Below are positions 1 through 64,000 of a DNA stretch of 64,000 nucleotides, piece by piece. Location: the NCBI RefSeq assembly GCF_002153425.1, contig NZ_KZ119600.1, positions 4,585,192 through 4,649,191 of the forward strand. Direction: 5' to 3'. Both the position numbers and the translations under genes were made by a program. The stretch's first letter is position 1; each line of letters starts with the position of its first letter. This DNA is from Litchfieldia alkalitelluris. GTDB lineage: Bacteria > Bacillota > Bacilli > Bacillales > Salisediminibacteriaceae. The notes below the pieces were generated by a model that did not search any database, was not told where the DNA came from, and saw only the letters and a list, made by a program, of their open reading frames with translations.

Positions 1-41
1 CCTTAGTTAATAAATTTCGCGAAAAATAGGCTGAATAGAAG

Positions 42-170
42 GAGAAATTCCGCTTATTGACTCCCATCTACTTAAAAAGTGGGAATTTCCTTTGCTTAGG
101 CGGAAAAACTCCACTTATTTGCCACGAAATTAACAGGATTTTGTATTTAAACGGAATTTCTCCGCTTATT
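42..170. repeat. Degenerate inverted-repeat units near the window start
   Basis: Three related segments end in CCGCTTATT or CCACTTATT at about 59, 119 and 170. The last two are 51 bp apart. Two of them contain short inverted arms (GCGGA with TCCaC at 100-114; CGGA with TCCG at 152-164). This looks like a worn member of the 51-52 bp hairpin repeats found elsewhere in the window. No gene is visible between 1 and 254. Confidence 0.4.
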
Positions 171-254
171 TTATTTCACTCTTAAGGATAGGAATACATC
201 GAATGAGCGATAAGCTATACTACTTGAATTCGAAGAATCTTATAAATCAATAAC

Positions 255-290
255 TTAAAAACCGCCACAAGAATAAGTCCCTTGTGGCGG
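255..290 (-). terminator. Intrinsic terminator of the coaA-pxp-ridA run
   Basis: Perfect 10-bp inverted repeat CCGCCACAAG (262-271) with CTTGTGGCGG (281-290). Read on the minus strand it is followed by a short T run (257-261). It lies about 95 bp beyond the RidA gene stop. Confidence 0.8.
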
Positions 291-384
291 CAAAAGTAAA
301 CTATAAATAATAAATTGACATGAGGAATTACAAATAACAAACTACACTTCCGAAATCCTACAGAAACCCTACTTCCCTACTATA

Positions 385-762
385 TTATTGCTTTTTAGCA
401 ATCACTTCGATTTCAACTAAAGCATCTTTAGGTAGTCGAGCAACTTCTACTGCACTCCTTGCTGGGAAAGGCTCATCAAATTGCTTTCCATAAATGTCGT
501 TTACTTTAGCGAAATCATCCATGTCCTTTAAGAAAACCATTGCTTTTACAACATCGTTTAGTCCACAGCCTGCAGCCTGCAACACAGCCTCTAAATTTTT
601 AAATACTCTTTCGGTTTGTTTTTCAACACCTTTTTCTAGCTCCATTGTTTCAGGGTCTAATCCGAGTTGACCAGATGTATAAACAAAGTCTCCTACTACC
701 ACTGCTTGTGAGTATGGTCCGATTGCATCTGGCGCTTGTTTTGTATGGATAGGTTTTTTCAT
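385..762 (-). CDS. ridA: RidA family reactive imine/enamine deaminase
   Basis: A 125-residue protein of the RidA/YjgF/YER057c family, which hydrolyses reactive 2-imino or enamine acids made by PLP enzymes. Family hallmarks are visible: GPYSQAV near the N-terminus, TSGQLGLDP, and the C-terminal PARSAVEVARLPKDALVEIE segment carrying the conserved arginine. Length is normal. I chose the ATG at 762 because AGGGGAG lies about 10 nt upstream; the in-frame TTG nine bases earlier touches that ribosome site. It is the last gene of the minus-strand run behind pxpC, 38 bp away, so it is probably co-transcribed and may clear imines arising in glutamate or proline-related metabolism. That link is inferred from position only. 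Confidence 0.9.
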   Translation of the reverse strand: MKKPIHTKQAPDAIGPYSQAVVVGDFVYTSGQLGLDPETMELEKGVEKQTERVFKNLEAVLQAAGCGLNDVVKAMVFLKDMDDFAKVNDIYGKQFDEPFPARSAVEVARLPKDALVEIEVIAKKQ

Positions 763-800
763 AATAATCAATCTCCCCTAACTATGTATTTTAGTTTATA

Positions 801-1757
801 TTACCTTAATGCTACTCCGAGTTCCAACTGTCTGAACAGTTTCTCCCTATTACGCCATTGACGTTGTGCTTCCACAACGCTTACTTTTTCAAACACTATT
901 TGTTCTCCTGGTAAACGCTGTGCTACTTTATACAATTCAGCACTGATGACGTTTGCGATTTTAGGATATCCACCAGTTGTTTGTCTATCAGACATTAATA
1001 TAATTGGCGAGCCATTTTTAGGGACTTGTATCGATCCTTTGGCAACTGGGTCTGTAATCATTTCTTTTCTTCCCTGATCTCGGAGGGCTATTCCCATATT
1101 CCCTTGTAATCTATATCCCATACGATCTGACTGGTTGGTAATCGTAAAGGGACTATTTAAGAAGTCGTGAATAGCCCCTTCTGTGAAATGGTCCCACTGC
1201 GGTCCTTGGACCACTCTAATTTTTCCCAAAAAAGAAGGTTGGGCATCTTTAGACAATTTCTTTCTAGTCATTGATTTATAATCTGTGGGTACATTTGAAG
1301 CTTCAACAATATCTCGTTCTGCTAATGGGCGGCCATTCATGCCACCGAAATTTCCTTTCACATAGGTGGATTTGCTCCCCATCACTTCTGGCACATGAAT
1401 ACCGCCAATGACTGCTAAATAGGCCCTAGCGCCTGCTACTGGTTTTCCAAAGCGCAGGGTTTGTCCTTTTTCCACCAGAATATTTCGCCACATGTCAACT
1501 GTTTTTCCATCTAGACTCGGGCTTAAGTTTGCTCCCGTTATGGAAATTATCGTGTCTTTTAAAGCTTTGAGGGTCGGACCAACCATTGTTATTTCTAGGC
1601 TTGCGGCGTTCCGTGGGTTACCAAGAAGTATGTTTCCGAGCTGGTATGATACATCATCCATGGCTCCAGCTGGGCTAATGCCATATTGTTGATAACCATA
1701 GCGTCCTAAGTCCTGAACCGTCGTATGTAATCCTGATTCCATGACTTCAAAAACCAT
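801..1757 (-). CDS. pxpC: 5-oxoprolinase subunit PxpC (KipA-like, carboxyltransferase-fold)
   Basis: 318 residues with the biotin-dependent carboxyltransferase-like fold of the KipA/PxpC family. Visible hallmarks: an N-terminal GLHTTVQDLGRYGYQQYGI segment, PAGAMD, and a late SPIILMSDRQTTGGYPKIA block. With PxpA and PxpB it makes the ATP-dependent 5-oxoprolinase that opens 5-oxoproline (pyroglutamate) to glutamate. It starts 4 bp after the pxpA stop, with GGGAG in the end of pxpA as ribosome site, so translation is probably coupled. Length matches the family. In B. subtilis the homologue was first described as KipA, antagonist of the KinA inhibitor KipI; the metabolic role is the better-supported one for a complete pxpABC set. 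Confidence 0.92.
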   Translation of the reverse strand: MVFEVMESGLHTTVQDLGRYGYQQYGISPAGAMDDVSYQLGNILLGNPRNAASLEITMVGPTLKALKDTIISITGANLSPSLDGKTVDMWRNILVEKGQTLRFGKPVAGARAYLAVIGGIHVPEVMGSKSTYVKGNFGGMNGRPLAERDIVEASNVPTDYKSMTRKKLSKDAQPSFLGKIRVVQGPQWDHFTEGAIHDFLNSPFTITNQSDRMGYRLQGNMGIALRDQGRKEMITDPVAKGSIQVPKNGSPIILMSDRQTTGGYPKIANVISAELYKVAQRLPGEQIVFEKVSVVEAQRQWRNREKLFRQLELGVALR

Positions 1758-1761
1758 CTGA

Positions 1762-2535
1762 TCATACTCCCGTTGGATTTTTCACATTAATTCTATGTTC
1801 ACTCAAAGCTCTGCGAAGCATTTGGACAAATTGTAAGGCATGGTCACTATCTCCGTGTACACAGATGGAATCGGCCACAATTGGAATTCGGCTTCCATCA
1901 ACTGCTGTTACAAGTCCCTCACGAACCATTTGGATCGCTTGCGTCACTGCAACATGCGGATCATGAATCACGGCGTCGGGCTGAGATCGAGGTGTTAATG
2001 TCCCATCAGGTTGATAGGTTCGATCGGCAAAGACTTCTTCTACAACCTTGATTCCTGCATAATGGGCGGACTTCACAAGTTCACTTCCAGCTAGGGCAAA
2101 TAAGAGCAAGCTTCCGTCTTTGCTAATATCTTTCACTGCTTGGCAAATAGCATCAGCAACGCTTCTGTCTTTTGCAGCCATATTATAAAGGGCGCCGTGG
2201 GGCTTCACATGCTGTAGTCTATGTCCATAAATGTTGGCAAAGCCTTGAATGGCACTTACTTGATAAACGGTCATATTGTATACTTCTTCTGGTGTTACCT
2301 CCATCTTCCGTCGGCCAAAACCAGGTAGGTCCTGTAGGCCTGGGTGCGCCCCAATTCCAACACCGTACTTAGCCGCTAATGCGACGGTTTGATGCATCAC
2401 ATTGTGATCTCCTGCATGGTATCCACATGCGATGTTGGCAGATGTAATGTGTTTAATCACTTCTTCATCCTGTCCGATTTTATATACACCAAAGCTTTCT
2501 CCAATATCACTGTTCACATCCACAGTCAGGTTCAT
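1762..2535 (-). CDS. pxpA: 5-oxoprolinase subunit PxpA (LamB/YcsF family)
   Basis: 257 residues. The start MNLTVDVNSDIGESFG, the early ANIACGYHAGD motif and the VKPHGALYN motif are diagnostic of the LamB/YcsF family (PxpA). It is the hydrolytic partner in the three-subunit 5-oxoprolinase. It lies 2 bp after pxpB and 4 bp before pxpC. The presence of all three subunits in tight order supports a functional enzyme. A conserved VFADRTYQPDGTLTPR block in the C-terminal third agrees with the family. Length is normal and no frame disruption is seen. Confidence 0.95.
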   Translation of the reverse strand: MNLTVDVNSDIGESFGVYKIGQDEEVIKHITSANIACGYHAGDHNVMHQTVALAAKYGVGIGAHPGLQDLPGFGRRKMEVTPEEVYNMTVYQVSAIQGFANIYGHRLQHVKPHGALYNMAAKDRSVADAICQAVKDISKDGSLLLFALAGSELVKSAHYAGIKVVEEVFADRTYQPDGTLTPRSQPDAVIHDPHVAVTQAIQMVREGLVTAVDGSRIPIVADSICVHGDSDHALQFVQMLRRALSEHRINVKNPTGV

Positions 2536-2537
2536 TT

Positions 2538-3407
2538 TTACTCTCCTCCCTGGCAGCTATATTTTTCGATCATTGGTTGATAGCTTCCAGCTTGCACTTC
2601 GCTCATGATGAAGTCAAACTCCTGCTCATCTATTTCTGTAAATCTTATCGTATCTCCTGCTCTGATTAATACTGGAAATGAAGAATGATAGGCGCCTTCT
2701 TGATGTTCTGTTCCTTTTAGTTGAAAGTGAGGATCATGATGTGGTTTAGGGAAATTACTTATATTAAATAATGGCACTGGTGTTTTTCCGATAATCTGCC
2801 AACCACCTGGACTGTCTAGTGGATAAATGCCTGTCTGTGATCCTGCAATTCCCACTGACCCTGCCTGCACCTTTACTCTTGGTACTTCATGACGGGGAGT
2901 GGCGATTTCCTCTGACATTCCTCCAAGGTATGGGAAGCCTGGGGAGAATCCCATCATGTATACTCGATATTCCCTACTAGTATGTATCTTAACTACTTCT
3001 TCAATGGAAAGCTGATTGTGCTCAGCCACGATTTCAATATCCGGACCCAGCTCTCCACCATATAAGACTGGAATAGTAATTAGGCGCCTTTCTTTAAAAA
3101 ACTCATTGGTTTTTGCTTTATCGGTATTTTTTTCATACAGGGCTTGGAGTCGCTCCTCCATGAGGGCTTTCATTTGATCGTATGTCTTCATCAATGGGTT
3201 ATAGAAAACAGCTAAACTAGAATAAGCAGGGACAAGCTCTGTCACCCCTGCTAACGGAACGTTTTCCAAATGATAAGCGAGTTGATGTACTTGATCATTT
3301 ATTTCCTCAGAAATAATTGCTGGGTAAAACTCTATTAAGAGAGCTATGTCACTTAAAGGTTTGATGGTTGGACTTGAACTTGCATTTGTTAGTTTGTTAC
3401 CTTTCAT
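2538..3407 (-). CDS. pxpB: 5-oxoprolinase subunit PxpB (KipI-like)
   Basis: 289 residues. Recognised by an N-terminal SDIALLIEF-type segment, MGFSPGFPYLGG, and the GSVGIAGSQTGIYPLDSPGGWQIIG block typical of the allophanate hydrolase subunit 1/KipI fold. It is about 45 residues longer than the usual 240: there is an extra N-terminal stretch of about 15 residues, and a His-rich insert (PKPHHDPHFQ...) near residue 220. It precedes pxpA by 2 bp and follows coaA by 39 bp on the same strand. It probably works with PxpA and PxpC in 5-oxoproline hydrolysis; the KinA-inhibitor role known for B. subtilis KipI cannot be judged here. Confidence 0.92.
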   Translation of the reverse strand: MKGNKLTNASSSPTIKPLSDIALLIEFYPAIISEEINDQVHQLAYHLENVPLAGVTELVPAYSSLAVFYNPLMKTYDQMKALMEERLQALYEKNTDKAKTNEFFKERRLITIPVLYGGELGPDIEIVAEHNQLSIEEVVKIHTSREYRVYMMGFSPGFPYLGGMSEEIATPRHEVPRVKVQAGSVGIAGSQTGIYPLDSPGGWQIIGKTPVPLFNISNFPKPHHDPHFQLKGTEHQEGAYHSSFPVLIRAGDTIRFTEIDEQEFDFIMSEVQAGSYQPMIEKYSCQGGE

Positions 3408-3446
3408 TGTCCACTCCCCCTTTTACTTCTGGGACCTTACCTTATA

Positions 3447-4397
3447 CTAAATTTTTCTAACCATGATGTGATCTACGTGATGATTGTCCCCTTTATATAA
3501 GATTAAATCTGCTCGATATCTAGTAGGTAATATATTTTCATATAAATTTACTTTGTTGATTCTGTCCCATATATCTTTGGCGATTTCGAAGGCTTCTTCA
3601 TCCTCCACTCCAGCATACTTCCTAAAGTATGAGTCTTTATGTCGGAATGCCGTATCCTTTAGAATCTTAAATCGCTCAACATACCAATGAAATATGTTCC
3701 TCTCCGCTGCATCAACATATAGAGAAAAATCAAAGAAGTCCGACACTGCGAGCTGATTTACTTGGTTACCTTCCGATACCTTTGGTGGTTGAAGTACATT
3801 AATTCCTTCCACTATTAAAATATCTGGGCTTTCAATTCGCTGCATTTCGCCTGGGACGATATCATATGTAATATGTGAGTACACTGGCGCCGCGACTTCC
3901 TGAACACCTGATTTCAGCTCCGTCAATACATGTAATAACTTTCCAATATTATAGCTTTCAGGGAAGCCCTTTTTATTCATGAGGCCCCTATCTTTTAACA
4001 CTGCATTTGGATATAGAAAGCCATCTGTGGTGAGCAGTTCTACTTTAGGAGAGCTTGGCCACCTTGAAATAAGCGTTTGCAAAACTCTAGCAAAAGTACT
4101 TTTCCCAACGGCAACACTACCTGCAATTCCAATTACATATGGAACCTTTTTAACATTTGATTTTAAAAATTCATTCCTACTCTCATAAAGCTCACGTGAT
4201 GCCTTGGCATGAAGATATAATAGCCTCGATAACGGTAAGTATATATCTTCAACTTCATCTAAGTTCAGTACCTCGTTTAACCCCTTCAATTCCTTCAGGT
4301 CTTCTTCAGTCACCGTCATTGGTGTTGATGATCTTAGCTCCGCCCACTCTGCTCGATCATGCTTGATGTATGGTGTAAAGTTGTCTTTTCTCTCCAT
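3447..4397 (-). CDS. coaA: Type I pantothenate kinase
   Basis: 316 residues, the usual length for CoaA, the ATP-dependent kinase that starts coenzyme A synthesis. The P-loop is GIAGSVAVGKST near residue 95; the IVEGINVLQ block and the SYFRKYAGVEDEEA region are typical of the prokaryotic type I enzyme. GAGGTG sits 6 nt before the ATG. Only 39 bp separate its stop from pxpB, with no terminator seen, so coaA may head the pxp-ridA transcript. That pairing is unusual and has no obvious metabolic link. The upstream 630 bp (4398-5028) are very A+T-rich and should hold its promoter. Confidence 0.95.
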   Translation of the reverse strand: MERKDNFTPYIKHDRAEWAELRSSTPMTVTEEDLKELKGLNEVLNLDEVEDIYLPLSRLLYLHAKASRELYESRNEFLKSNVKKVPYVIGIAGSVAVGKSTFARVLQTLISRWPSSPKVELLTTDGFLYPNAVLKDRGLMNKKGFPESYNIGKLLHVLTELKSGVQEVAAPVYSHITYDIVPGEMQRIESPDILIVEGINVLQPPKVSEGNQVNQLAVSDFFDFSLYVDAAERNIFHWYVERFKILKDTAFRHKDSYFRKYAGVEDEEAFEIAKDIWDRINKVNLYENILPTRYRADLILYKGDNHHVDHIMVRKI

Positions 4398-5028
4398 AGC
4401 ACACCTCTGTTTTTCTCTCTAATATAGCTTATGCTAGCTAGCTTCTATCTTTTTATTTTTCTATCATACTACAATTACGTAAACAGATAAAAAAATTCAG
4501 ACTTCCACAAGTTAAATATTTTTTAGTCACCATGAAATTTGCTACTCAGACTCATAGTAGTCTTTTAATTACTTGCGCAAAGTCTTTATTTGAAATATTT
4601 GTTAAATACTTTTTAAATATAAAATTATACCATAATACGAAACTACATTTTTGGGTCTATTTTAGGCCTGTTTCATATATTTATAAACTGTAATGGTGTA
4701 AATCTTGTATGATCACATACTCACAATATATAGCCACTATTTAATTACCTTATTGTTTAATTTTGTTGGATTTCTGCAGTTTATGTAAGTATTTCTTACA
4801 TAGAAATTACTTTTTTACAGACATATTTCTCCAATTATTCTTTAATTAACTAAACTTTACTGAATTGTTACAAAATTTTAAATTTTGTCTTGATTTATTT
4901 TTTGAAATATAGTAATTTTCTATATAACATGAAAATTATGACAAACATTCGGGTTTTAATACATACTAATTAAAAAAAGAGACGAGTAGAAGGTTACTAC
5001 ATATATTTTTAAGAGTCAGGAGGCCCTT
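4398..5028. other. Divergent A+T-rich intergenic region between coaA and the opp-type operon
   Basis: About 630 bp without a credible ORF. It is extremely A+T-rich, with long runs of A and T around 4480-4980, and should carry divergent promoters for coaA (minus) and the ABC operon (plus). I could not assign exact -35/-10 boxes. The ribosome site of the first transporter gene, CAGGAGG, is at about 5017-5023. Confidence 0.5.
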
Positions 5029-6045
5029 ATGAAAAAACCTGTACTTGAAGTAAATCATTTAAAAACTCATTTTTTTACAGACCGCGGTGAGATTCCAGCA
5101 GTAGATGATGTGAGTTTTCATGTAAATGAAGGAGAAGTCCTTGGAATTGTTGGTGAATCGGGTTGCGGTAAAAGTGTAACATCCTTATCCATCATGGGAC
5201 TCGTCCCTAATCCTCCTGGTAAAATTGTTGGCGGTGAAATCTTATTTCGCGAGCAAAAAGGAGATAAAGAGGCATTTGAAGATCTTGTTAAGGTCAAACC
5301 GAAAAGACTCAGACAAATACGCGGGAATCAAGTGGCAATGATCTTTCAGGAGCCAATGACATCACTAGATCCACTGTTTACCATTGGTTTTCAAATTATA
5401 GAAGCATTAAAAAATCATATGAAGTTAACTAAAAAGGAAGCCCGTAAAAAGGCGATTGAATTAATTCAACTTGTTGGTATCCCACGCGCAGAGCAGATTG
5501 TAGATGAATATCCTCACCAATTGTCTGGTGGAATGAGACAACGGGTCATGATTGCTATAGCCATGGCCTGTGATCCAGAGGTACTCATAGCAGATGAACC
5601 AACTACTGCACTTGATGTAACGATCCAAGCACAAATACTAGACCTAATGAAAAAGTTGAATAAGGAAAAGGGCACTGCCATTCTTATGATTACCCATGAC
5701 CTTGGGGTTGTGGCTGAAATGTGCGACAGAGTAGTCGTTATGTATGCTGGGAAGGTCGTTGAAGAGGGCGATGTCCGCACGATATTAAAGTCACCAAAAC
5801 ATCCATATACTAAAGGACTCATACAATCCTTACCTAAAATACATCAACGGGAAAAACGGCTTTATTCTATTCCTGGTAATGTACCAAAGCCAGGATCAAT
5901 TAAAACAGGATGCCGCTTCGCTGCAAGATGCTCCGAGGTATTTGATAAGTGCTATGAAGAGGACCCTAATTTATTAGAGTTATCCGAGGGACACTCATGC
6001 CGTTGCTTCCTCTACGAAAAGGAAGGGGAGGTTGCCCATGTCTAA
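5029..6045 (+). CDS. Oligopeptide-type ABC transporter ATPase (OppD/DppD-like)
   Basis: 338 residues; one of two ATPases of a peptide/nickel-class (family 5) importer. Motifs in order: Walker A GESGCGKS near residue 43, Q-loop [10 protein letters not shown], signature LSGGMRQRV, Walker [13 protein letters not shown], and H-loop MITHDLG. The C-terminal oligopeptide-transporter domain has the spaced cysteines GCRFAARC...C...C that bind an iron-sulphur cluster in DppD-type proteins. It is first in a five-gene operon and overlaps the next ATPase by 8 bp. The substrate cannot be told from the sequence (oligopeptide, dipeptide and other small ligands are possible). Confidence 0.93.
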
Positions 6046-7027
6046 AGCATTATTAGAAGTTAAAAATCTTAAGAAATACTTTGACGTAACGGGGGGAGTT
6101 TTATCCCGCAAGGTTGGAGAAGTCAAAGCAGTGGATGATGTCTCTTTTGAAGTCTATGAAAAAGAAGTACTAGGTATTGTAGGAGAGTCTGGCTGTGGTA
6201 AATCTACTACAGGAAAAACACTCCTAAGGCTAATAGAGCCTACTGAAGGAGAAGTACACTTCGATGGTGTAGATATTACTAAGCTCAACAGTGAAGGTAT
6301 GAGGAAGCTTCGAAGGGATATGCAAATTATTTTTCAAGACCCATACGCTTCCCTCAACCCACGCCATAAAGTTGAAAAAATATTAAGTGAACCTTTAATC
6401 GTACACGGAATTACTTCCAAACAGGAGCGACAAGAGAAAGTTAGAAAAATCCTTGAAGTTGTTGGTCTCCCACCAGAGGCTGCTAAAAGGTACCCCCACC
6501 AATTCAGTGGAGGGCAACGGCAGAGGATTGGCATAGCTAGGGCACTCATCGTAAATCCAAGACTCATTATTTGTGACGAACCCGTTTCAGCTCTTGATGT
6601 ATCGATTCAATCGCAAATACTCAATCTGATGGAAGACTTACAAGAGGAATTTGGATTAACCTACGTTTTTATCGCACACGATTTAAGTGTAGTGAAGCAC
6701 ATTAGTCATCGTGTTGGCGTGATGTACTTAGGACGAATGGTAGAGTTAGCTAGTAATGAAGACTTATACGATAACCCGCTACATCCATATACGAAATCTT
6801 TGTTGTCGGCAGTTCCAGATCCTGACCCTGACTTAAAGACAGATCGAATTATTTTAGAAGGAGATGTTCCGAGTCCATCTAATCCACCTTCAGGATGTGC
6901 TTTCCATACTCGATGTTCTGAATGTATGGATATCTGTAAACAAGTAAGACCTGAGTTTGTGGAGATAAGGGATAACCATTTTGTAGCCTGTCATCTCTAT
7001 AACGATGATGTTATGGAAAACAATTGA
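6038..7027 (+). CDS. Oligopeptide-type ABC transporter ATPase (OppF/DppF-like)
   Basis: 329 residues; second ATPase of the importer. Walker [22 protein letters not shown], signature FSGGQRQRIGIARAL, Walker B LIICDEPVSALDVSIQ, and FIAHDLSVVKH are all intact. The FQDPYASLNPR block is typical of the OppF/DppF branch. The C-terminal Cys cluster GCAFHTRCSECMDIC is present. I chose the ATG at 6038 rather than the TTG at 6032 because GGAAGGGGAGG ends at 6031, leaving normal spacing. It overlaps the upstream gene by 8 bp, which suggests translational coupling. The binding-protein gene follows after 68 bp. Confidence 0.93.
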   Translation: MSKALLEVKNLKKYFDVTGGVLSRKVGEVKAVDDVSFEVYEKEVLGIVGESGCGKSTTGKTLLRLIEPTEGEVHFDGVDITKLNSEGMRKLRRDMQIIFQDPYASLNPRHKVEKILSEPLIVHGITSKQERQEKVRKILEVVGLPPEAAKRYPHQFSGGQRQRIGIARALIVNPRLIICDEPVSALDVSIQSQILNLMEDLQEEFGLTYVFIAHDLSVVKHISHRVGVMYLGRMVELASNEDLYDNPLHPYTKSLLSAVPDPDPDLKTDRIILEGDVPSPSNPPSGCAFHTRCSECMDICKQVRPEFVEIRDNHFVACHLYNDDVMENN

Positions 7028-7095
7028 CAGATTACAAGTTTCATATTTTTTAGGCCAATGCCTTTAAGTAACAAAAATTCTAAGGGGGAAACAGA

Positions 7096-8808
7096 ATGAA
7101 GAAAAGTTTATTATTACTTCTTCTATCATTGTTACTAGTTGTATTTATGGCCGCATGTGGCGGGGACGATGAACCTGCTGATGCTGGTGATGACGACGAT
7201 GATGTAGAAGAAACAAATGATGGTGGCGACAGTGATGTTGATGACAGTGACGATGGTGATGAAGGTGACGAAAGTGCAGAAGCTCCAGCTGGAGATCAAA
7301 CATTAATCTATGCACGTGGTGGGGACTCTCAAAGTCTTGACTTTGCTAGTACACAAGATGGTGAGTCTTCTAGAATTACTCTTCAAATCTATGAATCATT
7401 ACTTAGCTTTAATGAGCATTCCTTTGATGTTGAGCCTGGCTTAGCAGAGGATTGGGATGTTGCTGACGACAATGTTACTTACACTTTCTATTTACGTGAA
7501 GGGGTTAAGTTCCATGATGGAACTGATTTCAATGCAGAAGCTGTAAAGACAAACTTCGAGCGTTGGTCAGACCCTGATCACGAATTCGCATTTACTGATG
7601 AAGGTTATGCATACAGTGTGTATGGTAATCAGTTCGGTGGCTTTAAAGGGGACGATGGTCATATTATTGATGAAATCAACATCATCAACGACTATGAAAT
7701 TGAATTTATTTTGACTGAGCCATTTGGTGCTTTCTTACAAAACATGGCTATGAGTTACTTTGCTATTACTTCACCAGCTGCATTGGCTGAGTATGGGGCA
7801 ACCATTAATGAAAATCCAGTTGGTACTGGTCCATTCAAATTTGTAAGCTGGACTAGGGACGACAGTATTGTTCTTGATAAGTTCGAAGATTACTGGATGG
7901 AAGGTTATCCAAAATTAGATCGTGTTATCTTCCAAGTTATTCCTGATAATTCAGCTCGTCTAACTGCACTACGTGCTGGAGAAATTGATATTATGGATGG
8001 TTTAAATCCAGATGACTATGAATTGATCCAAAACGAGCCTGGTCTTCAAGGTTTTGAACGTGAAACTAATAACTTCGGTTACTTAGGATTTAATGTGGAA
8101 ATGGAACCATTTGATGATCCACTAGTTCGTAAAGCGATGAGTCATGCTGTTGATAAAGAAGCTTTGATTCCATTGTTATACGCTGGATTAGCAGAACCTG
8201 CTATAAACCCGCTACCACCATCTTATTTAGGGTATAACGACAACCTTGATCCATACGAATATAACCCAGAATTAGCTAGAGAGCTTCTTGCTGAAGCAGG
8301 TTATCCAGATGGATTTGAGTTTGATCTTTGGACCATGCCTGTTGCTCGTCCTTACATGCCAGACCCAGAGAGAGCTGCAGAAGTTCTTCAAGCGAACTTT
8401 GCTGAAGTAGGATTAGAAGCTAACATCTTTACTTTAGAGTGGGCAACCTATTTAGATGAACTTACTAAGGGAGTTCAAGATGTCTTCATGTTAGGTTGGT
8501 CTGGTACAAACGGGGACTCTGACTACTTCTTAGGAAATCTATTAAGTACAGCAGGTATTCCTGAAAGTAACCGTACATTCTACTCTAACACTGATGTTGA
8601 TGCTTTACTTGCAGAAGCAAGAACAACAGTTGATGAGGGAGAGCGTGCTGCCCTATATGAAGAAGCACTAGCACTTATCCATGAAGATGCACCAATGATC
8701 AATTTAGTTCACACTACTCCAGTTTTGGCAGGTAGTGATAGAGTACAAAATTATATTCCTCACTTATCTACTAGTGAAGCTTTAACAAAAGTTGAGCTTG
8801 CAGAGTAA
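7096..8808 (+). CDS. Family 5 extracellular solute-binding lipoprotein with acidic linker
   Basis: 570 residues. A lipoprotein signal (positive MKK, hydrophobic core, lipobox MAAC with Cys at about 21) is followed by about 45 residues made almost only of Asp, Glu, Gly, Ser and Ala. The rest is a family 5 binding protein: LAEDWDVADDNVTYTFYLREG, VKFHDGT, NENPVGTGPFKF, and DPLVRKAMSHAVDKEAL. It anchors outside the membrane and delivers ligand to the permeases encoded next. The acidic tether resembles those of exported proteins in haloalkaliphilic bacilli. An attenuator-like hairpin downstream would let this gene be expressed above the permeases. The ligand is unknown. Confidence 0.93.
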   Translation: MKKSLLLLLLSLLLVVFMAACGGDDEPADAGDDDDDVEETNDGGDSDVDDSDDGDEGDESAEAPAGDQTLIYARGGDSQSLDFASTQDGESSRITLQIYESLLSFNEHSFDVEPGLAEDWDVADDNVTYTFYLREGVKFHDGTDFNAEAVKTNFERWSDPDHEFAFTDEGYAYSVYGNQFGGFKGDDGHIIDEINIINDYEIEFILTEPFGAFLQNMAMSYFAITSPAALAEYGATINENPVGTGPFKFVSWTRDDSIVLDKFEDYWMEGYPKLDRVIFQVIPDNSARLTALRAGEIDIMDGLNPDDYELIQNEPGLQGFERETNNFGYLGFNVEMEPFDDPLVRKAMSHAVDKEALIPLLYAGLAEPAINPLPPSYLGYNDNLDPYEYNPELARELLAEAGYPDGFEFDLWTMPVARPYMPDPERAAEVLQANFAEVGLEANIFTLEWATYLDELTKGVQDVFMLGWSGTNGDSDYFLGNLLSTAGIPESNRTFYSNTDVDALLAEARTTVDEGERAALYEEALALIHEDAPMINLVHTTPVLAGSDRVQNYIPHLSTSEALTKVELAE

Positions 8809-8859
8809 AGGTAAGGAAACAACTAAATTGTCAAATTGAATTTAGACAGCACTTAAAGA

Positions 8860-8914
8860 GGACAGTGTTTGGGAAAAGGATTCCTACTTCCTTTTCTCCC
8901 TGTCCTTATTTTTT
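8860..8914 (+). terminator. Terminator-like attenuator between binding protein and permeases
   Basis: Outer arms GGACAG (8860-8865) and CTGTCC (8900-8905), with an inner stem of GGGAAAAGGA against TCCTTTTCtCCC, followed by TTATTTTTT (8906-8914). Placed between the binding-protein gene and the first permease, it probably reduces read-through so that the binding protein is made in excess. Confidence 0.7.
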
Positions 8915-8946
8915 ACATATGTAAATGGAAGTCAGAGGTGAATGTT

Positions 8947-9948
8947 ATGCTCGCTTATACAATCCGAAGAATATTAATGCTTATTCCAGTTTTAATTGGA
9001 ATGTCGATTGTAACTTTTGCAATCATTCATTTCATTCCTGGGAACCCTGCAAGAGTCATTTTAGGGGATCAAGCTACAGCTACAGCGATTGCGAATTTAG
9101 AGGCCCAGTTAGGTTTAGACCAACCCCCCTATATTCAATATTTTCATTATGTTTTTGATCTTCTAAAAGGGGATCTTGGAACATCACTAAGAACGAATAC
9201 TCCTATTGCAGCAGAGATATGGCCACGTCTAGCAGCTACCATTGAATTAACAGTGTTTGCTATGATTTTCGCTATCGTCGTCGGTGTAAATGCTGGAATT
9301 ATTAGCGCTTGGAAGCAAAACTCTATTTTTGACTATACTGCAATGATTATTGCTCTTATCGGTGTTTCAATGCCTATATTCTGGCTAGGACTAATGCAGC
9401 AATGGATATTTGCTCAGGAACTCGGTTGGCTACCTGCATTCGGAAGGGGGAATCCAAGAGATCCTGTAGAAACTACAACACATCTCTACGTTATTGATAC
9501 GATTATAAACGGGCGTTTTGACCAATTGTGGACATCTATTAAACATCTTGTCCTTCCAGGTATTGCATTAGGGACTATTCCAATGGCCATCATAGCTAGA
9601 ATGACAAGATCAAGTATGCTTGAAATTCTTCGATCTGATTATATTCGTACAATTGAAGCTAAGGGGTCTAGAACCCTTTCTGTTATTTACCGACACGGGT
9701 TTAAAAATGCTGTCATTCCCGTATTAACTGTAGCAGGTTTACAAACAGGTTCCCTTCTAGGTGGAGCTATATTAACTGAAACGATCTTCAGTTGGCCTGG
9801 GGTAGGAAGGTATGTTTATGAAGCAATAGGAACTCGAGATTACCCAGTAATTCAATCTGGAATTCTCGTCATTGCATTTATGTTTGTCATTATTAACTTG
9901 ATCGTAGACTTGCTATACAGTTACATCGATCCTCGGATAAAGTATTAA
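8947..9948 (+). CDS. Oligopeptide-type ABC transporter permease (OppB/DppB-like)
   Basis: 333 residues starting MLAYTIRRILMLIPVLIG, the typical OppB/DppB N-terminal membrane segment. About six membrane segments are visible. The cytoplasmic EAA loop is EAKGSRTLSVIYRHGFKNAVIPVL, and the C-terminal TIFSWPGVGRYVYEAI block is a family hallmark. I chose the ATG at 8947, with AGAGGTG just upstream; a longer reading from a TTG at 8869 would run through the attenuator hairpin and lacks a ribosome site. It pairs with the next permease in the membrane. Confidence 0.93.
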   Translation: MLAYTIRRILMLIPVLIGMSIVTFAIIHFIPGNPARVILGDQATATAIANLEAQLGLDQPPYIQYFHYVFDLLKGDLGTSLRTNTPIAAEIWPRLAATIELTVFAMIFAIVVGVNAGIISAWKQNSIFDYTAMIIALIGVSMPIFWLGLMQQWIFAQELGWLPAFGRGNPRDPVETTTHLYVIDTIINGRFDQLWTSIKHLVLPGIALGTIPMAIIARMTRSSMLEILRSDYIRTIEAKGSRTLSVIYRHGFKNAVIPVLTVAGLQTGSLLGGAILTETIFSWPGVGRYVYEAIGTRDYPVIQSGILVIAFMFVIINLIVDLLYSYIDPRIKY

Positions 9949-9962
9949 AGGGGGAATAAGTG

Positions 9963-10883
9963 ATGGAATCTATTACGCCAACGAAAAAACAACGGACGTC
10001 TGGTCCTGAAAAGCAAGATCCTAATATAGATAAAACTGAAGCTGTTTCCCCTTGGAAAGAGGCTTATTGGCAGCTAAGAAAAAATAAGTTAGCTATCATC
10101 GGTATTATTATCATCACTTTTTTTATTCTAGTGGCAATCTTTGCACCACTTCTTACTTCTTACTCACCTACTGAAGTGGGTGCTGGTGAACGTTTAACAA
10201 GCCCGAATGCTGATCATTGGTTTGGGACTGATGATTTAGGTAGAGATACATTTACTAGAATTGTATTTGGGGCGCGTATATCTTTAATTGTTGGCTTCTT
10301 CGCAGTTTCAGGCGCACTAGTATTCGGTACTTTTTTAGGAATCCTGGCAGGGTATTTCGGAAAATGGGTAGATATGTTTATCTCACGTATATTTGACATT
10401 ATGTTAGCGTTCCCTAGTATTTTACTTGCAATTGCAATTGTTGCAATTCTAGGTCCTTCCTTGGAAAACGCATTGATCGCTATAGCAATTATAAACATAC
10501 CTATATTTGGACGACTCGTCCGATCGAAGGTTATATCGATTCGAGAAGAAGAATATATCATGGCAGCCAAAGCCCAGGGGATGAAAAGTGGAAGAATTCT
10601 CTTCCATCACGTCCTACCAAACAGTGTTGCACCAATCATCGTGCAGGCAACATTGAGCTTTGGTACAGCCATATTGGAAGCTGCAGCATTAGGTTTCCTT
10701 GGATTAGGAGCATCGGCACCGACGCCTGAATGGGGTAAAATGCTTTCTGATTCTAGACAATTCATTCAGAGTGCACCATGGACAGTGCTATTCCCAGGTT
10801 TTTCAATTATGCTAGTCGTTCTAGGATTCAATATGATTGGTGATGGTCTCCGCGACGCATTAGATCCAAAGATGAAGACTTAA
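9963..10883 (+). CDS. Oligopeptide-type ABC transporter permease (OppC/DppC-like)
   Basis: 306 residues. A charged N-terminal tail of about 35 residues precedes the first membrane segment (NKLAIIGIIIITFFILVAIF), followed by HWFGTDDLGRDTFTRIVFGARISL, the OppC hallmark. The EAA loop reads AAKAQGMKSGRILFHHVLPNSVAPI. The end MIGDGLRDALDPKMK is typical. AAAGGGGGAA ends 7 nt before the ATG at 9963; the GTG at 9960 is too close. It is the last gene of the operon and is followed by a long hairpin. Confidence 0.93.
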   Translation: MESITPTKKQRTSGPEKQDPNIDKTEAVSPWKEAYWQLRKNKLAIIGIIIITFFILVAIFAPLLTSYSPTEVGAGERLTSPNADHWFGTDDLGRDTFTRIVFGARISLIVGFFAVSGALVFGTFLGILAGYFGKWVDMFISRIFDIMLAFPSILLAIAIVAILGPSLENALIAIAIINIPIFGRLVRSKVISIREEEYIMAAKAQGMKSGRILFHHVLPNSVAPIIVQATLSFGTAILEAAALGFLGLGASAPTPEWGKMLSDSRQFIQSAPWTVLFPGFSIMLVVLGFNMIGDGLRDALDPKMKT

Positions 10884-10934
10884 CTAATTTGAGTATCGAT
10901 GGAACTAAGAATGAATGCTTATTGATACAAATAG

Positions 10935-10994
10935 AATAGAGTGTTGATGAATTCTCCAAGGTGGCTGTTTCCCCTGACTCATCAACACTCTATT
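10935..10994. terminator. Long hairpin after the ABC operon
   Basis: Perfect 16-bp inverted repeat AATAGAGTGTTGATGA (10935-10950) with TCATCAACACTCTATT (10979-10994). The T run after it on the plus strand is weak (TATTATGTTTATT). It lies between convergent genes and probably terminates both. Confidence 0.65.
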
Positions 10995-11092
10995 ATTATG
11001 TTTATTCATTTCGAACGAGGGTACTCATTATTAGGCACTTCCGAAAGATCCCCCGCTTTAATGAACCTAAGTGGTGAGATATTCACTTACAA

Positions 11093-12241
11093 TTATATTC
11101 TTTCAATAATCGTTGCATTCGCCATTCCAAAGCCTTCGCAGATTGCCTGCAAACCGTAACGGCCCCCTGTTTTTTCTAAAGCCGTCATCATCGTTGTCAT
11201 TACTCGAGCACCACTTGCACCTAAAGGATGACCCAGTGCGATTGCTCCTCCGAAAATATTTAACTTCTCTATATCCACATCTAACTCCTTTTGCCATGCT
11301 AGTGGCACAGGCGCAAATGCTTCATTCACCTCAAACACATCTATATCCTCCATATGCAATCCAGCTTTTTCTAATACTTTTCTAGTAGCAGGAATAGGTC
11401 CCGTTAACATGATAGTAGGATCTGAGCCAACCACACTCCTGGCAACAATGCGAAAACGTGGTTTCAGTCCAAGCTGCTCAGCTTTCTCTCGACTCATCAG
11501 CAGCATTGCGGATGCCCCGTCACTTATTTGTGAGGAGTTACCTGCAGTAATCATTCCATCTTCTTTGAAGACAGTTTTTAATTCACTTAACTTCTCTATG
11601 GTTGTTCCAAGTCGAGGTCCTTCATCGACTGAAACTGTTTCAACAGTTCCATCTTCTAAAGTAACATCAATAGGAAGTATTTCTTGTTCGAATACACCTG
11701 TTTTTTGAGCATGAATGGCTTTTTCATGACTTCTTAAGGAAAACATATCTAGCTCTTCTCTCGTCATTCCCCACTTTTCTGCTATTCTTTCTGCAGAGAC
11801 TCCTTGATTTATCATTTCGTATTTATCTGTTAAGAGTGTGCTATAGGACGTCCCTTGTATATTTGAGAGCATTGGTACTCTTGACATACTTTCCACTCCG
11901 GCAGCAACTACAACATCCATATCTGCACTTGCGATCGCTTGCGAGGCGAAGTGAACTGCCTGCTGCGATGAGCCACACTGTCTATCGATGGTGACACCAG
12001 GTACTTCAATGGGAAAGTTAGCAATTAAAGCGGCTGTTCGTGCGATATCTGGTGCTTGTTCACTTACTTGGCTAACACACCCTGCAACGACGTCCTCCAC
12101 TTCTGTTGGAGAAACGCCTGCTTTTTCCATTAACCCCTTTAAAGTTTTTCCCAAAAGCTCATCTGGCCTTATTGTACTTAGTTTGCCATTCTTCCTACCG
12201 ATTGGTGTTCGAACTGCTTCAACAATTACCGTCTCCCTCAT
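11093..12241 (-). CDS. Thiolase family protein (acetyl-CoA acyltransferase)
   Basis: 382 residues of the thiolase family, which condenses or cleaves acyl-CoA chains. The start block MRETVIVEAVRTPIGRKNGKL, the nucleophile region DRQCGSSQQAVHFA, the late VNEAFAPV motif, and GGAIALGHPLGASGAR are present. I chose the ATG at 12241 because AGGGGGA lies 6 nt upstream and the N-terminus then matches the family; the longer reading adds 15 unrelated residues. The C-terminal catalytic Cys lies in LQAICEGFGMANA. No hydratase or dehydrogenase gene is adjacent, so whether it serves fatty-acid oxidation or acetoacetyl-CoA synthesis is open. Confidence 0.9.
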   Translation of the reverse strand: MRETVIVEAVRTPIGRKNGKLSTIRPDELLGKTLKGLMEKAGVSPTEVEDVVAGCVSQVSEQAPDIARTAALIANFPIEVPGVTIDRQCGSSQQAVHFASQAIASADMDVVVAAGVESMSRVPMLSNIQGTSYSTLLTDKYEMINQGVSAERIAEKWGMTREELDMFSLRSHEKAIHAQKTGVFEQEILPIDVTLEDGTVETVSVDEGPRLGTTIEKLSELKTVFKEDGMITAGNSSQISDGASAMLLMSREKAEQLGLKPRFRIVARSVVGSDPTIMLTGPIPATRKVLEKAGLHMEDIDVFEVNEAFAPVPLAWQKELDVDIEKLNIFGGAIALGHPLGASGARVMTTMMTALEKTGGRYGLQAICEGFGMANATIIERI

Positions 12242-12335
12242 TCTAATCCCCCTTCGTTCATGTGTGTAGTCTAATAACATGTACACTTCTAATCTATTGA
12301 TATATTATTTATCTCCACCACGATTTCCTGCTAGT

Positions 12336-12836
12336 TTACTTAGCATTTTTGGCATTAATCCGAACAAGCATATCTTCCCTTCTCTGTTGTACCTTCTCCT
12401 CTACATTTACATCTGAAGTACATTTCGGGCATCTCACTGCTCTAGACGGAATATCTGAAAAACAATATGGACAATTCTTCACTTTAGTGGACTCCATCGG
12501 GGCTTTACGGAGCTTTACCATCTGAAGAATTACTAAATAAGCAGCAAAAGCAATAATGATAAAATGAATAACAGTCTCTATGAAAAGACCATAATTAATT
12601 GTTGCAGCACCTGCCTCCTGTGCTTCCTTTAAGCTAGCATAGTTTCCCCCTGATAAATTGATATAGAGACTTGAAAAGTTTACTTTTCCTAAGAGAAGAC
12701 CAATGGGAGGCATGAGGACGTCTGAGACAAAGGAGGTGACAATATTTCCAAACGCAGCTCCAATGATAATCCCTATCCCCATATCAACGACATTTCCCCT
12801 AATCGCAAACTCTTTAAATCCTTGAAAAAAACTCAT
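12336..12836 (-). CDS. mscL: Large-conductance mechanosensitive channel MscL with C-terminal zinc ribbon
   Basis: 166 residues. The first ~125 are a normal Msc[29 protein letters not shown] (N-terminal helix and TM1 pore), then a periplasmic loop and TM2 ([19 protein letters not shown]). MscL releases solutes on hypo-osmotic shock. The usual short C-terminal helical bundle is replaced or extended by a four-cysteine segment, CPYC...CPKC, about residues 125-140, followed by a charged helix. This looks like a zinc ribbon. The ATG at 12836 has AGGAAGTGG about 5 nt upstream. Confidence 0.92.
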
Positions 12837-13067
12837 CAAACCACTTCCTAATATTAGTGTATATACGTTGCTTCAAATACCCTGATATGGTTTTTCCCTC
12901 ATTATTATCTACGTTTATACATTTGTATGAGGTTGTCCCTCCGTTATATACCTTGTATTTAAATTGTCATCAGATGGATTAGTTAGCTTTTCCTTGTATA
13001 GAAAACTATGTCATTGTCAAAAAATAAAGGATATTAAATGAACTGTGTTTCATAGGAGGTACATATT

Positions 13068-14624
13068 ATGTCTAACTATTATGACGAATTACCCCAATAT
13101 CCAGAATCGTATTGGCTTGATTCTACCAATCGCCCTGGTTTCCCTAAGCTTGATAAAAATGAAAAAGCAGAAGTGGTTATCGTTGGTGGTGGAATAACAG
13201 GGATTACAACGGGTTATTTACTTGCTAAAGAAGGCGTTGATGTCACGATTCTAGAAGGGGACCGGATTTTTAACGGCACAACTGGCCATACAACTGCGAA
13301 AATCACAGCACAGCATGAACTGATTTACGATGAACTAATCGAACATTTTGGCGAAAACTTCGCTAAAATCTATTACGATGCGAATACGAAAGCTTTAGAT
13401 TTTATTCGTAATACTGTGAAGGAGCATGGGATTGATTGTCAGTTTGAAAACAAAGATGCTGTACTTTACGGAACTGAGGAAAAATCTGTCCGCAAGCTTG
13501 AAAAGGAGTATGAAGCATACCAGAAGTTAGGAATTCCAAGTGAACTAGCTGGATCAGTACCTTTTAATGTGGATGCTAAGCGGGCCTTAATCATGAAAGA
13601 TCAGGCTCAGTTCCATCCTTTAGAATACTTGGCAAAGCTACTAGACGAATTTTTGGCAGCAGGGGGAAAAGTATATGAAAATACAACTGCAGTTAGCATC
13701 ATGACCGAATCTGAAACTGGGGCAGACGAGCTTGAAGTAGAAACGAGCGATGGTCACTTTATCTCCTGTCATAAAGTATTATCGTGCTCTCACTACCCGT
13801 TCTATGAAGCAGAAGGCTATTATTTCATGCGCATGCATGCAGAGCGATCATACATTGTTGCCGCAAAGGGGAACGTGGAAGAGTTGCCAGGAATGTATTT
13901 AAGTGTGGACAAAGGGGAAAAACGTTCCGTACGTACTGTGAAAATAAATGGTGAAACGCATCTCCTACTTGGTGGTGAAGGTCATAAGACTGGTCAGGGA
14001 GAACCCACTTTAACTCACTACGAGAACCTTTATGAGTTTGGTAAGGACGTTTTCGAAATAACTGATGTACCATACCGTTGGTCAGCACAGGATTTGTATA
14101 CACAGGATAATGTTCCATACATCGGTCCTGTTTCAGCACTCCACACTAATATTTTCGTAGCAACAGGCTATAGAAAGTGGGGAATGACAAGCAGTACTGC
14201 AGCGGCACACATTCTAAAAGATTATGTTCTTGGGAACGATACGCCAGAGATGGAAATCTTCTCAACAGAAAGATTCCATGCAGACCCTAGTTTGAAGCAT
14301 TTCTTTAGGGAAAATTGGGATGTCGCTAAACATTTTGTAAAAGGAAAGCTTCAGTTTGGTCAAAAAGACTTAGATGATATTAAGCCTGGTGAAGCTGCCG
14401 TTGTTCGAATTGGTGGCAATCGTGCCGGTGCATACCGCGATGAAGATGGCGAACTGCACCTCGTGGATACTACTTGTACTCACATGGGATGTGAAGTGGA
14501 ATGGAACAATGGGGAGCGTTCATGGGACTGCCCTTGCCACGGCTCTAGATTCACTGTTGATGGAGATGTCATGGAAGGCCCTGCCAAAAAGGGGTTAAGT
14601 AAGGTGGATGACGGCTTGTCATAA
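13068..14624 (+). CDS. FAD-dependent oxidoreductase with C-terminal Rieske domain
   Basis: 518 residues in two parts. The N-terminal DAO-type domain begins after about 30 residues with the dinucleotide motif VVIVGGGITGITTGYLLAKEG, then GTTGHTTAKITAQH. The C-terminal Rieske domain has both ligand pairs, CTHMGC (~470) and CPCHGSRF (~487), for a [2Fe-2S] cluster. GGAGGT lies upstream of the ATG. The architecture is known in bacilli and actinobacteria, but substrate and electron partner are unknown. It is monocistronic; a REP-like hairpin separates it from convergent glnS. Confidence 0.88.
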   Translation: MSNYYDELPQYPESYWLDSTNRPGFPKLDKNEKAEVVIVGGGITGITTGYLLAKEGVDVTILEGDRIFNGTTGHTTAKITAQHELIYDELIEHFGENFAKIYYDANTKALDFIRNTVKEHGIDCQFENKDAVLYGTEEKSVRKLEKEYEAYQKLGIPSELAGSVPFNVDAKRALIMKDQAQFHPLEYLAKLLDEFLAAGGKVYENTTAVSIMTESETGADELEVETSDGHFISCHKVLSCSHYPFYEAEGYYFMRMHAERSYIVAAKGNVEELPGMYLSVDKGEKRSVRTVKINGETHLLLGGEGHKTGQGEPTLTHYENLYEFGKDVFEITDVPYRWSAQDLYTQDNVPYIGPVSALHTNIFVATGYRKWGMTSSTAAAHILKDYVLGNDTPEMEIFSTERFHADPSLKHFFRENWDVAKHFVKGKLQFGQKDLDDIKPGEAAVVRIGGNRAGAYRDEDGELHLVDTTCTHMGCEVEWNNGERSWDCPCHGSRFTVDGDVMEGPAKKGLSKVDDGLS

Positions 14625-14629
14625 ATGAA

Positions 14630-14714
14630 AGGAAACAGAGGAAACAGAGGAAACAGAAGGGACGGTTCTCCCGTTTACAATTGTCTGACAACTGTGAACG
14701 CAAGAACCGTCCCT
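14630..14714. repeat. GGGACGGTTCT hairpin element with GGAAACAGA direct repeats
   Basis: Three tandem copies of GGAAACAGAG/A (about 14631-14657) lead into arm AGGGACGGTTCT (14658-14669), which pairs perfectly with AGAACCGTCCCT (14703-14714). A smaller inner dyad (AATTGTC/CAACTG) lies between. It separates two convergent genes and may act as terminator. Sequences of this kind are dispersed in Firmicute genomes and resemble REP elements; that comparison is from memory. Confidence 0.6.
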
Positions 14715-14718
14715 TTGT

Positions 14719-16368
14719 TTATAGTTTAAACGAGCTCTTTAATTCCACGATTCGGTTAAACACTAGTTTATCTTCTGTTGTATCTTTCGGATCGACATTG
14801 AAGTATCCATGACGGAAGAACTGGAATTTGTCATTTCCCTTTGCCTCTGTCATATTAGGTTCAACAAATCCATTTGCTACTTCTAGTGATTTAGGATTTA
14901 CTTGCTCTAAGAAGTCATCTCCGCTTTTTTCATCTAAAATTAATGAATCATATAAACGGAATTCTGCTTCCTTTGCATTCGTTGCTTCTACCCAATGAAG
15001 TGTTCCCTTTACTTTACGACCAGTAAAACCTGTTCCACTTTTCGTTTCAGGGTCATACGTACAGTGAATTTCCACCACTTCACCATTCTCGTCCTTAATA
15101 ACATCATTACATTTAATAAAGTAAGCATGCTTTAAGCGAACTTCATTGCCTGGGAAGAGTCGGAAATATTTTTTTGGTGGGTTTTCCATAAAGTCACTTT
15201 TCTCAATATAAATCTCACGTGAGAATGGAATCTTACGAGTACCCATTTCTTCATTCTCAGGATTAATATCAGCATCGAGCCATTCTACTTCACCTTCAGG
15301 GTAATTTGTAATTACCACTTTTAATGGGTGTAAAACGGACATCGTACGTGGTGCCTTCAGCTTCAAGTCTTCACGAATAAAGTGCTCCAGCATTCGTACA
15401 TCCACTGTGTTATCAGATTTAGCTACGCCAATTTCGCGACAGAAGAGCTTAATGGATTCTGGTGTAAAACCACGACGGCGGAATCCAGAAATAGTCGGCA
15501 TTCTTGGATCATCCCAACCGTCCACAAAGTTTTCATCAACGAATTGCTTCAATTTACGTTTACTCATTACTGTATTTGTTAAATTCAAGCGAGCAAATTC
15601 AATTTGTTGTGGTTTAGCTTCCATCTCACAGTTTTCCACAACCCAGTTGTACAATGGTCGTTGATCTTCAAACTCTAGCGTACAAATGGAGTGTGTCACC
15701 CCTTCAATCGCGTCCTCTAGGGGGTGGGCAAAAGAGTACATCGGATAGATGCACCATTTATCACCTGTATTGTGATGTGTGGCATGAGAAATACGATAGA
15801 TGACAGGATCACGCATGTTGATATTTGGAGATGACATATCAATTTTTGCACGTAAAACCTTTTCACCATTGCCGAATTCTCCATTTTTCATTCGCTCAAA
15901 TAAATCAAGGTTTTCCTCAACTGAACGACTTCTCGAAGGGCTTTCTTTCCCAGGCTCCTTTAACGTGCCACGGTACTCTCGAATCTCTTCTTGAGACATG
16001 TCCTCCACATAAGCAAGACCTTTTTTAATTAGTAAAACGGCACGGTCGTACATCTCCTCAAAGTAGTCAGATGCAAATTTTAAGCCATCCCATTCGTACC
16101 CCAGCCATTCAATGTCATCCTTAATGGAATCGACATACTCCTTGTCTTCCTTTAAAGGATTTGTGTCATCAAAACGAAGATTTGTTTTACCACCGAACTC
16201 GTCCGCAATCTCAAAGTTCAATACAATCGATTTTGCATGTCCGATATGGAGGTAACCGTTTGGCTCTGGTGGAAATCTCGTTACAATTTCATCATGTTTT
16301 CCTGTAGCAATATCTTCTTTTATAATGTTCTTGATAAAATTGGATGATGTGTTATTTGTCTCACTCAT
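14719..16368 (-). CDS. glnS: Glutaminyl-tRNA synthetase
   Basis: 549 residues of the bacterial/eukaryotic GlnRS type. Class I signatures are clear: [16 protein letters not shown] near residue 33, and the KMSKS-like VMSKRKL near residue 268. FDDTNP and the C-terminal anticodon-binding beta-barrels (for example [17 protein letters not shown]) fit GlnRS rather than GluRS. No YqeY extension is present. It charges tRNA-Gln directly. B. subtilis and most bacilli lack this enzyme and use GluRS plus GatCAB, so its presence suggests acquisition by transfer. AAAGGTTG precedes the ATG. No T-box is recognisable upstream. Confidence 0.95.
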
Positions 16369-16742
16369 ACAATCAACCTTTCATGGGCGTTTTATTATAC
16401 TTGAAGTTATATCATAAATGCTTTGATATAGCTATGTAATCTCACGAAAAAGATAGCAGCATTGTACTCAAACCACTTATTAGCCTATATTTTCCTATAA
16501 TCCATATATTTTAACATGTTTTCCACTATATCTGTAGCTATTCAAATATGGAGAATAAATTTCCCTTTTTTCCTAGAGTTATTGTAGAAACGCAATACTA
16601 TTTTAAGACTATCGATTATAATAGAACTAACTGCTAAATTTTTCTTGCTGAAAAAAATAACGCGAGAATCACGCTAGCTCAGAAGAATAAAAACGAACTC
16701 ATTACGTTTCATATATTCGTGCAAAAGAAAGACGGTGTAGTA

Positions 16743-17960
16743 ATGACACAGACACATTCATCTTTTATTAAGAAGGAATTAGGATGGCTTATTCATCCTG
16801 CTACAAAGGAAATCCGACGTACTAACTTACAGCGGATGTTTTTCTCGTCCATTTTGATGGCCATCGTTCATATCGTATTTGTTGTGTCATTTTATTACTA
16901 TTCTCCTCCTCAAGATCAGGTACATACCATCCTCTGGCAGCAATGGGCAATATATGGTCATGTCTTTATGTTCTTTATAGTGATCGCAACAGGCCTTACA
17001 ACTTATCAACTATATAAAAAGGGAAATGTAGAAAGTGTTCTGTCTCATCTCTTACCCCTTACTGCATGTATTTTATATTTACTTTTTGGCATTTACATAA
17101 CTACGATTGAACAACCTATTTATCCTACAATTGCACCCTTTTTACTCACAACAGTTGGAGTTGGTGGGTTACTGTTAATACGGCCTGTCTTCTCACTTCT
17201 GACCTTTAGTATTGCCTATTTCATTTTCTTCGATGTTGTAGAACTTACACAAATGAATAGTGATCTATTAATCTCTATCCAGCTAAATGGCTTAACTGCA
17301 GTTATTCTCGGTTTTGGCATATCCCTTTTAAACTGGAGAAACCATGTGATTTTAGCTAAGCAAAACAAGTTTATTCAAGTTCAAAATAAAAAGCTGGAAA
17401 GAAAAAATCAAAAACTCATTCATATGTCTACGTACGACGCCTTGACGGGACTTTATAACAGAATGAAATTTATGTCTCTAATAGGGACTGAAATGAAAAA
17501 GATGAAGCGTTTTAGCCATGATGGCTGTCTTATCATCTTGGATATCGACAATTTCAAGAACATCAATGATCAATATGGCCATCCTGTTGGAGATTTGATG
17601 CTTCAAAAAATTGGACGAATCATTAGTAAAAACGTAAGTGATAACGATATTGCTGCAAGACTTGGGGGAGAAGAATTTATGATCTTCCTACCTAGGGTAT
17701 CTGTTGATGAAGGAAAGGAGTTAGCAGAAACACTGCGCCTTGGGATCGAATCATTTTCATTAGAAAATAAGGGAGAAGAAGTTCACGTAACTGCAAGTTT
17801 TGGTCTAGCCCCCATCATACCAACGATGGAAGATCCTTTTCATATAAGTTACTGTGCAGCTGATGAAGCGTTGTATCAAGCAAAAGAAGCTGGACGTAAT
17901 CGTATTAAAGTAAGCAATAACATAATGGCGGCAACACAGGAGGACGTCCCGAGAGCATAG
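16743..17960 (+). CDS. Membrane diguanylate cyclase (GGDEF)
   Basis: 405 residues. About six hydrophobic membrane segments (roughly residues 35-220) precede a short coiled stretch and a GGDEF domain that starts YDALTGLYNRMKF. The active site reads RLGGEEF near residue 308, a functional variant. The inhibitory I-site RxxD five residues upstream is SDND here, so product inhibition at that site should be absent. It should make cyclic di-GMP in response to a membrane or extracellular cue. I prefer the ATG at 16743; a GTG at 16719 is possible, and neither has a strong ribosome site. Confidence 0.88.
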   Translation: MTQTHSSFIKKELGWLIHPATKEIRRTNLQRMFFSSILMAIVHIVFVVSFYYYSPPQDQVHTILWQQWAIYGHVFMFFIVIATGLTTYQLYKKGNVESVLSHLLPLTACILYLLFGIYITTIEQPIYPTIAPFLLTTVGVGGLLLIRPVFSLLTFSIAYFIFFDVVELTQMNSDLLISIQLNGLTAVILGFGISLLNWRNHVILAKQNKFIQVQNKKLERKNQKLIHMSTYDALTGLYNRMKFMSLIGTEMKKMKRFSHDGCLIILDIDNFKNINDQYGHPVGDLMLQKIGRIISKNVSDNDIAARLGGEEFMIFLPRVSVDEGKELAETLRLGIESFSLENKGEEVHVTASFGLAPIIPTMEDPFHISYCAADEALYQAKEAGRNRIKVSNNIMAATQEDVPRA

Positions 17961-18029
17961 CTTAACTTAAGCTTTTGTGCTTTCGATGACAACCTCTTTT
18001 TCTGTTAACATAGTCAGGAGTTATCGTAT

Positions 18030-18090
18030 GGGAGGGCAGGGGTTAGCCCCTGCGGAAAAGAAGACACTCGAGGAATGAGCAGTGTCGCAC
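18030..18090. other. Two adjacent hairpins of unknown role
   Basis: GCAGGGG (18036-18042) pairs with CCCCTGC (18047-18053) across a 4-nt loop. GACACTC (18063-18069) pairs with GAGcAGTGTC (18077-18086) with one bulged base. No T run follows on either strand. They lie between the cyclase gene and the DUF2935 gene. Not recognised as a known riboswitch. Confidence 0.4.
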
Positions 18091-18203
18091 TTATCTTTTC
18101 GTGAAATAGACTAATGTACTAAGGTAAAACTATTTTATTTAAGTATTCATTATTATGTTTCTTCTTCATATAATTTTACATAGCAAAACCATGGAGGTGA
18201 TTG

Positions 18204-19016
18204 ATGAGGATGACTGAAACTTTTCGTAAAGAGGCTTTGTTCGAGATGCGTTTTTGGATGCAAGTACTTGGGGATCATGGAAGATTCATTCATGATTCAC
18301 TGTCTCCAAGTGAAAAGGTTTATGTAGAGAGGGCCCAATCTTTTATAAACAAATTTGATAAACTGCTAGATAATGTAAGGCACCCCTTAACTAATGTACA
18401 ACTATCCTCCGTATTAAATGAATCCTTGAATTATAGTAAAGAAATAAGGAGCTTGAAATTAGATATAATTAAAGATCATTTAGTTGGTGACGTAAAAATT
18501 CAACTCCCGCCGTCTTTTCTCAACCATATGGTTAACGAAGTAGATGAAGCAATAAGAGTATTGACCTCCCTTGTAAATGGGGAGCTTCCCCCTAAGGTAC
18601 ACCCCTTACATCACGACCTCATTTGGTTGTTAGATGCTGCAGGTCACGCTGGCGCCATCACTGATAATCTGGATCACGTGGAATATGATTTACGCTACAA
18701 AAGCGAGCAGTTTAAAAAGGATTGGGAAGATTTCTATTTTAAAGCAGTCGAGTTAACTGGTTATTTACGAGCAAACGTGAAGCATTTCCCCGCTTTGGAA
18801 AAGTTCCATAAAGATATTGAATTAGAGATGGTTGTATTTAAAACATTCCTAAATGAGTTAGAGGAAATGAGATTAAACAAAGAAAGCTTAGGTGTATTAT
18901 CCCCCCTCATGGCAGATCATATGGCCCGTGAAGAATGCTATTATTTAATGAAACTTGCTGAAACGACAGAGCTTGAGCTGCCTGAATGCGATCCTACAAC
19001 ACCAAGGACAGAGTAG
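18204..19016 (+). CDS. DUF2935 domain protein
   Basis: 270 residues, mostly helical. Two similar helical halves are visible: FRKEALFEMRFWMQVLGDHGRFIHDSL near the start and MADHMAREECYYLMKLAE at the end, with repeated His/Glu positions (HHDLIWLLDAAGHAGAITDNL in the middle). This agrees with DUF2935, a family of four-helix-bundle, ferritin-like proteins common in Bacillus and possibly metal-binding. GGAGG ends 6 nt before the ATG at 18204. It appears to be a single-gene unit, followed by a long perfect hairpin. Biological role unknown. Confidence 0.8.
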   Translation: MRMTETFRKEALFEMRFWMQVLGDHGRFIHDSLSPSEKVYVERAQSFINKFDKLLDNVRHPLTNVQLSSVLNESLNYSKEIRSLKLDIIKDHLVGDVKIQLPPSFLNHMVNEVDEAIRVLTSLVNGELPPKVHPLHHDLIWLLDAAGHAGAITDNLDHVEYDLRYKSEQFKKDWEDFYFKAVELTGYLRANVKHFPALEKFHKDIELEMVVFKTFLNELEEMRLNKESLGVLSPLMADHMAREECYYLMKLAETTELELPECDPTTPRTE

Positions 19017-19072
19017 AATACTTTTGGATTGATGTGTGGAAGATGGAAATCGTCAAATAAAGTACAAGAAAG

Positions 19073-19120
19073 TACAAGGACCAGGTCCCTGAACAAAAGT
19101 TCAGGGACCTGGTCCTTGTA
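19073..19120. repeat. Perfect 22-bp hairpin with GGACCAGGTCC cores
   Basis: Arm 19073-19094 pairs perfectly with 19099-19120 around an AAAA loop. Each arm itself contains the palindrome GGACCAGGTCC or its complement GGACCTGGTCC. It relates to the dispersed GGGACCTGGTCCC palindromes of this window but is a tandem inverted pair. It may terminate the DUF2935 transcript, though no long T run follows. Confidence 0.75.
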
Positions 19121-19185
19121 TATATTGTGACATTTAGTAACAAAGTAAGGTTATGGATTTATTGCAAAAGAAAGGAGTTTGAGTA

Positions 19186-21141
19186 ATGCGTAAACGGTGG
19201 TGGATTCTGGCGATAGCAATCGTGTTTTTAGCTGTCATTGCTTACAACATAGAGTTTGAATATGCTTATATTCCTGATGAAGACGATCTTTTAAATGATA
19301 CTAGAGCATATTTTAATGGCTATGATGTTTGGGGAGAAATGGTACCTATTAACAACAACAACCCTTCTGGTCAAATGATCCATTCAAATATCGATAGTCA
19401 TCAGCTATCTCCTGAAAGTGGAGCTGTTCGAGTTGATGAGGACTTCATTCAGTTTGGTCGAGAACAATTCTATACTGAAACCTTTAACAATGAAGAGTAT
19501 ATGACTGAAATTTTAGGTGTTCTTGATGGGGGTATTACCCTCTGGTCCATGTCGAAGGCAATCATTAAACAAAAGCTATCAGGAGAACCAACCAACAACC
19601 TTCAAGTGGCGTTAGCAAAGGACATCACAATCGGAGATAGAACGTATAAAAAAGGCGAGCTCATTGATACTGGCCTCGACCTACCGAAAGGCGCACTGTC
19701 TCCAATGGGCGTGCCTATCAGTTATTCCAGAGGGAAAGTTCAGGTGGGCGCAAGTTGTGCCTCCTGCCATGCTACGGTGGATGAGTCATCGGGAAAAATC
19801 GTTGAAGGCGCGCCTAACGCCAATTTTAACGCTGGAATGGTTCTTGCGCTCGCACCTAACTCCGCCGCATATTTTACAAACACAGAAGTGGAAGCAGTCG
19901 AGAAGTATGTAGAGGATGTTACCCGTGAAGTGGAAACGAGTGATGGTGGTAAAGAACCTTTACCTGATGCTGAAAAATTTGAAGCGGCTGTTGACGAGTA
20001 TTTAGCTAGCTGGCCAAAGGGGAACTTTGATTCCACGATGGATTTAACGAACAATCCAACTCAAATTCCTGATTCCTTCACTTTTGAAGACCATCCATAT
20101 GGATGGAATGGATTTGCTAGTGTTGGTCCGTTTCGTGGACTTAGCTCCCTTAACAATAATGTGCACGCCCAAAATTCTGACTTATTGGCACAGTTTGAGC
20201 AAAGTAATGAGCTTTTTGATATTGATAAAGAAGTTTATATAGGCACTATCCTGCAAAACTCAGCTAGTCCAGACTATCGGTATGATCCCGAGAGTGATAT
20301 GAAGCCATCTGACTTTTTCGCCAAACTTGATGATTCACCTGAGGTTCCAGGGGTTAATGAAATGATACGACCACCACATTTTCCAAAACTCTCGTTGTTT
20401 TCGCCTAATGGAACGATTGTAAGCTCTCCTGGGTTTAATGTGGCCGAGCAAATCAACGCTATGTCTGCGTTTCAAAACATGTTAAGGCCCCCATCTCCTG
20501 AGGAGGTCGCGACAGAGAGTATTCATAAGGGGCGAGAAGTGTTTGAAACAGCTGGTTGTACCTCTTGCCATGCGGGTAGGGGATACACGAATCATCAAGT
20601 TATACCGCAAGAGAAGGTAAAGACAGAACCTTCTAGGGCTAAAGCTTTCCGAGACACGGTAAAACTGTTAGATAAATCACTTATTTATTCTCCCGACACA
20701 CCAGTCCCAATACCTGACGACGCAAAAATCTTAGAAGTTCCTACTGACCATTTAGATGAGGAAACATTGGAACTCGTTCTAGCCCAAGGGAATGACGGTG
20801 GCTACAAGGTAAAAGGACTCATTGGCTTAGCTTGGTCTGCACCATATTTGCATGATGGTGGTGTAGCTGTCGGGCCTGATATGGAAAAAGATATTGGGAT
20901 TCCTGGCACGTTGGACAAGGCTGTACTACCTGACCCACGTAACAGCTTGCAGGCTTTGTTAGATAGGAAGTTGCGTGAAAAAGTCGTGGCAGCAAATAAA
21001 GGGAATGCCAATTTGCAAAAAGCCCACGTAACTGGTGAAGGGCATGAACATTGGATAGATGAAGAAGCAGGGTTTACAGAAGAAGAAAGGGAAGCAGTGA
21101 TCGATTTCTTAATATCGCTGACGAAAATAGAAGGGAACTAA
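19186..21141 (+). CDS. Di-haem c-type cytochrome, membrane-anchored (peroxidase/RoxA-like)
   Basis: 651 residues. An N-terminal RKRWWILAIAIVFLAVIAY segment is an uncleaved anchor or signal. Two haem c sites are present: CASCH near residue 190 and CTSCH near residue 458. Near the C-terminus GLAWSAPYLHDGGVAVG resembles the conserved LH-G segment of di-haem cytochrome c peroxidases and RoxA-like oxygenases. The protein should act outside the membrane in electron transfer or peroxide or organic oxidation; the substrate is unknown. AAAGGAG precedes the ATG. It is a single-gene unit, closed by a GGGACCTGGTCCC palindrome. Confidence 0.8.
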   Translation: MRKRWWILAIAIVFLAVIAYNIEFEYAYIPDEDDLLNDTRAYFNGYDVWGEMVPINNNNPSGQMIHSNIDSHQLSPESGAVRVDEDFIQFGREQFYTETFNNEEYMTEILGVLDGGITLWSMSKAIIKQKLSGEPTNNLQVALAKDITIGDRTYKKGELIDTGLDLPKGALSPMGVPISYSRGKVQVGASCASCHATVDESSGKIVEGAPNANFNAGMVLALAPNSAAYFTNTEVEAVEKYVEDVTREVETSDGGKEPLPDAEKFEAAVDEYLASWPKGNFDSTMDLTNNPTQIPDSFTFEDHPYGWNGFASVGPFRGLSSLNNNVHAQNSDLLAQFEQSNELFDIDKEVYIGTILQNSASPDYRYDPESDMKPSDFFAKLDDSPEVPGVNEMIRPPHFPKLSLFSPNGTIVSSPGFNVAEQINAMSAFQNMLRPPSPEEVATESIHKGREVFETAGCTSCHAGRGYTNHQVIPQEKVKTEPSRAKAFRDTVKLLDKSLIYSPDTPVPIPDDAKILEVPTDHLDEETLELVLAQGNDGGYKVKGLIGLAWSAPYLHDGGVAVGPDMEKDIGIPGTLDKAVLPDPRNSLQALLDRKLREKVVAANKGNANLQKAHVTGEGHEHWIDEEAGFTEEEREAVIDFLISLTKIEGN

Positions 21142-21153
21142 AAAGTTCGGGGA

Positions 21154-21192
21154 AAATTCGGGGACCTGGTCCCCGAATTTTTTGTGAACAAT
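21154..21192. repeat. GGGACCTGGTCCC palindrome (copy after cytochrome gene)
   Basis: AAATTCGGGGAC, centre CTG (21166-21168), GTCCCCGAATTT, then TTTTGTGAAC. The stem followed by TTTTTTTG on the plus strand could terminate the cytochrome gene, which stops at 21141. A partial copy GTTCGGGG lies just before it. Confidence 0.75.
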
Positions 21193-21331
21193 ATTTTCTA
21201 ACTATTTAGATAATACTGTGATAAAATTTAACTAATACATCATGTGAATTTTTGAACATTTTAGTTTTTAAGCTAAATAGGTTAGGTTTGAATTGGAGTT
21301 ATTGAAGTTACTTTCAATGGGGGTATGTGGA

Positions 21332-22609
21332 ATGAACAAACTGTTATCGTTTTTCCTACTTCTGCTTCTGCTGTTCTCCATACTATTTTTAGCTAGTTGT
21401 GGAGCATCTAGTGAAGTAATCGACGAAGAACAAAGTAAATTAAGATCTGAATTAGAAATTGAAAGCAATTTTATAAACAAAGAAGTCTTGGGGCAATTAT
21501 CTACGGACGATATGAGAACCAAAATAGGTGCAGGCATGCAAGACTTTTCAAATTCACTATTACAGGAGTTATTTCAATATGATAGTAATCTCGTGGTCAG
21601 CCCATATAGTGCTGTAACAACCTTATCCATGACTTCAGCAGGTGCAGTCGGTCCGACAAAAACTGAAATGAAGGACGTCTTAGGCGTTCCCCAGCTATCA
21701 GATGAAGAACTTCATACTGTTCATATGGCATTGATTGATACTTTAAATAGCCATAGGAGAATAACATTACATACTGCCAATTCAATTTGGCACAAGAAGG
21801 GTGTGACCTTTAACCAAGAGACACTCCAATTAATTGAAGACTTTTATGAAGCAGATGTTAAAGAGATAACGAACGAACAAGATATAAATGATTGGGTAGC
21901 AGAAAAAACAAATGGAAATATTGAGAACATAGTAGAGCATATTGATCCACAAACTATGATGTTTTTACTAAATACAGTTTATTTTTTAGCCGAATGGCAT
22001 GATCCATTTATTTCGGAATATACAGTGGACAAGGAATTTCATACTTTCGACGGTAGTTCAGTAACTGTTCCTTTCATGACCCAAGGGAAAGAATATAAAT
22101 ACGATATCAATGAAAATTACGAAATAATTCGGCTTCCATACCGTATGGGGAAATTCTCAATGGAAGTTTTATTGCCTTCAGAGAATAGTACACTTGAGGA
22201 CACAATCGTCAAATTAAATAGTGGACAAATTGAATGGACAAGTCCAAGTACATATTACGAAGGCTCTATCCATCTTCCCAAGTTTTCCTTTTCAAGCAAT
22301 TCAAGCTTAACGACCCCATTAAAAAACATGGGAATGAAAATTGCAATGGACGAGAACTTAGCAGATTTCTCCAATTTGTCTGAGGAGGTGCCATTATTTA
22401 TAGATGATGTATTACAGAATGCTTTTATTACAGTAGATGAAGAGGGGACGGAAGCTGGTGCAGTGACAGTTGTTGAAATGGCAGCAGGAGGTGTACCAAC
22501 AAGCAATTTTCACATGAATGTGAATCGCCCATTTTTATTTCGTATTATACATGAAGAGACTGGAGTAGTTATGTTTATTGGAAATGTGGTTGATCCATCA
22601 ATGGATTAA
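21332..22609 (+). CDS. Serpin family lipoprotein
   Basis: 425 residues. The N-terminus is a lipoprotein signal (MNKLL, Leu/Phe core, lipobox LASC). The serpin domain starts at about residue 60: NLVVSPYSAVTTLSMTSAGAVGPTK is the shutter-region hallmark, LNTVYFLAEWHDPF follows, and the hinge of the reactive loop is DEEGTEAGAVTVVEMAAGG, then VNRPFLFRIIHEETGVVMFIGNV at the end. Such proteins trap serine or cysteine proteases irreversibly. Exposure on the cell surface suggests defence against secreted or foreign proteases. The ATG at 21332 has GGGGG 8 nt upstream; an earlier in-frame start lacks one. Confidence 0.92.
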   Translation: MNKLLSFFLLLLLLFSILFLASCGASSEVIDEEQSKLRSELEIESNFINKEVLGQLSTDDMRTKIGAGMQDFSNSLLQELFQYDSNLVVSPYSAVTTLSMTSAGAVGPTKTEMKDVLGVPQLSDEELHTVHMALIDTLNSHRRITLHTANSIWHKKGVTFNQETLQLIEDFYEADVKEITNEQDINDWVAEKTNGNIENIVEHIDPQTMMFLLNTVYFLAEWHDPFISEYTVDKEFHTFDGSSVTVPFMTQGKEYKYDINENYEIIRLPYRMGKFSMEVLLPSENSTLEDTIVKLNSGQIEWTSPSTYYEGSIHLPKFSFSSNSSLTTPLKNMGMKIAMDENLADFSNLSEEVPLFIDDVLQNAFITVDEEGTEAGAVTVVEMAAGGVPTSNFHMNVNRPFLFRIIHEETGVVMFIGNVVDPSMD

Positions 22610-22632
22610 AATAGTAATTAATAAGCCCAATA

Positions 22633-22677
22633 GTTCACAAAATGTTCGGGGACCTGGTCCCCGAATTTTTTGTGAAC
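22633..22677. repeat. GGGACCTGGTCCC palindrome between convergent genes
   Basis: GTTCACAAAA...TTCGGGGAC (22633-22653), centre CTG, GTCCCCGAA...TTTTGTGAAC (22657-22677). 19 of 21 arm positions pair. It fills the gap between the serpin gene stop and the stop codon of the minus-strand gene at 22680, so it may terminate both. Confidence 0.8.
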
Positions 22678-22679
22678 AT

Positions 22680-23051
22680 TTACCCTTCAACTAAGTGTAC
22701 ATACACATATTCAGGTAAAGCATATTTATCTTTCACCGTTTGATCTTCCTCATATGATTTAAAAGAAAACAGTTCTTCTCCTTGTTCCATAGCCAGTAAT
22801 TCTAATATATGCTCATCATTTTCCCCTTTTGTCTCAAGCTTTAGGGAAATAGGTCCAATCGTTAATCGATATTCATTAAAAACAAGCCCAAGGAGTTCCT
22901 GTGTTGTCTTTCTCGTGTCAGGATGATCAAAAATAAAGGATGCCAATTCCCATATTCGAATGTTGCGCTTTTCTCCGTGCTTAAATAGTTTCGATACGCC
23001 CTCTCCTAAGTGCTTTGAGAACATACCCAGCTTATCAAGAAATTCACTCAT
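22680..23051 (-). CDS. Uncharacterised 123-residue protein
   Basis: I do not recognise this family. The protein is soluble in appearance, with no signal peptide or membrane segment: an amphipathic N-terminal region (MSEFLDKLGMFSKHLGEGV), a central ELASFIFDHPDTRKTTQELLG block, then alternating hydrophobic segments suggesting beta strands (YRLTIGPISLKLET). It has a good ribosome site (AGGAGG about 9 nt before the ATG), so it is probably a real gene. It is flanked on both sides by GGGACCTGGTCCC palindromes and is transcribed alone. Confidence 0.6.
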   Translation of the reverse strand: MSEFLDKLGMFSKHLGEGVSKLFKHGEKRNIRIWELASFIFDHPDTRKTTQELLGLVFNEYRLTIGPISLKLETKGENDEHILELLAMEQGEELFSFKSYEEDQTVKDKYALPEYVYVHLVEG

Positions 23052-23138
23052 AGCCTTTCGCCTCCTGATCCCTAGCAGGTTTGTCCTTAGTCTTTGTTAA
23101 TGGCAAAGGAAATATAAGAAACCCTGAAAAAATAATTT

Positions 23139-23175
23139 ACAAAATTGTCGGGGACCAGGTCCCCGACAATTTTGT
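23139..23175. repeat. GGGACCAGGTCCC palindrome upstream of the queuosine unit
   Basis: ACAAAATTGTCGGGGAC (23139-23155), centre CAG, then the perfect complement (23159-23175). It lies between divergent genes, so here it is not at a gene end. Arms outside the core differ from the other copies but still pair. Confidence 0.8.
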
Positions 23176-23222
23176 GACATTTTTCCTTATCCATTTCTCA
23201 TATTTTATGTTAAAGTATTATG

Positions 23223-23270
23223 TTAGCGGAGTTCGAAACCATCCTTCGCTTTATAAACAAAAACTAGGAG
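23223..23270 (+). promoter_or_regulatory. Probable preQ1-I riboswitch
   Basis: A short element directly before a queuosine precursor transporter and queF. AGCGgAG can pair with CTTCGCT; the loop reads GTTCgaAaccatCC and the tail ATAAACAAAAACTAGGAG, matching the preQ1-I pattern of a small H-type pseudoknot with an A-rich tail. The tail contains the AGGAG ribosome site, so ligand binding should block translation start. Called from pattern and context; not folded by program. Confidence 0.7.
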
Positions 23271-23280
23271 CTGATTATAA

Positions 23281-23964
23281 ATGAATAATTACGAAGGTTT
23301 CAATGAGTCAAAGCAGTTTAAGCTAATTCTCCTTTGCGCATTGTTTTTTACTGCTCTGCTCGTTTCCAATGTTATTTCAGCGAAGCTGTTTAGCATTGGT
23401 TCTATTGTCCTGACTGCAGGTATCATCACCTACCCACTGACTTTCCTCATCACTGATTCGATTTCAGAAGTGTATGGAAAGGCAACTGCAAAACGGGTTG
23501 TCATTTATGGACTTTTATCCAATGTGATGATGATTGGATTTTTCTATTTTGCGATTACATTGCCACCAGCTGGTTACTGGCCAATGCAAGCAGAATTCGA
23601 AGCAATCCTTGGCGCTGTTCCTCGTATGGTAGCTGCATCACTTATTGCTTACTCCATTTCTCAGCTTTGGGACGTTCATCTTTTTCACAAGCTCAAAGAA
23701 ATGACGAAAGGGAAGCACTTGTGGTTACGCAATAACGGAAGTACCCTAACTAGCCAATTAGTGGATTCATGTATCTTTGTATTCATTGCCTTTTATGGCA
23801 CCATGCCATTACCTGCATTATTTGCAATGATCGGAACACAATATTTGGTGAAAATTGGTTTTGCCTTAGCTGACACACCATTCATTTACTTAACGGTAAA
23901 ATGGCTAAATGGGAATACTTCTACTAAACAAACGACAGAGGAGGCGACAGCTCATGTCTCATAA
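23281..23964 (+). CDS. Queuosine precursor transporter (YhhQ/VUT family)
   Basis: 227 residues with about six membrane segments. The family is shown by [15 protein letters not shown], the conserved [20 protein letters not shown] block, and [14 protein letters not shown] followed by a C-terminal membrane helix. YhhQ proteins import preQ0 or preQ1 for queuosine synthesis. The context supports this: a preQ1-I-like element sits just upstream and queF overlaps its 3' end by 11 bp. The start ATG at 23281 follows the AGGAG at 23266-23270 that belongs to the riboswitch tail. Confidence 0.92.
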
Positions 23965-24457
23965 TGCAAAAGAACATGATCGCAGTGAAGAAGTTACATT
24001 ACTAGGTAACCAAGACAATGACTATATTTTTGACTACAATCCAAAAGTTCTTGAGGCTTTTGAAAATAGACATACCTACCGAGATTATTTTGTAAAATTT
24101 AATTGTCCCGAATTTACAAGTCTTTGTCCAAAGACAGGTCAACCAGACTTTGCGACAATCTATATCAGTTATATTCCAGATAAAAAGATGGTCGAAAGTA
24201 AATCCCTGAAAATGTATTTATTTAGTTTTCGCAATCACGGGGATTTTCATGAAGATTGCATGAACATCATCATGAATGATCTTATTGAGCTGATGGACCC
24301 TCGTTACATCGAAGTATGGGGGAAATTCACTCCACGTGGCGGAATCTCTATCGATCCATACACGAACTACGGTAAGCCAGGGACTAAGTACGAGAAAATG
24401 GCGGAGCATAGAATGATGAACCATGATATGTATCCAGAAACGATTGATAACAGATAA
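23954..24457 (+). CDS. queF: NADPH-dependent 7-cyano-7-deazaguanine reductase QueF
   Basis: 167 residues, the short single-domain QueF that reduces preQ0 to preQ1 in queuosine synthesis. Visible: [20 protein letters not shown] with the catalytic Cys (SLCP), the substrate-binding [21 protein letters not shown] block, and [15 protein letters not shown]. The ATG at 23954 overlaps the transporter gene and has GAGGAGG 8 nt upstream; an earlier in-frame start would sit deep in the transporter gene. Expression is presumably under the preQ1 element shared with the transporter. Confidence 0.96.
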
Positions 24458-24541
24458 CGTTCTTACTGGTTTTTAGATTTGTTAGCACTTGATACTACTT
24501 TATGTGACTAGCTGAGAGTATATGTAGCCAGAGAAAAATGC

Positions 24542-24579
24542 AAGAGAGTGCCCATTATTTTAGTGGTCACTCTCTTTTC
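24542..24579 (+). terminator. Terminator after queF
   Basis: AAGAGAGTG (24542-24550) pairs with CACTCTCTT (24569-24577), followed by TTCTT. It lies about 85 bp after the queF stop. Confidence 0.75.
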
Positions 24580-24783
24580 TTAAACTATATGGATCCTTAA
24601 ATCCAGTTATAAATATCCACCTCTAATAGAATCCATTGCATATAACCTCTATATATCATATATAGCTTCAATTACTTCTCCTAAGTAAGTGCATTTATTT
24701 TACCTTATAAGGCTTTATGAGACTGTCTAGTGTTATTTACGTATTAACAATCATTAAAATGGAAAAAAACCTACTAAGTAAAG

Positions 24784-25041
24784 TCAGGAGTTGTTTTGTC
24801 TTTGATTTGCTAGTTTATTATCGGTATCTACTAAACTTTGTACTGACTGCTTTGTAATGTCAGTATCCTTTAGAATCAATGACTGATATGTATCAATTGC
24901 TTGATTGATACTTTGATTTAGTTCGATTAATTTTGTTATTACTGTATTTGAGTTATTTCCTTTTGTTTTTGATGGGAAAGTCAATGTTGGAGATATAGAG
25001 CTATTATACAATAAATTTCTATATATGTTAAATTCACCTAG
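24784..25041 (-). pseudogene. YwqI/DUF5344-like fragment of a toxin-locus accessory gene
   Basis: The reading frame (open from a stop near 25042) ends with KLIELNQSINQAIDTYQSLILKDTDITKQSVQSLVDTDNKLANQ. This pattern, a helical NKxVxKLxELNxxIN...YxxLLxxxxxxTxxSVxxxxxxD, resembles DUF5344 (YwqI), the small partner of LXG toxins. The N-terminal half of the family is missing; the only possible start is a TTG at 25011 without ribosome site, so I call it a remnant. It points away from the immunity-like genes that follow, so the locus has been rearranged. Confidence 0.45.
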
Positions 25042-25243
25042 TTAAAATACAGAATTTTACTTGGGTTATTATGGTAAAAATAGGCGAGATCTAATATAAT
25101 TGTTACTGTTAACTATGTAGAGGGGGAAAAATCAGCTCTAAGATTTAGACCGAGGGCAATGGGCTACACTACACCCAATCCTTGATAGAGTACAGGAACT
25201 TAGCAAATATATATCAAATCAATAAAATGCAATTTAGTCAGGT

Positions 25244-25362
25244 TTGCTAAACCCGACCATCTACAATCCTGGCACAGGAACTAACCTAATTCCAGCTGAC
25301 GCCAAATCTCTTGCAGAAAAAGCAACTAAGTATAGAAGTTTCCTAATGATTGAGAGATAGGT
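25244..25362 (+). pseudogene. C-terminal toxin fragment before an immunity-like gene
   Basis: A frame without a start reads YNPGTGTNLIPADAKSLAEK and continues ATKYRSFLMIER to a stop at about 25362. It resembles the tail of a polymorphic toxin and stops just upstream of the membrane immunity-like gene at 25387, the usual toxin-then-immunity order. No N-terminal part remains. Confidence 0.35.
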
Positions 25363-25386
25363 TTGGATACTAAGGGGGTATAGATT

Positions 25387-25698
25387 TTGATAATTTACCA
25401 AGATCTATGTTGGAAAAATAAAGTTTTAGCTTTTATTTTAATGCCGTGCTATATCTTGCTGTTGCTAGCTTTATCAAACTTTATATATAATGGCGTTTTT
25501 TTAGATTTTACTACTTTAATAGGTATAGCAATAGGTGTATTTTTTATTAATTTTTTGTATCCTGTTTTTTTAAAAGAGGAGTTCTCTAAAATCTACATTG
25601 AGTACGGGGATAGTTCATTAATTATTAAAATTAAAAAGAATAAGTCATACTATATTTTCCTAACATTACTAGGGTTAATTGCAGGTTTCTTTTTTTAA
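25387..25698 (+). CDS. Small membrane protein, immunity-like, copy A
   Basis: 103 residues with three or four hydrophobic segments (about 13-31, 38-58, 88-103). It is a paralogue of the 107-residue protein encoded at 26222: both share KNKxLAF, PxYIxLLLxLxNF, a LYP motif, a GDxSLxxKIKxNK stretch and a TLLGxxxG end. It starts at a TTG with AAGGGGG 8 nt upstream. Lying after a toxin-like tail and repeated in tandem with decayed coding scraps, it looks like an immunity protein of a polymorphic-toxin locus. No family name is recognised; the function is inferred from context. Confidence 0.6.
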   Translation: MIIYQDLCWKNKVLAFILMPCYILLLLALSNFIYNGVFLDFTTLIGIAIGVFFINFLYPVFLKEEFSKIYIEYGDSSLIIKIKKNKSYYIFLTLLGLIAGFFF

Positions 25699-25737
25699 AA
25701 GTTCCTTTTAGATCTTATAAACGATAAGAACAAAAGG

Positions 25738-26220
25738 TTGATAAAAAGGAAAATACACGGCCCATTTGTTACTAACGAATTAAAAATTCTAAGTATGTAC
25801 AGTGGGTATATGAGTTTTGTTGGTGGAGTGAAGTATGATGAAGGGAATCCAAAGCTGAATGGAAAAGAGAAAAATGATGAAATTACTGAGATCATCAATA
25901 CCATTGACGCAGGTGAGTTATTCCAAAAATGGGTTGGATGCTTCTTGGGGTTTACCGAATACACCCAGTTTTCCAGTAAAACAGGTTGGAAGTACTGTAG
26001 TGAAAAATAGTGCGTTGGGTGCAATTCCAATTGTAGGGACACCAATTCCGAAGGCGGTCAGTCAGTAAATAATTGTTTGCATAAGTGATAACGACGGTGA
26101 TACTTGGGGTAGCCAATTATATAGATATTGATAATCTTGGTGGTGTAAGAATTTTAGATTATAAGGATAAGGATGACAATAAGTTCAAACAATGGTTACG
26201 AGAAAAAAAGGGGTTTAATA
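25738..26220 (+). pseudogene. Decayed coding region between the two immunity-like genes
   Basis: Short frames shift repeatedly: one reads NELKILSMYSGYMSFVGGVK and ends at 26010; an overlapping frame reads VVKNSALGAIPIVGTPIPK to 26068; a third reads IDIDNLGGVRILDYKDKDD, then NKFKQWLREKKGFNRW, and runs into the start of the next gene. None has a ribosome site. This looks like one toxin gene broken by frameshifts and deletions, its tail placed just before the second immunity-like gene. Confidence 0.4.
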
Positions 26221-26221
26221 G

Positions 26222-26545
26222 ATGGAGGAGCCAAAGAAAATAAATAAAAAGAATAAAATATTAGCATTTGTTATCCTACCTTTTTATATTATTCTTTTAT
26301 TAACGTTATTTAATTTCCTTTTTACTGATAATTGGGAAGGTGTTATATCTTTACTTGGTTATTATACTGGGATTTACTTAATATATTTATTATACCCTAT
26401 TTTATTTACTGACATTTACGAAAAAGTTTTTTATATAGATGGAGATTTAAGTTTATTTAAAAAAATAAAAAGGAATAAATTTTTCTTTATCGTACAGACT
26501 TTGTTGGGTATCGGGTTAGGAATCCTATTTAGTTTTTCACCATAA
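26222..26545 (+). CDS. Small membrane protein, immunity-like, copy B
   Basis: 107 residues with three or four hydrophobic segments; a clear paralogue of the protein at 25387. Shared blocks are KNKILAF, LPFYIILLLTLFNF, LLYPILF, DGDLSLFKKIKRNK and QTLLGIGLGILF. AAAGGGG precedes the ATG at normal spacing. Its start lies within the last codons of the decayed upstream frame, which suggests a former toxin-immunity overlap. Still intact, so it may give protection against toxins of related strains, or may simply be decaying later than the toxin. Function inferred. Confidence 0.6.
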   Translation: MEEPKKINKKNKILAFVILPFYIILLLTLFNFLFTDNWEGVISLLGYYTGIYLIYLLYPILFTDIYEKVFYIDGDLSLFKKIKRNKFFFIVQTLLGIGLGILFSFSP

Positions 26546-26589
26546 AAAATAAAAGGAGTGTGTAGTTTTAAGATACACATTCTTTAGGT

Positions 26590-26699
26590 ACAAAAGAAGT
26601 TCTTCTTTACATAAGCGAAGACTGTGGAGAATCTTGGAATGATAGAATCTTATTCACCATTCTTCCTGATGGAAATGTCCATCCAAACCCTAAACTATA
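26590..26699 (+). pseudogene. Unidentified C-terminal coding fragment
   Basis: A frame without a start codon reads KEVLLYISEDCGESWNDRIL followed by FTILPDGNVHPNPKL and a stop at about 26699. The sequence looks protein-like, but no family is recognised. It is probably another scrap of the same decayed locus. Confidence 0.3.
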
Positions 26700-26719
26700 A
26701 AGATATGGGGAGCATTTTA

Positions 26720-26863
26720 ATGTTATATTTTTTCTTAATTTCAACTGGGATTTTTGTATTAGCAAAATATTTTAAAAGTACAGAAATGAGTTGGCCTCAA
26801 ACCATTATTGCTATTTTCATACTTACTGTTCTCTTGTATGGATTTGATTATTTCTTTAAGTAA
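26720..26863 (+). CDS. Two-TM small membrane protein
   Basis: 47 residues from the ATG at 26720, which has GGGGAG 7 nt upstream. Two hydrophobic segments (MLYFFLISTGIFVLAKYF and IIAIFILTVLLYGFDYFF) are joined by a short polar loop. A longer in-frame reading from 26624 runs over a fragment of another frame and lacks a ribosome site. No family recognised; the position at the end of the toxin/immunity remnants suggests it belongs to that locus. Confidence 0.45.
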   Translation: MLYFFLISTGIFVLAKYFKSTEMSWPQTIIAIFILTVLLYGFDYFFK

Positions 26864-26945
26864 TAATAGGTTAGGTTCGTACACTAATATGACGTTCTGC
26901 ACAAGTCATAGTTAACCGTGCTCTATTTTGATTGGAGTTCACAAA

Positions 26946-26972
26946 AAATTCGGGGACCAGGTCCCCGAATTT
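26946..26972. repeat. GGGACCAGGTCCC palindrome
   Basis: AAATTCGGGGAC, centre CAG (26958-26960), GTCCCCGAATTT. Only the left flank keeps the GTTCACAAAA extension (from 26938); the right flank has changed to CGAATT. Confidence 0.75.
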
Positions 26973-26981
26973 CGAATTACT

Positions 26982-27019
26982 ACCTCAGTCACAATTCCAT
27001 ATTGTACTGAGGTTTTTTT
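26982..27019 (+). terminator. Intrinsic terminator
   Basis: ACCTCAGT (26982-26989) pairs with ACTGAGGT (27006-27013), followed by seven T residues. It closes the transcript of the small membrane genes upstream. Confidence 0.75.
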
Positions 27020-27114
27020 CATGGTTTTATTAAGGGAAGAGTATATGCAAGGTGTGTGTAAAAAACAAAGTTATGCTTCTAATACATATTTTTTCACTAG
27101 ACAGGAGGATTCCA

Positions 27115-27969
27115 ATGAAACCTAGAGAAAACCAGCAAATCACGCTTGTCACTGGTGCAAATTCAGGAATGGGCAAAGCCACATCACTCGCTTTTGCAAA
27201 ATTGGGTACCCATGTCGTCATGATGTGTAGAAATAAAGAAAAGGGCGAAGCAGCACGCCAGGAAGTCGTCTCAGAAAGTGGCAATCATTCAGTCGATTTA
27301 CATATTTGTGATTTAGGCAATCTAGAAGACATACGGCAATTTGCCCAGACGTTCAATCTAAACTACCCTAAGCTAGACGTTCTCATAAACAATGCAGCCA
27401 TTATCACTACAAAGCGGAAAGAAACAGGGGACGGCTTTGAGCTTCAGTTTGGCGTGAATCACCTCGGGCCATTTTTACTGACTAATCTTTTGTTGGAAAA
27501 GTTGAAGACTGCTAGTTCTGCAAGAATAATCAATGTTTCATCTGGTGCACATAAAATTGGTACGATTGATTTTAACGATTTACAGACTCAACATAAAAAA
27601 TACCGTACTTTTTCCGTGTATGGTCAGTCAAAGCTCGCAAATATTCTTTTTACAAATGAATTGGCAAGGCGCCTCGAAGACACCAATATCACTGCAAACA
27701 GCCTGCACCCTGGCGCTGTTGCAACAAATCTTGGGATAGATCGAGAGACTGGCTTTGGAAAAACAATAGTGAGAATGCTCCGCCCATTTTTTAAAACACC
27801 AGAAGAAGGGGCAGATACGGCAATTTATTTGGCAACTTCACCTGAGGTAGCTGGTGTAAGCGGAAAATACTTCATCAATCGTAAAGTAGTAAAAACAAAG
27901 AAAGCAGAAGATCCAACAGTGGCAAAAAAGCTGTGGGAAGTAAGTGAAAAACTCGTGGGGCTTCGTTGA
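27115..27969 (+). CDS. Short-chain dehydrogenase/reductase (retinol dehydrogenase-like)
   Basis: 284 residues. Classical SDR signs: TGANSGMGKA cofactor loop near residue 13, NNAAI, the catalytic Ser in INVSSGAHK, and YGQSKLAN for the Tyr/Lys pair. The Arg-rich MMCRNKEKGEAA segment after the second strand suggests NADP preference. It resembles the RDH/WW-domain oxidoreductase-like subgroup, including the NSLHPGAVATNLG block. Start at 27115 with AGGAGG 7 nt upstream; the longer reading begins inside a region without a ribosome site. Substrate unknown. Confidence 0.88.
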   Translation: MKPRENQQITLVTGANSGMGKATSLAFAKLGTHVVMMCRNKEKGEAARQEVVSESGNHSVDLHICDLGNLEDIRQFAQTFNLNYPKLDVLINNAAIITTKRKETGDGFELQFGVNHLGPFLLTNLLLEKLKTASSARIINVSSGAHKIGTIDFNDLQTQHKKYRTFSVYGQSKLANILFTNELARRLEDTNITANSLHPGAVATNLGIDRETGFGKTIVRMLRPFFKTPEEGADTAIYLATSPEVAGVSGKYFINRKVVKTKKAEDPTVAKKLWEVSEKLVGLR

Positions 27970-28025
27970 TTATTAATTGGTGAAGAATTCAGCCTACTAA
28001 TATAACAAAACAAGATATATAGAAA

Positions 28026-28052
28026 TGGCTCCGTCCATTTAGTACGGAGCCG
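28026..28052. terminator. Bidirectional hairpin between convergent genes
   Basis: GGCTCCGT (28027-28034) pairs with ACGGAGCC (28044-28051). T-rich sequence follows on both strands. It lies between the SDR gene and the convergent lipoprotein gene. Confidence 0.6.
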
Positions 28053-28095
28053 TTTAAATGAAACGATTCAAGCACACCTATTTGAAATCATTCTA

Positions 28096-28581
28096 TCAAT
28101 CATAGCCACCCGTAGGTTCAGGAAGTGATTGGTACTCCTCTTTTGGGAATATCATTTCCCGGATTATAACGTTCAAGGTTCTATCCCACTTATTAAGGGC
28201 CCTTGACTCGCAAGATAAATCCCAGCTTAATTGATAGTCTTCACCATTTGCAGTCATGGTGAGTTCATACCTATTATATGGCTCCATGCATGCTGATCCA
28301 CCTTTTTCTTCTGGTAACGCCAAAACATCAGCACTTCTAAATTTTTCATAAATAGTTTCCAGTTCCTCATCAGACAGAACCAATTCCGTTGTTGCAGTTC
28401 CATCCTCCACCAAATCTTTTGTATAAGTATTGTCATATGTATTTATCTCATTTGCTGCTGTTATCCCATACTTCAAAGAAAATGCAAAGTCCTCAGGTTT
28501 CTCGGCAGGTAAAGCTTCCTTCGTTGTGTTACATGCACTGAAAATGACCATCATTAATAAAAGAAATACTAATTTCCGCAT
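28096..28581 (-). CDS. Hypothetical lipoprotein
   Basis: 161 residues. The N-terminus RKLVFLLLMMVIFSAC is a lipoprotein signal with Cys at 17. The rest is a small soluble domain with two cysteines (GGSACMEPYN and WDLSCES) that could form a disulphide outside the cell, and a YELTMTANGEDYQLSWDL beta-rich stretch. No family recognised with confidence. AGGGGTGGAG precedes the ATG. It is transcribed alone and faces the SDR gene. Confidence 0.65.
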   Translation of the reverse strand: MRKLVFLLLMMVIFSACNTTKEALPAEKPEDFAFSLKYGITAANEINTYDNTYTKDLVEDGTATTELVLSDEELETIYEKFRSADVLALPEEKGGSACMEPYNRYELTMTANGEDYQLSWDLSCESRALNKWDRTLNVIIREMIFPKEEYQSLPEPTGGYD

Positions 28582-28715
28582 AACTCCACCCCTAACCTAA
28601 ACCTTTATTTTATAGACGACAAATGCTTCATGAAGTTTCTTATCTTGGTTAAGTTATGATACTATTTTTTTCGCAAAACACTGCCGATCGTCACATTCTC
28701 CATTAGCAACCCAAT

Positions 28716-28762
28716 AAAAAAAGCATCTCTAATAGTTAGACTGTGTCCAACCATTGAGATGC
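28716..28762 (-). terminator. Terminator of yidC
   Basis: GCATCTCtAATaGTTaGAC (28723-28741) pairs with GTCcAACcATTgAGATGC (28745-28762) with a few mismatches. On the minus strand a run of seven T follows (28716-28722). Confidence 0.8.
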
Positions 28763-28825
28763 AGTTCAGTATTTTTATTTTGGATTTTCATATATATACT
28801 TTTTTAAATTCGAACTCGATATACT

Positions 28826-29656
28826 TTATTTTTCCACAGATGGATTTAATGCTGGCGTTGTATTCGGCTTATAAATCATCTTCGACAATAACGTCTGGAA
28901 GATAAGGAACAGTCCACCAACTGTCCAGTATAAAGGTAGGGCGGCCGCCATGTTGAAGGAGAAAATCCCCATCATCACTGGCATTGCTAGTCCCATCACC
29001 TTCATCATTCCTTCTTGTCCAGGTTGGACTACTACGCCAATCTGTGAAACTCTAAATTGAATGAAATATACAGCTGTGGCCAGTATTGGGAGAATCATAT
29101 CCCGCTCGCCAAGGTTGAACCAGAGAAAACTGTGCTCTGCGATTTCAGGGGTTCTCATAATGGCCCAATAAAACCCTATCAAAATCGGCATTTGAATTAA
29201 CATTGGTAAACAGCCCATCGATGCAATTGGGTTAAAATTGTGTTTTTGGTAGAGACCCATCATTTCTTGTTGCAACTTCTGTTGGGACTGCTGATCTTTT
29301 TTATCTTTATATTTATCTTGAATTTCCTTCATTTCAGGTTGAATAACAGCCATTTTTTCTCGCATTACAAGCTGGTTCTTCGACTGCTTCATCATCAATG
29401 GTAACAAGCCTAATCGAATGAGCAATGTCATTAAGACTAATGACAGACCATAGTCACCATTAAATAGCTCTGCGAAAAACTTGATTGAAAATGAAAATGG
29501 GTAAACGACATAGTGATTAAAAAATCCTGCTGTGTCGGCGTCAATTGGTTCATTTGTTGCACCACAGCCTGCTAGTGTCACCATTAAACCTAAAATTAAA
29601 ATGAGTAAACCATACCTTCTAAAGATTGTGAATACAGAACGATTTTCCTTTTCCAT
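28826..29656 (-). CDS. yidC: Membrane protein insertase YidC (lipoprotein form, SpoIIIJ/YqjG family)
   Basis: 276 residues. A lipoprotein signal (LILGLMVTLAGC) is followed by the Oxa1/YidC core: FNGDYGLSLVLMTLLIRLGLLPLMMKQ contains the conserved Arg in TM1; PMLIQMPILIGFYWAI and PLYWTVGGLFLIFQTLL complete the five-TM core. It inserts membrane proteins, alone or with SecYEG. Bacilli usually have two copies; this one is not next to rnpA, so it is probably the YqjG/YidC2 type. Its ribosome site GAGGAGG (29663-29669) lies in the end of a leader ORF that overlaps it by 38 bp and can be paired away in a stem, as expected for MifM-type control. Confidence 0.93.
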   Translation of the reverse strand: MEKENRSVFTIFRRYGLLILILGLMVTLAGCGATNEPIDADTAGFFNHYVVYPFSFSIKFFAELFNGDYGLSLVLMTLLIRLGLLPLMMKQSKNQLVMREKMAVIQPEMKEIQDKYKDKKDQQSQQKLQQEMMGLYQKHNFNPIASMGCLPMLIQMPILIGFYWAIMRTPEIAEHSFLWFNLGERDMILPILATAVYFIQFRVSQIGVVVQPGQEGMMKVMGLAMPVMMGIFSFNMAAALPLYWTVGGLFLIFQTLLSKMIYKPNTTPALNPSVEK

Positions 29657-29966
29657 TGTTGTCCTCCTCGAATGTTTTCATAATTAATTGAGTTGGGGAC
29701 AACTGGTATTCGCCATCATCTTCTGGGGCTTCCTTTCGCTTCACAATCCTTGTAATAAAACTTTGTCTCTGCTCCATTCCTTCTGTGCTCTGATCTTCTG
29801 ACATTGCCTCAAATAGGGCAGTCTGAATGTCTTGGTTGGAACGGTAACGATGCTGTACAACATATTCCTTCGCGAGGCTGTTCATTAAATGTGCTGCGAA
29901 AACTGTTAAGTATAAACTAATGGATACAAGTATAGGGACAAGATCATTGGAAAACTCGAAAATCAT
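29619..29966 (-). CDS. MifM-like leader peptide upstream of yidC (putative arrest sensor)
   Basis: 115 residues from the ATG at 29966 (AGGAGG about 11 nt upstream; the GTG at 29978 overlaps that site). One N-terminal membrane segment (about residues 9-28) is followed by a basic stretch (KEYVVQHRYR), giving N-out/C-in, a typical YidC substrate. A later ITRIVKRKEAPEDDGEYQL segment has hydrophobic, basic and then acidic residues, in the order of the B. subtilis MifM arrest region, although the sequences are not closely alike. The gene overlaps yidC by 38 bp. The stem that hides the yidC ribosome site begins two codons after PEDDGE. Inferred role: stalling reports low YidC activity and opens yidC. 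The family call rests on layout rather than strong sequence similarity. Confidence 0.6.
   Translation of the reverse strand: MIFEFSNDLVPILVSISLYLTVFAAHLMNSLAKEYVVQHRYRSNQDIQTALFEAMSEDQSTEGMEQRQSFITRIVKRKEAPEDDGEYQLSPTQLIMKTFEEDNNGKGKSFCIHNL
29658..29703 (-). promoter_or_regulatory. Stem hiding the yidC ribosome site
   Basis: On the minus strand GTTGTCC (29697-29703) can pair with GGACAAC (29658-29664), which includes part of GAGGAGG, the yidC ribosome site (29663-29669); loop of 32 nt. The 5' arm starts about six bases after the GAA codon of PEDDGE (29709-29726), so a ribosome stalled there would cover the arm and free the site. Confidence 0.6.
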
Positions 29967-30011
29967 CTCTGTATTCACCTCCTTTTAAGTGAAACCTACT
30001 GTGGAAATAGT

Positions 30012-30140
30012 TTTTGTTGGAACAGCCTACGGTTTACTCGCTTTCCGTGGGCGAACCGCAAGCCTCCTCGTTCCTGCGGGGTCTTGCCTGGCCCGCTGTT
30101 CCCACAGGAGTCTCTTAAACCTCCATTTGTTCCAACAAAA
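30012..30140. repeat. Structured repeat with nested stems, copy 1
   Basis: Terminal arms TTTTGTTGGAAC (30012-30023) and GTTCCAACAAAA (30129-30140) pair perfectly. Inside, GTGGG (30047-30051) pairs with CCCAC (30101-30105), and GCAAG (30058-30062) with CTTGC (30083-30087). The core CGCTTTCCGTGGGC...CCTCCTCG...TGCGGGGTCT...CCCACAGGAGTCTC is shared with 58284-58474. No ORF. It could be a MITE-like element or a structured RNA. Confidence 0.7.
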
Positions 30141-30441
30141 TATTACAAATAAAGTTTTATACTCCATGGTCTCTTTACTAATTGCATAAAGGTCTACCTT
30201 TAATCCTAATAAGGACGAGTGTACCTTCCACAAAATTCAGTTTATAAATCAACACTATCCTTAAAACAGAGCTGAAGTATCTATTTTAATCTATTTACTT
30301 ATGATACTTATTTCATGGATTATTGTGAAAAAGCGTAATATCCTTATCATCATGTATTTAGCCGATAATGTCAAAGTTTATTAATATCCTCTAAATATCC
30401 AGTATACCCTTTCTATCGTTTACTATGTATAAAAAGTTTCA
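30141..30441. other. A+T-rich gap without visible gene
   Basis: About 300 bp between the structured repeat and the amidinotransferase-like gene end. I see no ORF with a ribosome site and no clear hairpin. Confidence 0.5.
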
Positions 30442-31401
30442 TTATTTTGGCAGGACGGGATCACGTTTTAAGAAAGCTGTCATGCAGTGTATTGCTCCCC
30501 AGCCATTCATCACTTCGTCCATTTCTACTTCCAGCACCTCTACACCATGACTTTCTAACAGTGCCTTTGTGTTTGGTGAACCGGCTGGTGTAACAACCTT
30601 CCCTGGCTCCAGCGCAACGAAATTCATACTCATTCCTTGTTTTAATTCTTCAATATCATGAAGTTCAATTAATTCTATTCCTAGATCCATCAGCTTTTTA
30701 GCACAGTCATACCCCACATGCCACGGAAAAACTAGAAGCTTATTTTCACCCACCATATTCATATAACCATCAAGGTGGATAGACCCATATGGGATTTCTG
30801 TACGAATAATATTTTTTACCCCAATATTCTGCAATTCTGCCTCCACTTGTCTTGCCCCTGAGTCATTTGTTCGACTACCCGTTCCGATAATTACTGTTTC
30901 TCGATTAATCCACATCGCACTAGCACCTTCAAAATAACCATCACCATTTATCGTTTTAATAATTGGAACGCCTAAAGAAGCTAATGTCGCTGCTACTGCA
31001 CGTTCTTCTCCTCGGCGTGCTGGAATTGCTGGTCTGCAGACGATGGCCCCTTCAGGTGTCATCAACATCAAGTCCCTCATGAACATAGCGTTTGGACGGT
31101 CAACCCGCTGATTCTGAACATAATGGACATCAATCCCATGATTACGATAGACATCGGCTAGAGCCTCCTGCTGATATCTCGCCCTTTCTGGATTCATAGG
31201 AGCCCTGAAGCGGTACTCGGAAAAATTGTGTTCTGTTATCCCTTCCACTTCTTTCCCTGGTCTGTGCATGAGAACAGAACGTAGTTTTCCAACCTCAGAA
31301 TCACAATACCAATCACCCCATAAATCCTTAAGCTCATCAGAAAACGAATTCTCAGACGGAAACCACCGTTCTCCCTGTACTTTCACTTTGTTCATACTCA
31401 T
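30442..31401 (-). CDS. Arginine deiminase-fold hydrolase (dimethylarginine dimethylaminohydrolase-like)
   Basis: 319 residues of the guanidino-group modifying superfamily. Active-site elements appear in the right order: FMRDL near residue 108, the acidic FEGA near 158, HLDGYMN near 209, and the nucleophile in WGAIHCMT near 307. It should hydrolyse a guanidino compound such as arginine, methylarginine or agmatine-like molecules; amidinotransferase activity cannot be excluded. No arcB or arcC gene is adjacent, so it is not an ADI operon. AGGAGG lies 9 nt before the ATG. Transcribed alone. Confidence 0.85.
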   Translation of the reverse strand: MSMNKVKVQGERWFPSENSFSDELKDLWGDWYCDSEVGKLRSVLMHRPGKEVEGITEHNFSEYRFRAPMNPERARYQQEALADVYRNHGIDVHYVQNQRVDRPNAMFMRDLMLMTPEGAIVCRPAIPARRGEERAVAATLASLGVPIIKTINGDGYFEGASAMWINRETVIIGTGSRTNDSGARQVEAELQNIGVKNIIRTEIPYGSIHLDGYMNMVGENKLLVFPWHVGYDCAKKLMDLGIELIELHDIEELKQGMSMNFVALEPGKVVTPAGSPNTKALLESHGVEVLEVEMDEVMNGWGAIHCMTAFLKRDPVLPK

Positions 31402-31634
31402 TTTCGATTACCTCCTCACGATTATCTACCTCTCCTTAAAACGACTATCAATCATAACCCCTTTTTTGTCAAGAAACTCATGAGGATAGGTTCGATTAAC
31501 TACCTTGCAGCAGTCGTTCCTGTTATTTGTCTATGATTCTATCAACCATTTATTAAAATACTAGGATTTATATCTAGTCCGAAAAAAAACTTTACCATAT
31601 GATGTACTATCCCTCAACGAAAGGGGGTGTTTTT

Positions 31635-31742
31635 ATGAGTCACGATTATGGCAGACGAACAGGATTTGCAGGAGGATTTGCCTTTGTTGTAGTAATCTTC
31701 GTCCTTCTGGTTATTATTGGCGCTGTAGTTGTAACTCCTTAG
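31635..31742 (+). CDS. YjcZ-type small sporulation protein
   Basis: 35 residues: a short polar start (MSHDYGRRTG), then FAGGFAFVVVIFVLLVIIGA, a single hydrophobic helix. This is the pattern of the YjcZ/SscA-like tiny spore proteins of bacilli (GG-F-L-V-V-L-F-I-L-L-I-I-G). AAAGGGGG sits 7 nt before the ATG. A strong hairpin about 200 bp downstream probably ends the transcript. It is too short for most gene finders. The family call is made by pattern. Confidence 0.75.
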   Translation: MSHDYGRRTGFAGGFAFVVVIFVLLVIIGAVVVTP

Positions 31743-31941
31743 TGTGTGGTGTGACTCCTTAGTGCGTGGATCTACGTGGAATGTATGTAATTCTTATTCT
31801 GCGTGGAGTGCTTGTCCTGTATGGTCTGCTCAATAGCAGTATCATATTAATATGCAGCATCTGGCATGTAGTGCGGTATTTGTTCGTTGTGCAGAATCTT
31901 GCGTGTCCAGAATGTGCACCCATCGTGATTCCTCCTTCTTA

Positions 31942-31978
31942 GACCCGATCCATGTTTTTCATGGGTCGGGTCATTTCT
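31942..31978 (+). terminator. Hairpin downstream of the YjcZ-type gene
   Basis: GACCCGATCCATG (31942-31954) pairs with CATGGGTCGGGTC (31960-31972), one G-T pair, loop of five, followed by ATTTCTATT. Confidence 0.7.
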
Positions 31979-32072
31979 ATTACAATAATCGGAAAATAGT
32001 TTTATGTACCTGAATTTGTTGAAGGGGTGGTAGAAGGTAAAAGCTGGTCTTAATGCCCGAAGTATTCATGTA

Positions 32073-32640
32073 ACCTCCTCAAAGGGAAATTAAACCTAGT
32101 TTATTTTACCGAATCCCTGCTCATACCTCCTCAAAAGGCAATTAAATCTAGTTTATTTACCCGAAGCATTCACATTACCTACTCAAAGGGAAATTAAATC
32201 TAATTTATTTTACTGAATCCCTGCTCATACCTACTCAAAGGGGAATTAAACCTAGTTTATTTTACCGAATCCCTGCTCATACCTTCTCAAAAGGCAATTA
32301 AATCTGTTTATTTACCCGTAGCATTCACATTACCTACTCAAAGGGAAATTAAATCTAATTTATTTTACCGTAGCCCTGCTCCAACCTCCCTAAAGGGAAA
32401 ATAAACCCAATTTATTTACCCGTAGCATGCACGCAACCTTCTCAAAGGGAAATTAAACCTAGTTTATTTTACCGAATCCCTGCACACAACCTCCTCAAAG
32501 GGAAATTAAACCTAGTTTATTTTACCGAATCCCTGCACACAACCTCCTCAAAGGGAGATTAAACTCGAGTTTCAATCACCCCAACCTTGGACATGACTAC
32601 TCAAGGGCAAATGACCCCAACTTTTATCGACCAAAGCTAT
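32073..32640. repeat. Tandem hairpin array A, about ten 52-bp units
   Basis: Units start with ACCTNCTCAAAGGG at 32073, 32125, 32177, 32229, 32281, 32332, 32384, 32436, 32489 and 32542; spacing is 51-53 bp. Each unit holds a near-palindrome of the form GGGAAATTAAAC-CTA-GTTTATTTTACC. Two unit types (ending CCCGAAGCATTCACATT or CCGAATCCCTGCTCAT) tend to alternate. A worn unit follows to about 32640. No ORF crosses the array. Confidence 0.85.
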
Positions 32641-32680
32641 CCTCCTCCCCTCCCTTCTAAAGAGTATTCGTTCTCCTCAC

Positions 32681-32723
32681 AAAAAAAACCAGCTTGAGTT
32701 TTCTATACAAACCCAAACTGGTT
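32681..32723 (-). terminator. Terminator of the aldo/keto reductase gene
   Basis: AACCAGcTTGaGTTT (32687-32701) pairs with AAACcCAAaCTGGTT on the far side (to 32723); eight T residues follow on the minus strand (32681-32688). Confidence 0.8.
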
Positions 32724-32745
32724 TCCACCAACATAATTAAATTCT

Positions 32746-33729
32746 TTAGTAAACGCCACGAATGTTTTCGTGAACTTCTTGCTTATAGAATTCCTGCAGC
32801 TTCTTCAGCTCGTCTTCTGTAAAGTTTGGAACTTCTAATGCAGCAAGGTTGTCTTCCACTTGCTTCACATTTTTAAATCCTGGAATAACTGATGTTACAG
32901 AATCTTGATCCATAATCCAGCGTAATGCTGCACGAGTCATATTGCCTCTGCCATCAGCGATCCAGTTAAGTTTCTCACTTAACTCTACACCTTTATCAAA
33001 CGCAAGGCCTGCGAAAGTTTCCCCAACATTAAAGGCCTGTCCATCACGATTAAAGTTTCTATGATCATCTGCTTCAAAAGAAGATGCCTTAGTGAATTTT
33101 CCTGTTAAAAGTCCACTTGCTAAAGGAACACGTGCAAGGATTCCAACGCCACGCTCTTTCGCTAATGGAAATAATTGCTCTAATGGCTTTTGACGGAAGA
33201 TATTAAAAATCACTTGAAGTGCTTTGACATTTGGGTTTTCTAAGCAAAATAACCCTTCTTCCACCGTTTCCACGCTGACACCGTAGTGACGAATTTTCCC
33301 TTCTTGTTGCAATTTATCGAGTACTTCAAACACTGCCCCATTTTTCAGAACATCGAATGGTGCGCAATGAATCTGATAAAGGTCAACCCTTTCTCGCTGA
33401 AGGCGACGAAGACTGTTTTCTAAGTAAGTTCGCACTGATTCTTCTGAGTAATTATTTGGATCATGGATATCACCAGCACGGCAGAATTTTGTAGCAACAT
33501 GGATTTTGTCTTCCTTGCCCTTTGTTGCCTTTGCCAAGAGCTCCTCACTGTGTCCATCACCATAAACGTCTGCTGTGTCGAAGAAGTTGACACCTGCATC
33601 CATGGCACGATCCAAAGCTCTGAGGGATTCCTGATCATCGGTTTTACCCCACGCACCACCAATTGCCCATGTACCAAAGCTTAATTGACTGATCTTTAGA
33701 TCTGTGTTTCCTAATTGTCTATAATTCAT
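32746..33729 (-). CDS. Aldo/keto reductase
   Basis: 327 residues, an NADPH-dependent TIM-barrel oxidoreductase of the Tas/YhdN/IolS-like branch. Start MNYRQLGNTDLKISQLSFGTW is typical. The catalytic set is visible: Asp/Tyr in FFDTADVYGDGHSEE (about residues 50-56), Lys in VATKF, and His in YQIHCAPFD. SVIPGFKNVKQVEDNL near the C-terminus is the cofactor-binding segment. Substrate unknown. GGTGG precedes the ATG. Transcribed alone, with its own terminator. Confidence 0.92.
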   Translation of the reverse strand: MNYRQLGNTDLKISQLSFGTWAIGGAWGKTDDQESLRALDRAMDAGVNFFDTADVYGDGHSEELLAKATKGKEDKIHVATKFCRAGDIHDPNNYSEESVRTYLENSLRRLQRERVDLYQIHCAPFDVLKNGAVFEVLDKLQQEGKIRHYGVSVETVEEGLFCLENPNVKALQVIFNIFRQKPLEQLFPLAKERGVGILARVPLASGLLTGKFTKASSFEADDHRNFNRDGQAFNVGETFAGLAFDKGVELSEKLNWIADGRGNMTRAALRWIMDQDSVTSVIPGFKNVKQVEDNLAALEVPNFTEDELKKLQEFYKQEVHENIRGVY

Positions 33730-33979
33730 ATCTTTTCCACCATCCTGAAAATTTTTTTATCCCATAAGATTTGGGGATTGATAGCCGTTTGATTAACAAC
33801 TTTATTATGTAACACTCTATTCAATTACAGTCTCCCACAAACACCGGTATTTTTGCAAACGAATTCACCTTATCGTCATGAAAGTGTTAATGTATATTTC
33901 AGTACCTATTGCAAAAACTATGATAAAGTAATTTAAAAGAAGCACGATCTATTATACTTTGAATTGGAGTTTTCTTAAT

Positions 33980-34192
33980 ATGAATGGACAAAATCGCGAT
34001 AATATCACACCTGGAGTAGAGGTAAACATTGTTTTAAAGCAGGATCAGCGTTCTGGTAAGCTTACCAGAGGTGTTGTAAAGGACATATTAACGAAATCTA
34101 GTAACCACCCCCACGGGATAAAGGTACGCTTACAAAGTGGAGAAGTGGGAAGAGTGAAGGAAATCCTTTCTAGCCAGTCGCAAACAGACTAA
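33980..34192 (+). CDS. YwbE family protein (DUF2196)
   Basis: 70 residues: MNGQNRDNITPGVEVNIVLKQDQRSGKLTRGVVKDILTKS, then HPHGIKVRLQSGEVGRVKEI. This matches the YwbE/DUF2196 family, a small SH3-like beta-barrel protein of unknown function widespread in bacteria. I chose the ATG at 33980, with GGAG about 10 nt upstream; the track upstream does not resemble the family. A short hairpin (34203-34237) follows. Confidence 0.88.
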   Translation: MNGQNRDNITPGVEVNIVLKQDQRSGKLTRGVVKDILTKSSNHPHGIKVRLQSGEVGRVKEILSSQSQTD

Positions 34193-34202
34193 GTAACAGA
34201 AA

Positions 34203-34240
34203 AAGCTCCTACGCACTATTCCGACGTTGAGGAGCTTATT
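34203..34240 (+). terminator. Hairpin after ywbE-like gene
   Basis: AAGCTCCT (34203-34210) pairs with AGGAGCTT (34230-34237), followed by ATTCTT. The T run is weak. Confidence 0.55.
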
Positions 34241-34304
34241 CTTACTACTGACCGCTTCTGAAAATAGAAGAAGTAAAAATCTGATAGGCACACCCTCAGT
34301 CTTC

Positions 34305-34826
34305 TCATTCCACCTCTATGACAAAGGTATACGACACTTCACCGTTTTCCCATACTGCAAACACTTCAAAAATGTATTCCCCTGCTCTATCTGGAAGTGT
34401 CATAGGGTTACTGTCATGAAGCTTGTGATAGACTGATTTCCTACCATCTTCATACCACAAATAAATATTTCCTGTAGGATCGTCTACTAGATTAAAGGTT
34501 ACCACACTATTTTTTTCCAAAACAACAGGATCCTTAGTTTCGGCGATTTGTAGAGGACTTGCAGCATCTGTCATGGACTCTTCTATTGAATCACCGACTT
34601 TCCGCTCCCAGCGATGGGCACCAGGATTCAAGGGATATTCTGTTCCCTCCACTTCAAAGCTCCCCAACATATTTGGTGGAAAAACATCAGCTCGTTCACT
34701 CTTCACGACATTTGTTTCCGAAGTAGCATTGGCCCCTTCACTAGCACTTGTCATACACCCAGCTAAAACTAATGTTAAGCACAATAGTAGACACACCATA
34801 GAGCCACAAAATTTCCTTATCTTCAT
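34305..34826 (-). CDS. Hypothetical lipoprotein
   Basis: 173 residues. A lipoprotein signal with Cys-rich core (MKIRKFCGSMVCLLLCLTLVLAGC; lipobox LAGC at about 24) precedes a low-complexity linker and a small beta-rich domain (GEYIFEVFAVWENGEVSYTFVIEVE at the end). The C-terminal domain could be an Ig-like or PPC-like fold, suggested only by the alternating hydrophobic pattern. No family recognised. It is transcribed alone toward the YwbE gene. Confidence 0.6.
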   Translation of the reverse strand: MKIRKFCGSMVCLLLCLTLVLAGCMTSASEGANATSETNVVKSERADVFPPNMLGSFEVEGTEYPLNPGAHRWERKVGDSIEESMTDAASPLQIAETKDPVVLEKNSVVTFNLVDDPTGNIYLWYEDGRKSVYHKLHDSNPMTLPDRAGEYIFEVFAVWENGEVSYTFVIEVE

Positions 34827-34950
34827 GACTACTCCCCCTATTAATAATTGACTATTTTCTCAAAATTGCTATCTATAAAAAGCTTTTAAAAATGAACGGT
34901 CAATTTAATAGACGAGGAAGTATGAAGTTGGTTACAGAATATTTCGTAAA

Positions 34951-35742
34951 TTAATCACCTATCCGCTCTGGGTGGCTATATATGTTAAACCTCTTGCCCC
35001 TTGCAAAGCCTACAAGGGTAATTCCTAAGTCCTCTGCTAGTTGGATTCCCATCGTTGTTGGGGCAGATTTTGAGAGAATAATTCCGACACCGATTTTGGA
35101 AACCTTTAGCAGAACTTCCGAGGAAACCCGCCCGCTAAATACAATCACCTTGTCCCTTAGCGACACTCCATTTTTCAAGCAATAGCCATAGATTTTATCA
35201 AGTACATTATGGCGTCCAATGTCAGCCCGTGACACCAACACTTCTTCCTTTGTGCAGAGCGCTCCGTTATGCAGTCCCCCCGTTTCTTGAAAGTGACCTG
35301 AAGTGTCTTCGAGTGACTTCATTAGCTGAAAGGCTTGTGCTGGATTGATCTTTGTTTTGGAAAAAATCGTTTTGGCCGTTTTCACATCGTTGCTAAAATA
35401 AAACTGTCTACTTTTTCCACAGCAGGAACCAATCACTCGCTTTGACATGGACCGATAATCGGACGCTAGCTTTCTTTTTAACGAAACGTAAGCAAATCCT
35501 TTTCCTTCATCGATGGAAAGAGAGTCGATTTCTGAAGGTAATCTAATCACCCCTTCAGATGCAAGAAAGCCAATCACAAGTTCCTCCATGTGCGATGGCG
35601 TACAAAGCATCGTTCCGAACTCTTCCCCGTCCAGTTGTATAGTGAGGGGAAATTCTATGGCAATTGCGTCCTCCATTTTGTGAAAACCACTGTCCTGTTC
35701 ATATTTAACTATTGGCAATGCTCGACTTACGTTGTTTTTCAT
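34951..35742 (-). CDS. fdhD: Formate dehydrogenase sulfurtransferase FdhD
   Basis: 263 residues. FdhD moves sulphur onto the molybdenum cofactor of formate dehydrogenase-type enzymes. Diagnostic segments: PLTIQLDGEEFGTMLCTPSHMEELVIGFLASEG, the sulphur-carrying loop GSCCGKSR, and SRADIGRHNVLDKIYG followed by VFSGRVSSEVLLKVSKIG. It lies 16 bp after the molybdoenzyme gene on the same strand, with AGGGGAGGGGG as ribosome site, so the two are co-expressed and the neighbour is its likely client. Confidence 0.95.
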   Translation of the reverse strand: MKNNVSRALPIVKYEQDSGFHKMEDAIAIEFPLTIQLDGEEFGTMLCTPSHMEELVIGFLASEGVIRLPSEIDSLSIDEGKGFAYVSLKRKLASDYRSMSKRVIGSCCGKSRQFYFSNDVKTAKTIFSKTKINPAQAFQLMKSLEDTSGHFQETGGLHNGALCTKEEVLVSRADIGRHNVLDKIYGYCLKNGVSLRDKVIVFSGRVSSEVLLKVSKIGVGIILSKSAPTTMGIQLAEDLGITLVGFARGKRFNIYSHPERIGD

Positions 35743-35758
35743 AGAACGCCCCCTCCCC

Positions 35759-38110
35759 TTAGCTAATCTCTGTTTCTAGCTCTTCAATCCGCCGCTCCAC
35801 ATACTTCCTATCCTTATGGGCATGGTAAGTGTCCGCTTTTTCCACAATAACAGCCGTGTTATACTCTGGAATTCCTGCGTGCTCTTCATAGACGCCTTTC
35901 GGAATGACCACATTCCCCTCTGGCCAATAAAGTGAAATATTCCCTCTGCGCGTTCGATCGTACTTGGCCCTTCCATGAAAAACACCAAACTTGTTATAAA
36001 CCACCACAGCTTCCCCATCAGAAACGCCAATTTCTCGGGCATCATCTTTGTGAATTAACACATCGTATCTATCAGCGTTATTGTTTGGATCTCGCTCACT
36101 ATAAATCATGGAGTTGAACTGTTTTCCCCGCCTAGTTGTCACATAAAAATGTCCCTCAGGTTTTCTTAGCTCAGGAACTTGAATCGGTAGGAGATTGCCT
36201 CGGCCATCTTCCGTTGGGCATATTCCCCCTTCACAGAGCCAAGCCCCTCCCCATTGAAAAACATCACCTTTATTCTGAAGATGTTGGACACCGTCGTAAA
36301 CAGGGTTTGCCAATGCTATTTCTTCCCTTATTTGTTGCGCACTTTGAAAATCTATCATTTCTGCTTGTTCTGGTTTTACTCGCTTCGCCAAATCCACATA
36401 AATCTCCCACTCTGATCGCGCCTCACCAATGCGCGGTCCTTCTATTTCCGGGGAAAAGTAAACCATGCGTTCAGTTGAGGTGGAAGTTCCTCCTCCAGCT
36501 TGTTCGTAGCGCGTCATGGCTGGCAAAACGATCACTTCCTCCTTGGCATCAACGAGGGTGGACGTGTTTAAAATAATATCTTGATGAACCCTTATATCTA
36601 CGTTTTCTAGGCACTTCATTACAAACTCTGGATCTGGCATCGTTTCAAGAAAATTACCTCCAGAAGTATAAAAGAGTTTTAGTTTTCGCTCGTGTGCTGC
36701 AGGTAGCATCGCATTTTCAAGGGATACGCCTACGATATCTCCCTGCCACTCTGGAACTGGAAAATCCCATAGTTGCTCCATTCTTCTCCTATTTTTTTCA
36801 TCAAAATCACTCCCTGGTAAAACAAATGGATCTGCTCCCATCTCAGCCGAGCCCTGCACACCAGAGTGACCTCTTATTGGCATCAAGCCACAGTTTTCTC
36901 GGCCAAGAAATCCCTGTAGCATCGCTAAATTGGCCACTTGTGAGACATTGTCCGTTCCGAAACGGTGCTGCGTTAATCCCATGGACCAAACGAAAACACC
37001 AGATTTTGATTTTGCCAGAAGCTTCGCGAATTCCAACATACGCTCTTTTGTTAGTCCAGAGGATTTCTCAAGTGTTTTCCAGTCTTGGTTATGGATATGT
37101 CTCTTAAGCTTTGAAATACCATTCGTGTTTTTTTCAACAAATGCCTGGTCTATAGCAGATCCTGGATTTTCCTCCTCCATTTCAAACCAGTGCTTCATGA
37201 CACCGTTCATGAAAGCAATATCTCCACCAATATTCACTTGAAAAATATCGTCCGCTATCTTCGTTCCAAATAGTGCACTCTCAGGAACAGAAGGAATCCA
37301 GTATTTATCCATGGACGGCTCATGGTACGGATTAATGACAATAATCTTCGTCCCTTTTCGTTTCGCCGCATACATGTACTTCGTAGAAACAGGCTGGTTA
37401 TTTGCCGCTACAGAACCCCAGAAAACTAAGACGTCCGTACCGATCCAATCCTTATAATTACAGCTAGATGCGCCAATGCCAAGGGAGCGTTTTAGCCCCG
37501 TTTTACTCGGAGAATGACAGATCCGTGAAGCATTATCAATATTATTCGTTCCAAGGAAACGGGCTACTTTACCAGCAACATAATAAGATTCATTCGTAAT
37601 ACCCCTTGCTGTGAGAAAAAAAGCGAGTTGCTTTGGGTCCACAGATTTTATTTTCTTCGCAATTTTATTAAGGGCATCGTCCCAAGTAATTCGGGTGAAT
37701 TTCTTTTCCCCAGGCTTTCTAGAAAGGGGATATGGTATGCGACCAAGCTTTCTAAGCTGTGAGCTTGAAAGGGTTCGCAAATGGGCTATATCTTGGAATA
37801 GAACATCATCCTTTATAGCTGACATGGTGTTTAGTCGAAGAACATTAAGCCTCGTCGTACAAATGTGTGGCCCAGTAAGTGTCTGATCCTTAAGGCCAGC
37901 AACACCTAATGCACACCCATCACAAACGCCACGTGTAATAATTCGTGACGCATATGGCAGGTTATCCTTGTTCTCCCAAACAGCCTTTGCCGTATCCCTA
38001 ATATGTTTGGGCTTCACTTTACCTATTCCCAGTGGCAGCCAACTTGCCCATAGCTTCGGATCAGGGATTTTAGGTAATTTAACAGGTCCATCGTGCTTCG
38101 TTTTCCCCAT
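35759..38110 (-). CDS. FdhF/YdeP-type molybdopterin oxidoreductase
   Basis: 783 residues. The N-terminus carries GVCDGCALGV (C63, C66) and HICTTRL (C84), the cysteine arrangement of the YdeP-like branch, then NNIDNASRICHSPSKTGLKRSLG and VLVFWGSVAANNQPV for cofactor binding; the C-terminal molydop-binding domain contains FYVTTRRGKQFNSMIYSERDPNNNADR. It is a bis-MGD enzyme related to formate dehydrogenase. Whether it oxidises formate is uncertain; YdeP relatives have been linked to acid resistance. Its partner fdhD follows directly. The long intergenic region upstream should hold the promoter. Confidence 0.9.
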   Translation of the reverse strand: MGKTKHDGPVKLPKIPDPKLWASWLPLGIGKVKPKHIRDTAKAVWENKDNLPYASRIITRGVCDGCALGVAGLKDQTLTGPHICTTRLNVLRLNTMSAIKDDVLFQDIAHLRTLSSSQLRKLGRIPYPLSRKPGEKKFTRITWDDALNKIAKKIKSVDPKQLAFFLTARGITNESYYVAGKVARFLGTNNIDNASRICHSPSKTGLKRSLGIGASSCNYKDWIGTDVLVFWGSVAANNQPVSTKYMYAAKRKGTKIIVINPYHEPSMDKYWIPSVPESALFGTKIADDIFQVNIGGDIAFMNGVMKHWFEMEEENPGSAIDQAFVEKNTNGISKLKRHIHNQDWKTLEKSSGLTKERMLEFAKLLAKSKSGVFVWSMGLTQHRFGTDNVSQVANLAMLQGFLGRENCGLMPIRGHSGVQGSAEMGADPFVLPGSDFDEKNRRRMEQLWDFPVPEWQGDIVGVSLENAMLPAAHERKLKLFYTSGGNFLETMPDPEFVMKCLENVDIRVHQDIILNTSTLVDAKEEVIVLPAMTRYEQAGGGTSTSTERMVYFSPEIEGPRIGEARSEWEIYVDLAKRVKPEQAEMIDFQSAQQIREEIALANPVYDGVQHLQNKGDVFQWGGAWLCEGGICPTEDGRGNLLPIQVPELRKPEGHFYVTTRRGKQFNSMIYSERDPNNNADRYDVLIHKDDAREIGVSDGEAVVVYNKFGVFHGRAKYDRTRRGNISLYWPEGNVVIPKGVYEEHAGIPEYNTAVIVEKADTYHAHKDRKYVERRIEELETEIS

Positions 38111-38182
38111 GGTATCACCCTTTTTTGTTTTGATTTGATTTGTTTTGCTTATAAAAAGTTAGTTTGTACACGCTTACATTTT

Positions 38183-38235
38183 GGTGCGTTTTTTGTGCGT
38201 TTTTTGTGCGTTTTGGTACGTTTTAGTACGTTTTG
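38183..38235. repeat. Short direct repeats upstream of the molybdoenzyme gene
   Basis: Five copies of GTGCGTTTT or GTACGTTTT spaced 10-12 bp apart, about 75-125 bp upstream of the gene start. The near-helical spacing could form a set of regulator sites, or be simple slippage. The remaining sequence to 38540 shows no gene. Confidence 0.5.
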
Positions 38236-38542
38236 ATATTTTAGTTAGTTGGGTCTGATTTCTGCATAGGTGGTTATTATTTTAAGTAAGTTCGCATACG
38301 TGTTGATTTACTTTTTATCGTGGTGGTTTATTCTAGCTAAGCTAAAGCTGATTTACACTGTGTGTTGGGTAGTTGGAGTTGGTTTATTACTATAATAGTA
38401 GTGTTAAGTTAATATTATTATAGCATTTATTAGTCTGATATTACGTCTTGAATTTAAAGGCTATATTGTGGAATGAGGAGGAAGGTTTGAGGATTGTAAA
38501 TTGAGATTTGAGAATTTCAGGTGTGGTTTTCCCAAAAGGAAC

Positions 38543-39915
38543 TAAATAGTAAGTTTGCTCTAACGACATTCCTTCCTTATCTTGCTCCGATTTTGTCGTT
38601 AGATCCTCTTATTAACGACAATTTAGCTCTTTTCACTCTTTCTTTTGTCTTTAGATCCTTCAACTAACGACAATTCACCCTTTACACACTTCTCTTTTGT
38701 CGTTAGATCCTTCTTCTAACGACAATTCACCCTTTACCCACTTCACTTTTGTCGTTAGTTCATTCTTCTAACGACAATTCACCCTTTACCCACTTCACTT
38801 TTGTCGTTAGTTCATTCTTCTAACGACAATTCACCCTTTACCCACTTCACTTTTGTCGTTAGTTCATTCTTCTAACGACAATTCACCCTTTACCCACTTC
38901 ACTTTTGTCGTTAGTTCATTCTTCTAACGACAATTCACCCTTTACCCACTTCACTTTTGTCGTTAGTTCATTCTTCTAACGACAATTCACCCTTTACCCA
39001 CTTCACTTTTGTCGTTAGTTCATTCTTCTAACGACAATTCACCCTTTACCCACTTCACTTTTGTCGTTAGTTCATTCTTCTAACGACAATTCACCCTTTA
39101 CCCACTTCACTTTTGTCGTTAGTTCATTCTTCTAACGACAATTCACCCTTTACCCACTTCACTTTTGTCGTTAGTTCATTCTTCTAACGACAATTCACCC
39201 TTTACCCACTTCACTTTTGTCGTTAGTTCATTCTTCTAACGACAATTCACCCTTTACCCACTTCACTTTTGTCGTTAGTTCATTCTTCTAACGACAATTC
39301 ACCCTTTACCCACTTCACTTTTGTCGTTAGTTCATTCTTCTAACGACAATTCACCCTTTACCCACTTCACTTTTGTCGTTAGTTCATTCTTCTAACGACA
39401 ATTCACCCTTTACCCACTTCACTTTTGTCGTTAGTTCATTCTTCTAACGACAATTCACCCTTTACCCACTTCACTTTTGTCGTTAGTTCATTCTTCTAAC
39501 GACAATTCACCCTTTACCCACTTCACTTTTGTCGTTAGTTCATTCTTCTAACGACAATTCACCCTTTACACACTTCACTTTTGTCGTTAGTTCATTCTTC
39601 TAACGACAGTTCGCCCTTAGCACACTTCCCTTTTGTCGTTAGTCACTTCATCTAACGACAGTTCGTGCCCTGCACACTTCCCTTTTGTCGTTAGTTCATT
39701 CTTCTAACGACAGTTCGTGCCCTACACACTTCCCTTTTGTCGTTAGTTCATTCATCTAACGACAGTTCGCCCTTAGCACACTTCCCTTTTGTCGTTAGTC
39801 ACTTCATCTAACGACAGTTTGCTCTTAGCACACTTCCCTTTTGTCGTTAGTTCACGCAACTAACGACAGTTCCATCCTAACCACACCTCCTATTGTCGCA
39901 AGTCGCTTTCAAATA
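38543..39915. repeat. Tandem hairpin array B, about 26 units at exactly 52 bp
   Basis: GTCGTTAG (or a close variant) begins at 38595, 38647, 38699, 38751 and so on every 52 bp to 39895, with no change in spacing. Each unit has GTCGTTAG and CTAACGAC arms around a 12-nt loop (TTCATTCTT-like), then a 24-nt spacer ending CACTTCACTTTT. Units from 38751 to about 39530 are identical; edge units differ at several positions while mostly keeping the arms. A half unit precedes (from 38563). No coding potential; no gene lies between 38111 and 40039. Confidence 0.93.
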
Positions 39916-39972
39916 ACAATGATAAAGCCGAAATGATTTTAAGGAGTCCATTAACGACATTTGTTTTTCAAA

Positions 39973-40003
39973 CAAACAAAAATACCGGGCAATAATCGCC
40001 CGG
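39973..40003 (-). terminator. Terminator of the HAD phosphatase gene
   Basis: CCGGGC (39985-39990) pairs with GCCCGG (39998-40003). On the minus strand a T-rich stretch (TATTTTTGTTTG) follows. Confidence 0.75.
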
Positions 40004-40039
40004 CACTATCACTTACTCATTTAATCTAACTGGACTAAC

Positions 40040-40777
40040 TTATAAAACCCATTTTCTAATGGCTTTCCCTACGCCCGCATTATTGTTCGTATCAGTCACC
40101 CAGTTTGCAGCGTCCTTCACTTTATCCTGTGCATTTCCCATAGCCACACCAAATCCAGCCTCCGTTATCATGGCTAAATCATTTAGGCTGTCTCCCATTG
40201 CAATGACTTCATCCATCGTAATTTCCAACCGCTCACATACTTTTGTTAATGCAACTGCTTTGTTTACGCCTACTGCATTTACCTCAAGGTTTGTAGGACT
40301 TGAATTACTAATTTCAAGATCTTTGTTTTTTGATAAGTGCTCAAGAATTGTTTCTCTCACCTTGTTATCTTCTATATCAAAACCGAACTTCAACCATTGG
40401 TGGGAGGGAATATCAGTTAAATCATCTGTATTATTCCATACCTTATTTTCAGATACTGCCCAATACCCAGTTTTGTGTTCGTTGCGGAGATCCCACATCA
40501 TTTGAATATAGTCAGCTTGAATTGGGTTTTGTTCTATCAGTTCCCCATGCTCATCGTATATTTCACTGCCGTTCACAGTAACCAAATAAGATGAAAGTTT
40601 AAGTGCCTGTGCGTATTCTCTACAAGAGGCCAAAGAACGACCTGTACTTAGAACTACGTGTATTCCTTTCTCTTGCGCCTCTTTAATTGCAAGAGCATTT
40701 TCTTCTGGTACTGCATGTTGGTCATTTAATAATGTTCCGTCCATATCTAAGGCAATTAGCTTATATTGTTTGTTCAT
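40040..40777 (-). CDS. HAD superfamily Cof-type phosphatase
   Basis: 245 residues. HAD motifs: I, LIALDMDGTLLND; II, VVLSTGRS; III/IV, the Lys in VNKAVALTKVCERL and GDSLNDLAMI. The type IIB cap lies between. Members dephosphorylate sugar phosphates, FMN or related small molecules; the substrate cannot be told. It is slightly shorter than the usual 260-280. I chose the ATG at 40777 with GAGGTG 6 nt upstream; the GTG nine bases earlier is within that site. Confidence 0.9.
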   Translation of the reverse strand: MNKQYKLIALDMDGTLLNDQHAVPEENALAIKEAQEKGIHVVLSTGRSLASCREYAQALKLSSYLVTVNGSEIYDEHGELIEQNPIQADYIQMMWDLRNEHKTGYWAVSENKVWNNTDDLTDIPSHQWLKFGFDIEDNKVRETILEHLSKNKDLEISNSSPTNLEVNAVGVNKAVALTKVCERLEITMDEVIAMGDSLNDLAMITEAGFGVAMGNAQDKVKDAANWVTDTNNNAGVGKAIRKWVL

Positions 40778-40865
40778 CTCGCACACCTCGCTAAAACAAA
40801 TTCAACCCTTAGTATACCTTTTTTGTTAAATAAACACGAATCGAAGAAAAGTACAATGGCTTAAA

Positions 40866-40910
40866 GTTCATAAAAAGTTCGGGGACCAGGTCCCCGAACT
40901 TTTTATGAAC
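40866..40910. repeat. Perfect 21-bp-arm GGGACCAGGTCCC palindrome overlapping a gene end
   Basis: Arms 40866-40886 and 40890-40910 pair perfectly around CAG; the outer parts read GTTCATAAAAAGTTC. It overlaps the stop codon (40903-40905) of the histidine kinase gene and may terminate it. Confidence 0.9.
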
Positions 40911-42156
40911 TCGAACTTTTTAATGGTAGGCTAATTTCTACTTTCGTACCTACTCCTACTTCACTTGTTATATCCATATCACCTTTATGTTCTCGAACGA
41001 TATTTTTGCTTATCATCAAGCCTAGCCCTGTCCCATCTTGCTTCGTTGTATAAAACCTCTTCCCTAGGTTAGCTAGTTTATCCTTAGAAATACCAGGACC
41101 CTCATCAATAAATTGCATAATAATACGATCGCCTAGCTTTTTAAACTTAATGTAAATGTCCCCCTCCTTCTCCATTGCTTCTATAGCATTTTTAAGAACA
41201 TTAAGGAAGACTTGTTTCAATTTATTTTCTTCACATTCTATATAGACTTTATCAATTTCTTCATTATAGACAAGTTTAATTTGAATATTGTAGAGTATTG
41301 CTTGCGTATTAGCAATCGTAACAACAGTTTTTACAAGAGATAATAAATGCTTAGACTCATAGTCTGCTTCCTTTGGTTTTGCGAGTAGCAATAATTCATT
41401 AACAATAAGATTAATTCTTTCTAATTCTGAAGTCATTATTTCCTGGTAGGTACTTGCTTCTTTTGATTCATGACTAATTAATTGGATAAATCCTTTCAGG
41501 CTAGTTAAGGGATTCCTTATTTCATGTGCAACTCCTGCTGCCAACTCTCCAATTACAGATAGCTGCTCTGAGTGCTGTAGTTGCTTCTCGCTATTTTTTA
41601 AATCAGTAATATCTTTAATAACTACGCCATATCCCCATGTATTCTGAAGAAATAGATGTTCATATTGGAGTTGGATATCTATCGTTTCACCATTACCTTT
41701 ATTAAGTAGACCAATGGCATTTCCTTTACTTCCTCCACTTTTATGCTTTGAAAGAGTCTCTTCCATCGTGATAGGTTCCCAAAATTCACGAGGAATGTAA
41801 TTAAAAATGGATTGCCCTTCAATTTCAGCTAAGTTGTTGGCACCAAACATTTTTATCGCTTCTTCATTCGCATAACTAATTTTACCTTTTATTAAAAAAC
41901 AAACTGCAATTGGAATATTATCTATAAAATTCTCATTCTGGTTTTTAAGTAGTTGAATATTTTTCGATTCGTTTTCCATGATGCGTCTTTCCTGTAGGAG
42001 TATATATATTTGAAGGGATAAAAGAAGAACTACCAAAGTTACCACTAAAGTAACCCAATGAAAGCCCAATTCTATTAGTAATATACCAATAACTATTATA
42101 GTTAAGGCCAATACTACTTGAATTTTTATATCCTTTATTTTTCGCAGAGCATTCAT
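40903..42156 (-). CDS. PAS-domain sensor histidine kinase
   Basis: 417 residues. Two N-terminal membrane helices (about 12-52) lead to a PAS domain (about 65-180: NIPIAVCFLIKGKISYANEEAIKMFG), the HisKA helix with H in GVAHEIRNPLTSLKGF (~211), and a HATPase domain with NVLKNAIEAM, DEGPGISK and GTGLGLMISK. The architecture is like sporulation kinases and other orphan kinases of bacilli; no response regulator is adjacent. Its last residues SSSS and the stop lie at or in a dispersed palindrome. The leader (42175-42216) contains a hairpin resembling the one before the MpsC-like gene at 43263. Confidence 0.9.
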   Translation of the reverse strand: MNALRKIKDIKIQVVLALTIIVIGILLIELGFHWVTLVVTLVVLLLSLQIYILLQERRIMENESKNIQLLKNQNENFIDNIPIAVCFLIKGKISYANEEAIKMFGANNLAEIEGQSIFNYIPREFWEPITMEETLSKHKSGGSKGNAIGLLNKGNGETIDIQLQYEHLFLQNTWGYGVVIKDITDLKNSEKQLQHSEQLSVIGELAAGVAHEIRNPLTSLKGFIQLISHESKEASTYQEIMTSELERINLIVNELLLLAKPKEADYESKHLLSLVKTVVTIANTQAILYNIQIKLVYNEEIDKVYIECEENKLKQVFLNVLKNAIEAMEKEGDIYIKFKKLGDRIIMQFIDEGPGISKDKLANLGKRFYTTKQDGTGLGLMISKNIVREHKGDMDITSEVGVGTKVEISLPLKSSSS

Positions 42157-42174
42157 ATTAATCTCTCCTTTTAT

Positions 42175-42216
42175 AAAAAAACAGACCTAACCTCTTATTA
42201 TAAAAGAAGTTAGGTC
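42175..42216 (-). terminator. Hairpin with T run between the MpsC-like gene and the kinase gene
   Basis: GACCTAACcTCTT (42184-42196) pairs with AAGAaGTTAGGTC (42204-42216); seven or eight T residues follow on the minus strand (42175-42182). It may end the upstream gene, or act as an attenuator for the kinase, which starts only 19 bp later. The stem resembles the hairpin at 44017-44055. Confidence 0.75.
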
Positions 42217-42263
42217 ATGTACAGCTTCCGTCATAATTAACGCTTCTCTACATTTACCCTTAA

Positions 42264-42944
42264 TTATTTAAGTACAAACCCCATTAAAGATTTATCCTCC
42301 TTAAAATCCCAATCTATAAATAAATCTAAAACAGGAGTTGTAAATATTTTTTCAAAATTGGCATCTCGATGAAAATAACTTTTCTCTAAATCGTCTTTCG
42401 TTAAGAGGAGTTCACTTGAAAAACCTTTTAGAATGAGAGCTTTTTCAATCGTTATTAAAATTCCAATTCTCTCCACCAATACAAAATTACTGCTAAGATA
42501 ATGTGTTCTTATTATATCTGGTTCTTTTTGTACAATGGATGTTATTCTTGCCACTTCCAACTCGAGCTCGTTCGGGTCAAAATTAGGAGTAATTTCAGTT
42601 GTTTCAACTGGATGATTAAGTATCATCATTAACATCCCAGCATTGCTAGGAAAGTTCCAGTCATGATAATACTCATCCACTTCAACATCGAGGCTTATTT
42701 GTACAACGCCTTTTAATTCTTCTAATATATGCTGAACGATTACATCTCGAGCATGATTAACATACGCAGTTTGTCCCTTTTCAAGTAGTATTTCTTCCAT
42801 TGGAGAAACAAACCCACGAATATATATAACAAGGTGGTTTTTATGTATCGTTGTTCTGCATGATTCTGGACCCCTGCCGAACTTTTGTCGAAAAATTTTA
42901 CTAGTATAGCTACTAATTTTATTTAATACTTCCTGTGGTACCAT
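42264..42944 (-). CDS. DUF2294/MpsC family protein, copy 1
   Basis: 226 residues. The N-terminal half has FGRGPESCRTTIHKNHLVIYIRGFVSPMEEILLEKGQ, the DUF2294 (MpsC) hallmark; the C-terminal half (from about 115) repeats a similar but weaker pattern (THYLSSNFVLVERIGILITIEKALILKG). In Staphylococcus the name comes from a sodium-translocating membrane-potential system, but the protein itself is soluble and its role is unclear. A paralogue lies upstream at 43263 and a histidine kinase downstream, suggesting a linked sensory set. Confidence 0.75.
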   Translation of the reverse strand: MVPQEVLNKISSYTSKIFRQKFGRGPESCRTTIHKNHLVIYIRGFVSPMEEILLEKGQTAYVNHARDVIVQHILEELKGVVQISLDVEVDEYYHDWNFPSNAGMLMMILNHPVETTEITPNFDPNELELEVARITSIVQKEPDIIRTHYLSSNFVLVERIGILITIEKALILKGFSSELLLTKDDLEKSYFHRDANFEKIFTTPVLDLFIDWDFKEDKSLMGFVLK

Positions 42945-43262
42945 TATTAACCCTTCCCCTAAAGGTACATCTATAGTTTACGCCTTTAAAACGTTAACCT
43001 TTTTTATCATAGCATAGATATTGTCCTATTCAAATGCTATTCATGACATTTTACTCATTTCAATAGTTGTAATGATATATAGTGTACCGGTTATTTTAAA
43101 CCCTTATAAAAAGATCTTTTAGATAGGTTCATTTCTATTCTACCCAAAGAGGAAGGAATTATTTCAAAATATTTCTAAATGGTGTAAATTTATGTTAACT
43201 TATCTGCATTTGAACGTAAGCCTACAGAAGTTTTTATGATAATGGTAGCATTGTCAATTCTT

Positions 43263-43988
43263 TTATAAATCTTTTAGAATGATAATGAGGTAACTTTTAC
43301 CGTTCCTTTCATCACGAGCAAAGAAAATATCTTCAATTTCTGATGAGATTGCTCTTTCAATTAATTCTTTGTGATCTCTCACACTATCTGTTATACCAGA
43401 ATAGTATTCTGTCAACAGCTCTTCATGCCCCTTTTCTTGTAAAAGGTTTTCTAAAGGGAACATTACCTCGTCACTTCTCACTAAATATATTTTTGGATGT
43501 ACTAAGAATGTCTCTATGTTACTAGGCGGCTTATGAAAACTTGAGTACATCTCTGCAACTGTGTTTTCCAATACATTAGTGGAAAAGGGAATGTTCTTTT
43601 GGGTATGGGTAAAAATAGTACTGTCAGTATTCCCTAAAATTAGTAGTACACCTTTATTTGTCTCATAGCTCCAGTCATGAAGTATATCTTGAAAGTTGAA
43701 ACCTGTCATTCTAGATAGTTCCGTTTTAGTTGAGTCGAAGATAGATTTTATTAGTAAAGATCGATATGATGCAGCAAGGTGCATTTCATCTTTTTTTACC
43801 ATGATTTCTTCTGCAGGTGTCATAAAATTTCTGACTTGGATCAACACAACATTTAAATCTTTATTAATCGTACAATGACAAGCTTCAGGCCCCTTACCAA
43901 AATGCTTCTTCAATTGTTTACTAATATGACTGCTTACTTGAGTTGAGACTTCTTGAACTTTCACTTCTTTTTCTTCAATCATCCCCAC
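43263..43988 (-). CDS. DUF2294/MpsC family protein, copy 2
   Basis: 241 residues, a paralogue of the protein at 42264. It carries KHFGKGPEACHCTINKDLNVVLIQVRNFMTPAEEIMVKK and a second half with PKIYLVRSDEVMFPLENLLQEKG, and ends EIEDIFFARDERNGKSYLIIILKDL. No membrane segment is visible. AGGAGGAAG precedes the ATG. A strong hairpin with T run stands about 30 bp upstream of the gene, matching in sequence the one before the kinase gene, so both may be under the same kind of control. Function unknown. Confidence 0.75.
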   Translation of the reverse strand: MGMIEEKEVKVQEVSTQVSSHISKQLKKHFGKGPEACHCTINKDLNVVLIQVRNFMTPAEEIMVKKDEMHLAASYRSLLIKSIFDSTKTELSRMTGFNFQDILHDWSYETNKGVLLILGNTDSTIFTHTQKNIPFSTNVLENTVAEMYSSFHKPPSNIETFLVHPKIYLVRSDEVMFPLENLLQEKGHEELLTEYYSGITDSVRDHKELIERAISSEIEDIFFARDERNGKSYLIIILKDL

Positions 43989-44016
43989 TTCTTCCTCCTG
44001 ATCAATCCTTAATAAT

Positions 44017-44055
44017 AAAAAAGTGGCCTAACCTCAAAGGATGAAGTTAGGCCAC
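44017..44055 (-). terminator. Hairpin with T run upstream of MpsC-like copy 2
   Basis: GTGGCCTAACcTC (44023-44035) pairs with GAaGTTAGGCCAC (44043-44055), loop of seven; six T residues follow on the minus strand. It sits about 30 bp before the gene start and 260 bp after the previous gene, so a leader attenuator is as likely as a simple terminator. Confidence 0.75.
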
Positions 44056-44319
44056 GGATAAGACTGCTATACTGTGATAGATCTTCCATTTACCATTTTT
44101 AATACATTTGTAATCAAATTTCGAAAACTTTAGTTCTTACTGTTTAAGCATCAATATCCATAGTGATACATGCCAGCTAGACACGAATCAGAAATATTTT
44201 ATCATATAATATTACTTATTTCAAAATGAAATACACATTTAGGAAAAATTGCCTAACTATCTATTTAATTATTAAATTTTATTCATGAACAAGCCTGCAT
44301 GTCAAGTATTTGGTACAAC
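44056..44319. other. A+T-rich gap upstream of MpsC-like copy 2
   Basis: About 265 bp without an ORF. It should contain the promoter for the minus-strand MpsC-like gene. No other structure was seen. Confidence 0.4.
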
Positions 44320-44598
44320 CTATAATGTTTTTTCTCCTATATTCACCCCTTTAGGACAGTAGTGAAATTTAACATTCGTAATCACTTCTTCGGCCCCTAA
44401 ATTGACTGCTTTTCCCTGCAACTTTATTATCAATTCCATTACTTCTTGCATATCCCCTTCAATTACAGTTTCCATTGGTCCAACATTATAGTTAACATTC
44501 GACTCCTTAATGTCCTCAATAAGCTTTGTCAACATTCCATTGGTATTCATGTCCTTACCATTAGGAAGTACTTGTACACCAGCCATTACTGTACTCAA
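44320..44598 (-). CDS. Thiamine-binding/MTH1187 family protein
   Basis: 92 residues. The fold of the MTH1187/YkoF-type thiamine-binding family is suggested by AGVQVLPNGKDM, a central VNYNVGPMETVIEGDMQEVMELI block and an EVITNVKFHYC strand. These small ferredoxin-like proteins bind thiamine or its pyrimidine part, but are often uncharacterised. The TTG start at 44598 is preferred: AAAGGGTGG is well spaced for it, while the next ATG is 12 bases further. Transcribed alone. Confidence 0.8.
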   Translation of the reverse strand: MSTVMAGVQVLPNGKDMNTNGMLTKLIEDIKESNVNYNVGPMETVIEGDMQEVMELIIKLQGKAVNLGAEEVITNVKFHYCPKGVNIGEKTL

Positions 44599-44689
44599 AT
44601 TACCACCCTTTCTAGCTTTAGTTTGATGTTTGATGTCTGTCCTTATTGTTTTATAGGTCTATTTCCACATATTGAAAAAATTAAACTTT

Positions 44690-44720
44690 AAAAGTTCGGG
44701 GACCTGGTCCCCGAACTTTT
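44690..44720. repeat. GGGACCTGGTCCC palindrome upstream of sspH
   Basis: AAAAGTTCGGGGAC (44690-44703), centre CTG, perfect complement (44707-44720), then TGTGAA. It lies between two divergent genes. Confidence 0.8.
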
Positions 44721-44851
44721 TGTGAATATTTATATTTTCTCTTGCTCTTCATATATCTCTGCATAATCACGGGAGGATAAGTAAAACTATAGATGTAGTA
44801 AATACCTTGAATTTTTACCTTATTACATAACTACATGAGGAGGATATTGTC

Positions 44852-45031
44852 ATGGAAAAACAGCGTATTATGGAAATTTTAGACTCCCCTGATATGATTA
44901 AAGTAACTTACGAAGGGAAGCCAGTGTTCATTCAACAAGTGGATCAAAATACGGAAAACGCACGTGTATTTCCAATGGACGAGCCAGAAAACCAATTCAA
45001 CGTGGAAGTAACAAAGCTACAAGAACACTAA
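44852..45031 (+). CDS. sspH: H-type small acid-soluble spore protein
   Basis: 59 residues: MEKQRIMEILDSPDMIKVTY, then GKPVFIQQVDQNTENARVFP and a VEVTKLQEH end. This follows the SASP-H pattern (short helix RAKEI..S, V-x-Y/F-x-G-x-PV-x-IQ-x-VD, then TAR). SASPs of this class accumulate in the forespore late in sporulation. GAGGAGG lies about 10 nt before the ATG. A good terminator follows (45098-45140). It is evidence that the host forms spores. Confidence 0.88.
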   Translation: MEKQRIMEILDSPDMIKVTYEGKPVFIQQVDQNTENARVFPMDEPENQFNVEVTKLQEH

Positions 45032-45097
45032 ACCCTATTTATTCGTTCTACTATTCAATCGCAGTTTTAACAAATTAATTAGTATTAAACGGAACAA

Positions 45098-45140
45098 AAA
45101 GCATGAGAACACTTCACTCAGAAGTTTTCTCATGCTTTTA
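45098..45140 (+). terminator. Terminator of sspH
   Basis: AAAGCATGAGAA (45098-45109) pairs with TTCTCATGCTTT (45127-45138), followed by TATC; four T residues close the stem. Confidence 0.8.
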
Positions 45141-45299
45141 TCAGTAGCTCTCTATTTCCAAAAATCCCAATTACTAAGTGGTAAATTATGCTAAAATAAG
45201 ATAATTAGATGGGTTATTATGACAAATAGATTAGAAGAGCCATAATAGAGGACCCAAGATAGATAGAAAGATAGAAGAATTTACTTAAGAGGAGAACTG

Positions 45300-45869
45300 A
45301 TGATAATGTTTGATTTTAATTCTATTATTCCATTCATAGCTGCATTGGTAGTTTTACTGTACATAATCATTGATTTTGCAAGAAACCGAACAAAAGGGTT
45401 GCTAAAAAGATTACTTTTGTATAGTTTTCTATTTTATTTAGTAAATGTTATCGACGTAACTATAGGTCATGTAGGCATATCTCCTTTTGTAGACGGATAT
45501 TTAAGTGTTCAATTAATTCCTTTCTACTTTGTTAAAGATATACTCCTACATGAAATAGGTAGCTGGCATTTTTGGAATGCCACTAAACTATCATTTAATA
45601 ACTTCATCATGTTAGCACCTCTTGGGGTGTATTTGACAATTTTATTTGATGTGAAAAAAGTTAGGAATGCTGTTACCATTGGCTTTTTAGTTAGTTTATT
45701 CATTGAAACCTATCAACTTATTCTTACATATATCGGCCTTACCTTCCGCACGTTTAACGTAGATGATCTTATCTTAAATACTCTTGGTTGCGTTCTAGCA
45801 TTTATTGTGGCACGAACATTGAAGGAACTATACATACATTTCTCTAATAGACCTGGTAGCAAAGGTTAA
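45300..45869 (+). CDS. VanZ family membrane protein
   Basis: 189 residues with about five membrane segments. The VanZ-like core is shown by NFIMLAPLGVYLTILF, FLVSLFIETYQLI, and FNVDDLILNTLGCVLAFIVARTL. VanZ proteins confer low-level teicoplanin resistance in the vanA cluster, but chromosomal members have no established function. AGAGGAG ends 5 nt before the ATG at 45300. It is flanked downstream by the 52-bp repeat family interrupted by an insertion sequence. Confidence 0.85.
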   Translation: MIMFDFNSIIPFIAALVVLLYIIIDFARNRTKGLLKRLLLYSFLFYLVNVIDVTIGHVGISPFVDGYLSVQLIPFYFVKDILLHEIGSWHFWNATKLSFNNFIMLAPLGVYLTILFDVKKVRNAVTIGFLVSLFIETYQLILTYIGLTFRTFNVDDLILNTLGCVLAFIVARTLKELYIHFSNRPGSKG

Positions 45870-45995
45870 TTTAAGACGCTTTAACTTCGGCAAAACTTTG
45901 ACACTGTCTCTATCAACATGTTTTTAATGACTGTTTGCCATGGAAAAATTGGTAAACTGTCTTTAGCATCGGAGTTGATAACAAACCAGGCCTTA

Positions 45996-46013
45996 GTTCG
46001 AACACGAACTTTC
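45996..46013. repeat. Hairpin repeat family C, left part cut by the IS element
   Basis: TTCGAACACGAACTTTC ends at 46013 and continues, after removal of the IS, at 47802. The joined sequence makes one unit that is exactly 52 bp from the next copy (CGAACGCGAACTTTC). Confidence 0.65.
46006..46013. repeat. Left target-site duplication GAACTTTC
   Basis: The same eight bases occur directly after the right end of the element at 47794-47801. Confidence 0.85.
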
Positions 46014-46127
46014 GGAACCAGTGAAAAAGTCTAGTAATAATGGAGAAATAAGAAGTTTTTGACCTAAATATATACAAAACGAAAAATTCTTACTAAAACG
46101 ATATAAATAATAGGAATTATGAACAAT

Positions 46128-46184
46128 AAAAACCCCCTAAATGGTATAATAAGTGTGACCAAACACAAACCAAAGGGGGTTTTT
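46128..46184 (+). promoter_or_regulatory. Transposase leader: hairpin over the ribosome site with internal -10 box
   Basis: AAAAACCCCCT (46128-46138) pairs perfectly with AGGGGGTTTTT (46174-46184), covering the ribosome site AAAGGGGG. A TATAAT box (46145-46150) lies between the arms; a clear -35 was not seen. RNA from the element's own promoter would lack the first arm and be translated; RNA entering from outside would fold and be silenced. Confidence 0.6.
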
Positions 46185-46187
46185 ACT

Positions 46188-47657
46188 ATGCTTCGACATG
46201 AGCCAAAACAATTAAGCTTTCACTCTGAATTATACAATAAAATACCTGAAAATCATATGTTGAAAAAGGTATCAAAAGTAGTCGATTTTAGTTTTATCAA
46301 TGATTTACTAGCTGATTCGTATTGTAAGAACTTTGGCCGTCCCGCTAAAGAACCAGAAATGATGTGTAAAATCCTTTTTCTACAACATCTTTATAACCTT
46401 TCTGATGAAAGAATGGAGACAGAGGGGAATCTTAATCTAGTATTTTTATATTTTCTAGGATTAAATCCAGAAGATAAATTACCAGATAAAAGTCTGTATT
46501 CAAAGTTTCGGACTCGTCGTGTTGGCGAAGAAACTTTGGACGAAATATTAGAAGAGACTGTTAGACAGTGTGTAGAACACGGTCTAATTGAAAGTGATGG
46601 AGTAAGTGTAGATGTAACTCATATTGAGGCAAACACGATTAAGAAAACACCTGAACGGATTATGAAACATTTAGCAAGAAAAATTATGAAAAATTACGAG
46701 GAAGAAGCAGGAGAAGTGTTAGAAGGGGCACCTGAGGTGCCAGATTATAAAGAAATAGAAGACCACAATGAAGCAAAAATGGTGATGAAAGACTACTTAT
46801 TATCAGTGATAGACAAGGTTGAGGACTCAGCACAAACTCAAATTAGTAAAACATCAGACTCAATAAAAAAAGCAAAGGAGATTTTAGATGATCCAAAGTT
46901 TTTAAACCAAAAAGGTCTTCGTTCCCTAATTGATGAAGATGCGAGAGTTGGTCGTAAAAGTAGAACACAGAGTTTTTATGGGTATAAAACAGAGTTTACA
47001 ATGACAACTAAAGAAAGAATCATCACTTCCGTTCGAACAGAAAGTGGTTCTTATATGGATGGTAATCATTTAAGCAGTATGCTAAAAGCAACAAAGAAGT
47101 CAGGTATTAACATAAAAGAAGTATTCGCAGATAAAGCTTATTTTAGAAAACCTCTCTTAGATGAACTGGAAGAACTAAAAATAACACCATACATACCTGT
47201 CAGCCCTCTTATTTACAGAATTGATGAAAGCAAGTATACCTATAATAAAGATGCAGATGAGTGGCAATGTTCTTATGGAAATGCAACTGAAAAAAAGAAA
47301 TATTTCAAGACTAGCAATAAGAATGGGACATTTGAAGGATACAAATATTATTTTGAAATCAATCAATGCAAGACTTGTCCTTTACATGATGAGTGTGCTG
47401 GGAAAGCAGCAAGAAAAATTCTGAAACTCGGTAAAAATACAGCTGAGTTTTACGATATTTCTCAGTATCAAAAGACGGAAGAATTCATAGAGAAATATAA
47501 AGAGAGAGCTTCAATTGAAGGGAAGATTGGAGAAGTAAAGAGATTCAATGGCCTATACCGAGCTAGAGGATATGGGCGATTAAGTGTGTCCAAACAATCA
47601 AAATTAACTGCAATAGCAGCTAATATAAAGCGAATAGCAGCACTAGTATCCGAATAA
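46188..47657 (+). CDS. IS1182 family transposase
   Basis: 489 residues. The start MLRHEPKQLSFHSELYNKIPENHMLKKVSK fits the family. The DDE domain includes SDGVSVDVTHIEANT (first Asp), a middle EVFADKAYFRKPLLDEL segment (second Asp), and ERASIEGKIGEVKRFNGLYRARGYG with the catalytic Glu. A CxxC-containing zinc-like insert (NQCKTCPLHDECAGKA) lies before the end. It cuts and pastes the surrounding element. I chose the ATG at 46188 with AAAGGGGG 8 nt upstream. The gene is intact, so the element may be active. Confidence 0.93.
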   Translation: MLRHEPKQLSFHSELYNKIPENHMLKKVSKVVDFSFINDLLADSYCKNFGRPAKEPEMMCKILFLQHLYNLSDERMETEGNLNLVFLYFLGLNPEDKLPDKSLYSKFRTRRVGEETLDEILEETVRQCVEHGLIESDGVSVDVTHIEANTIKKTPERIMKHLARKIMKNYEEEAGEVLEGAPEVPDYKEIEDHNEAKMVMKDYLLSVIDKVEDSAQTQISKTSDSIKKAKEILDDPKFLNQKGLRSLIDEDARVGRKSRTQSFYGYKTEFTMTTKERIITSVRTESGSYMDGNHLSSMLKATKKSGINIKEVFADKAYFRKPLLDELEELKITPYIPVSPLIYRIDESKYTYNKDADEWQCSYGNATEKKKYFKTSNKNGTFEGYKYYFEINQCKTCPLHDECAGKAARKILKLGKNTAEFYDISQYQKTEEFIEKYKERASIEGKIGEVKRFNGLYRARGYGRLSVSKQSKLTAIAANIKRIAALVSE

Positions 47658-47793
47658 AAGAGAGGAATACTAGTGCAGATACCCTCTGTTCTGCTATATA
47701 TATGGTAAATGAAGAGGAATTCTCTTTCTGGCTCTAAAAAAAGTTAAAAAAGCTTAAATTGGTGAAAAATATAGTGACTTTATCACTGGTTCC

Positions 47794-47885
47794 GAACTTT
47801 CCTCTACGACCAATATTCACGTTCGATTCATGCCCTATCGAACGCGAACTTTCATCTACGACCTATTCTCGCGTTCGATAGATGG
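47794..47885. repeat. Hairpin repeat family C, right part (period 52 bp)
   Basis: 47794-47801 is the right target duplication. ATCGAACGCGAACTTTC (from about 47838) and CTCGCGTTCGAT (to about 47880) have complementary ends. A second copy, CGTTCGAT...CGAAC..., belongs to the unit split by the IS. Joined across the IS, the two copies are 52 bp apart. Confidence 0.6.
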
Positions 47886-47909
47886 TAGTAGGCCAGCCGA
47901 ATACCCCTC

Positions 47910-48701
47910 TTATAATCTATAAAGCTCCGTTCGCCTGTCACTAAAGATAGGAATCGTCTTTCGAACCTTCTCCACCTCGGACATATCTAAATCGCCATAT
48001 AGAATTGTTTCGCTTTCATCTGCTTCCGCTACGATTTCACCCCACGGTCCCACGATGATAGAATGACCACCAAATTCATTATTCGGATCTGAACCAATAC
48101 GATTACACGCTACTACATAGCATTGATTTTCAATTGCCCGACTAATGAGCAATGCTCGCCAATGATCAATTCTTGGCTTTGGCCATTCTGCTACGACAAA
48201 CAATACCTTTGTGTCATCAAGCATGTGCGTCCTGACCCATTCTGGAAAACGAATGTCGTAGCAAATCACGCCTGCACACAGCTCACCATCCAATTGGAAC
48301 AAACCATCACTGTTCCCCTCAATCAAATACTTTTCTTCGTTCATGAGTCGGAACAAATGGGCCTTACTATATTCCTTTATGAGTTCTCCGTTTCTGTTAA
48401 AAACAAGCATCGTATTTTTTACACCACTGTCTGTAGCCTTAGGGATAGAACCAGCAATAATATTGACCTGAAAGCTTTTTGCGAGTTTTCCAATAAACTC
48501 CACAGTTGTCTTTCCCTCGTTATCCGCTATCTCATTGAGTCGGGTAAGATCATAGCCAGTTGACCACAATTCAGGCAAAACAATGACGTCCACTTTTTTA
48601 TCAGAAGTACAAATCATACGAATATTCTCTTCTACGGTCCGAAAGTTTGTATCAGGATCACCAAAGGCGATATGCATTTGAACTAAAGCTACTCTACTCA
48701 T
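47910..48701 (-). CDS. mtnU: Carbon-nitrogen hydrolase (MtnU/omega-amidase-like)
   Basis: 263 residues of the nitrilase superfamily. The Glu-Lys-Cys triad is visible: Glu in VIVLPELWSTG (~42), Lys in KEYSKAHLF (~114), and Cys in AGVICYDIRFPEW (~148). In bacilli the homologue MtnU is encoded with the aminotransferase MtnE and is thought to hydrolyse the alpha-keto acid amide released by glutamine-dependent transamination. Here mtnE is the divergent neighbour across 177 bp, supporting the assignment; general omega-amidase activity is equally possible. Confidence 0.8.
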   Translation of the reverse strand: MSRVALVQMHIAFGDPDTNFRTVEENIRMICTSDKKVDVIVLPELWSTGYDLTRLNEIADNEGKTTVEFIGKLAKSFQVNIIAGSIPKATDSGVKNTMLVFNRNGELIKEYSKAHLFRLMNEEKYLIEGNSDGLFQLDGELCAGVICYDIRFPEWVRTHMLDDTKVLFVVAEWPKPRIDHWRALLISRAIENQCYVVACNRIGSDPNNEFGGHSIIVGPWGEIVAEADESETILYGDLDMSEVEKVRKTIPIFSDRRTELYRL

Positions 48702-48878
48702 TTATCCCCACTCCTTTTTCCTGTTCACTTGAGATCTCTTTTACTATAAGTCTACCACGCTTGCGCCAAGACTGAACATCATAACAATCCTACCTCACAC
48801 ATAAGAGTATATTACATTAGGTTCGGACCTACTCCTCTATGTTAAAATGAAATTAGCCTATATTTGGAGTGATGATTC
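48702..48878. other. Divergent promoter region mtnU/mtnE
   Basis: 177 bp between two divergent genes. I looked for an S-box (SAM riboswitch), expected at some methionine salvage genes, and found no match to its core. TATGTTAAAATGAAAT near 48840 could be a -10 region for mtnE. The ribosome site of mtnE is TGGAGTGAT just before its ATG. Confidence 0.35.
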
Positions 48879-50060
48879 ATGCGTTATTTTGAACCGTCTC
48901 ACACGATAAAACAATTACCAGAGCAATTTTTTGCCAAGCTTGTTCAGAAAGTTCAGAAACTAACAAAGGAAGGTCACGATGTTATTAACCTTGGCCAGGG
49001 GAATCCAGATCTCCCTACTCCTCCACACATTGTAAAAGAGCTTCAACAAGCTGCGGAAAACCCTAAGCACCATAAATACGCTCCATTCCGCGGATACCCA
49101 TTTCTGAAAAAAGCAGTCTGTGACTTTTACAAAAGGGAGTATGATGTGGAACTGGACCCTGAAAAAGAAGTGGCGGTCTTGTTTGGGGCAAAAACAGGCC
49201 TTGTGGAAATTAGCCAATGTCTTCTTAATCCAGGGGACACTGCTCTTGTGCCAGATCCAGGCTATCCAGATTATTGGTCAGGAATTGCCCTTGCTGGTGG
49301 AAAAATGGCGTTCATGCCGCTCTTAAAAGAGAATGAGTTCTTACCGGATTATTCGAAAGTAAATCAAGACACTTTATCAGCAGCAAAACTCATGTTTTTA
49401 AATTATCCAAATAACCCTACTGCTGCCACTGCAACAAAGGAATTCTTTGATTCTACTGTTGACCTTGCTAAAGAACATGATATTTGTGTCGTTCATGATT
49501 TTGCCTATGGATCCCTTGGTTATGACGATGAAAAACCAAGGAGCTTCTTGCAATCTCCAGGCGCAAAAGATATTGGTGTGGAAATGTATACTTTATCCAA
49601 AACCTATAACATGGCTGGGTGGCGCATCGCCTTTGCTGTAGGAAACCCGTCTGTCATCGAGCATCTTAACTTAATTCAAGACCATATGTATTGCAGTATT
49701 TTTGGCGCAATTCAGCAAGCAGCAGCGAAAGCACTCACTGATACGCAGGAGCCTGCCATTGAATTAAAGAACACATATGAGCGTCGTCGGGATATTTTTA
49801 TCAAGGAATTGAACAATATTGGCTGGAAGGTAGATGCACCGAAGGGAACGTTTTTCTCTTGGCTACCTGTCCCTGAAGGTTACACTTCAGAAGAATTTAG
49901 TGATTTTCTTTTGGAAAAAGCTCACGTTATGACGGCACCAGGTAATGGCTTTGGTCCAACTGGGGAAGGCTATTTAAGAGTTGGGTTATTAGATGATGAG
50001 GAACGATTAATAGAAGCAGTACGTAGAATTGAAAAACTTGGAATTTTCCATCAAAAATAG
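48879..50060 (+). CDS. mtnE: PLP-dependent aminotransferase MtnE (methionine salvage)
   Basis: 393 residues, fold type I, class I/II aminotransferase. INLGQGNPDLPTPPHIV at the start, LNYPNNPTAATAT, the Asp in VVHDFAYGSLGYD, and the PLP lysine in TLSKTYNMAGWR (~240) are present, with VGLL near the end. The sequence style and the neighbouring MtnU point to MtnE, which transaminates ketomethylthiobutyrate to methionine using glutamine or other donors. The remaining mtn genes are not in this window. Confidence in the aminotransferase family is higher than in the exact substrate. Confidence 0.85.
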   Translation: MRYFEPSHTIKQLPEQFFAKLVQKVQKLTKEGHDVINLGQGNPDLPTPPHIVKELQQAAENPKHHKYAPFRGYPFLKKAVCDFYKREYDVELDPEKEVAVLFGAKTGLVEISQCLLNPGDTALVPDPGYPDYWSGIALAGGKMAFMPLLKENEFLPDYSKVNQDTLSAAKLMFLNYPNNPTAATATKEFFDSTVDLAKEHDICVVHDFAYGSLGYDDEKPRSFLQSPGAKDIGVEMYTLSKTYNMAGWRIAFAVGNPSVIEHLNLIQDHMYCSIFGAIQQAAAKALTDTQEPAIELKNTYERRRDIFIKELNNIGWKVDAPKGTFFSWLPVPEGYTSEEFSDFLLEKAHVMTAPGNGFGPTGEGYLRVGLLDDEERLIEAVRRIEKLGIFHQK

Positions 50061-50088
50061 TTTTCGAGAATTAAATAACTTAACTTAG

Positions 50089-50128
50089 GGTGCAGGGGGG
50101 ATTAATGATGTATTAATGTCCCTGCACC
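50089..50128. terminator. Bidirectional hairpin after mtnE
   Basis: GGTGCAGGG (50089-50097) pairs with CCCTGCACC (50120-50128). The loop contains ATTAATGATGTATTAAT, itself a small dyad. It separates mtnE from a convergent gene. Confidence 0.65.
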
Positions 50129-50506
50129 TTAGTGAAAGAAAATACCGTAAATGGCTACACCTATAATAAATAAACTACAGGTTATTGCATTCAAAATATG
50201 CTCGTTCGTATGATTCTTATATCGATAGTCTACGATTGCTCTGATAACAAATATGGCTATGGCAGGCACAAAAACAAAAGGCTTGAGCCAGTGGATATCC
50301 TCTATAAAAGCAACCATAACTATAATAAAGCTAATAATGCGTAGGAGTGTATCTATGAATCCATGAATCTTATTAATTGGTGTATATTTAGTATCCTTTG
50401 GTTTTACAATTTGATATTTTTTGATTAAAAGCCTTTTTGCCACATGGTCAATAATTAGTATCGAAATAAATATAATAATGATGCTAAGCAAGGTACTTCC
50501 CTCCAT
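50129..50506 (-). CDS. DUF4181-like membrane protein
   Basis: 125 residues with four hydrophobic segments (about 4-22, 50-67, 74-92, 105-123). The cytoplasmic loop KYQIVKPKDTKYTPINKIHGFID is typical of the small DUF4181 membrane proteins of bacilli, whose function is unknown. I chose the ATG at 50506 with AAGGA about 8 nt upstream; the longer reading has no ribosome site. The stop adjoins the hairpin after mtnE. Confidence 0.65.
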   Translation of the reverse strand: MEGSTLLSIIIIFISILIIDHVAKRLLIKKYQIVKPKDTKYTPINKIHGFIDTLLRIISFIIVMVAFIEDIHWLKPFVFVPAIAIFVIRAIVDYRYKNHTNEHILNAITCSLFIIGVAIYGIFFH

Positions 50507-50596
50507 CAATAAGTCCTTTTCAAAAAATAGCGCATTCAATAAAATGCACATTGTAGGTGAAAAACTCTAACTGAGTAGGTATTATTTGTTTTGTTC

Positions 50597-51163
50597 CTAC
50601 GTTCCAACTGTAAATGTTTTTTTGTGAAGAAAAACCCTATAAAACTCGATTAAGAATAAGAGTTTTAAGACCAATAAAACACTCATTAAGATTTGTGCTA
50701 TCTCAGGGAGTGGAATAAAAAAATTGCATACTCCTGCTACAACGAATGTAGTCATCATTCCTGAACACAGTATATTCAACCTTCTTGTATTAAAAATTCC
50801 ACCAGTACCAATCTCCAAACCTCTAATAAGATAAGTAATAATTACAAATACCATAAACATACCTACAATGATAAACCCTAACCCCACTAACGATATTAGA
50901 GCCATGTAAGAGGACATTTCTATTGTCAAAGGTGAATTTCCAGATACATTCAATAAGAAAAAGATAATACTGTGAAATACCATGAAGATGACAAATGGTT
51001 GCACCTTCATAATCCTATGATATTTTCTCCCTATCTCTTTTACCCCAAAATAAATTGAAATATAGCCAATAATATTTGTTATGTAATATGCAACCCCAAT
51101 ATCTAAGAAACTTAAATTAGGTTTTAAAAATACAAAAAGTAGTCCAAATAAAATATTAACCAT
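50597..51163 (-). CDS. Hypothetical multi-pass membrane protein
   Basis: 188 residues with about five or six hydrophobic segments spread over the whole length, for example SFLDIGVAYYITNIIGYISIYFGV and ALISLVGLGFIIVGMFMVFVIITYLI. Charged residues are few and lie in loops (KEIGRKYHRIMK). No family recognised. AGGAGG stands 11 nt before the ATG. It is the first of two adjacent minus-strand membrane genes, but a 90-bp gap separates it from the next. Confidence 0.55.
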   Translation of the reverse strand: MVNILFGLLFVFLKPNLSFLDIGVAYYITNIIGYISIYFGVKEIGRKYHRIMKVQPFVIFMVFHSIIFFLLNVSGNSPLTIEMSSYMALISLVGLGFIIVGMFMVFVIITYLIRGLEIGTGGIFNTRRLNILCSGMMTTFVVAGVCNFFIPLPEIAQILMSVLLVLKLLFLIEFYRVFLHKKTFTVGT

Positions 51164-51287
51164 AAGTAACCTTGCCTCCTTTATTGGTTTAAATAGTATT
51201 TTTTACACTTAAGTTATTCAAAAAAAACGTTTACTGACAAGAGCATTGTCACCCCTTGCTACACTAAACCAACGATTAGCAGAATAT

Positions 51288-51467
51288 TCACCTAAACTTA
51301 CTTGGGTTTTCAACCCTTATTGATATAACCTCTCCACAGTTCAAACAAAACGTATAGATCTTAATAGAACCCATTGCAAGCTTCTTTTCTAATGGTTTAA
51401 TCGGCATAAAATCAGTACCCTCTGAAAATTCAACGCCATTGCACTTTGGGCATTTAGTTTGATCCAA
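51288..51467 (-). CDS. Small zinc-ribbon protein
   Basis: 59 residues. Two cysteine pairs, CPKC near the start and CLNC near residue 43, should hold one zinc ion in a ribbon fold; the middle contains PIKPLEKKLAMGSIKIYTF. Such proteins occur widely in bacilli with no known role. I prefer the TTG at 51467: AAAGGAGG is 8 nt upstream of it, while the TTG six bases earlier is too close to that site. It stands alone. Confidence 0.6.
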   Translation of the reverse strand: MDQTKCPKCNGVEFSEGTDFMPIKPLEKKLAMGSIKIYTFCLNCGEVISIRVENPSKFR

Positions 51468-51554
51468 CGACAATACCTCCTTTCCCTAACAATTTGTTTT
51501 AAGGAGTAATTCACCACTTTCTGACCGATCCTTTATACTTTATGAGTTTTGTAT

Positions 51555-52403
51555 TTAATACGTTTTCGGAATTACTACCGCATTGCAAGCTTTTTCATAA
51601 AACTCAAGTGGACCTGCTTCTCCAATAACTGCATATTCATATCCTATTTGTTTCATTTCATTTAAACACATATGAAGCAAGGTATAGCCTATACCTTCTA
51701 ATCTTTTTGTACGAGTAGTCCCCATTGGACCAAATAAACCCTTTTTATTTCGGACAACATCAAAGCAAGCAAAACCTAGGATTCTCTTATTATCTAAAGC
51801 AATAAAGATAGGAATATCTTCTTTTAAAAAGCCGTTTTCAATAGAGGCTAACCAGCCATCGCCAAACTCTTTTTGTATAAAGTTTTTTAAAACAATAGCG
51901 TCACTTTCCTCAGCTTGCCTAAAAGTTATATTGTCTAGTAGAATGTTTGGAAACGAATAACTCCTCAAAGAGACTATCATATCTCTCGGAAAAGAAACGA
52001 TATTACGGATACGAAGCACATTTAATCCATCAATGACCAACTTTGTTGAATCGTCTTTGCTACTAATAATTGCATCAACTATATGTCCTTCATTTAAGTA
52101 AATCTGATTGTATCGTTTCATTAGGTTATTTGCATTTTCCATCACACGTTTAGTAGATAGAGCAATTTTTTTTGTATAAGGCTTATAACTTATCCCTTGT
52201 TTAACAGTACGATTTAAATCCTTAAATCGTTCTTCCAATATATTCCCCAGACCGGGATAGTTATTATTTAGCTCTGCACACACACTTGTCCTTTCCTTCA
52301 ATAAACCCAAAAGTAAATGAACTGGATGCACAACTTCATTTGTCTTTTCCGCTTCTTTTTCTGCGTTTTTAATTATTCTTAAAGTACGTTCTGTTATTTT
52401 CAA
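51555..52403 (-). CDS. Clp N-domain fused to a GNAT acetyltransferase
   Basis: 282 residues. Residues 1-135 resemble the double Clp_N repeat of ClpA/ClpC: EKEAEKTNEVVHPVHLLLGLLKE then MKRYNQIYLNEGHIVDAII. Residues about 160-282 are a GNAT domain: TFRQAEESDAIVLKNFI, GFACFDVV, then LEGIGYTLLHMCLNEMKQIGY for acetyl-CoA binding. No AAA+ ATPase domain is present. It probably acetylates a small molecule or protein, with the Clp_N part choosing a partner. The TTG start has only a weak GGGTGAAAG ribosome site. Confidence 0.75.
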   Translation of the reverse strand: MKITERTLRIIKNAEKEAEKTNEVVHPVHLLLGLLKERTSVCAELNNNYPGLGNILEERFKDLNRTVKQGISYKPYTKKIALSTKRVMENANNLMKRYNQIYLNEGHIVDAIISSKDDSTKLVIDGLNVLRIRNIVSFPRDMIVSLRSYSFPNILLDNITFRQAEESDAIVLKNFIQKEFGDGWLASIENGFLKEDIPIFIALDNKRILGFACFDVVRNKKGLFGPMGTTRTKRLEGIGYTLLHMCLNEMKQIGYEYAVIGEAGPLEFYEKACNAVVIPKTY

Positions 52404-52581
52404 GAGCTTTCACCCATTTCAATTTACTAATTAGGATTTTTAATAAAATGTTAATTGTACTATTCTTAAGTCAGTCACCCCTAGTTTAACACTTTTTTTC
52501 AATAATTTGACACCTAAAAATGAACTGCTAAATTGCAACTCAAACTTTTTTATCCCTCCTATTATTTACAACAATAATTAT

Positions 52582-52902
52582 TTATAACGTACTGTTATTC
52601 ATAAGTTCAGTAAAATTCTCCTCAATTATTTCGCTCTTACTTTCCAATAGAACAGATTGAAACGACTTGAATAAATCTTTTATCTCCTTATCGTTATTAA
52701 TTAATTCTATCCTTTTATTATATTCCTCCTCACTTCTATATTTAGTAATCTCCATCCACTTTGTTCTATCCTCACTACTCCGTAAATAGGTAGTTTGAGA
52801 ATCAATATACCTACCGTATATTCCACCAGCTTTTTCTTGTATGCTAAGATATTCTTCTATTTTATCTATTTTTATGTGATAAATATAAATTTTTACATAC
52901 AT
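52582..52902 (-). CDS. Small dimeric alpha/beta-barrel-like protein
   Basis: 106 residues. A beta strand at the start (MYVKIYIYHIKIDKIEEYLSIQEK) and TKWMEITKYRSEEEYNKRIELINNDKEIKDLFKSFQSVL resemble ABM/NIPSNAP-type ferredoxin-like proteins, in which such small domains form dimers. The exact family is not certain. I chose the ATG at 52902 because AGGGG lies 10 nt upstream; the longer reading adds residues unlike the family. Transcribed with no close partner. Confidence 0.5.
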   Translation of the reverse strand: MYVKIYIYHIKIDKIEEYLSIQEKAGGIYGRYIDSQTTYLRSSEDRTKWMEITKYRSEEEYNKRIELINNDKEIKDLFKSFQSVLLESKSEIIEENFTELMNNSTL

Positions 52903-53007
52903 CTTTTCACAACCCCTAAAATGATATTTAGATACTCTCCCCAATACTTAGTTATTGGACTCTAAAAAACACTTTTCTAATTCCTTAATCTTCTACTTTC
53001 GCAGAGC

Positions 53008-53487
53008 TTAATTCAGTACCTTTATTAATTCAATTTCATCTCTGATTGGAATGCCGTCATTGCCAATGAAGGGTATCTCTGGTTTTATCTTTCTAGCTTT
53101 CTCAACAGCATCGTTTATAATTTGGGACAATATAAAACCTCGTTTTTGATAAAACTTTAATGCTCGTAGATTATCATTTGTTGTAATTAGTTTAACGAGT
53201 TTGCACTTTCTATTAATAGCAAGGTTTTCTACCGCTTGAACTAAATGTGTACCTATACCTTTGCCTTCTTCAATACTATCTAACGAAATTATTTCGCATT
53301 CTTTTTCTTTGAAAATGTAAGTAATTAAGCCAATTATTTTATCTTCTTCATTTAAAATAATAAAACCATCTAATGTACTACAATCATAGATTCCACTTGA
53401 TATAACCATTTTAGAACTTCCCCAATGCAGCTTAAAAAAAGCAGCAATTTTATCTTTTGTTATCTCCTCATTTGTATAGATGTTCAT
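53008..53487 (-). CDS. GNAT family N-acetyltransferase
   Basis: 159 residues. The acetyl-CoA loop is visible as SIEEGKGIGTHLVQAVENLA (Q/R-x-x-G-x-G/A pattern), followed by LVKLITTNDNLRALKFYQKRGF, a GNAT hallmark. Substrate unknown. Its N-terminus (MNIYTNEEITKDKIAAFFKLHWGSSKMVISSG) resembles a subgroup of small acetyltransferases in bacilli. GAGGTG precedes the ATG. It belongs to a series of small modifying enzymes on the minus strand, each with its own ribosome site and gaps of 20-60 bp. Confidence 0.85.
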   Translation of the reverse strand: MNIYTNEEITKDKIAAFFKLHWGSSKMVISSGIYDCSTLDGFIILNEEDKIIGLITYIFKEKECEIISLDSIEEGKGIGTHLVQAVENLAINRKCKLVKLITTNDNLRALKFYQKRGFILSQIINDAVEKARKIKPEIPFIGNDGIPIRDEIELIKVLN

Positions 53488-53543
53488 ATTTATGACACCT
53501 CAGTTATTATAAAATCTACTTTGTTTTCAGCGAATTATATATG

Positions 53544-54020
53544 CTAACTATTTATCAAATCTAACTCCCATCTCTCTTCCATAAGTTCCTTATTAGAAAG
53601 CACTGGTGTTTGAATTGTCTTTAATTTGAACCCAAATCTCTCATAAATTCGTCTTGCTGATTTTAATTCACTATTAGTCCAGAGAATAATATTCTTATAT
53701 CCAATTTCTTTACTAAAATTAATTGCTGTCTCAACTAATTTCTGTCCATACCCAGTACCTCGAACATTCGGTTCAACAAGAAATAAACCTAATTGTGCAT
53801 TTGTATCATCAACTTTTTTAATACTTACGGATCCACTTTGTTTTTCATCAATCTCTAAGATGAATATGGTTTCGTCTGAGGCTGCACGCTCTATAAACCC
53901 ACTCACACTTTCTTCTATAAAACATCGAAAAGATAAATCGTAACCAAATTCTTTATTGTATAGCTCGTAGTGGGAATTTACTATGTAACCTTTATCTTCT
54001 AATCTATATGTGCGTATCAT
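53544..54020 (-). CDS. GNAT family N-acetyltransferase (MarR-associated type)
   Basis: 158 residues. IRTYRLEDKGYIVNSHYELYNKEFGYDLSF at the start resembles the acetyltransferase half of MarR-GNAT proteins; the acetyl-CoA loop is VEPNVRGTGYGQKLVETAI and the hallmark end is SARRIYERFGFK. It stands alone here, without the MarR part. Substrate unknown. GAGGTG is 6 nt before the ATG. Gaps of about 56-60 bp to its neighbours on either side suggest co-transcription with the kinase-like gene upstream. Confidence 0.85.
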   Translation of the reverse strand: MIRTYRLEDKGYIVNSHYELYNKEFGYDLSFRCFIEESVSGFIERAASDETIFILEIDEKQSGSVSIKKVDDTNAQLGLFLVEPNVRGTGYGQKLVETAINFSKEIGYKNIILWTNSELKSARRIYERFGFKLKTIQTPVLSNKELMEERWELDLINS

Positions 54021-54079
54021 ATAGTCACCTCTTCAACAATTCTACCCTTTTAGTAACAAAGGTCAGGGTTTGCTCTTAG

Positions 54080-55063
54080 TTATGTGAAGTCTTTGTAAGA
54101 AAGATTTACAAAAGGAGTATCGCTTTCTATCCTTGCCCTCATAGTATTTAGTTTTTGCTTAGTTTTTTTGTTAATCTTTTGGTCTTCATTTAAGAATCTT
54201 TCAAAATAGATGTAAGAATAAATTTGCCTGTAATTTAAGAAAAAAGGCAGTTTGGCTAACCAATAGCTATCAAGGTTATTTTCTTTTGAATATCCATGTA
54301 AAAATGCCTTCATGAAAATAGTGGCAAATTCCAATCTTCTATGTGAATCCTCGTCAGAAATAGACTGAACTGCGTGGTACAAAACAATTGCGATATCATA
54401 AACAAACCAGTTGTATTCGCAATCTCCAAAATCAAAAAGAATAACTTCATTATTGTATAAGAAGAAATTACCTTGATGAAGGTCATTATGTATCATTCCA
54501 TAGCCTTCAATATCCATTGGTAGTTGGTTAAGCATATTTATATATTTCTCCCACTTTACAACTACGCCTTCATATCCATTGCCGAAATATTCAGAAAATA
54601 GAGGGCCCATATCCCATTCTTGTCTTTTTATGCTTCTGTCTGAGGGTTGATATTGTTTCGATAAGAAATGTATTCTCCCCATTGTTTTTCCTAATTTATA
54701 GAATATGTCTTTATTCCAAGTATTCTTATCAGATGTGTTAATGAATGTACCTTTTGCTTTCTCAAAAGCTACAACACAATATTCTTCTCCATTATTTATC
54801 CTAATAACCTCTATAAGTCTATTGTTACTTGAATAAATTGGTGCAGTTACCTTAACTCCAGATTTAAATAGAAAGCTAATCCAATCTAACTCTGCAATAA
54901 TGGAGTCTTTATTATACTTTGAACTCGGATAAAACTTTAATATAACTTTTTTGCTATTCCTAACACCTTCAAATACATTATTTGAGAATCCACCAATTAA
55001 TTTTAATGAAGATACGTCAACATTAAATATCGTTACCCCTTTAGATAAAATAGTTTTGTCCAT
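54080..55063 (-). CDS. Aminoglycoside phosphotransferase-like kinase
   Basis: 327 residues with the protein-kinase-like APH fold. The nucleotide Lys lies in KKVILKFYPSSKY; the catalytic loop is GMIHNDLHQGNFFLYNN (HxDxxxxN, near residue 195), and the metal-binding Asp is in VILFDFGDCEYNWF. It phosphorylates a small molecule; homoserine kinase-like or fructosamine kinase-like enzymes have the same fold, and antibiotic resistance is only one option. AAGGTGAT precedes the ATG; the methyltransferase gene ends 23 bp upstream, so co-transcription is likely. Confidence 0.85.
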   Translation of the reverse strand: MDKTILSKGVTIFNVDVSSLKLIGGFSNNVFEGVRNSKKVILKFYPSSKYNKDSIIAELDWISFLFKSGVKVTAPIYSSNNRLIEVIRINNGEEYCVVAFEKAKGTFINTSDKNTWNKDIFYKLGKTMGRIHFLSKQYQPSDRSIKRQEWDMGPLFSEYFGNGYEGVVVKWEKYINMLNQLPMDIEGYGMIHNDLHQGNFFLYNNEVILFDFGDCEYNWFVYDIAIVLYHAVQSISDEDSHRRLEFATIFMKAFLHGYSKENNLDSYWLAKLPFFLNYRQIYSYIYFERFLNEDQKINKKTKQKLNTMRARIESDTPFVNLSYKDFT

Positions 55064-55086
55064 AAATCACCTTCCAAGAAGGTTTT

Positions 55087-55869
55087 CTACGTCTTTTCAG
55101 CAATTACAAAAACATAATCCCCTAAATAGCTACTATATTTTCTTAAAACACTTTCTACATTTTGCGTATCAATATCTTTCTTCAACTTATTACATCCTTC
55201 TTCCATTTCTTCCTGTGATGCAAGTTTTGCAAAAGTAGAAATCCCAGAGCGTACTTTTTCGTCTAAATACATTTTCGGTTCATACTTACCACTATAAAGG
55301 AAAAAATCTTCTAAATTAGGTTGTATTAAGAAAGTTTCAAAACCAACTATATTAAATCCAACTGTTTTTAATGTATCACTAACTTCTGTTAAATTTGGCA
55401 TCTGATTTGCAGACATTTCAATAGCTTTTGGAAAATATTCTTTAAGCCAGTAATTGTTCATTTGTTCAGGAGATGAAGTAAAGATTACAAATCTACCTTT
55501 ATCAATAACCCTGTATACTTCTTGAAAAGGAACCAATAGGTCATCGAAATGATGAATGGCTAACGTGCAGGTTCCTCCTTTATAGGTGTTACTCTCATAA
55601 GGGAGGTCTTTTACATTCCCCACTTCCCATTCTATTGTTTTTGACTTTTCTTTTGCTTTCGAAATCATTTCTTTAGAAACATCAATGCCAGTCATATTTA
55701 AACCTAATTTTTCTAAAGCAACGGTATAATTACCTGTGCCACAAGCAATATCAAGTATGTCACTTCTGTCAGATACTTGTAAATGATGTCGCAACCGCCT
55801 TGCAATTTCAGGATCAGCTTTTCGTGTAGTATCATAACCTAAACCAATCTCATCGTATAAAGCTGCCAT
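55087..55869 (-). CDS. Class I SAM-dependent methyltransferase
   Basis: 260 residues. Motif I is ILDIACGTGNYTVALEKLG (about residues 38-55), motif II follows in MTGIDVSKEMI, and WEVGNVKDLPYESNTYKGG and ALHHF-like IHHFDDL lie in the middle. This is the UbiE/methyltransferase-11 style, acting on an unknown small molecule. GGAGGGG precedes the ATG. It is the first gene of the minus-strand series with the APH-like kinase and GNATs. Confidence 0.85.
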   Translation of the reverse strand: MAALYDEIGLGYDTTRKADPEIARRLRHHLQVSDRSDILDIACGTGNYTVALEKLGLNMTGIDVSKEMISKAKEKSKTIEWEVGNVKDLPYESNTYKGGTCTLAIHHFDDLLVPFQEVYRVIDKGRFVIFTSSPEQMNNYWLKEYFPKAIEMSANQMPNLTEVSDTLKTVGFNIVGFETFLIQPNLEDFFLYSGKYEPKMYLDEKVRSGISTFAKLASQEEMEEGCNKLKKDIDTQNVESVLRKYSSYLGDYVFVIAEKT

Positions 55870-56183
55870 TGCAGTTCCCCTCCATTTGTATACATCATCA
55901 ATTTAGAATTAAATTCTTAGGCTGAACTAAATCCCTTTCAATCAAAACTTCCTCTTTTTTTGTCTTTTGTACTGGAAAGGAATTTGGTGGCTTATTTTCT
56001 TATACATTTCATTCCAAATACTGCTAAACTTACATCATCATGTACATTTCTATATAAAAAGTCTGCTTATCTCTTCTATATATTTTAACATAAATATCCA
56101 ATTATTTAATTCTTTCACTGTAAAATTCACATAAGGGAGATAAGAATTATTACCTCCTTGTTTGAATTAATTTCTGAATTTAT
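55870..56183. other. Gap before array D
   Basis: About 310 A+T-rich bases with no ORF. It should contain the promoter of the methyltransferase gene. No hairpin stands out. Confidence 0.4.
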
Positions 56184-56191
56184 ATGGGGAA

Positions 56192-56592
56192 ATGCGGACT
56201 GAATTCCAAGACAACCTTTAAGTTAGTCCGCATTATCGAAAAATGCGGACTGAAGTCCCGTACAACCATGATGTTAGTCCGCATTATCAAGAAATGCGGA
56301 CTGAAGTCCCGCACAACCTTGATGTTAGGCCGCATTATTCAAATATGCGGACTCAATTCCAGCACAACCTTGATGTTAGGCCGCATTATCAAGAAATGCG
56401 GACTCAATTCCAGAACAACCTTGATGTTAGGCCGCATTATCGGAAAATGCGGACTCAAATCCAGAACAACCTTGATGTTAGGCCGCATTATCGGAAAATG
56501 CGGTCTCAAATCCCGCACAACCTTGATGTTAGGCCGCATTATTCAAATATGCGGACTGACACCTGCGATAACCGTAGATCTATTCCGCATTA
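56192..56592. repeat. Tandem hairpin array D, eight units at exactly 51 bp
   Basis: ATGCGG begins at 56192, 56243, 56294, 56345, 56396, 56447, 56498 and 56549. Each unit has arms ATGCGGACT and AGTCCGCAT (later units AGGCCGCAT, which still pair over six bases) around about 24 nt, then a 9-nt joint such as TATCGGAAA. Because 51 is a multiple of three, several frames stay open and mimic coding; no frame has a ribosome site. Confidence 0.9.
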
Positions 56593-56741
56593 TCGAGGAA
56601 ATAGTTCATTCCCCTTTCCGTGAAAATGAAGACTCGATTCACTTCGTAACCTCAGTTCAGCCTCCATTCAGAACTTGAAGCTATTAAATTAAAAAACCAC
56701 TATAAAAGCTACCGACTTATATTAAATCTAATCTTTAATAC

Positions 56742-56783
56742 AAAAAACACATGTAATTTCTCCGAAATCGAAATCACATGTGT
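56742..56783 (-). terminator. Terminator of the arginine gene cluster
   Basis: ACACATGTaATTTC (56747-56760) pairs with GAAATcACATGTGT (56770-56783), loop of nine; six T residues follow on the minus strand. It lies 50 bp after argH. Confidence 0.85.
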
Positions 56784-56835
56784 TTGGTTGCCAATATCTT
56801 GTTTGCAGCTATCAAGTAAACCTGAAAAAATCCTT

Positions 56836-58212
56836 TTACTTCTTTAACGTTTCTTTCCCTAGTTCAATTTGCTTTAATACTTGTTTCTGTCCTGTCCCAC
56901 CGTAGCTATCACGAGCTGCTACCACATTATCAGGGGTTAAAACAGAGTAAATATCCTCTTCGAAAAGGGTGCTGAATTCCTTGTACTCTTCTAGTTTCAG
57001 ATCCAATAAAAACTTTTTCTGATCAATCGCATGTAAAACAATTTTTCCAATAACCTCATGAGCATCTCGGAAAGGCAATCCCTTCGTTACAAGGTAATCT
57101 GCAATGTCTGTAGCATTAGAATAATCTTGGCTCGTTGCCTCACGCATTTTATCATGGTTGACTACCATCGTTTCCATCATTGGAGCTAGAAGCTTGAGGG
57201 AGCCTTCAATCGTTTCCACGGTATCAAACATTCCCTCTTTGTCTTCTTGCATATCTTTGTTGTATGCAAGAGGCAAGCCTTTCAACACTGTAAGTAGACC
57301 CATTAGATTTCCATAGACTCTTCCTGTTTTTGCGCGAAGAAGTTCAGGTACGTCTGGGTTCTTCTTCTGTGGCATGATGCTTGAGCCTGTACAGAAGGAA
57401 TCATCAAGCTCAATAAACTGAAATTCCTGACTGCTCCAAATTACCAATTCTTCAGATAGTCGTGAGATATGCATCATCATGATGGAAGCCGTAGACAAAA
57501 ACTCTAGTATAAAGTCGCGGTCACTTACTGCGTCCATACTATTAGGGTATACATGCTCAAAGCCTAGTAACTCAGCTGTACGCTCACGATTGATTGGAAA
57601 AGTCGTTCCTGCCAACGCACCTGCACCTAGAGGAAGCCAGTTTACACGCTCGAGGCTGTCCACCAGTCGCCCTTTGTCTCTCTCAAGCATCCAAAAGTAT
57701 GCCATTAAATGATGGGCAAATGATACTGGCTGCGCTCGCTGCAGATGAGTATATCCTGGAATTAATGTATCAACATTCTTTTCTGCCTGTTCAAGAATTG
57801 CCCCTTGAACCGATTCAACAAGAGTGATAATTTCTTCCGTATGGTTTTTTAAATATAAGTGCATATCTGTTGCAACTTGGTCGTTTCTGCTTCGGCCAGT
57901 ATGTAATTTGCCTCCAACTGGTCCAATTTCATCGATCAAAAACTTTTCTATATTCATGTGGATATCTTCGTTTGCTACAGAATATTCTAGCTCACTGTTC
58001 TCCAGCTTTTTGCCTACTTTTTGGAGTCCGTCAGCAATTGTTTCTGCATCTTCTGTGGAAATAATGCCTTGCTCTCCTAACATTTTCACATGTGCTAGAC
58101 TTCCTTGGATATCTTCTTTTGCTAGCTTTTGATCGAAGGAGATGGAGGCTGTTAGTTCCTCCACTAGTTTATTTGTTTCTTTTGTAAATCGACCGCCCCA
58201 AAGCTTTGACAT
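56836..58212 (-). CDS. argH: Argininosuccinate lyase
   Basis: 458 residues. It splits argininosuccinate into arginine and fumarate, the last step of arginine synthesis. The start [52 protein letters not shown], and the fumarase/aspartase signature [12 protein letters not shown] (about 280) are diagnostic. I chose the ATG at 58212 with GGGAGG upstream; the longer reading adds ten residues without support. It is separated from argG by about 500 bp that include structured repeats, unlike the usual tight argGH pair. Confidence 0.96.
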
Positions 58213-58283
58213 TTCCTTTTCCTCCCTTATTTCACTACGCATCCAAACTTTTTATTGGTTACTCTGAAATTACAAAAAATCAT

Positions 58284-58474
58284 GTGTTGGTGTTCGTTAC
58301 AGTCCATTCGCTTTCCGTGGGCGGCTGGTGAGCCTCCTCCAAATTCCGCCTAATAACTTGCCCACGTCCTGTGGGCAACGGCGTAATGTCGGCATCCTGC
58401 CTCCCACATCTGCGGGGTCTCACCCCTGCCTTTGATCCCACAGGAGTCTCATGGACTTACACTCACACCAACTT
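58284..58474. repeat. Structured repeat with nested stems, copy 2
   Basis: Imperfect terminal arms (TGTTGGTGTTCGTTACAGTCCAT on the left, ATGGACTTACACTCACACCAAC on the right) pair over most of their length. Inside, GTGGG (58317-58321) pairs with CCCAC (58437-58441), and GGTGAG (58327-58332) with CTCACC (58419-58424). An extra hairpin, TTGCCCAC/GTGGGCAA (58358-58378), is inserted in the loop. The core matches copy 1 at 30012-30140. Confidence 0.7.
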
Positions 58475-58561
58475 AGTTCTTAAAAATTTTCAACTTCCAG
58501 GTACACATTTTCAATTAACATGTTCATCCACCTTGAAAATAGGCATTTTGTAATTGAATTC

Positions 58562-58606
58562 GCTGCGGATTACTCGCTTTCCTCGGGCGGCTGGTGAGCC
58601 TTCCCC
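58562..58606. repeat. Left-half copy of the structured repeat
   Basis: GATTACTCGCTTTCCtCGGGCGGCTGGTGAGCC is the left half of the core seen at 58311-58335; the right half is missing. It lies between the full copy and the argG terminator. Confidence 0.55.
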
Positions 58607-58642
58607 ATCAAAATAGGTTTCCTATAAATAACATCAGATGAA

Positions 58643-58675
58643 AAGAAAACTTGGCTCTATATAGCAAAGCCAAGT
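58643..58675 (-). terminator. Terminator after argG
   Basis: ACTTGGCT (58649-58656) pairs with AGCCAAGT (58668-58675), then TTTCTTTTC on the minus strand. It would partly separate argG from argH transcription. Confidence 0.75.
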
Positions 58676-58711
58676 AATCTTTTCACCCTATATTTTACCA
58701 TATGCTTTTAA

Positions 58712-59980
58712 CTATTTGGACTCTGCAAACTTTGGTGACGTTGCCCCAGATCCCGGAACACCAGAACCACTTCCAGTAGGACCACCTTTTTTATGCACTT
58801 CAGAATATACTTTCGTTGATAAGCCGTGTAGCTTGATGAAGCCAACTGCTGCACTGTGGTCGAATGCGTCGCCTTTAGAATAAGTTGCTAAAGCTTCATT
58901 GTATAGGCTGTTTTCAGACTGACGACCAACAACCATTAAGCTACCTTTATGAAGCTTTACGCGAATTTTTCCAGACACAACTTGCTGGGTTTGCTCTACA
59001 AAAGCATCTAATGCTGCCTTTAATGGAGAGTACCAAAGTCCATCATAAATGATTTGCGTCATCTTATTATCAACGTCCGTTTTGTATTGCGTCACTTCAC
59101 GAGGAAGAGTCAATAACTCAAGCTCTTTATGGGCATTGATTAAAATTAAAGCTGCTGGATTTTCATATACTTCACGAGATTTTATACCAACAAGACGGTT
59201 TTCCACGTGGTCGATTCGGCCTACACCATGTTTTCCACCGATGAAATTAAGTTTTTCAATAATATCTACTAAACTAAGAGACTCTCCATTAAGTGCAACT
59301 GGAACACCTTTATCAAAATCAATCTCCACGTACTCCGCTTCGTCAGGTGTCATGGAAATAGGTGCCGTCCAGTCAAATGCTTCCTCAGGCGCCTCCGCCC
59401 AAGTATCTTCCAGAACTCCCGCTTCACAAGCACGTCCCCAAATATTTGCATCAATTGAGTAAGGTTTATCCACGTTCACCGGTACAGGAATACCATGTTT
59501 TTGCGCATATTCAATTTCCTCATCTCGATTCATTCCCCATTCACGAACTGGAGCTAGTACCTGAATATCAGGATTTAGCGCTTGAATAGATACGTCAAAA
59601 CGAACCTGGTCATTCCCCTTTCCTGTACAGCCGTGGGCAACAGCAACAGCACCTTCCTGCTCCGCTACATCAACTAATAGCTTTGAAATCAACGGACGAG
59701 AAATAGCAGAGGAAATCGGATACTTCCCTTCATACAAACAGTTGGACTTAAGGGCTGGCAGGATATAGTCTTCTGCAAGCATTTCCTTCGCATCAACGAC
59801 GATGGACTTTATTGCACCAACCTCGAGGGCTTTATTTTTAACCGTTTCTAGATCCTTTCCTTCCCCTACGTCTAATCCTAATGCAATGACATCATAACCA
59901 TAGTTTTCTTGAATCCACTTTATGGAAACCGATGTATCTAATCCGCCGGAATATGCTAATACCACTTTACCTTTACTCAT
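58712..59980 (-). CDS. argG: Argininosuccinate synthase
   Basis: 422 residues. It joins citrulline and aspartate with ATP. The PP-loop [19 protein letters not shown] is at the start; [17 protein letters not shown] and SYGIDAN-like [15 protein letters not shown] follow. The enzyme ends normally near residue 395 and then has a Gly/Ser-rich tail ([14 protein letters not shown]) of about 25 residues, which is not catalytic. GAGGAGAGG precedes the ATG. The gene follows argF by 92 bp on the same strand. Confidence 0.96.
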
Positions 59981-60072
59981 TACAACCTCTCCTCACATTA
60001 CCTTGTTGTGAATTATTATATATCCATACGAATTTTTATGCAACCAATATAATAAAAATTCTTTAAAAAATT

Positions 60073-61074
60073 TTAGTCACTCATTAAAGCCTTCATCAAT
60101 GCCTTCTGTGCATGAAGTCTATTTTCAGCCTCGTCAAACACGACAGAGTGGGATCCATCTAAAATTTCACCCGTTACTTCTTCCTCTCGATGAGCAGGTA
60201 GACAGTGTAAGAAAATATAATCTGATTTTGCATGTTTACACAATTCGCTGTTTATTTGGTAAGACTTCAATTTTTCGACACGGGCTTCCTGCTCCGATTC
60301 TTGCCCCATGCTCGCCCATACATCTGTAATGACGACATCTGCCTCTGAAACAGCTTCAACTGGGTCAGCTGTCACAAGGACTTTGCTGCCACTAGCCGCA
60401 GCCTCTGCATTCACTTGATCTAAGATAGTCTGATCTGGCTCATAACCAGCTGGACACCCGATGGCGATATCCATTCCAACCTTCACAGCACCTTCCAATA
60501 GGGAATGGGCCATGTTGTTGTTACCGTCGCCGAGGAAACAAACCTTTAGGCCCTCAAGTTGACCTTTATGCTCCACGATCGTTAGTAAATCAGCAAGGAC
60601 CTGTGCAGGATGATGCAAATCAGTTAAGCCGTTGATTACAGGTACACCTGCTGCTTCAGAAAATTCCTCAATGGTATCGTGGGCAAATGTACGAACCATA
60701 AGACCGTCCACATAGCGCCCTAATACTTTCGCAGTGTCAGACACTGTTTCACCGCGCCCAAGTTGAATGTCCTTGGAGCTTAAGAAAATGGCGTGACCAC
60801 CTAGCTGGAGCATTCCTACTTCAAATGACACTCGCGTTCTAGTAGAAGATTTCTCAAATATCATACCTAGCGTTTTGCCAGAAAGATATGGGTGCGGCAC
60901 CCCTTGCTTTTGTTTTTCCTTCAGATCAAGGGCCTCCTCAAGTAAAAACTTGATCTCTGCACCACTAAAGTCACCAAGGGTTAGAAAACTCTTTCCCTTT
61001 AATTTCTCCTTTATAGATATGTTAGACTCACTGTTACTGTTACTATAATCACTTAATTTTTTAACAACTGACAT
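60073..61074 (-). CDS. argF: Ornithine carbamoyltransferase
   Basis: 333 residues. It makes citrulline from ornithine and carbamoyl phosphate. The carbamoyl-phosphate motif SSTRTRVSFE (about 80), GVPVINGLTDLHHPAQVLADL and the ornithine-binding FLHCLPAHR are intact. Its N-terminus is about 25 residues longer than usual and Ser/Asn-rich (SDYSNSNSESN). Its start lies inside the end of carB (overlap 22 bp) with GGGGTGG as ribosome site, so the two are translationally coupled. Confidence 0.96.
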   Translation of the reverse strand: MSVVKKLSDYSNSNSESNISIKEKLKGKSFLTLGDFSGAEIKFLLEEALDLKEKQKQGVPHPYLSGKTLGMIFEKSSTRTRVSFEVGMLQLGGHAIFLSSKDIQLGRGETVSDTAKVLGRYVDGLMVRTFAHDTIEEFSEAAGVPVINGLTDLHHPAQVLADLLTIVEHKGQLEGLKVCFLGDGNNNMAHSLLEGAVKVGMDIAIGCPAGYEPDQTILDQVNAEAAASGSKVLVTADPVEAVSEADVVITDVWASMGQESEQEARVEKLKSYQINSELCKHAKSDYIFLHCLPAHREEEVTGEILDGSHSVVFDEAENRLHAQKALMKALMSD

Positions 61075-64000
61075 GGTTCCACCCCATTCAATGTATAGTA
61101 TTCGCGCAGTGTACGAGGAATAAGCTCGACACTATTTTTTCCAACTGCCCCAACATAAGCTTCCAACGTCTCAAAACTCGTAAAATAAGGAATCGAATAC
61201 TGGACGGCTAGCTCCCGAATTGCAAAGCCCGCCTTCGCCTTATCCCGTCCTTGACTAGGAATGTTTAGAACAACCGTTGGCGGAGTCTCCTTCCAAGCTT
61301 CACGCAAAGCCTCTTTTGACTTCGGTGCGACGGTGACGTTTATGCCATTCCTTCTTAAGAATCCTGCCGTACCTTCCGTTGCAATCACCTCGTAGCCCCG
61401 ATTAACGAACTCCTGGACGAGAAGCACACTATCCTTTTTGGCCGATTCAGAAATAGAACAGAATAACTGTAGCTGATCAGCGTCAGCCTGCACAACCTTA
61501 CCGAATGCCGACAACGTTTTTCCAAACGCTTCCTCAAACGTCTTCCCAAGCCCGAGGACCTCGCCTGTTGACTTCATCTCAGGCCCTAAGACATGATCGA
61601 CACCCTTTAACTTACTGGCGGAAAAAATAGGTGTCTTTACTGAATAGAAGTCTGGGTCAGGCAGTAGGCCGGTGTGGACATACAAGTCAGTTAATGGATA
61701 ACCAAGCTGTACGTGTGTAGCCAACTCAATCATCGGAACACCGGTTACTTTACTCATAATGGGAACCGTACGAGATGAACGAGGATTAACCTCAAGTACG
61801 TATACTGTTTCCCCATGGATGACAAACTGGATGTTCATCATGCCAACGATCGGCAAAGCAGTTGCGATTTTTTCCCCATACTCTATGAGTGTTTTCTTTA
61901 CACTCTCCTCCAAAGTGATAGGAGGATACATTGCAATGCTGTCTCCAGAGTGAACACCTGCTTTTTCCAAATGCTCAAAAATCCCTGGCACAAGGACTGT
62001 CTTCCCATCACTGATGACATCAATCTCACATTCCGTTCCTGGTAAGTATTGATCCACAAGTAACGGCCAACACCTTTCATTCCCATCTTCCACAATCCTT
62101 TTAGCGTATTGTCCTAGCTCCTGTTTGTTGTTACAAATAAACATGGATTGCCCACCAATAACGTAAGATGGTCTGACGAGAACAGGATAACCAAGCTCAT
62201 TTGCAGCAGTTTCCAAGTCCTCTGGTTTATATGCCATTTTTCCAGCGATATGAGGAATGTTTAGGCTTGTAAGAAGCTCGTAAAACTGGTGTCGATCCTC
62301 TAGCTTATCGATAGACGATATGGATGTACCTAGAATTTTTACTCCTTCTTCTTCTAAAGCATTCGCCAAGTTAATAGCTGTTTGGCCTCCGAATTGAACA
62401 AGAACGCCTTCAACCTTCTCTTTTTCTATCACTGCGAGTACGTCCTCTACAGCTAATGGTTCAAAATAAAGGCGATCTGCAATCGAATAATCCGTACTTA
62501 CTGTTTCCGGGTTATTGTTAATAACAATCGCTTCGTAGCCTTTGTTCTTTACTGCAAGTGCCGCATGAACCGAGCAATAATCAAATTCAATTCCTTGCCC
62601 AATGCGAATTGGTCCCGAACCAACAACGAGAATTTTCTTTTTCTTTTCCTTGTTACTCAAATCTACTTCATCGGCCCCTAGAAACGTGCCGTAATAATAC
62701 GGAGTTACAGCATCGAATTCTCCTGCACACGTATCTACAAGCTTATATCCGCGCTTCAACCCTAATTCCTTTGTTTTTAGACGAACTTCCTGTTCCTTTA
62801 CCCCTAAAAGATCAGCAAGACGTTTATCTCCTATATTAAGACGCTTCCCTTTGGTCCATAATTCTTCAGGAACATCTTCAATTCCATAGGAAGCTATCTT
62901 TTTTTCCATATCAATAATTCCCTTAACCTTAGCTAAGAACCAGTGGTCAATTTCCGTTAAAGCTTTCACTGCTTCAAGCGTCCAGCCCCTAGAAAAGGCT
63001 TCACCAATTGCAAAGAGTCTCAAATCATTTGCGACGCCAAGGAGACCTTCTAGCTCTGACCTTGATTTCCCCTCAAAGCCTTTAAAGGACAAGCTGTGGA
63101 CATTCATTTCAAGGGAACGCAATGCTTTGTTCAAAGCCCCTTCAAAGGAACGATCAATGGCCATTACTTCCCCAGTCGCCTTCATCTGTGTCCCAAGACT
63201 GCGATCCGCTTCTGAAAACTTGTCAAATGGGAACCTCGGTAGCTTAACGACAATGTAATCTAACGCAGGCTCAAAGGACGCAAACGTATTACCCGTAATA
63301 GGATTAAGTATTTCATCTAGATGAAAACCAATCGCACACTTCGCTGCAATCCGGGCAATTGGATAACCAGTTGCCTTTGAGGCTAACGCAGAAGAACGGC
63401 TCACCCTTGGATTAACTTCGATGATGTAGTACTGATTAGAAACAGGATCCATGGCAAACTGTATATTACAGCCACCTACCACATTCAATGCCCTAATGAC
63501 CTTTAAAGAAGAGTTACGTAAAATTTGATATTGCACATCACTTAACGTTTGCGATGGCGCTACAACGATGGAATCTCCCGTGTGAACACCAACAGGGTCC
63601 ATGTTTTCCATATTACAAACGATCGTGCATGTATCATTTTCATCACGCATGACCTCGTACTCTACTTCCTTCCAGCCTTTAATGCTCTTTTCCACAAGCA
63701 CTTGGTGGATGGGACTAAGCTTCAATCCACCTTTTAAGATAGCCTCAAACTCTTCATCATTGTAAGCAAATCCTCCCCCAGCACCACCTAACGTGTATGC
63801 AGGACGGATAATGACTGGATAGCCTACCTCCTTCACAAAAGCAAAGCCACTTTCTATGGATTCTACAATAGCTGACTCTGGAATTGGCTCCCCAATCTCC
63901 AGCATGAGGGAACGGAATTTTTCCCTGTCCTCTCCCTTTTTGATAGAGTCAACAGATGTCCCTAGAAGCTTCACCCCATACTTTTCTAAAATTCCCTTTT
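61053..64000 (-). CDS. carB: Carbamoyl-phosphate synthase large subunit, 5' end outside the window
   Basis: The frame stays open to base 64000, so the start and about the first 100 residues are missing. Visible are the first ATP-grasp domain (RPAYTLGGAGGGFAYN), the oligomerisation domain, the second synthetase half (GSGPIRIGQGIEFDYCSVHAA; RPSYVIGGQSMFI; VLEVNPRSSRTVPIMSK) and the C-terminal MGS-like domain (ATEGTAGFLRRNGI). It makes carbamoyl phosphate from ammonia, bicarbonate and two ATP. Being joined to argF, it is probably the arginine-specific enzyme rather than PyrAB. Confidence 0.96.
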   Translation of the reverse strand, partial: KGILEKYGVKLLGTSVDSIKKGEDREKFRSLMLEIGEPIPESAIVESIESGFAFVKEVGYPVIIRPAYTLGGAGGGFAYNDEEFEAILKGGLKLSPIHQVLVEKSIKGWKEVEYEVMRDENDTCTIVCNMENMDPVGVHTGDSIVVAPSQTLSDVQYQILRNSSLKVIRALNVVGGCNIQFAMDPVSNQYYIIEVNPRVSRSSALASKATGYPIARIAAKCAIGFHLDEILNPITGNTFASFEPALDYIVVKLPRFPFDKFSEADRSLGTQMKATGEVMAIDRSFEGALNKALRSLEMNVHSLSFKGFEGKSRSELEGLLGVANDLRLFAIGEAFSRGWTLEAVKALTEIDHWFLAKVKGIIDMEKKIASYGIEDVPEELWTKGKRLNIGDKRLADLLGVKEQEVRLKTKELGLKRGYKLVDTCAGEFDAVTPYYYGTFLGADEVDLSNKEKKKKILVVGSGPIRIGQGIEFDYCSVHAALAVKNKGYEAIVINNNPETVSTDYSIADRLYFEPLAVEDVLAVIEKEKVEGVLVQFGGQTAINLANALEEEGVKILGTSISSIDKLEDRHQFYELLTSLNIPHIAGKMAYKPEDLETAANELGYPVLVRPSYVIGGQSMFICNNKQELGQYAKRIVEDGNERCWPLLVDQYLPGTECEIDVISDGKTVLVPGIFEHLEKAGVHSGDSIAMYPPITLEESVKKTLIEYGEKIATALPIVGMMNIQFVIHGETVYVLEVNPRSSRTVPIMSKVTGVPMIELATHVQLGYPLTDLYVHTGLLPDPDFYSVKTPIFSASKLKGVDHVLGPEMKSTGEVLGLGKTFEEAFGKTLSAFGKVVQADADQLQLFCSISESAKKDSVLLVQEFVNRGYEVIATEGTAGFLRRNGINVTVAPKSKEALREAWKETPPTVVLNIPSQGRDKAKAGFAIRELAVQYSIPYFTSFETLEAYVGAVGKNSVELIPRTLREYYTLNGVEPCQLLKN

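Follow-up and report, generated by a model that had tools for sequence, protein, structure and literature searches.

A MifM-family leader before yidC2 of Litchfieldia alkalitelluris and a predicted long-range helix between the leader ribosome site and early yidC2 codons

The window, that is, the whole stretch of 64,000 nucleotides analysed here, carries a gene for a secondary YidC/Oxa1-type insertase, yidC2, and, directly upstream and co-oriented, a small ORF that overlaps it (Table 1). The preliminary description of this DNA had reported a 115-residue ORF overlapping yidC by 38 bp and containing ITRIVKRKEAPEDDGE, and these coordinates were confirmed: the ORF comprises 115 codons from ATG 29966 to TAG 29619-29621 on the minus strand, ITRIVKRKEAPEDDGE corresponds to its residues 71-86, and yidC2 extends over 28826-29656. 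Position 29978 is the first in-frame GTG of the leader frame, from which a 119-aa version would start. The ORF has a single hydrophobic segment (residues 9-27, Kyte-Doolittle mean 2.03), preceded by an acidic N-tail with two acids. The genome holds one further yidC match, 49% identical and ~150 kb from yidC2, in line with a second insertase gene elsewhere in the genome. The ORF located 72 nt upstream of this other yidC (L001) appears to be YidD-like, as is the case near spoIIIJ. Just upstream of the leader is a 133-bp element (30012-30144) with inverted ends TTTGTTGGAACAG...CATTTGTTCCAACAAA. With 40 of 107 candidates scored, at least 44 matches to it were counted across the genome, a number that includes the element itself and many partial copies; it is a dispersed repeat family. 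Promoter-like sites numbered 8, compared to 6.3 (sd 2.5) in shuffles, and a search of 28600-30600 against Rfam gave no match up to E 0.1.

Table 1. Features of the yidC2 locus (positions in the window)
Feature	Position	Strand	Remark
MifM-family leader ORF, 115 aa	29619-29966	-	overlaps yidC2 by 38 nt
Leader Shine-Dalgarno, AGGAGG	29978-29983	-	
Predicted membrane segment, residues 9-27	29886-29942	-	N-tail MIFEFSND with E4 and D8
Predicted arrest region FITRIVKRKEAPEDDGE, residues 70-86	29709-29759	-	acidic codons 29709-29723
5' arm of yidC2 SD-masking stem, GTTGTCC	29697-29703	-	weak in this window
3' arm of yidC2 SD-masking stem, GGACAAC	29658-29664	-	
5' arm of long-range helix: leader SD, spacer (GGTGAATACAGA 29968-29979), ATG and first codons	29959-29982	-	
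3' arm of long-range helix: yidC2 codons 4-12 (TCTGTATTCAC 29628-29638)	29622-29647	-	adjoins leader stop codon
yidC2, secondary YidC/Oxa1-type insertase, 276 aa	28826-29656	-	presumed regulated gene
yidC2 Shine-Dalgarno, AGGAGG	29663-29668	-	

The leader ORF was found in all nine genomes of the genus, the window's own included, with 44-61% identity in the other eight. At the level of the family, 26 of the 35 genomes have a second yidC and 9 have one yidC only; an intact leader ORF lies before 25 of these 26 second copies, and the ORF is thus conserved upstream of yidC. The exception is L032 (G034:C10:129678-133475), in which yidC2 retains the SD-masking stem and the TCTGTATTCAC arm described below and no intact leader ORF was found upstream; this looks like a recent loss of the sensor. 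At another locus, L043 (G135:C1:2170491-2174279), yidC2 is 56-57% identical to the window's and the upstream ORF encodes a different membrane protein without acidic run. At L037 and L072 (Bacillus sp. MAG S6C1421) the leader is intact and the yidC2 frame is broken by stops, which is either assembly error or decay. The named relatives of the leader come from Evansella, Salipaludibacillus, Alteribacter and Bacillus sp. MAG, then from Aquibacillus and Sediminibacillus (15 loci), which points to an organism of Evansella type as the source of the window; such bacteria are alkaliphiles. Across 24 aligned family leaders, the window's included, M1, E4, R77, K78, P81, D83 and D84 are invariant, and the codons of the arrest motif vary synonymously (CGA, CGG, AGA or CGT for Arg77; CCT, CCG or CCA for Pro81), which points to selection on the peptide. 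Judged from these comparisons, the leader ORF and its motif exceed chance.

A profile built from the 24 family leaders was searched against the 1053 ORFs of the collected loci. It matched 61 of the 93 labelled leaders at E < 0.01, and the sole other match at this limit was an Aquibacillus leader unlabelled by the leader filter. The matches include yidC2 leaders from other families, one of them the MifM-like L153 (HRITTWIRKVIRMNSPANDDED, E 8e-4). L158, which shares 89 of 93 residues with L153, in turn matches MifM of PDB 3j9w at E 6e-48. When the profile was widened to 30 members, MifM was its first PDB match (E 0.012), followed at 0.03 by unrelated channels, which are chance matches. Against the same PDB set, the window ORF alone gave no match, MifM included, and the 24-member family profile alone did not reach MifM. 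The leader is homologous to MifM in sequence since it is linked to it through these intermediates. The profile alignment with MifM that had been suggested therefore succeeds by way of intermediates and fails for the window ORF or the family profile taken directly, and the earlier view that the likeness is one of layout only no longer holds. Pfam and NCBIfam contain no model for the window ORF or for two MifM-like relatives; weak matches to FlaX, AAA_3, DUF3320 and similar lay far under the cut-offs and were rejected. No MifM-like leader was found in the plasmid records.

The arrangement of the locus resembles that of B. subtilis, in which mifM (yqzJ) is a leader ORF before a secondary yidC, yidC2 (yqjG); B. 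subtilis MifM likewise has an acidic N-tail, one N-terminal membrane segment and, in this order, an aromatic-Ile, a basic and an acidic C-terminal run, with a masking stem just downstream (PMC6037786, PMC4423224). The acids of the MifM N-tail are reported to be needed for insertion (PMC8920935), and an acidic residue is present in the N-tail of all 93 leaders. From the membrane segment to the last acid we counted 59 residues in the window's leader and a median of 56 over the 93 leaders, the median membrane-segment-to-arrest spacing printed for MifM, obtained with another predictor, being 54 (PMC10987492). The window's leader thus has the membrane segment, the acidic N-tail and the spacer of ~54 residues that characterize MifM, in a predicted topology. 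On the ribosome side, uL22 of the window's genome has F85 and M90; in B. subtilis uL22, F85 touches MifM and M90, which is MifM-permissive, sets the species specificity (PMC4423224), and residue 90 is therefore of the permissive kind. The cores differ in several respects. That of MifM is printed as RIXXWIXXXXXMNXXXXDEED (PMC7897499), whereas FITRIVKRKEAPEDDGE is one residue shorter and is without Met-Asn (Met80-Asn81 in B. subtilis); the aromatic-Ile, the basic stretch and the acidic run are kept, with Arg at -3 and not -4 and a distance from the aromatic residue to the acidic run that is shorter by one residue. In addition, MifM of B. subtilis is encoded by 95 codons and stalls when a few codons are left to its stop (PMC6037786), whereas the window ORF continues across the yidC2 start.

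A MifM cluster of 572 proteins from 592 Firmicutes genomes was described by Fujiwara et al. in 2024 (PMC10987492); its members were selected because they cluster with MifM before yidC and have both an N-terminal signal and acidic residues in a stretch at residues 70-100. The window ORF likewise has the place, the signal and the acidic stretch. Since MifM homologues have already been described for these 592 genomes, the class is known and the window ORF is not of a new kind. Its assignment as a MifM-type monitoring substrate, and the place given to the arrest motif, are supported by the conservation in the genus and the family and by the profile link. We conclude from these comparisons that the window ORF is a MifM-family member by descent with a diverged core, for which arrest is predicted. 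The ORF might alternatively encode an ordinary small membrane protein that works with YidC2 and is no arrest peptide, and its greater length compared to B. subtilis MifM would agree with this. However, the conservation sits in the N-tail and from the motif to the acidic run, with the synonymous codon variation noted above, the spacing and the stem match MifM, and past the arrest motif the tail is mostly an out-of-frame translation of the SD and the beginning of yidC2, for which different species use two different frames. We regard this alternative as highly improbable.

The comparative tests below rest on leaders counted once per distinct protein, with a stop between -140 and +60 nt of the yidC start, a length of at least 85 aa from a start chosen by rule, and an acidic cluster. 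Stem tests were performed on 58 leaders, architecture, profile and first duplex tests on 93, and later helix tests on up to 102, full-length folds covering 93 of the 102 leaders for the helix and 101 of the 102 for the SD arm. The following were left out of the leader counts: L025 (duplicate protein), L032 (no intact leader), L043 (other ORF), L059 (87-aa leader, late start chosen by rule), L106 (distant match, 29% identical), L109 and L147 (profile matches of putative position, their yidC ORF not being located by the script) and 12 duplicate-genome loci (L069-L073 and L075-L081). L137 was left out of the first count only, and L082, dropped by a name filter, was restored (helix -16.7).

The preliminary description had placed, directly after the motif, a stem that masks the yidC2 SD and that a paused ribosome would melt. 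The two 7-nt arms are present as claimed, GGACAAC spanning the last two G of the yidC2 Shine-Dalgarno and the spacer. Taken alone, the window's stem is not above chance. The mRNA fold around the yidC ribosome site proved ordinary (z = -0.30, with 71 of 200 shuffles equally or more stable), and the yidC2 SD was equally hidden in 16 of 60 spacer shuffles. The arms gave -14.8 kcal/mol together versus a mean of -9.4 with the arms of diverged species, 7% of which were as good. In the full-length ensemble the stem had P = 0.25, a rival partner in the 5' part of the leader, near position -283, taking ~0.75. Among the relatives the stem is strong. Over the 58 leaders, the mean for the yidC2 SD being unpaired was 0.095 with the native spacer versus 0.308 with the spacer shuffled; 54 of the 58 loci lay below their own null mean, 34 were among the best 3 of 60, and in 53 the own arms were stronger than the mean of diverged foreign arms. 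In full-length folds, pairing of the SD with the arm downstream of the arrest codons reached a P of 0.5 or more in 46 of the 47 overlapping leaders and in 51 of the 54 others. These data indicate that the relatives generally have, as MifM does, a stem downstream of the arrest codons that hides the yidC2 ribosome site; the window, whose own stem is the weakest of its class, is the exception, being the sole locus of the 47 overlapping ones below 0.5. RNAalifold returned only 4 pairs on the family alignment, with a covariation term of -0.32, which we attribute to the SD side hardly varying and to the unequal spacer lengths.

As for the melting of the stem, 45-70 nt separate the last acidic codon from the yidC start (median 57; 55 in the window), so that a ribosome stalled at this codon would cover the 5' arm or at least reach it with its edge. 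When the stall was modelled in the 58 loci by blocking a footprint from P-15 to P+14 and recomputing SD access, access rose in 47 loci (mean 0.297) and did not in 11; in the window it went from 0.298 to 0.348 only.

A second pairing, missed in the preliminary description, connects the leader ribosome site to yidC2 codons 4-12. GGTGAATACAGA of the leader ribosome site is complementary to TCTGTATTCAC(A) of yidC2 and, with one mismatch allowed, the 12-mer of this helix is found at these two places only within the window. Codons 7-9 of yidC2 (Ser-Val-Phe, window numbering) are frozen in the family: among the sequences with the respective residue, TCT is used in 21 of 21, GTA in 17 of 20 and TTC in 20 of 21, the mean majority codon share over conserved yidC2 columns being 0.54 (23 of the 24 sequences; L037, with its broken yidC, was omitted). 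These codons are likely frozen because they are paired with the leader ribosome site. Pairing of the frozen decamer TCTGTATTCA with the arrest codons was considered as well and rejected, the native coding being among the best 10% of synonymous codings in just 7 of 31 loci.

The 93 distinct leaders fall into two classes: 54 are non-overlapping, with a stop 11-37 nt before yidC2 and a median length of 95 aa, and 39 are overlapping, reaching 26-131 nt into yidC2 with a median length of 121 aa. Duplex energies were computed for leader positions -16 to +7 against yidC2 positions +3 to +44. The mean was -22.1 kcal/mol for the 39 overlapping leaders and -17.95 for non-cognate pairs among them, which pair well because most share one consensus; for the 54 non-overlapping leaders it was -8.44 kcal/mol, like that of non-cognate pairs (-8.35). 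Early yidC2 codons were within the best 1% of tested windows along the locus in 34 of the 39 overlapping loci, and of eight extra loci seven have the helix and one does not. With a limit of -15 kcal/mol, the helix is present in 43 of 47 overlapping versus 1 of 55 non-overlapping leaders, the positive loci coming from at least 8 families (assigned by hand); the MifM-like L153 and L158 do not have it. Overlap and helix are not strictly tied, since the overlapping leaders L050, L068, L144 and L171 are without helix and L036 (G022:C3), which belongs to the window's own family, is the lone non-overlapping leader past the limit (-25.0 kcal/mol). The non-overlapping leader L104 (G124:C41), from another family, has -14.7 kcal/mol with 0 of 500 recodings equalling it; its near relatives are unremarkable.

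When yidC2 codons 2-15 were recoded synonymously, the median number of recodings, out of 500, that did as well as the native helix was 8 for the 47 overlapping leaders and 382 for the 55 others; for the window it was 8, the other 492 being weaker. Full-length folding gave a mean helix P of 0.66 in 46 overlapping loci (at least 0.4 in 40 of them) and of 0.05 in 47 others. In the window the helix has P = 0.90 and is part of the minimum-energy fold (z -1.63, with 6 of 100 shuffles equally stable); for the leader AUG, the unpaired value is 0.02 with the helix and 0.61 before the 3' arm is transcribed. The long-range helix is the stronger and more unusual RNA feature of the window compared to its yidC2 SD stem.

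Two-sided changes occur at most spacer and start-codon positions, counting only cells paired by the duplex program. With anchors chosen independently of pairing, in statistics drawn from related genomes, pairing was found in 80.6% of cells in register and in 26-49% after a shift by 1-3, with two-sided changes at 8 of 11 positions (46 loci). For ten unlike loci chosen by eye, the own arms gave a mean of -26.5 versus -15.0 when crossed, and were the best in 8 of 10 rows; none of 5000 permutations did as well. It could be argued that the operon has plain MifM control as in B. subtilis, and that the complementarity is a by-product of a conserved SD and of two overlapping frames, Ser-Val-Phe in yidC2 and Leu-Tyr-Ser in the leader. 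In the leader frame, the yidC2 arm is translated as LYS in 17 of 23 overlapping family leaders. Such double coding could by itself keep those yidC2 codons frozen, and MifM control does not need a second helix. However, the window, L030, L033 and L074 use the other frame over the arm and retain the pairing, while L034, L035, L036, L054, L169 and L173 differ on both sides and still pair. The preference of the ten unlike loci for their own arms also speaks against a by-product, as does the matching of the partners at the spacer and AUG, which are outside the SD; we judge this explanation improbable. Taken together, the comparative data make the long-range pairing well supported.

The co-variation would also be expected if the arms were inverted copies of a DNA operator for an unknown regulator, changing together through one bound protein, and the presence of the 12-mer at only two places in the window would suit an operator. 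A count of G-U versus G-A tolerance with fixed anchors had no clear outcome, the bases opposite G being C 150, U 82, A 56 and G 18; opposite the first G of GGUG, a weak test, they were C 14, U 17, A 6 and G 6 of 43, which suits G-U pairs. An operator would, however, account poorly for a 5' arm that covers the leader SD and AUG, for the rank of the early yidC2 codons along the overlapping loci, or for the recovery of the helix by thermodynamic folding of whole leaders, and we give this possibility very little credence.

All 43 helix-positive overlapping leaders end past the second arm, that of the window with its stop codon directly after it. This bears on the possibility that the helix is real but acts on mRNA life or statically lowers leader translation, as a negative control or a 5' protection, with no gate operated by ribosome traffic. 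The closed fold hides the leader SD and AUG and would also shield the 5' region, and the helix of L036 occurs in a leader that does not overlap yidC2. A static clamp, however, would not need the leader stop to lie past the arm, and we consider it somewhat unlikely. In the interval from 10 nt before to 25 nt after the yidC2 start, none of the 93 leaders has its stop, versus 26 of 186 for the other two frames. This contrast is suggestive only, since the limits were set after the first loci had been seen, the loci are relatives of one another, and L030 is a borderline case, with its stop 26 nt after the start when one of two possible yidC starts is taken. The gap might possibly reflect avoidance of termination-reinitiation coupling at yidC2. 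In one genus, the leader of one of the loci L144 and L134 ends 23 nt before yidC2 and that of the other runs 80 nt into it without long-range helix, which is perhaps a short leader turned long.

The reading we favour, with a probability of about three in four, is that of a MifM-family monitoring substrate combined with an SD stem and with a second lock that closes the sensor, idle mRNA being closed at both sites. Comparison across the loci supports that both ribosome sites of the mRNA can be closed, that of yidC2 by the downstream stem and that of the sensor by the long helix. The N-out membrane segment of the leader would be inserted by YidC. At low YidC capacity the nascent chain would arrest with the acidic run EDDGE near the peptidyl-transferase centre, and the stalled ribosome, sitting on the 5' arm of the stem, would free the yidC2 SD and allow yidC2 translation, as suggested by the comparative data for the stem and by the modelled effect of the stall. 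The second lock, present in this branch of the family, would consist of the leader SD, spacer and AUG paired with yidC2 codons ~4-12, ~330 nt downstream, a pairing favoured by the comparative evidence. The leader ORF extends so far that a ribosome which does not arrest would translate across the stem, the beginning of yidC2 and the second arm, and only then terminate. The long helix would shut the sensor ribosome site when no ribosome moves over the yidC2 start, and the decision would be made mainly by the first ribosomes, loaded during transcription. The sensor ribosome would load on the nascent mRNA before the 3' arm exists. If YidC is scarce, it would stall, yidC2 would open, and the ribosomes on yidC2 would keep the arm free; if YidC is sufficient, the ribosome would run through both arms and depart, and both locks could close. 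The sensor would be kept open by yidC2 translation in the ON state or by leader run-through.

From this we derive a more specific and tentative proposal, to which we give somewhat less than even odds: a two-lock, traffic-gated arrest-peptide operon, in which the first yidC2 codons would act over ~330 nt to shut the sensor ribosome site, each mRNA would sample insertase activity mainly in its first translation rounds, and both genes would then remain open during yidC2 translation or else both close.

CliM (uC_KYxIW) of Clostridia resembles the system proposed here in that it is an arrest peptide which monitors YidC, the yidC2 start being masked by a stem (PMC13183943). Its arrest motif K-Y-x-I-W differs, however, and was not seen in the translated window ORF when inspected by eye; nor was the R-A-P-P / R-A-P-G motif of the RAPP type (ApcA and relatives). 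In the available text of PMC13183943 no long-range helix was found, the words long-range and overlapping being used there for simulation and sequencing reads, and the main text of PMC10987492 does not use the terms overlap, reinitiation, translational coupling or long-range. In the literature searched, which covered few subscription journals, we found no description of a helix between the ribosome site of a MifM-type leader and yidC2. The Min Jou interaction of phage MS2 appears to be the nearest known logic found, with its direction reversed: there, as here, an early coding segment closes a distant ribosome site, and ribosome movement over the segment opens it, but in MS2 (PMC11339067) it is part of the upstream gene that shuts the ribosome site of the downstream replicase, whereas here early codons of the downstream regulated gene would close the upstream sensor.

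MifM-type sensors have so far been understood as one stem opened by a stalled ribosome. If the two-lock proposal is true, this would be, within the literature searched, the first arrest-peptide system in which initiation on the sensor is controlled by the coding sequence of the regulated gene. A co-varying second helix would suggest how leakage from the ordinary passage of sensor ribosomes is limited, and would suggest a reason for the overlap with yidC2 in this branch and for the nucleotide-level freezing of yidC2 codons 7-9.
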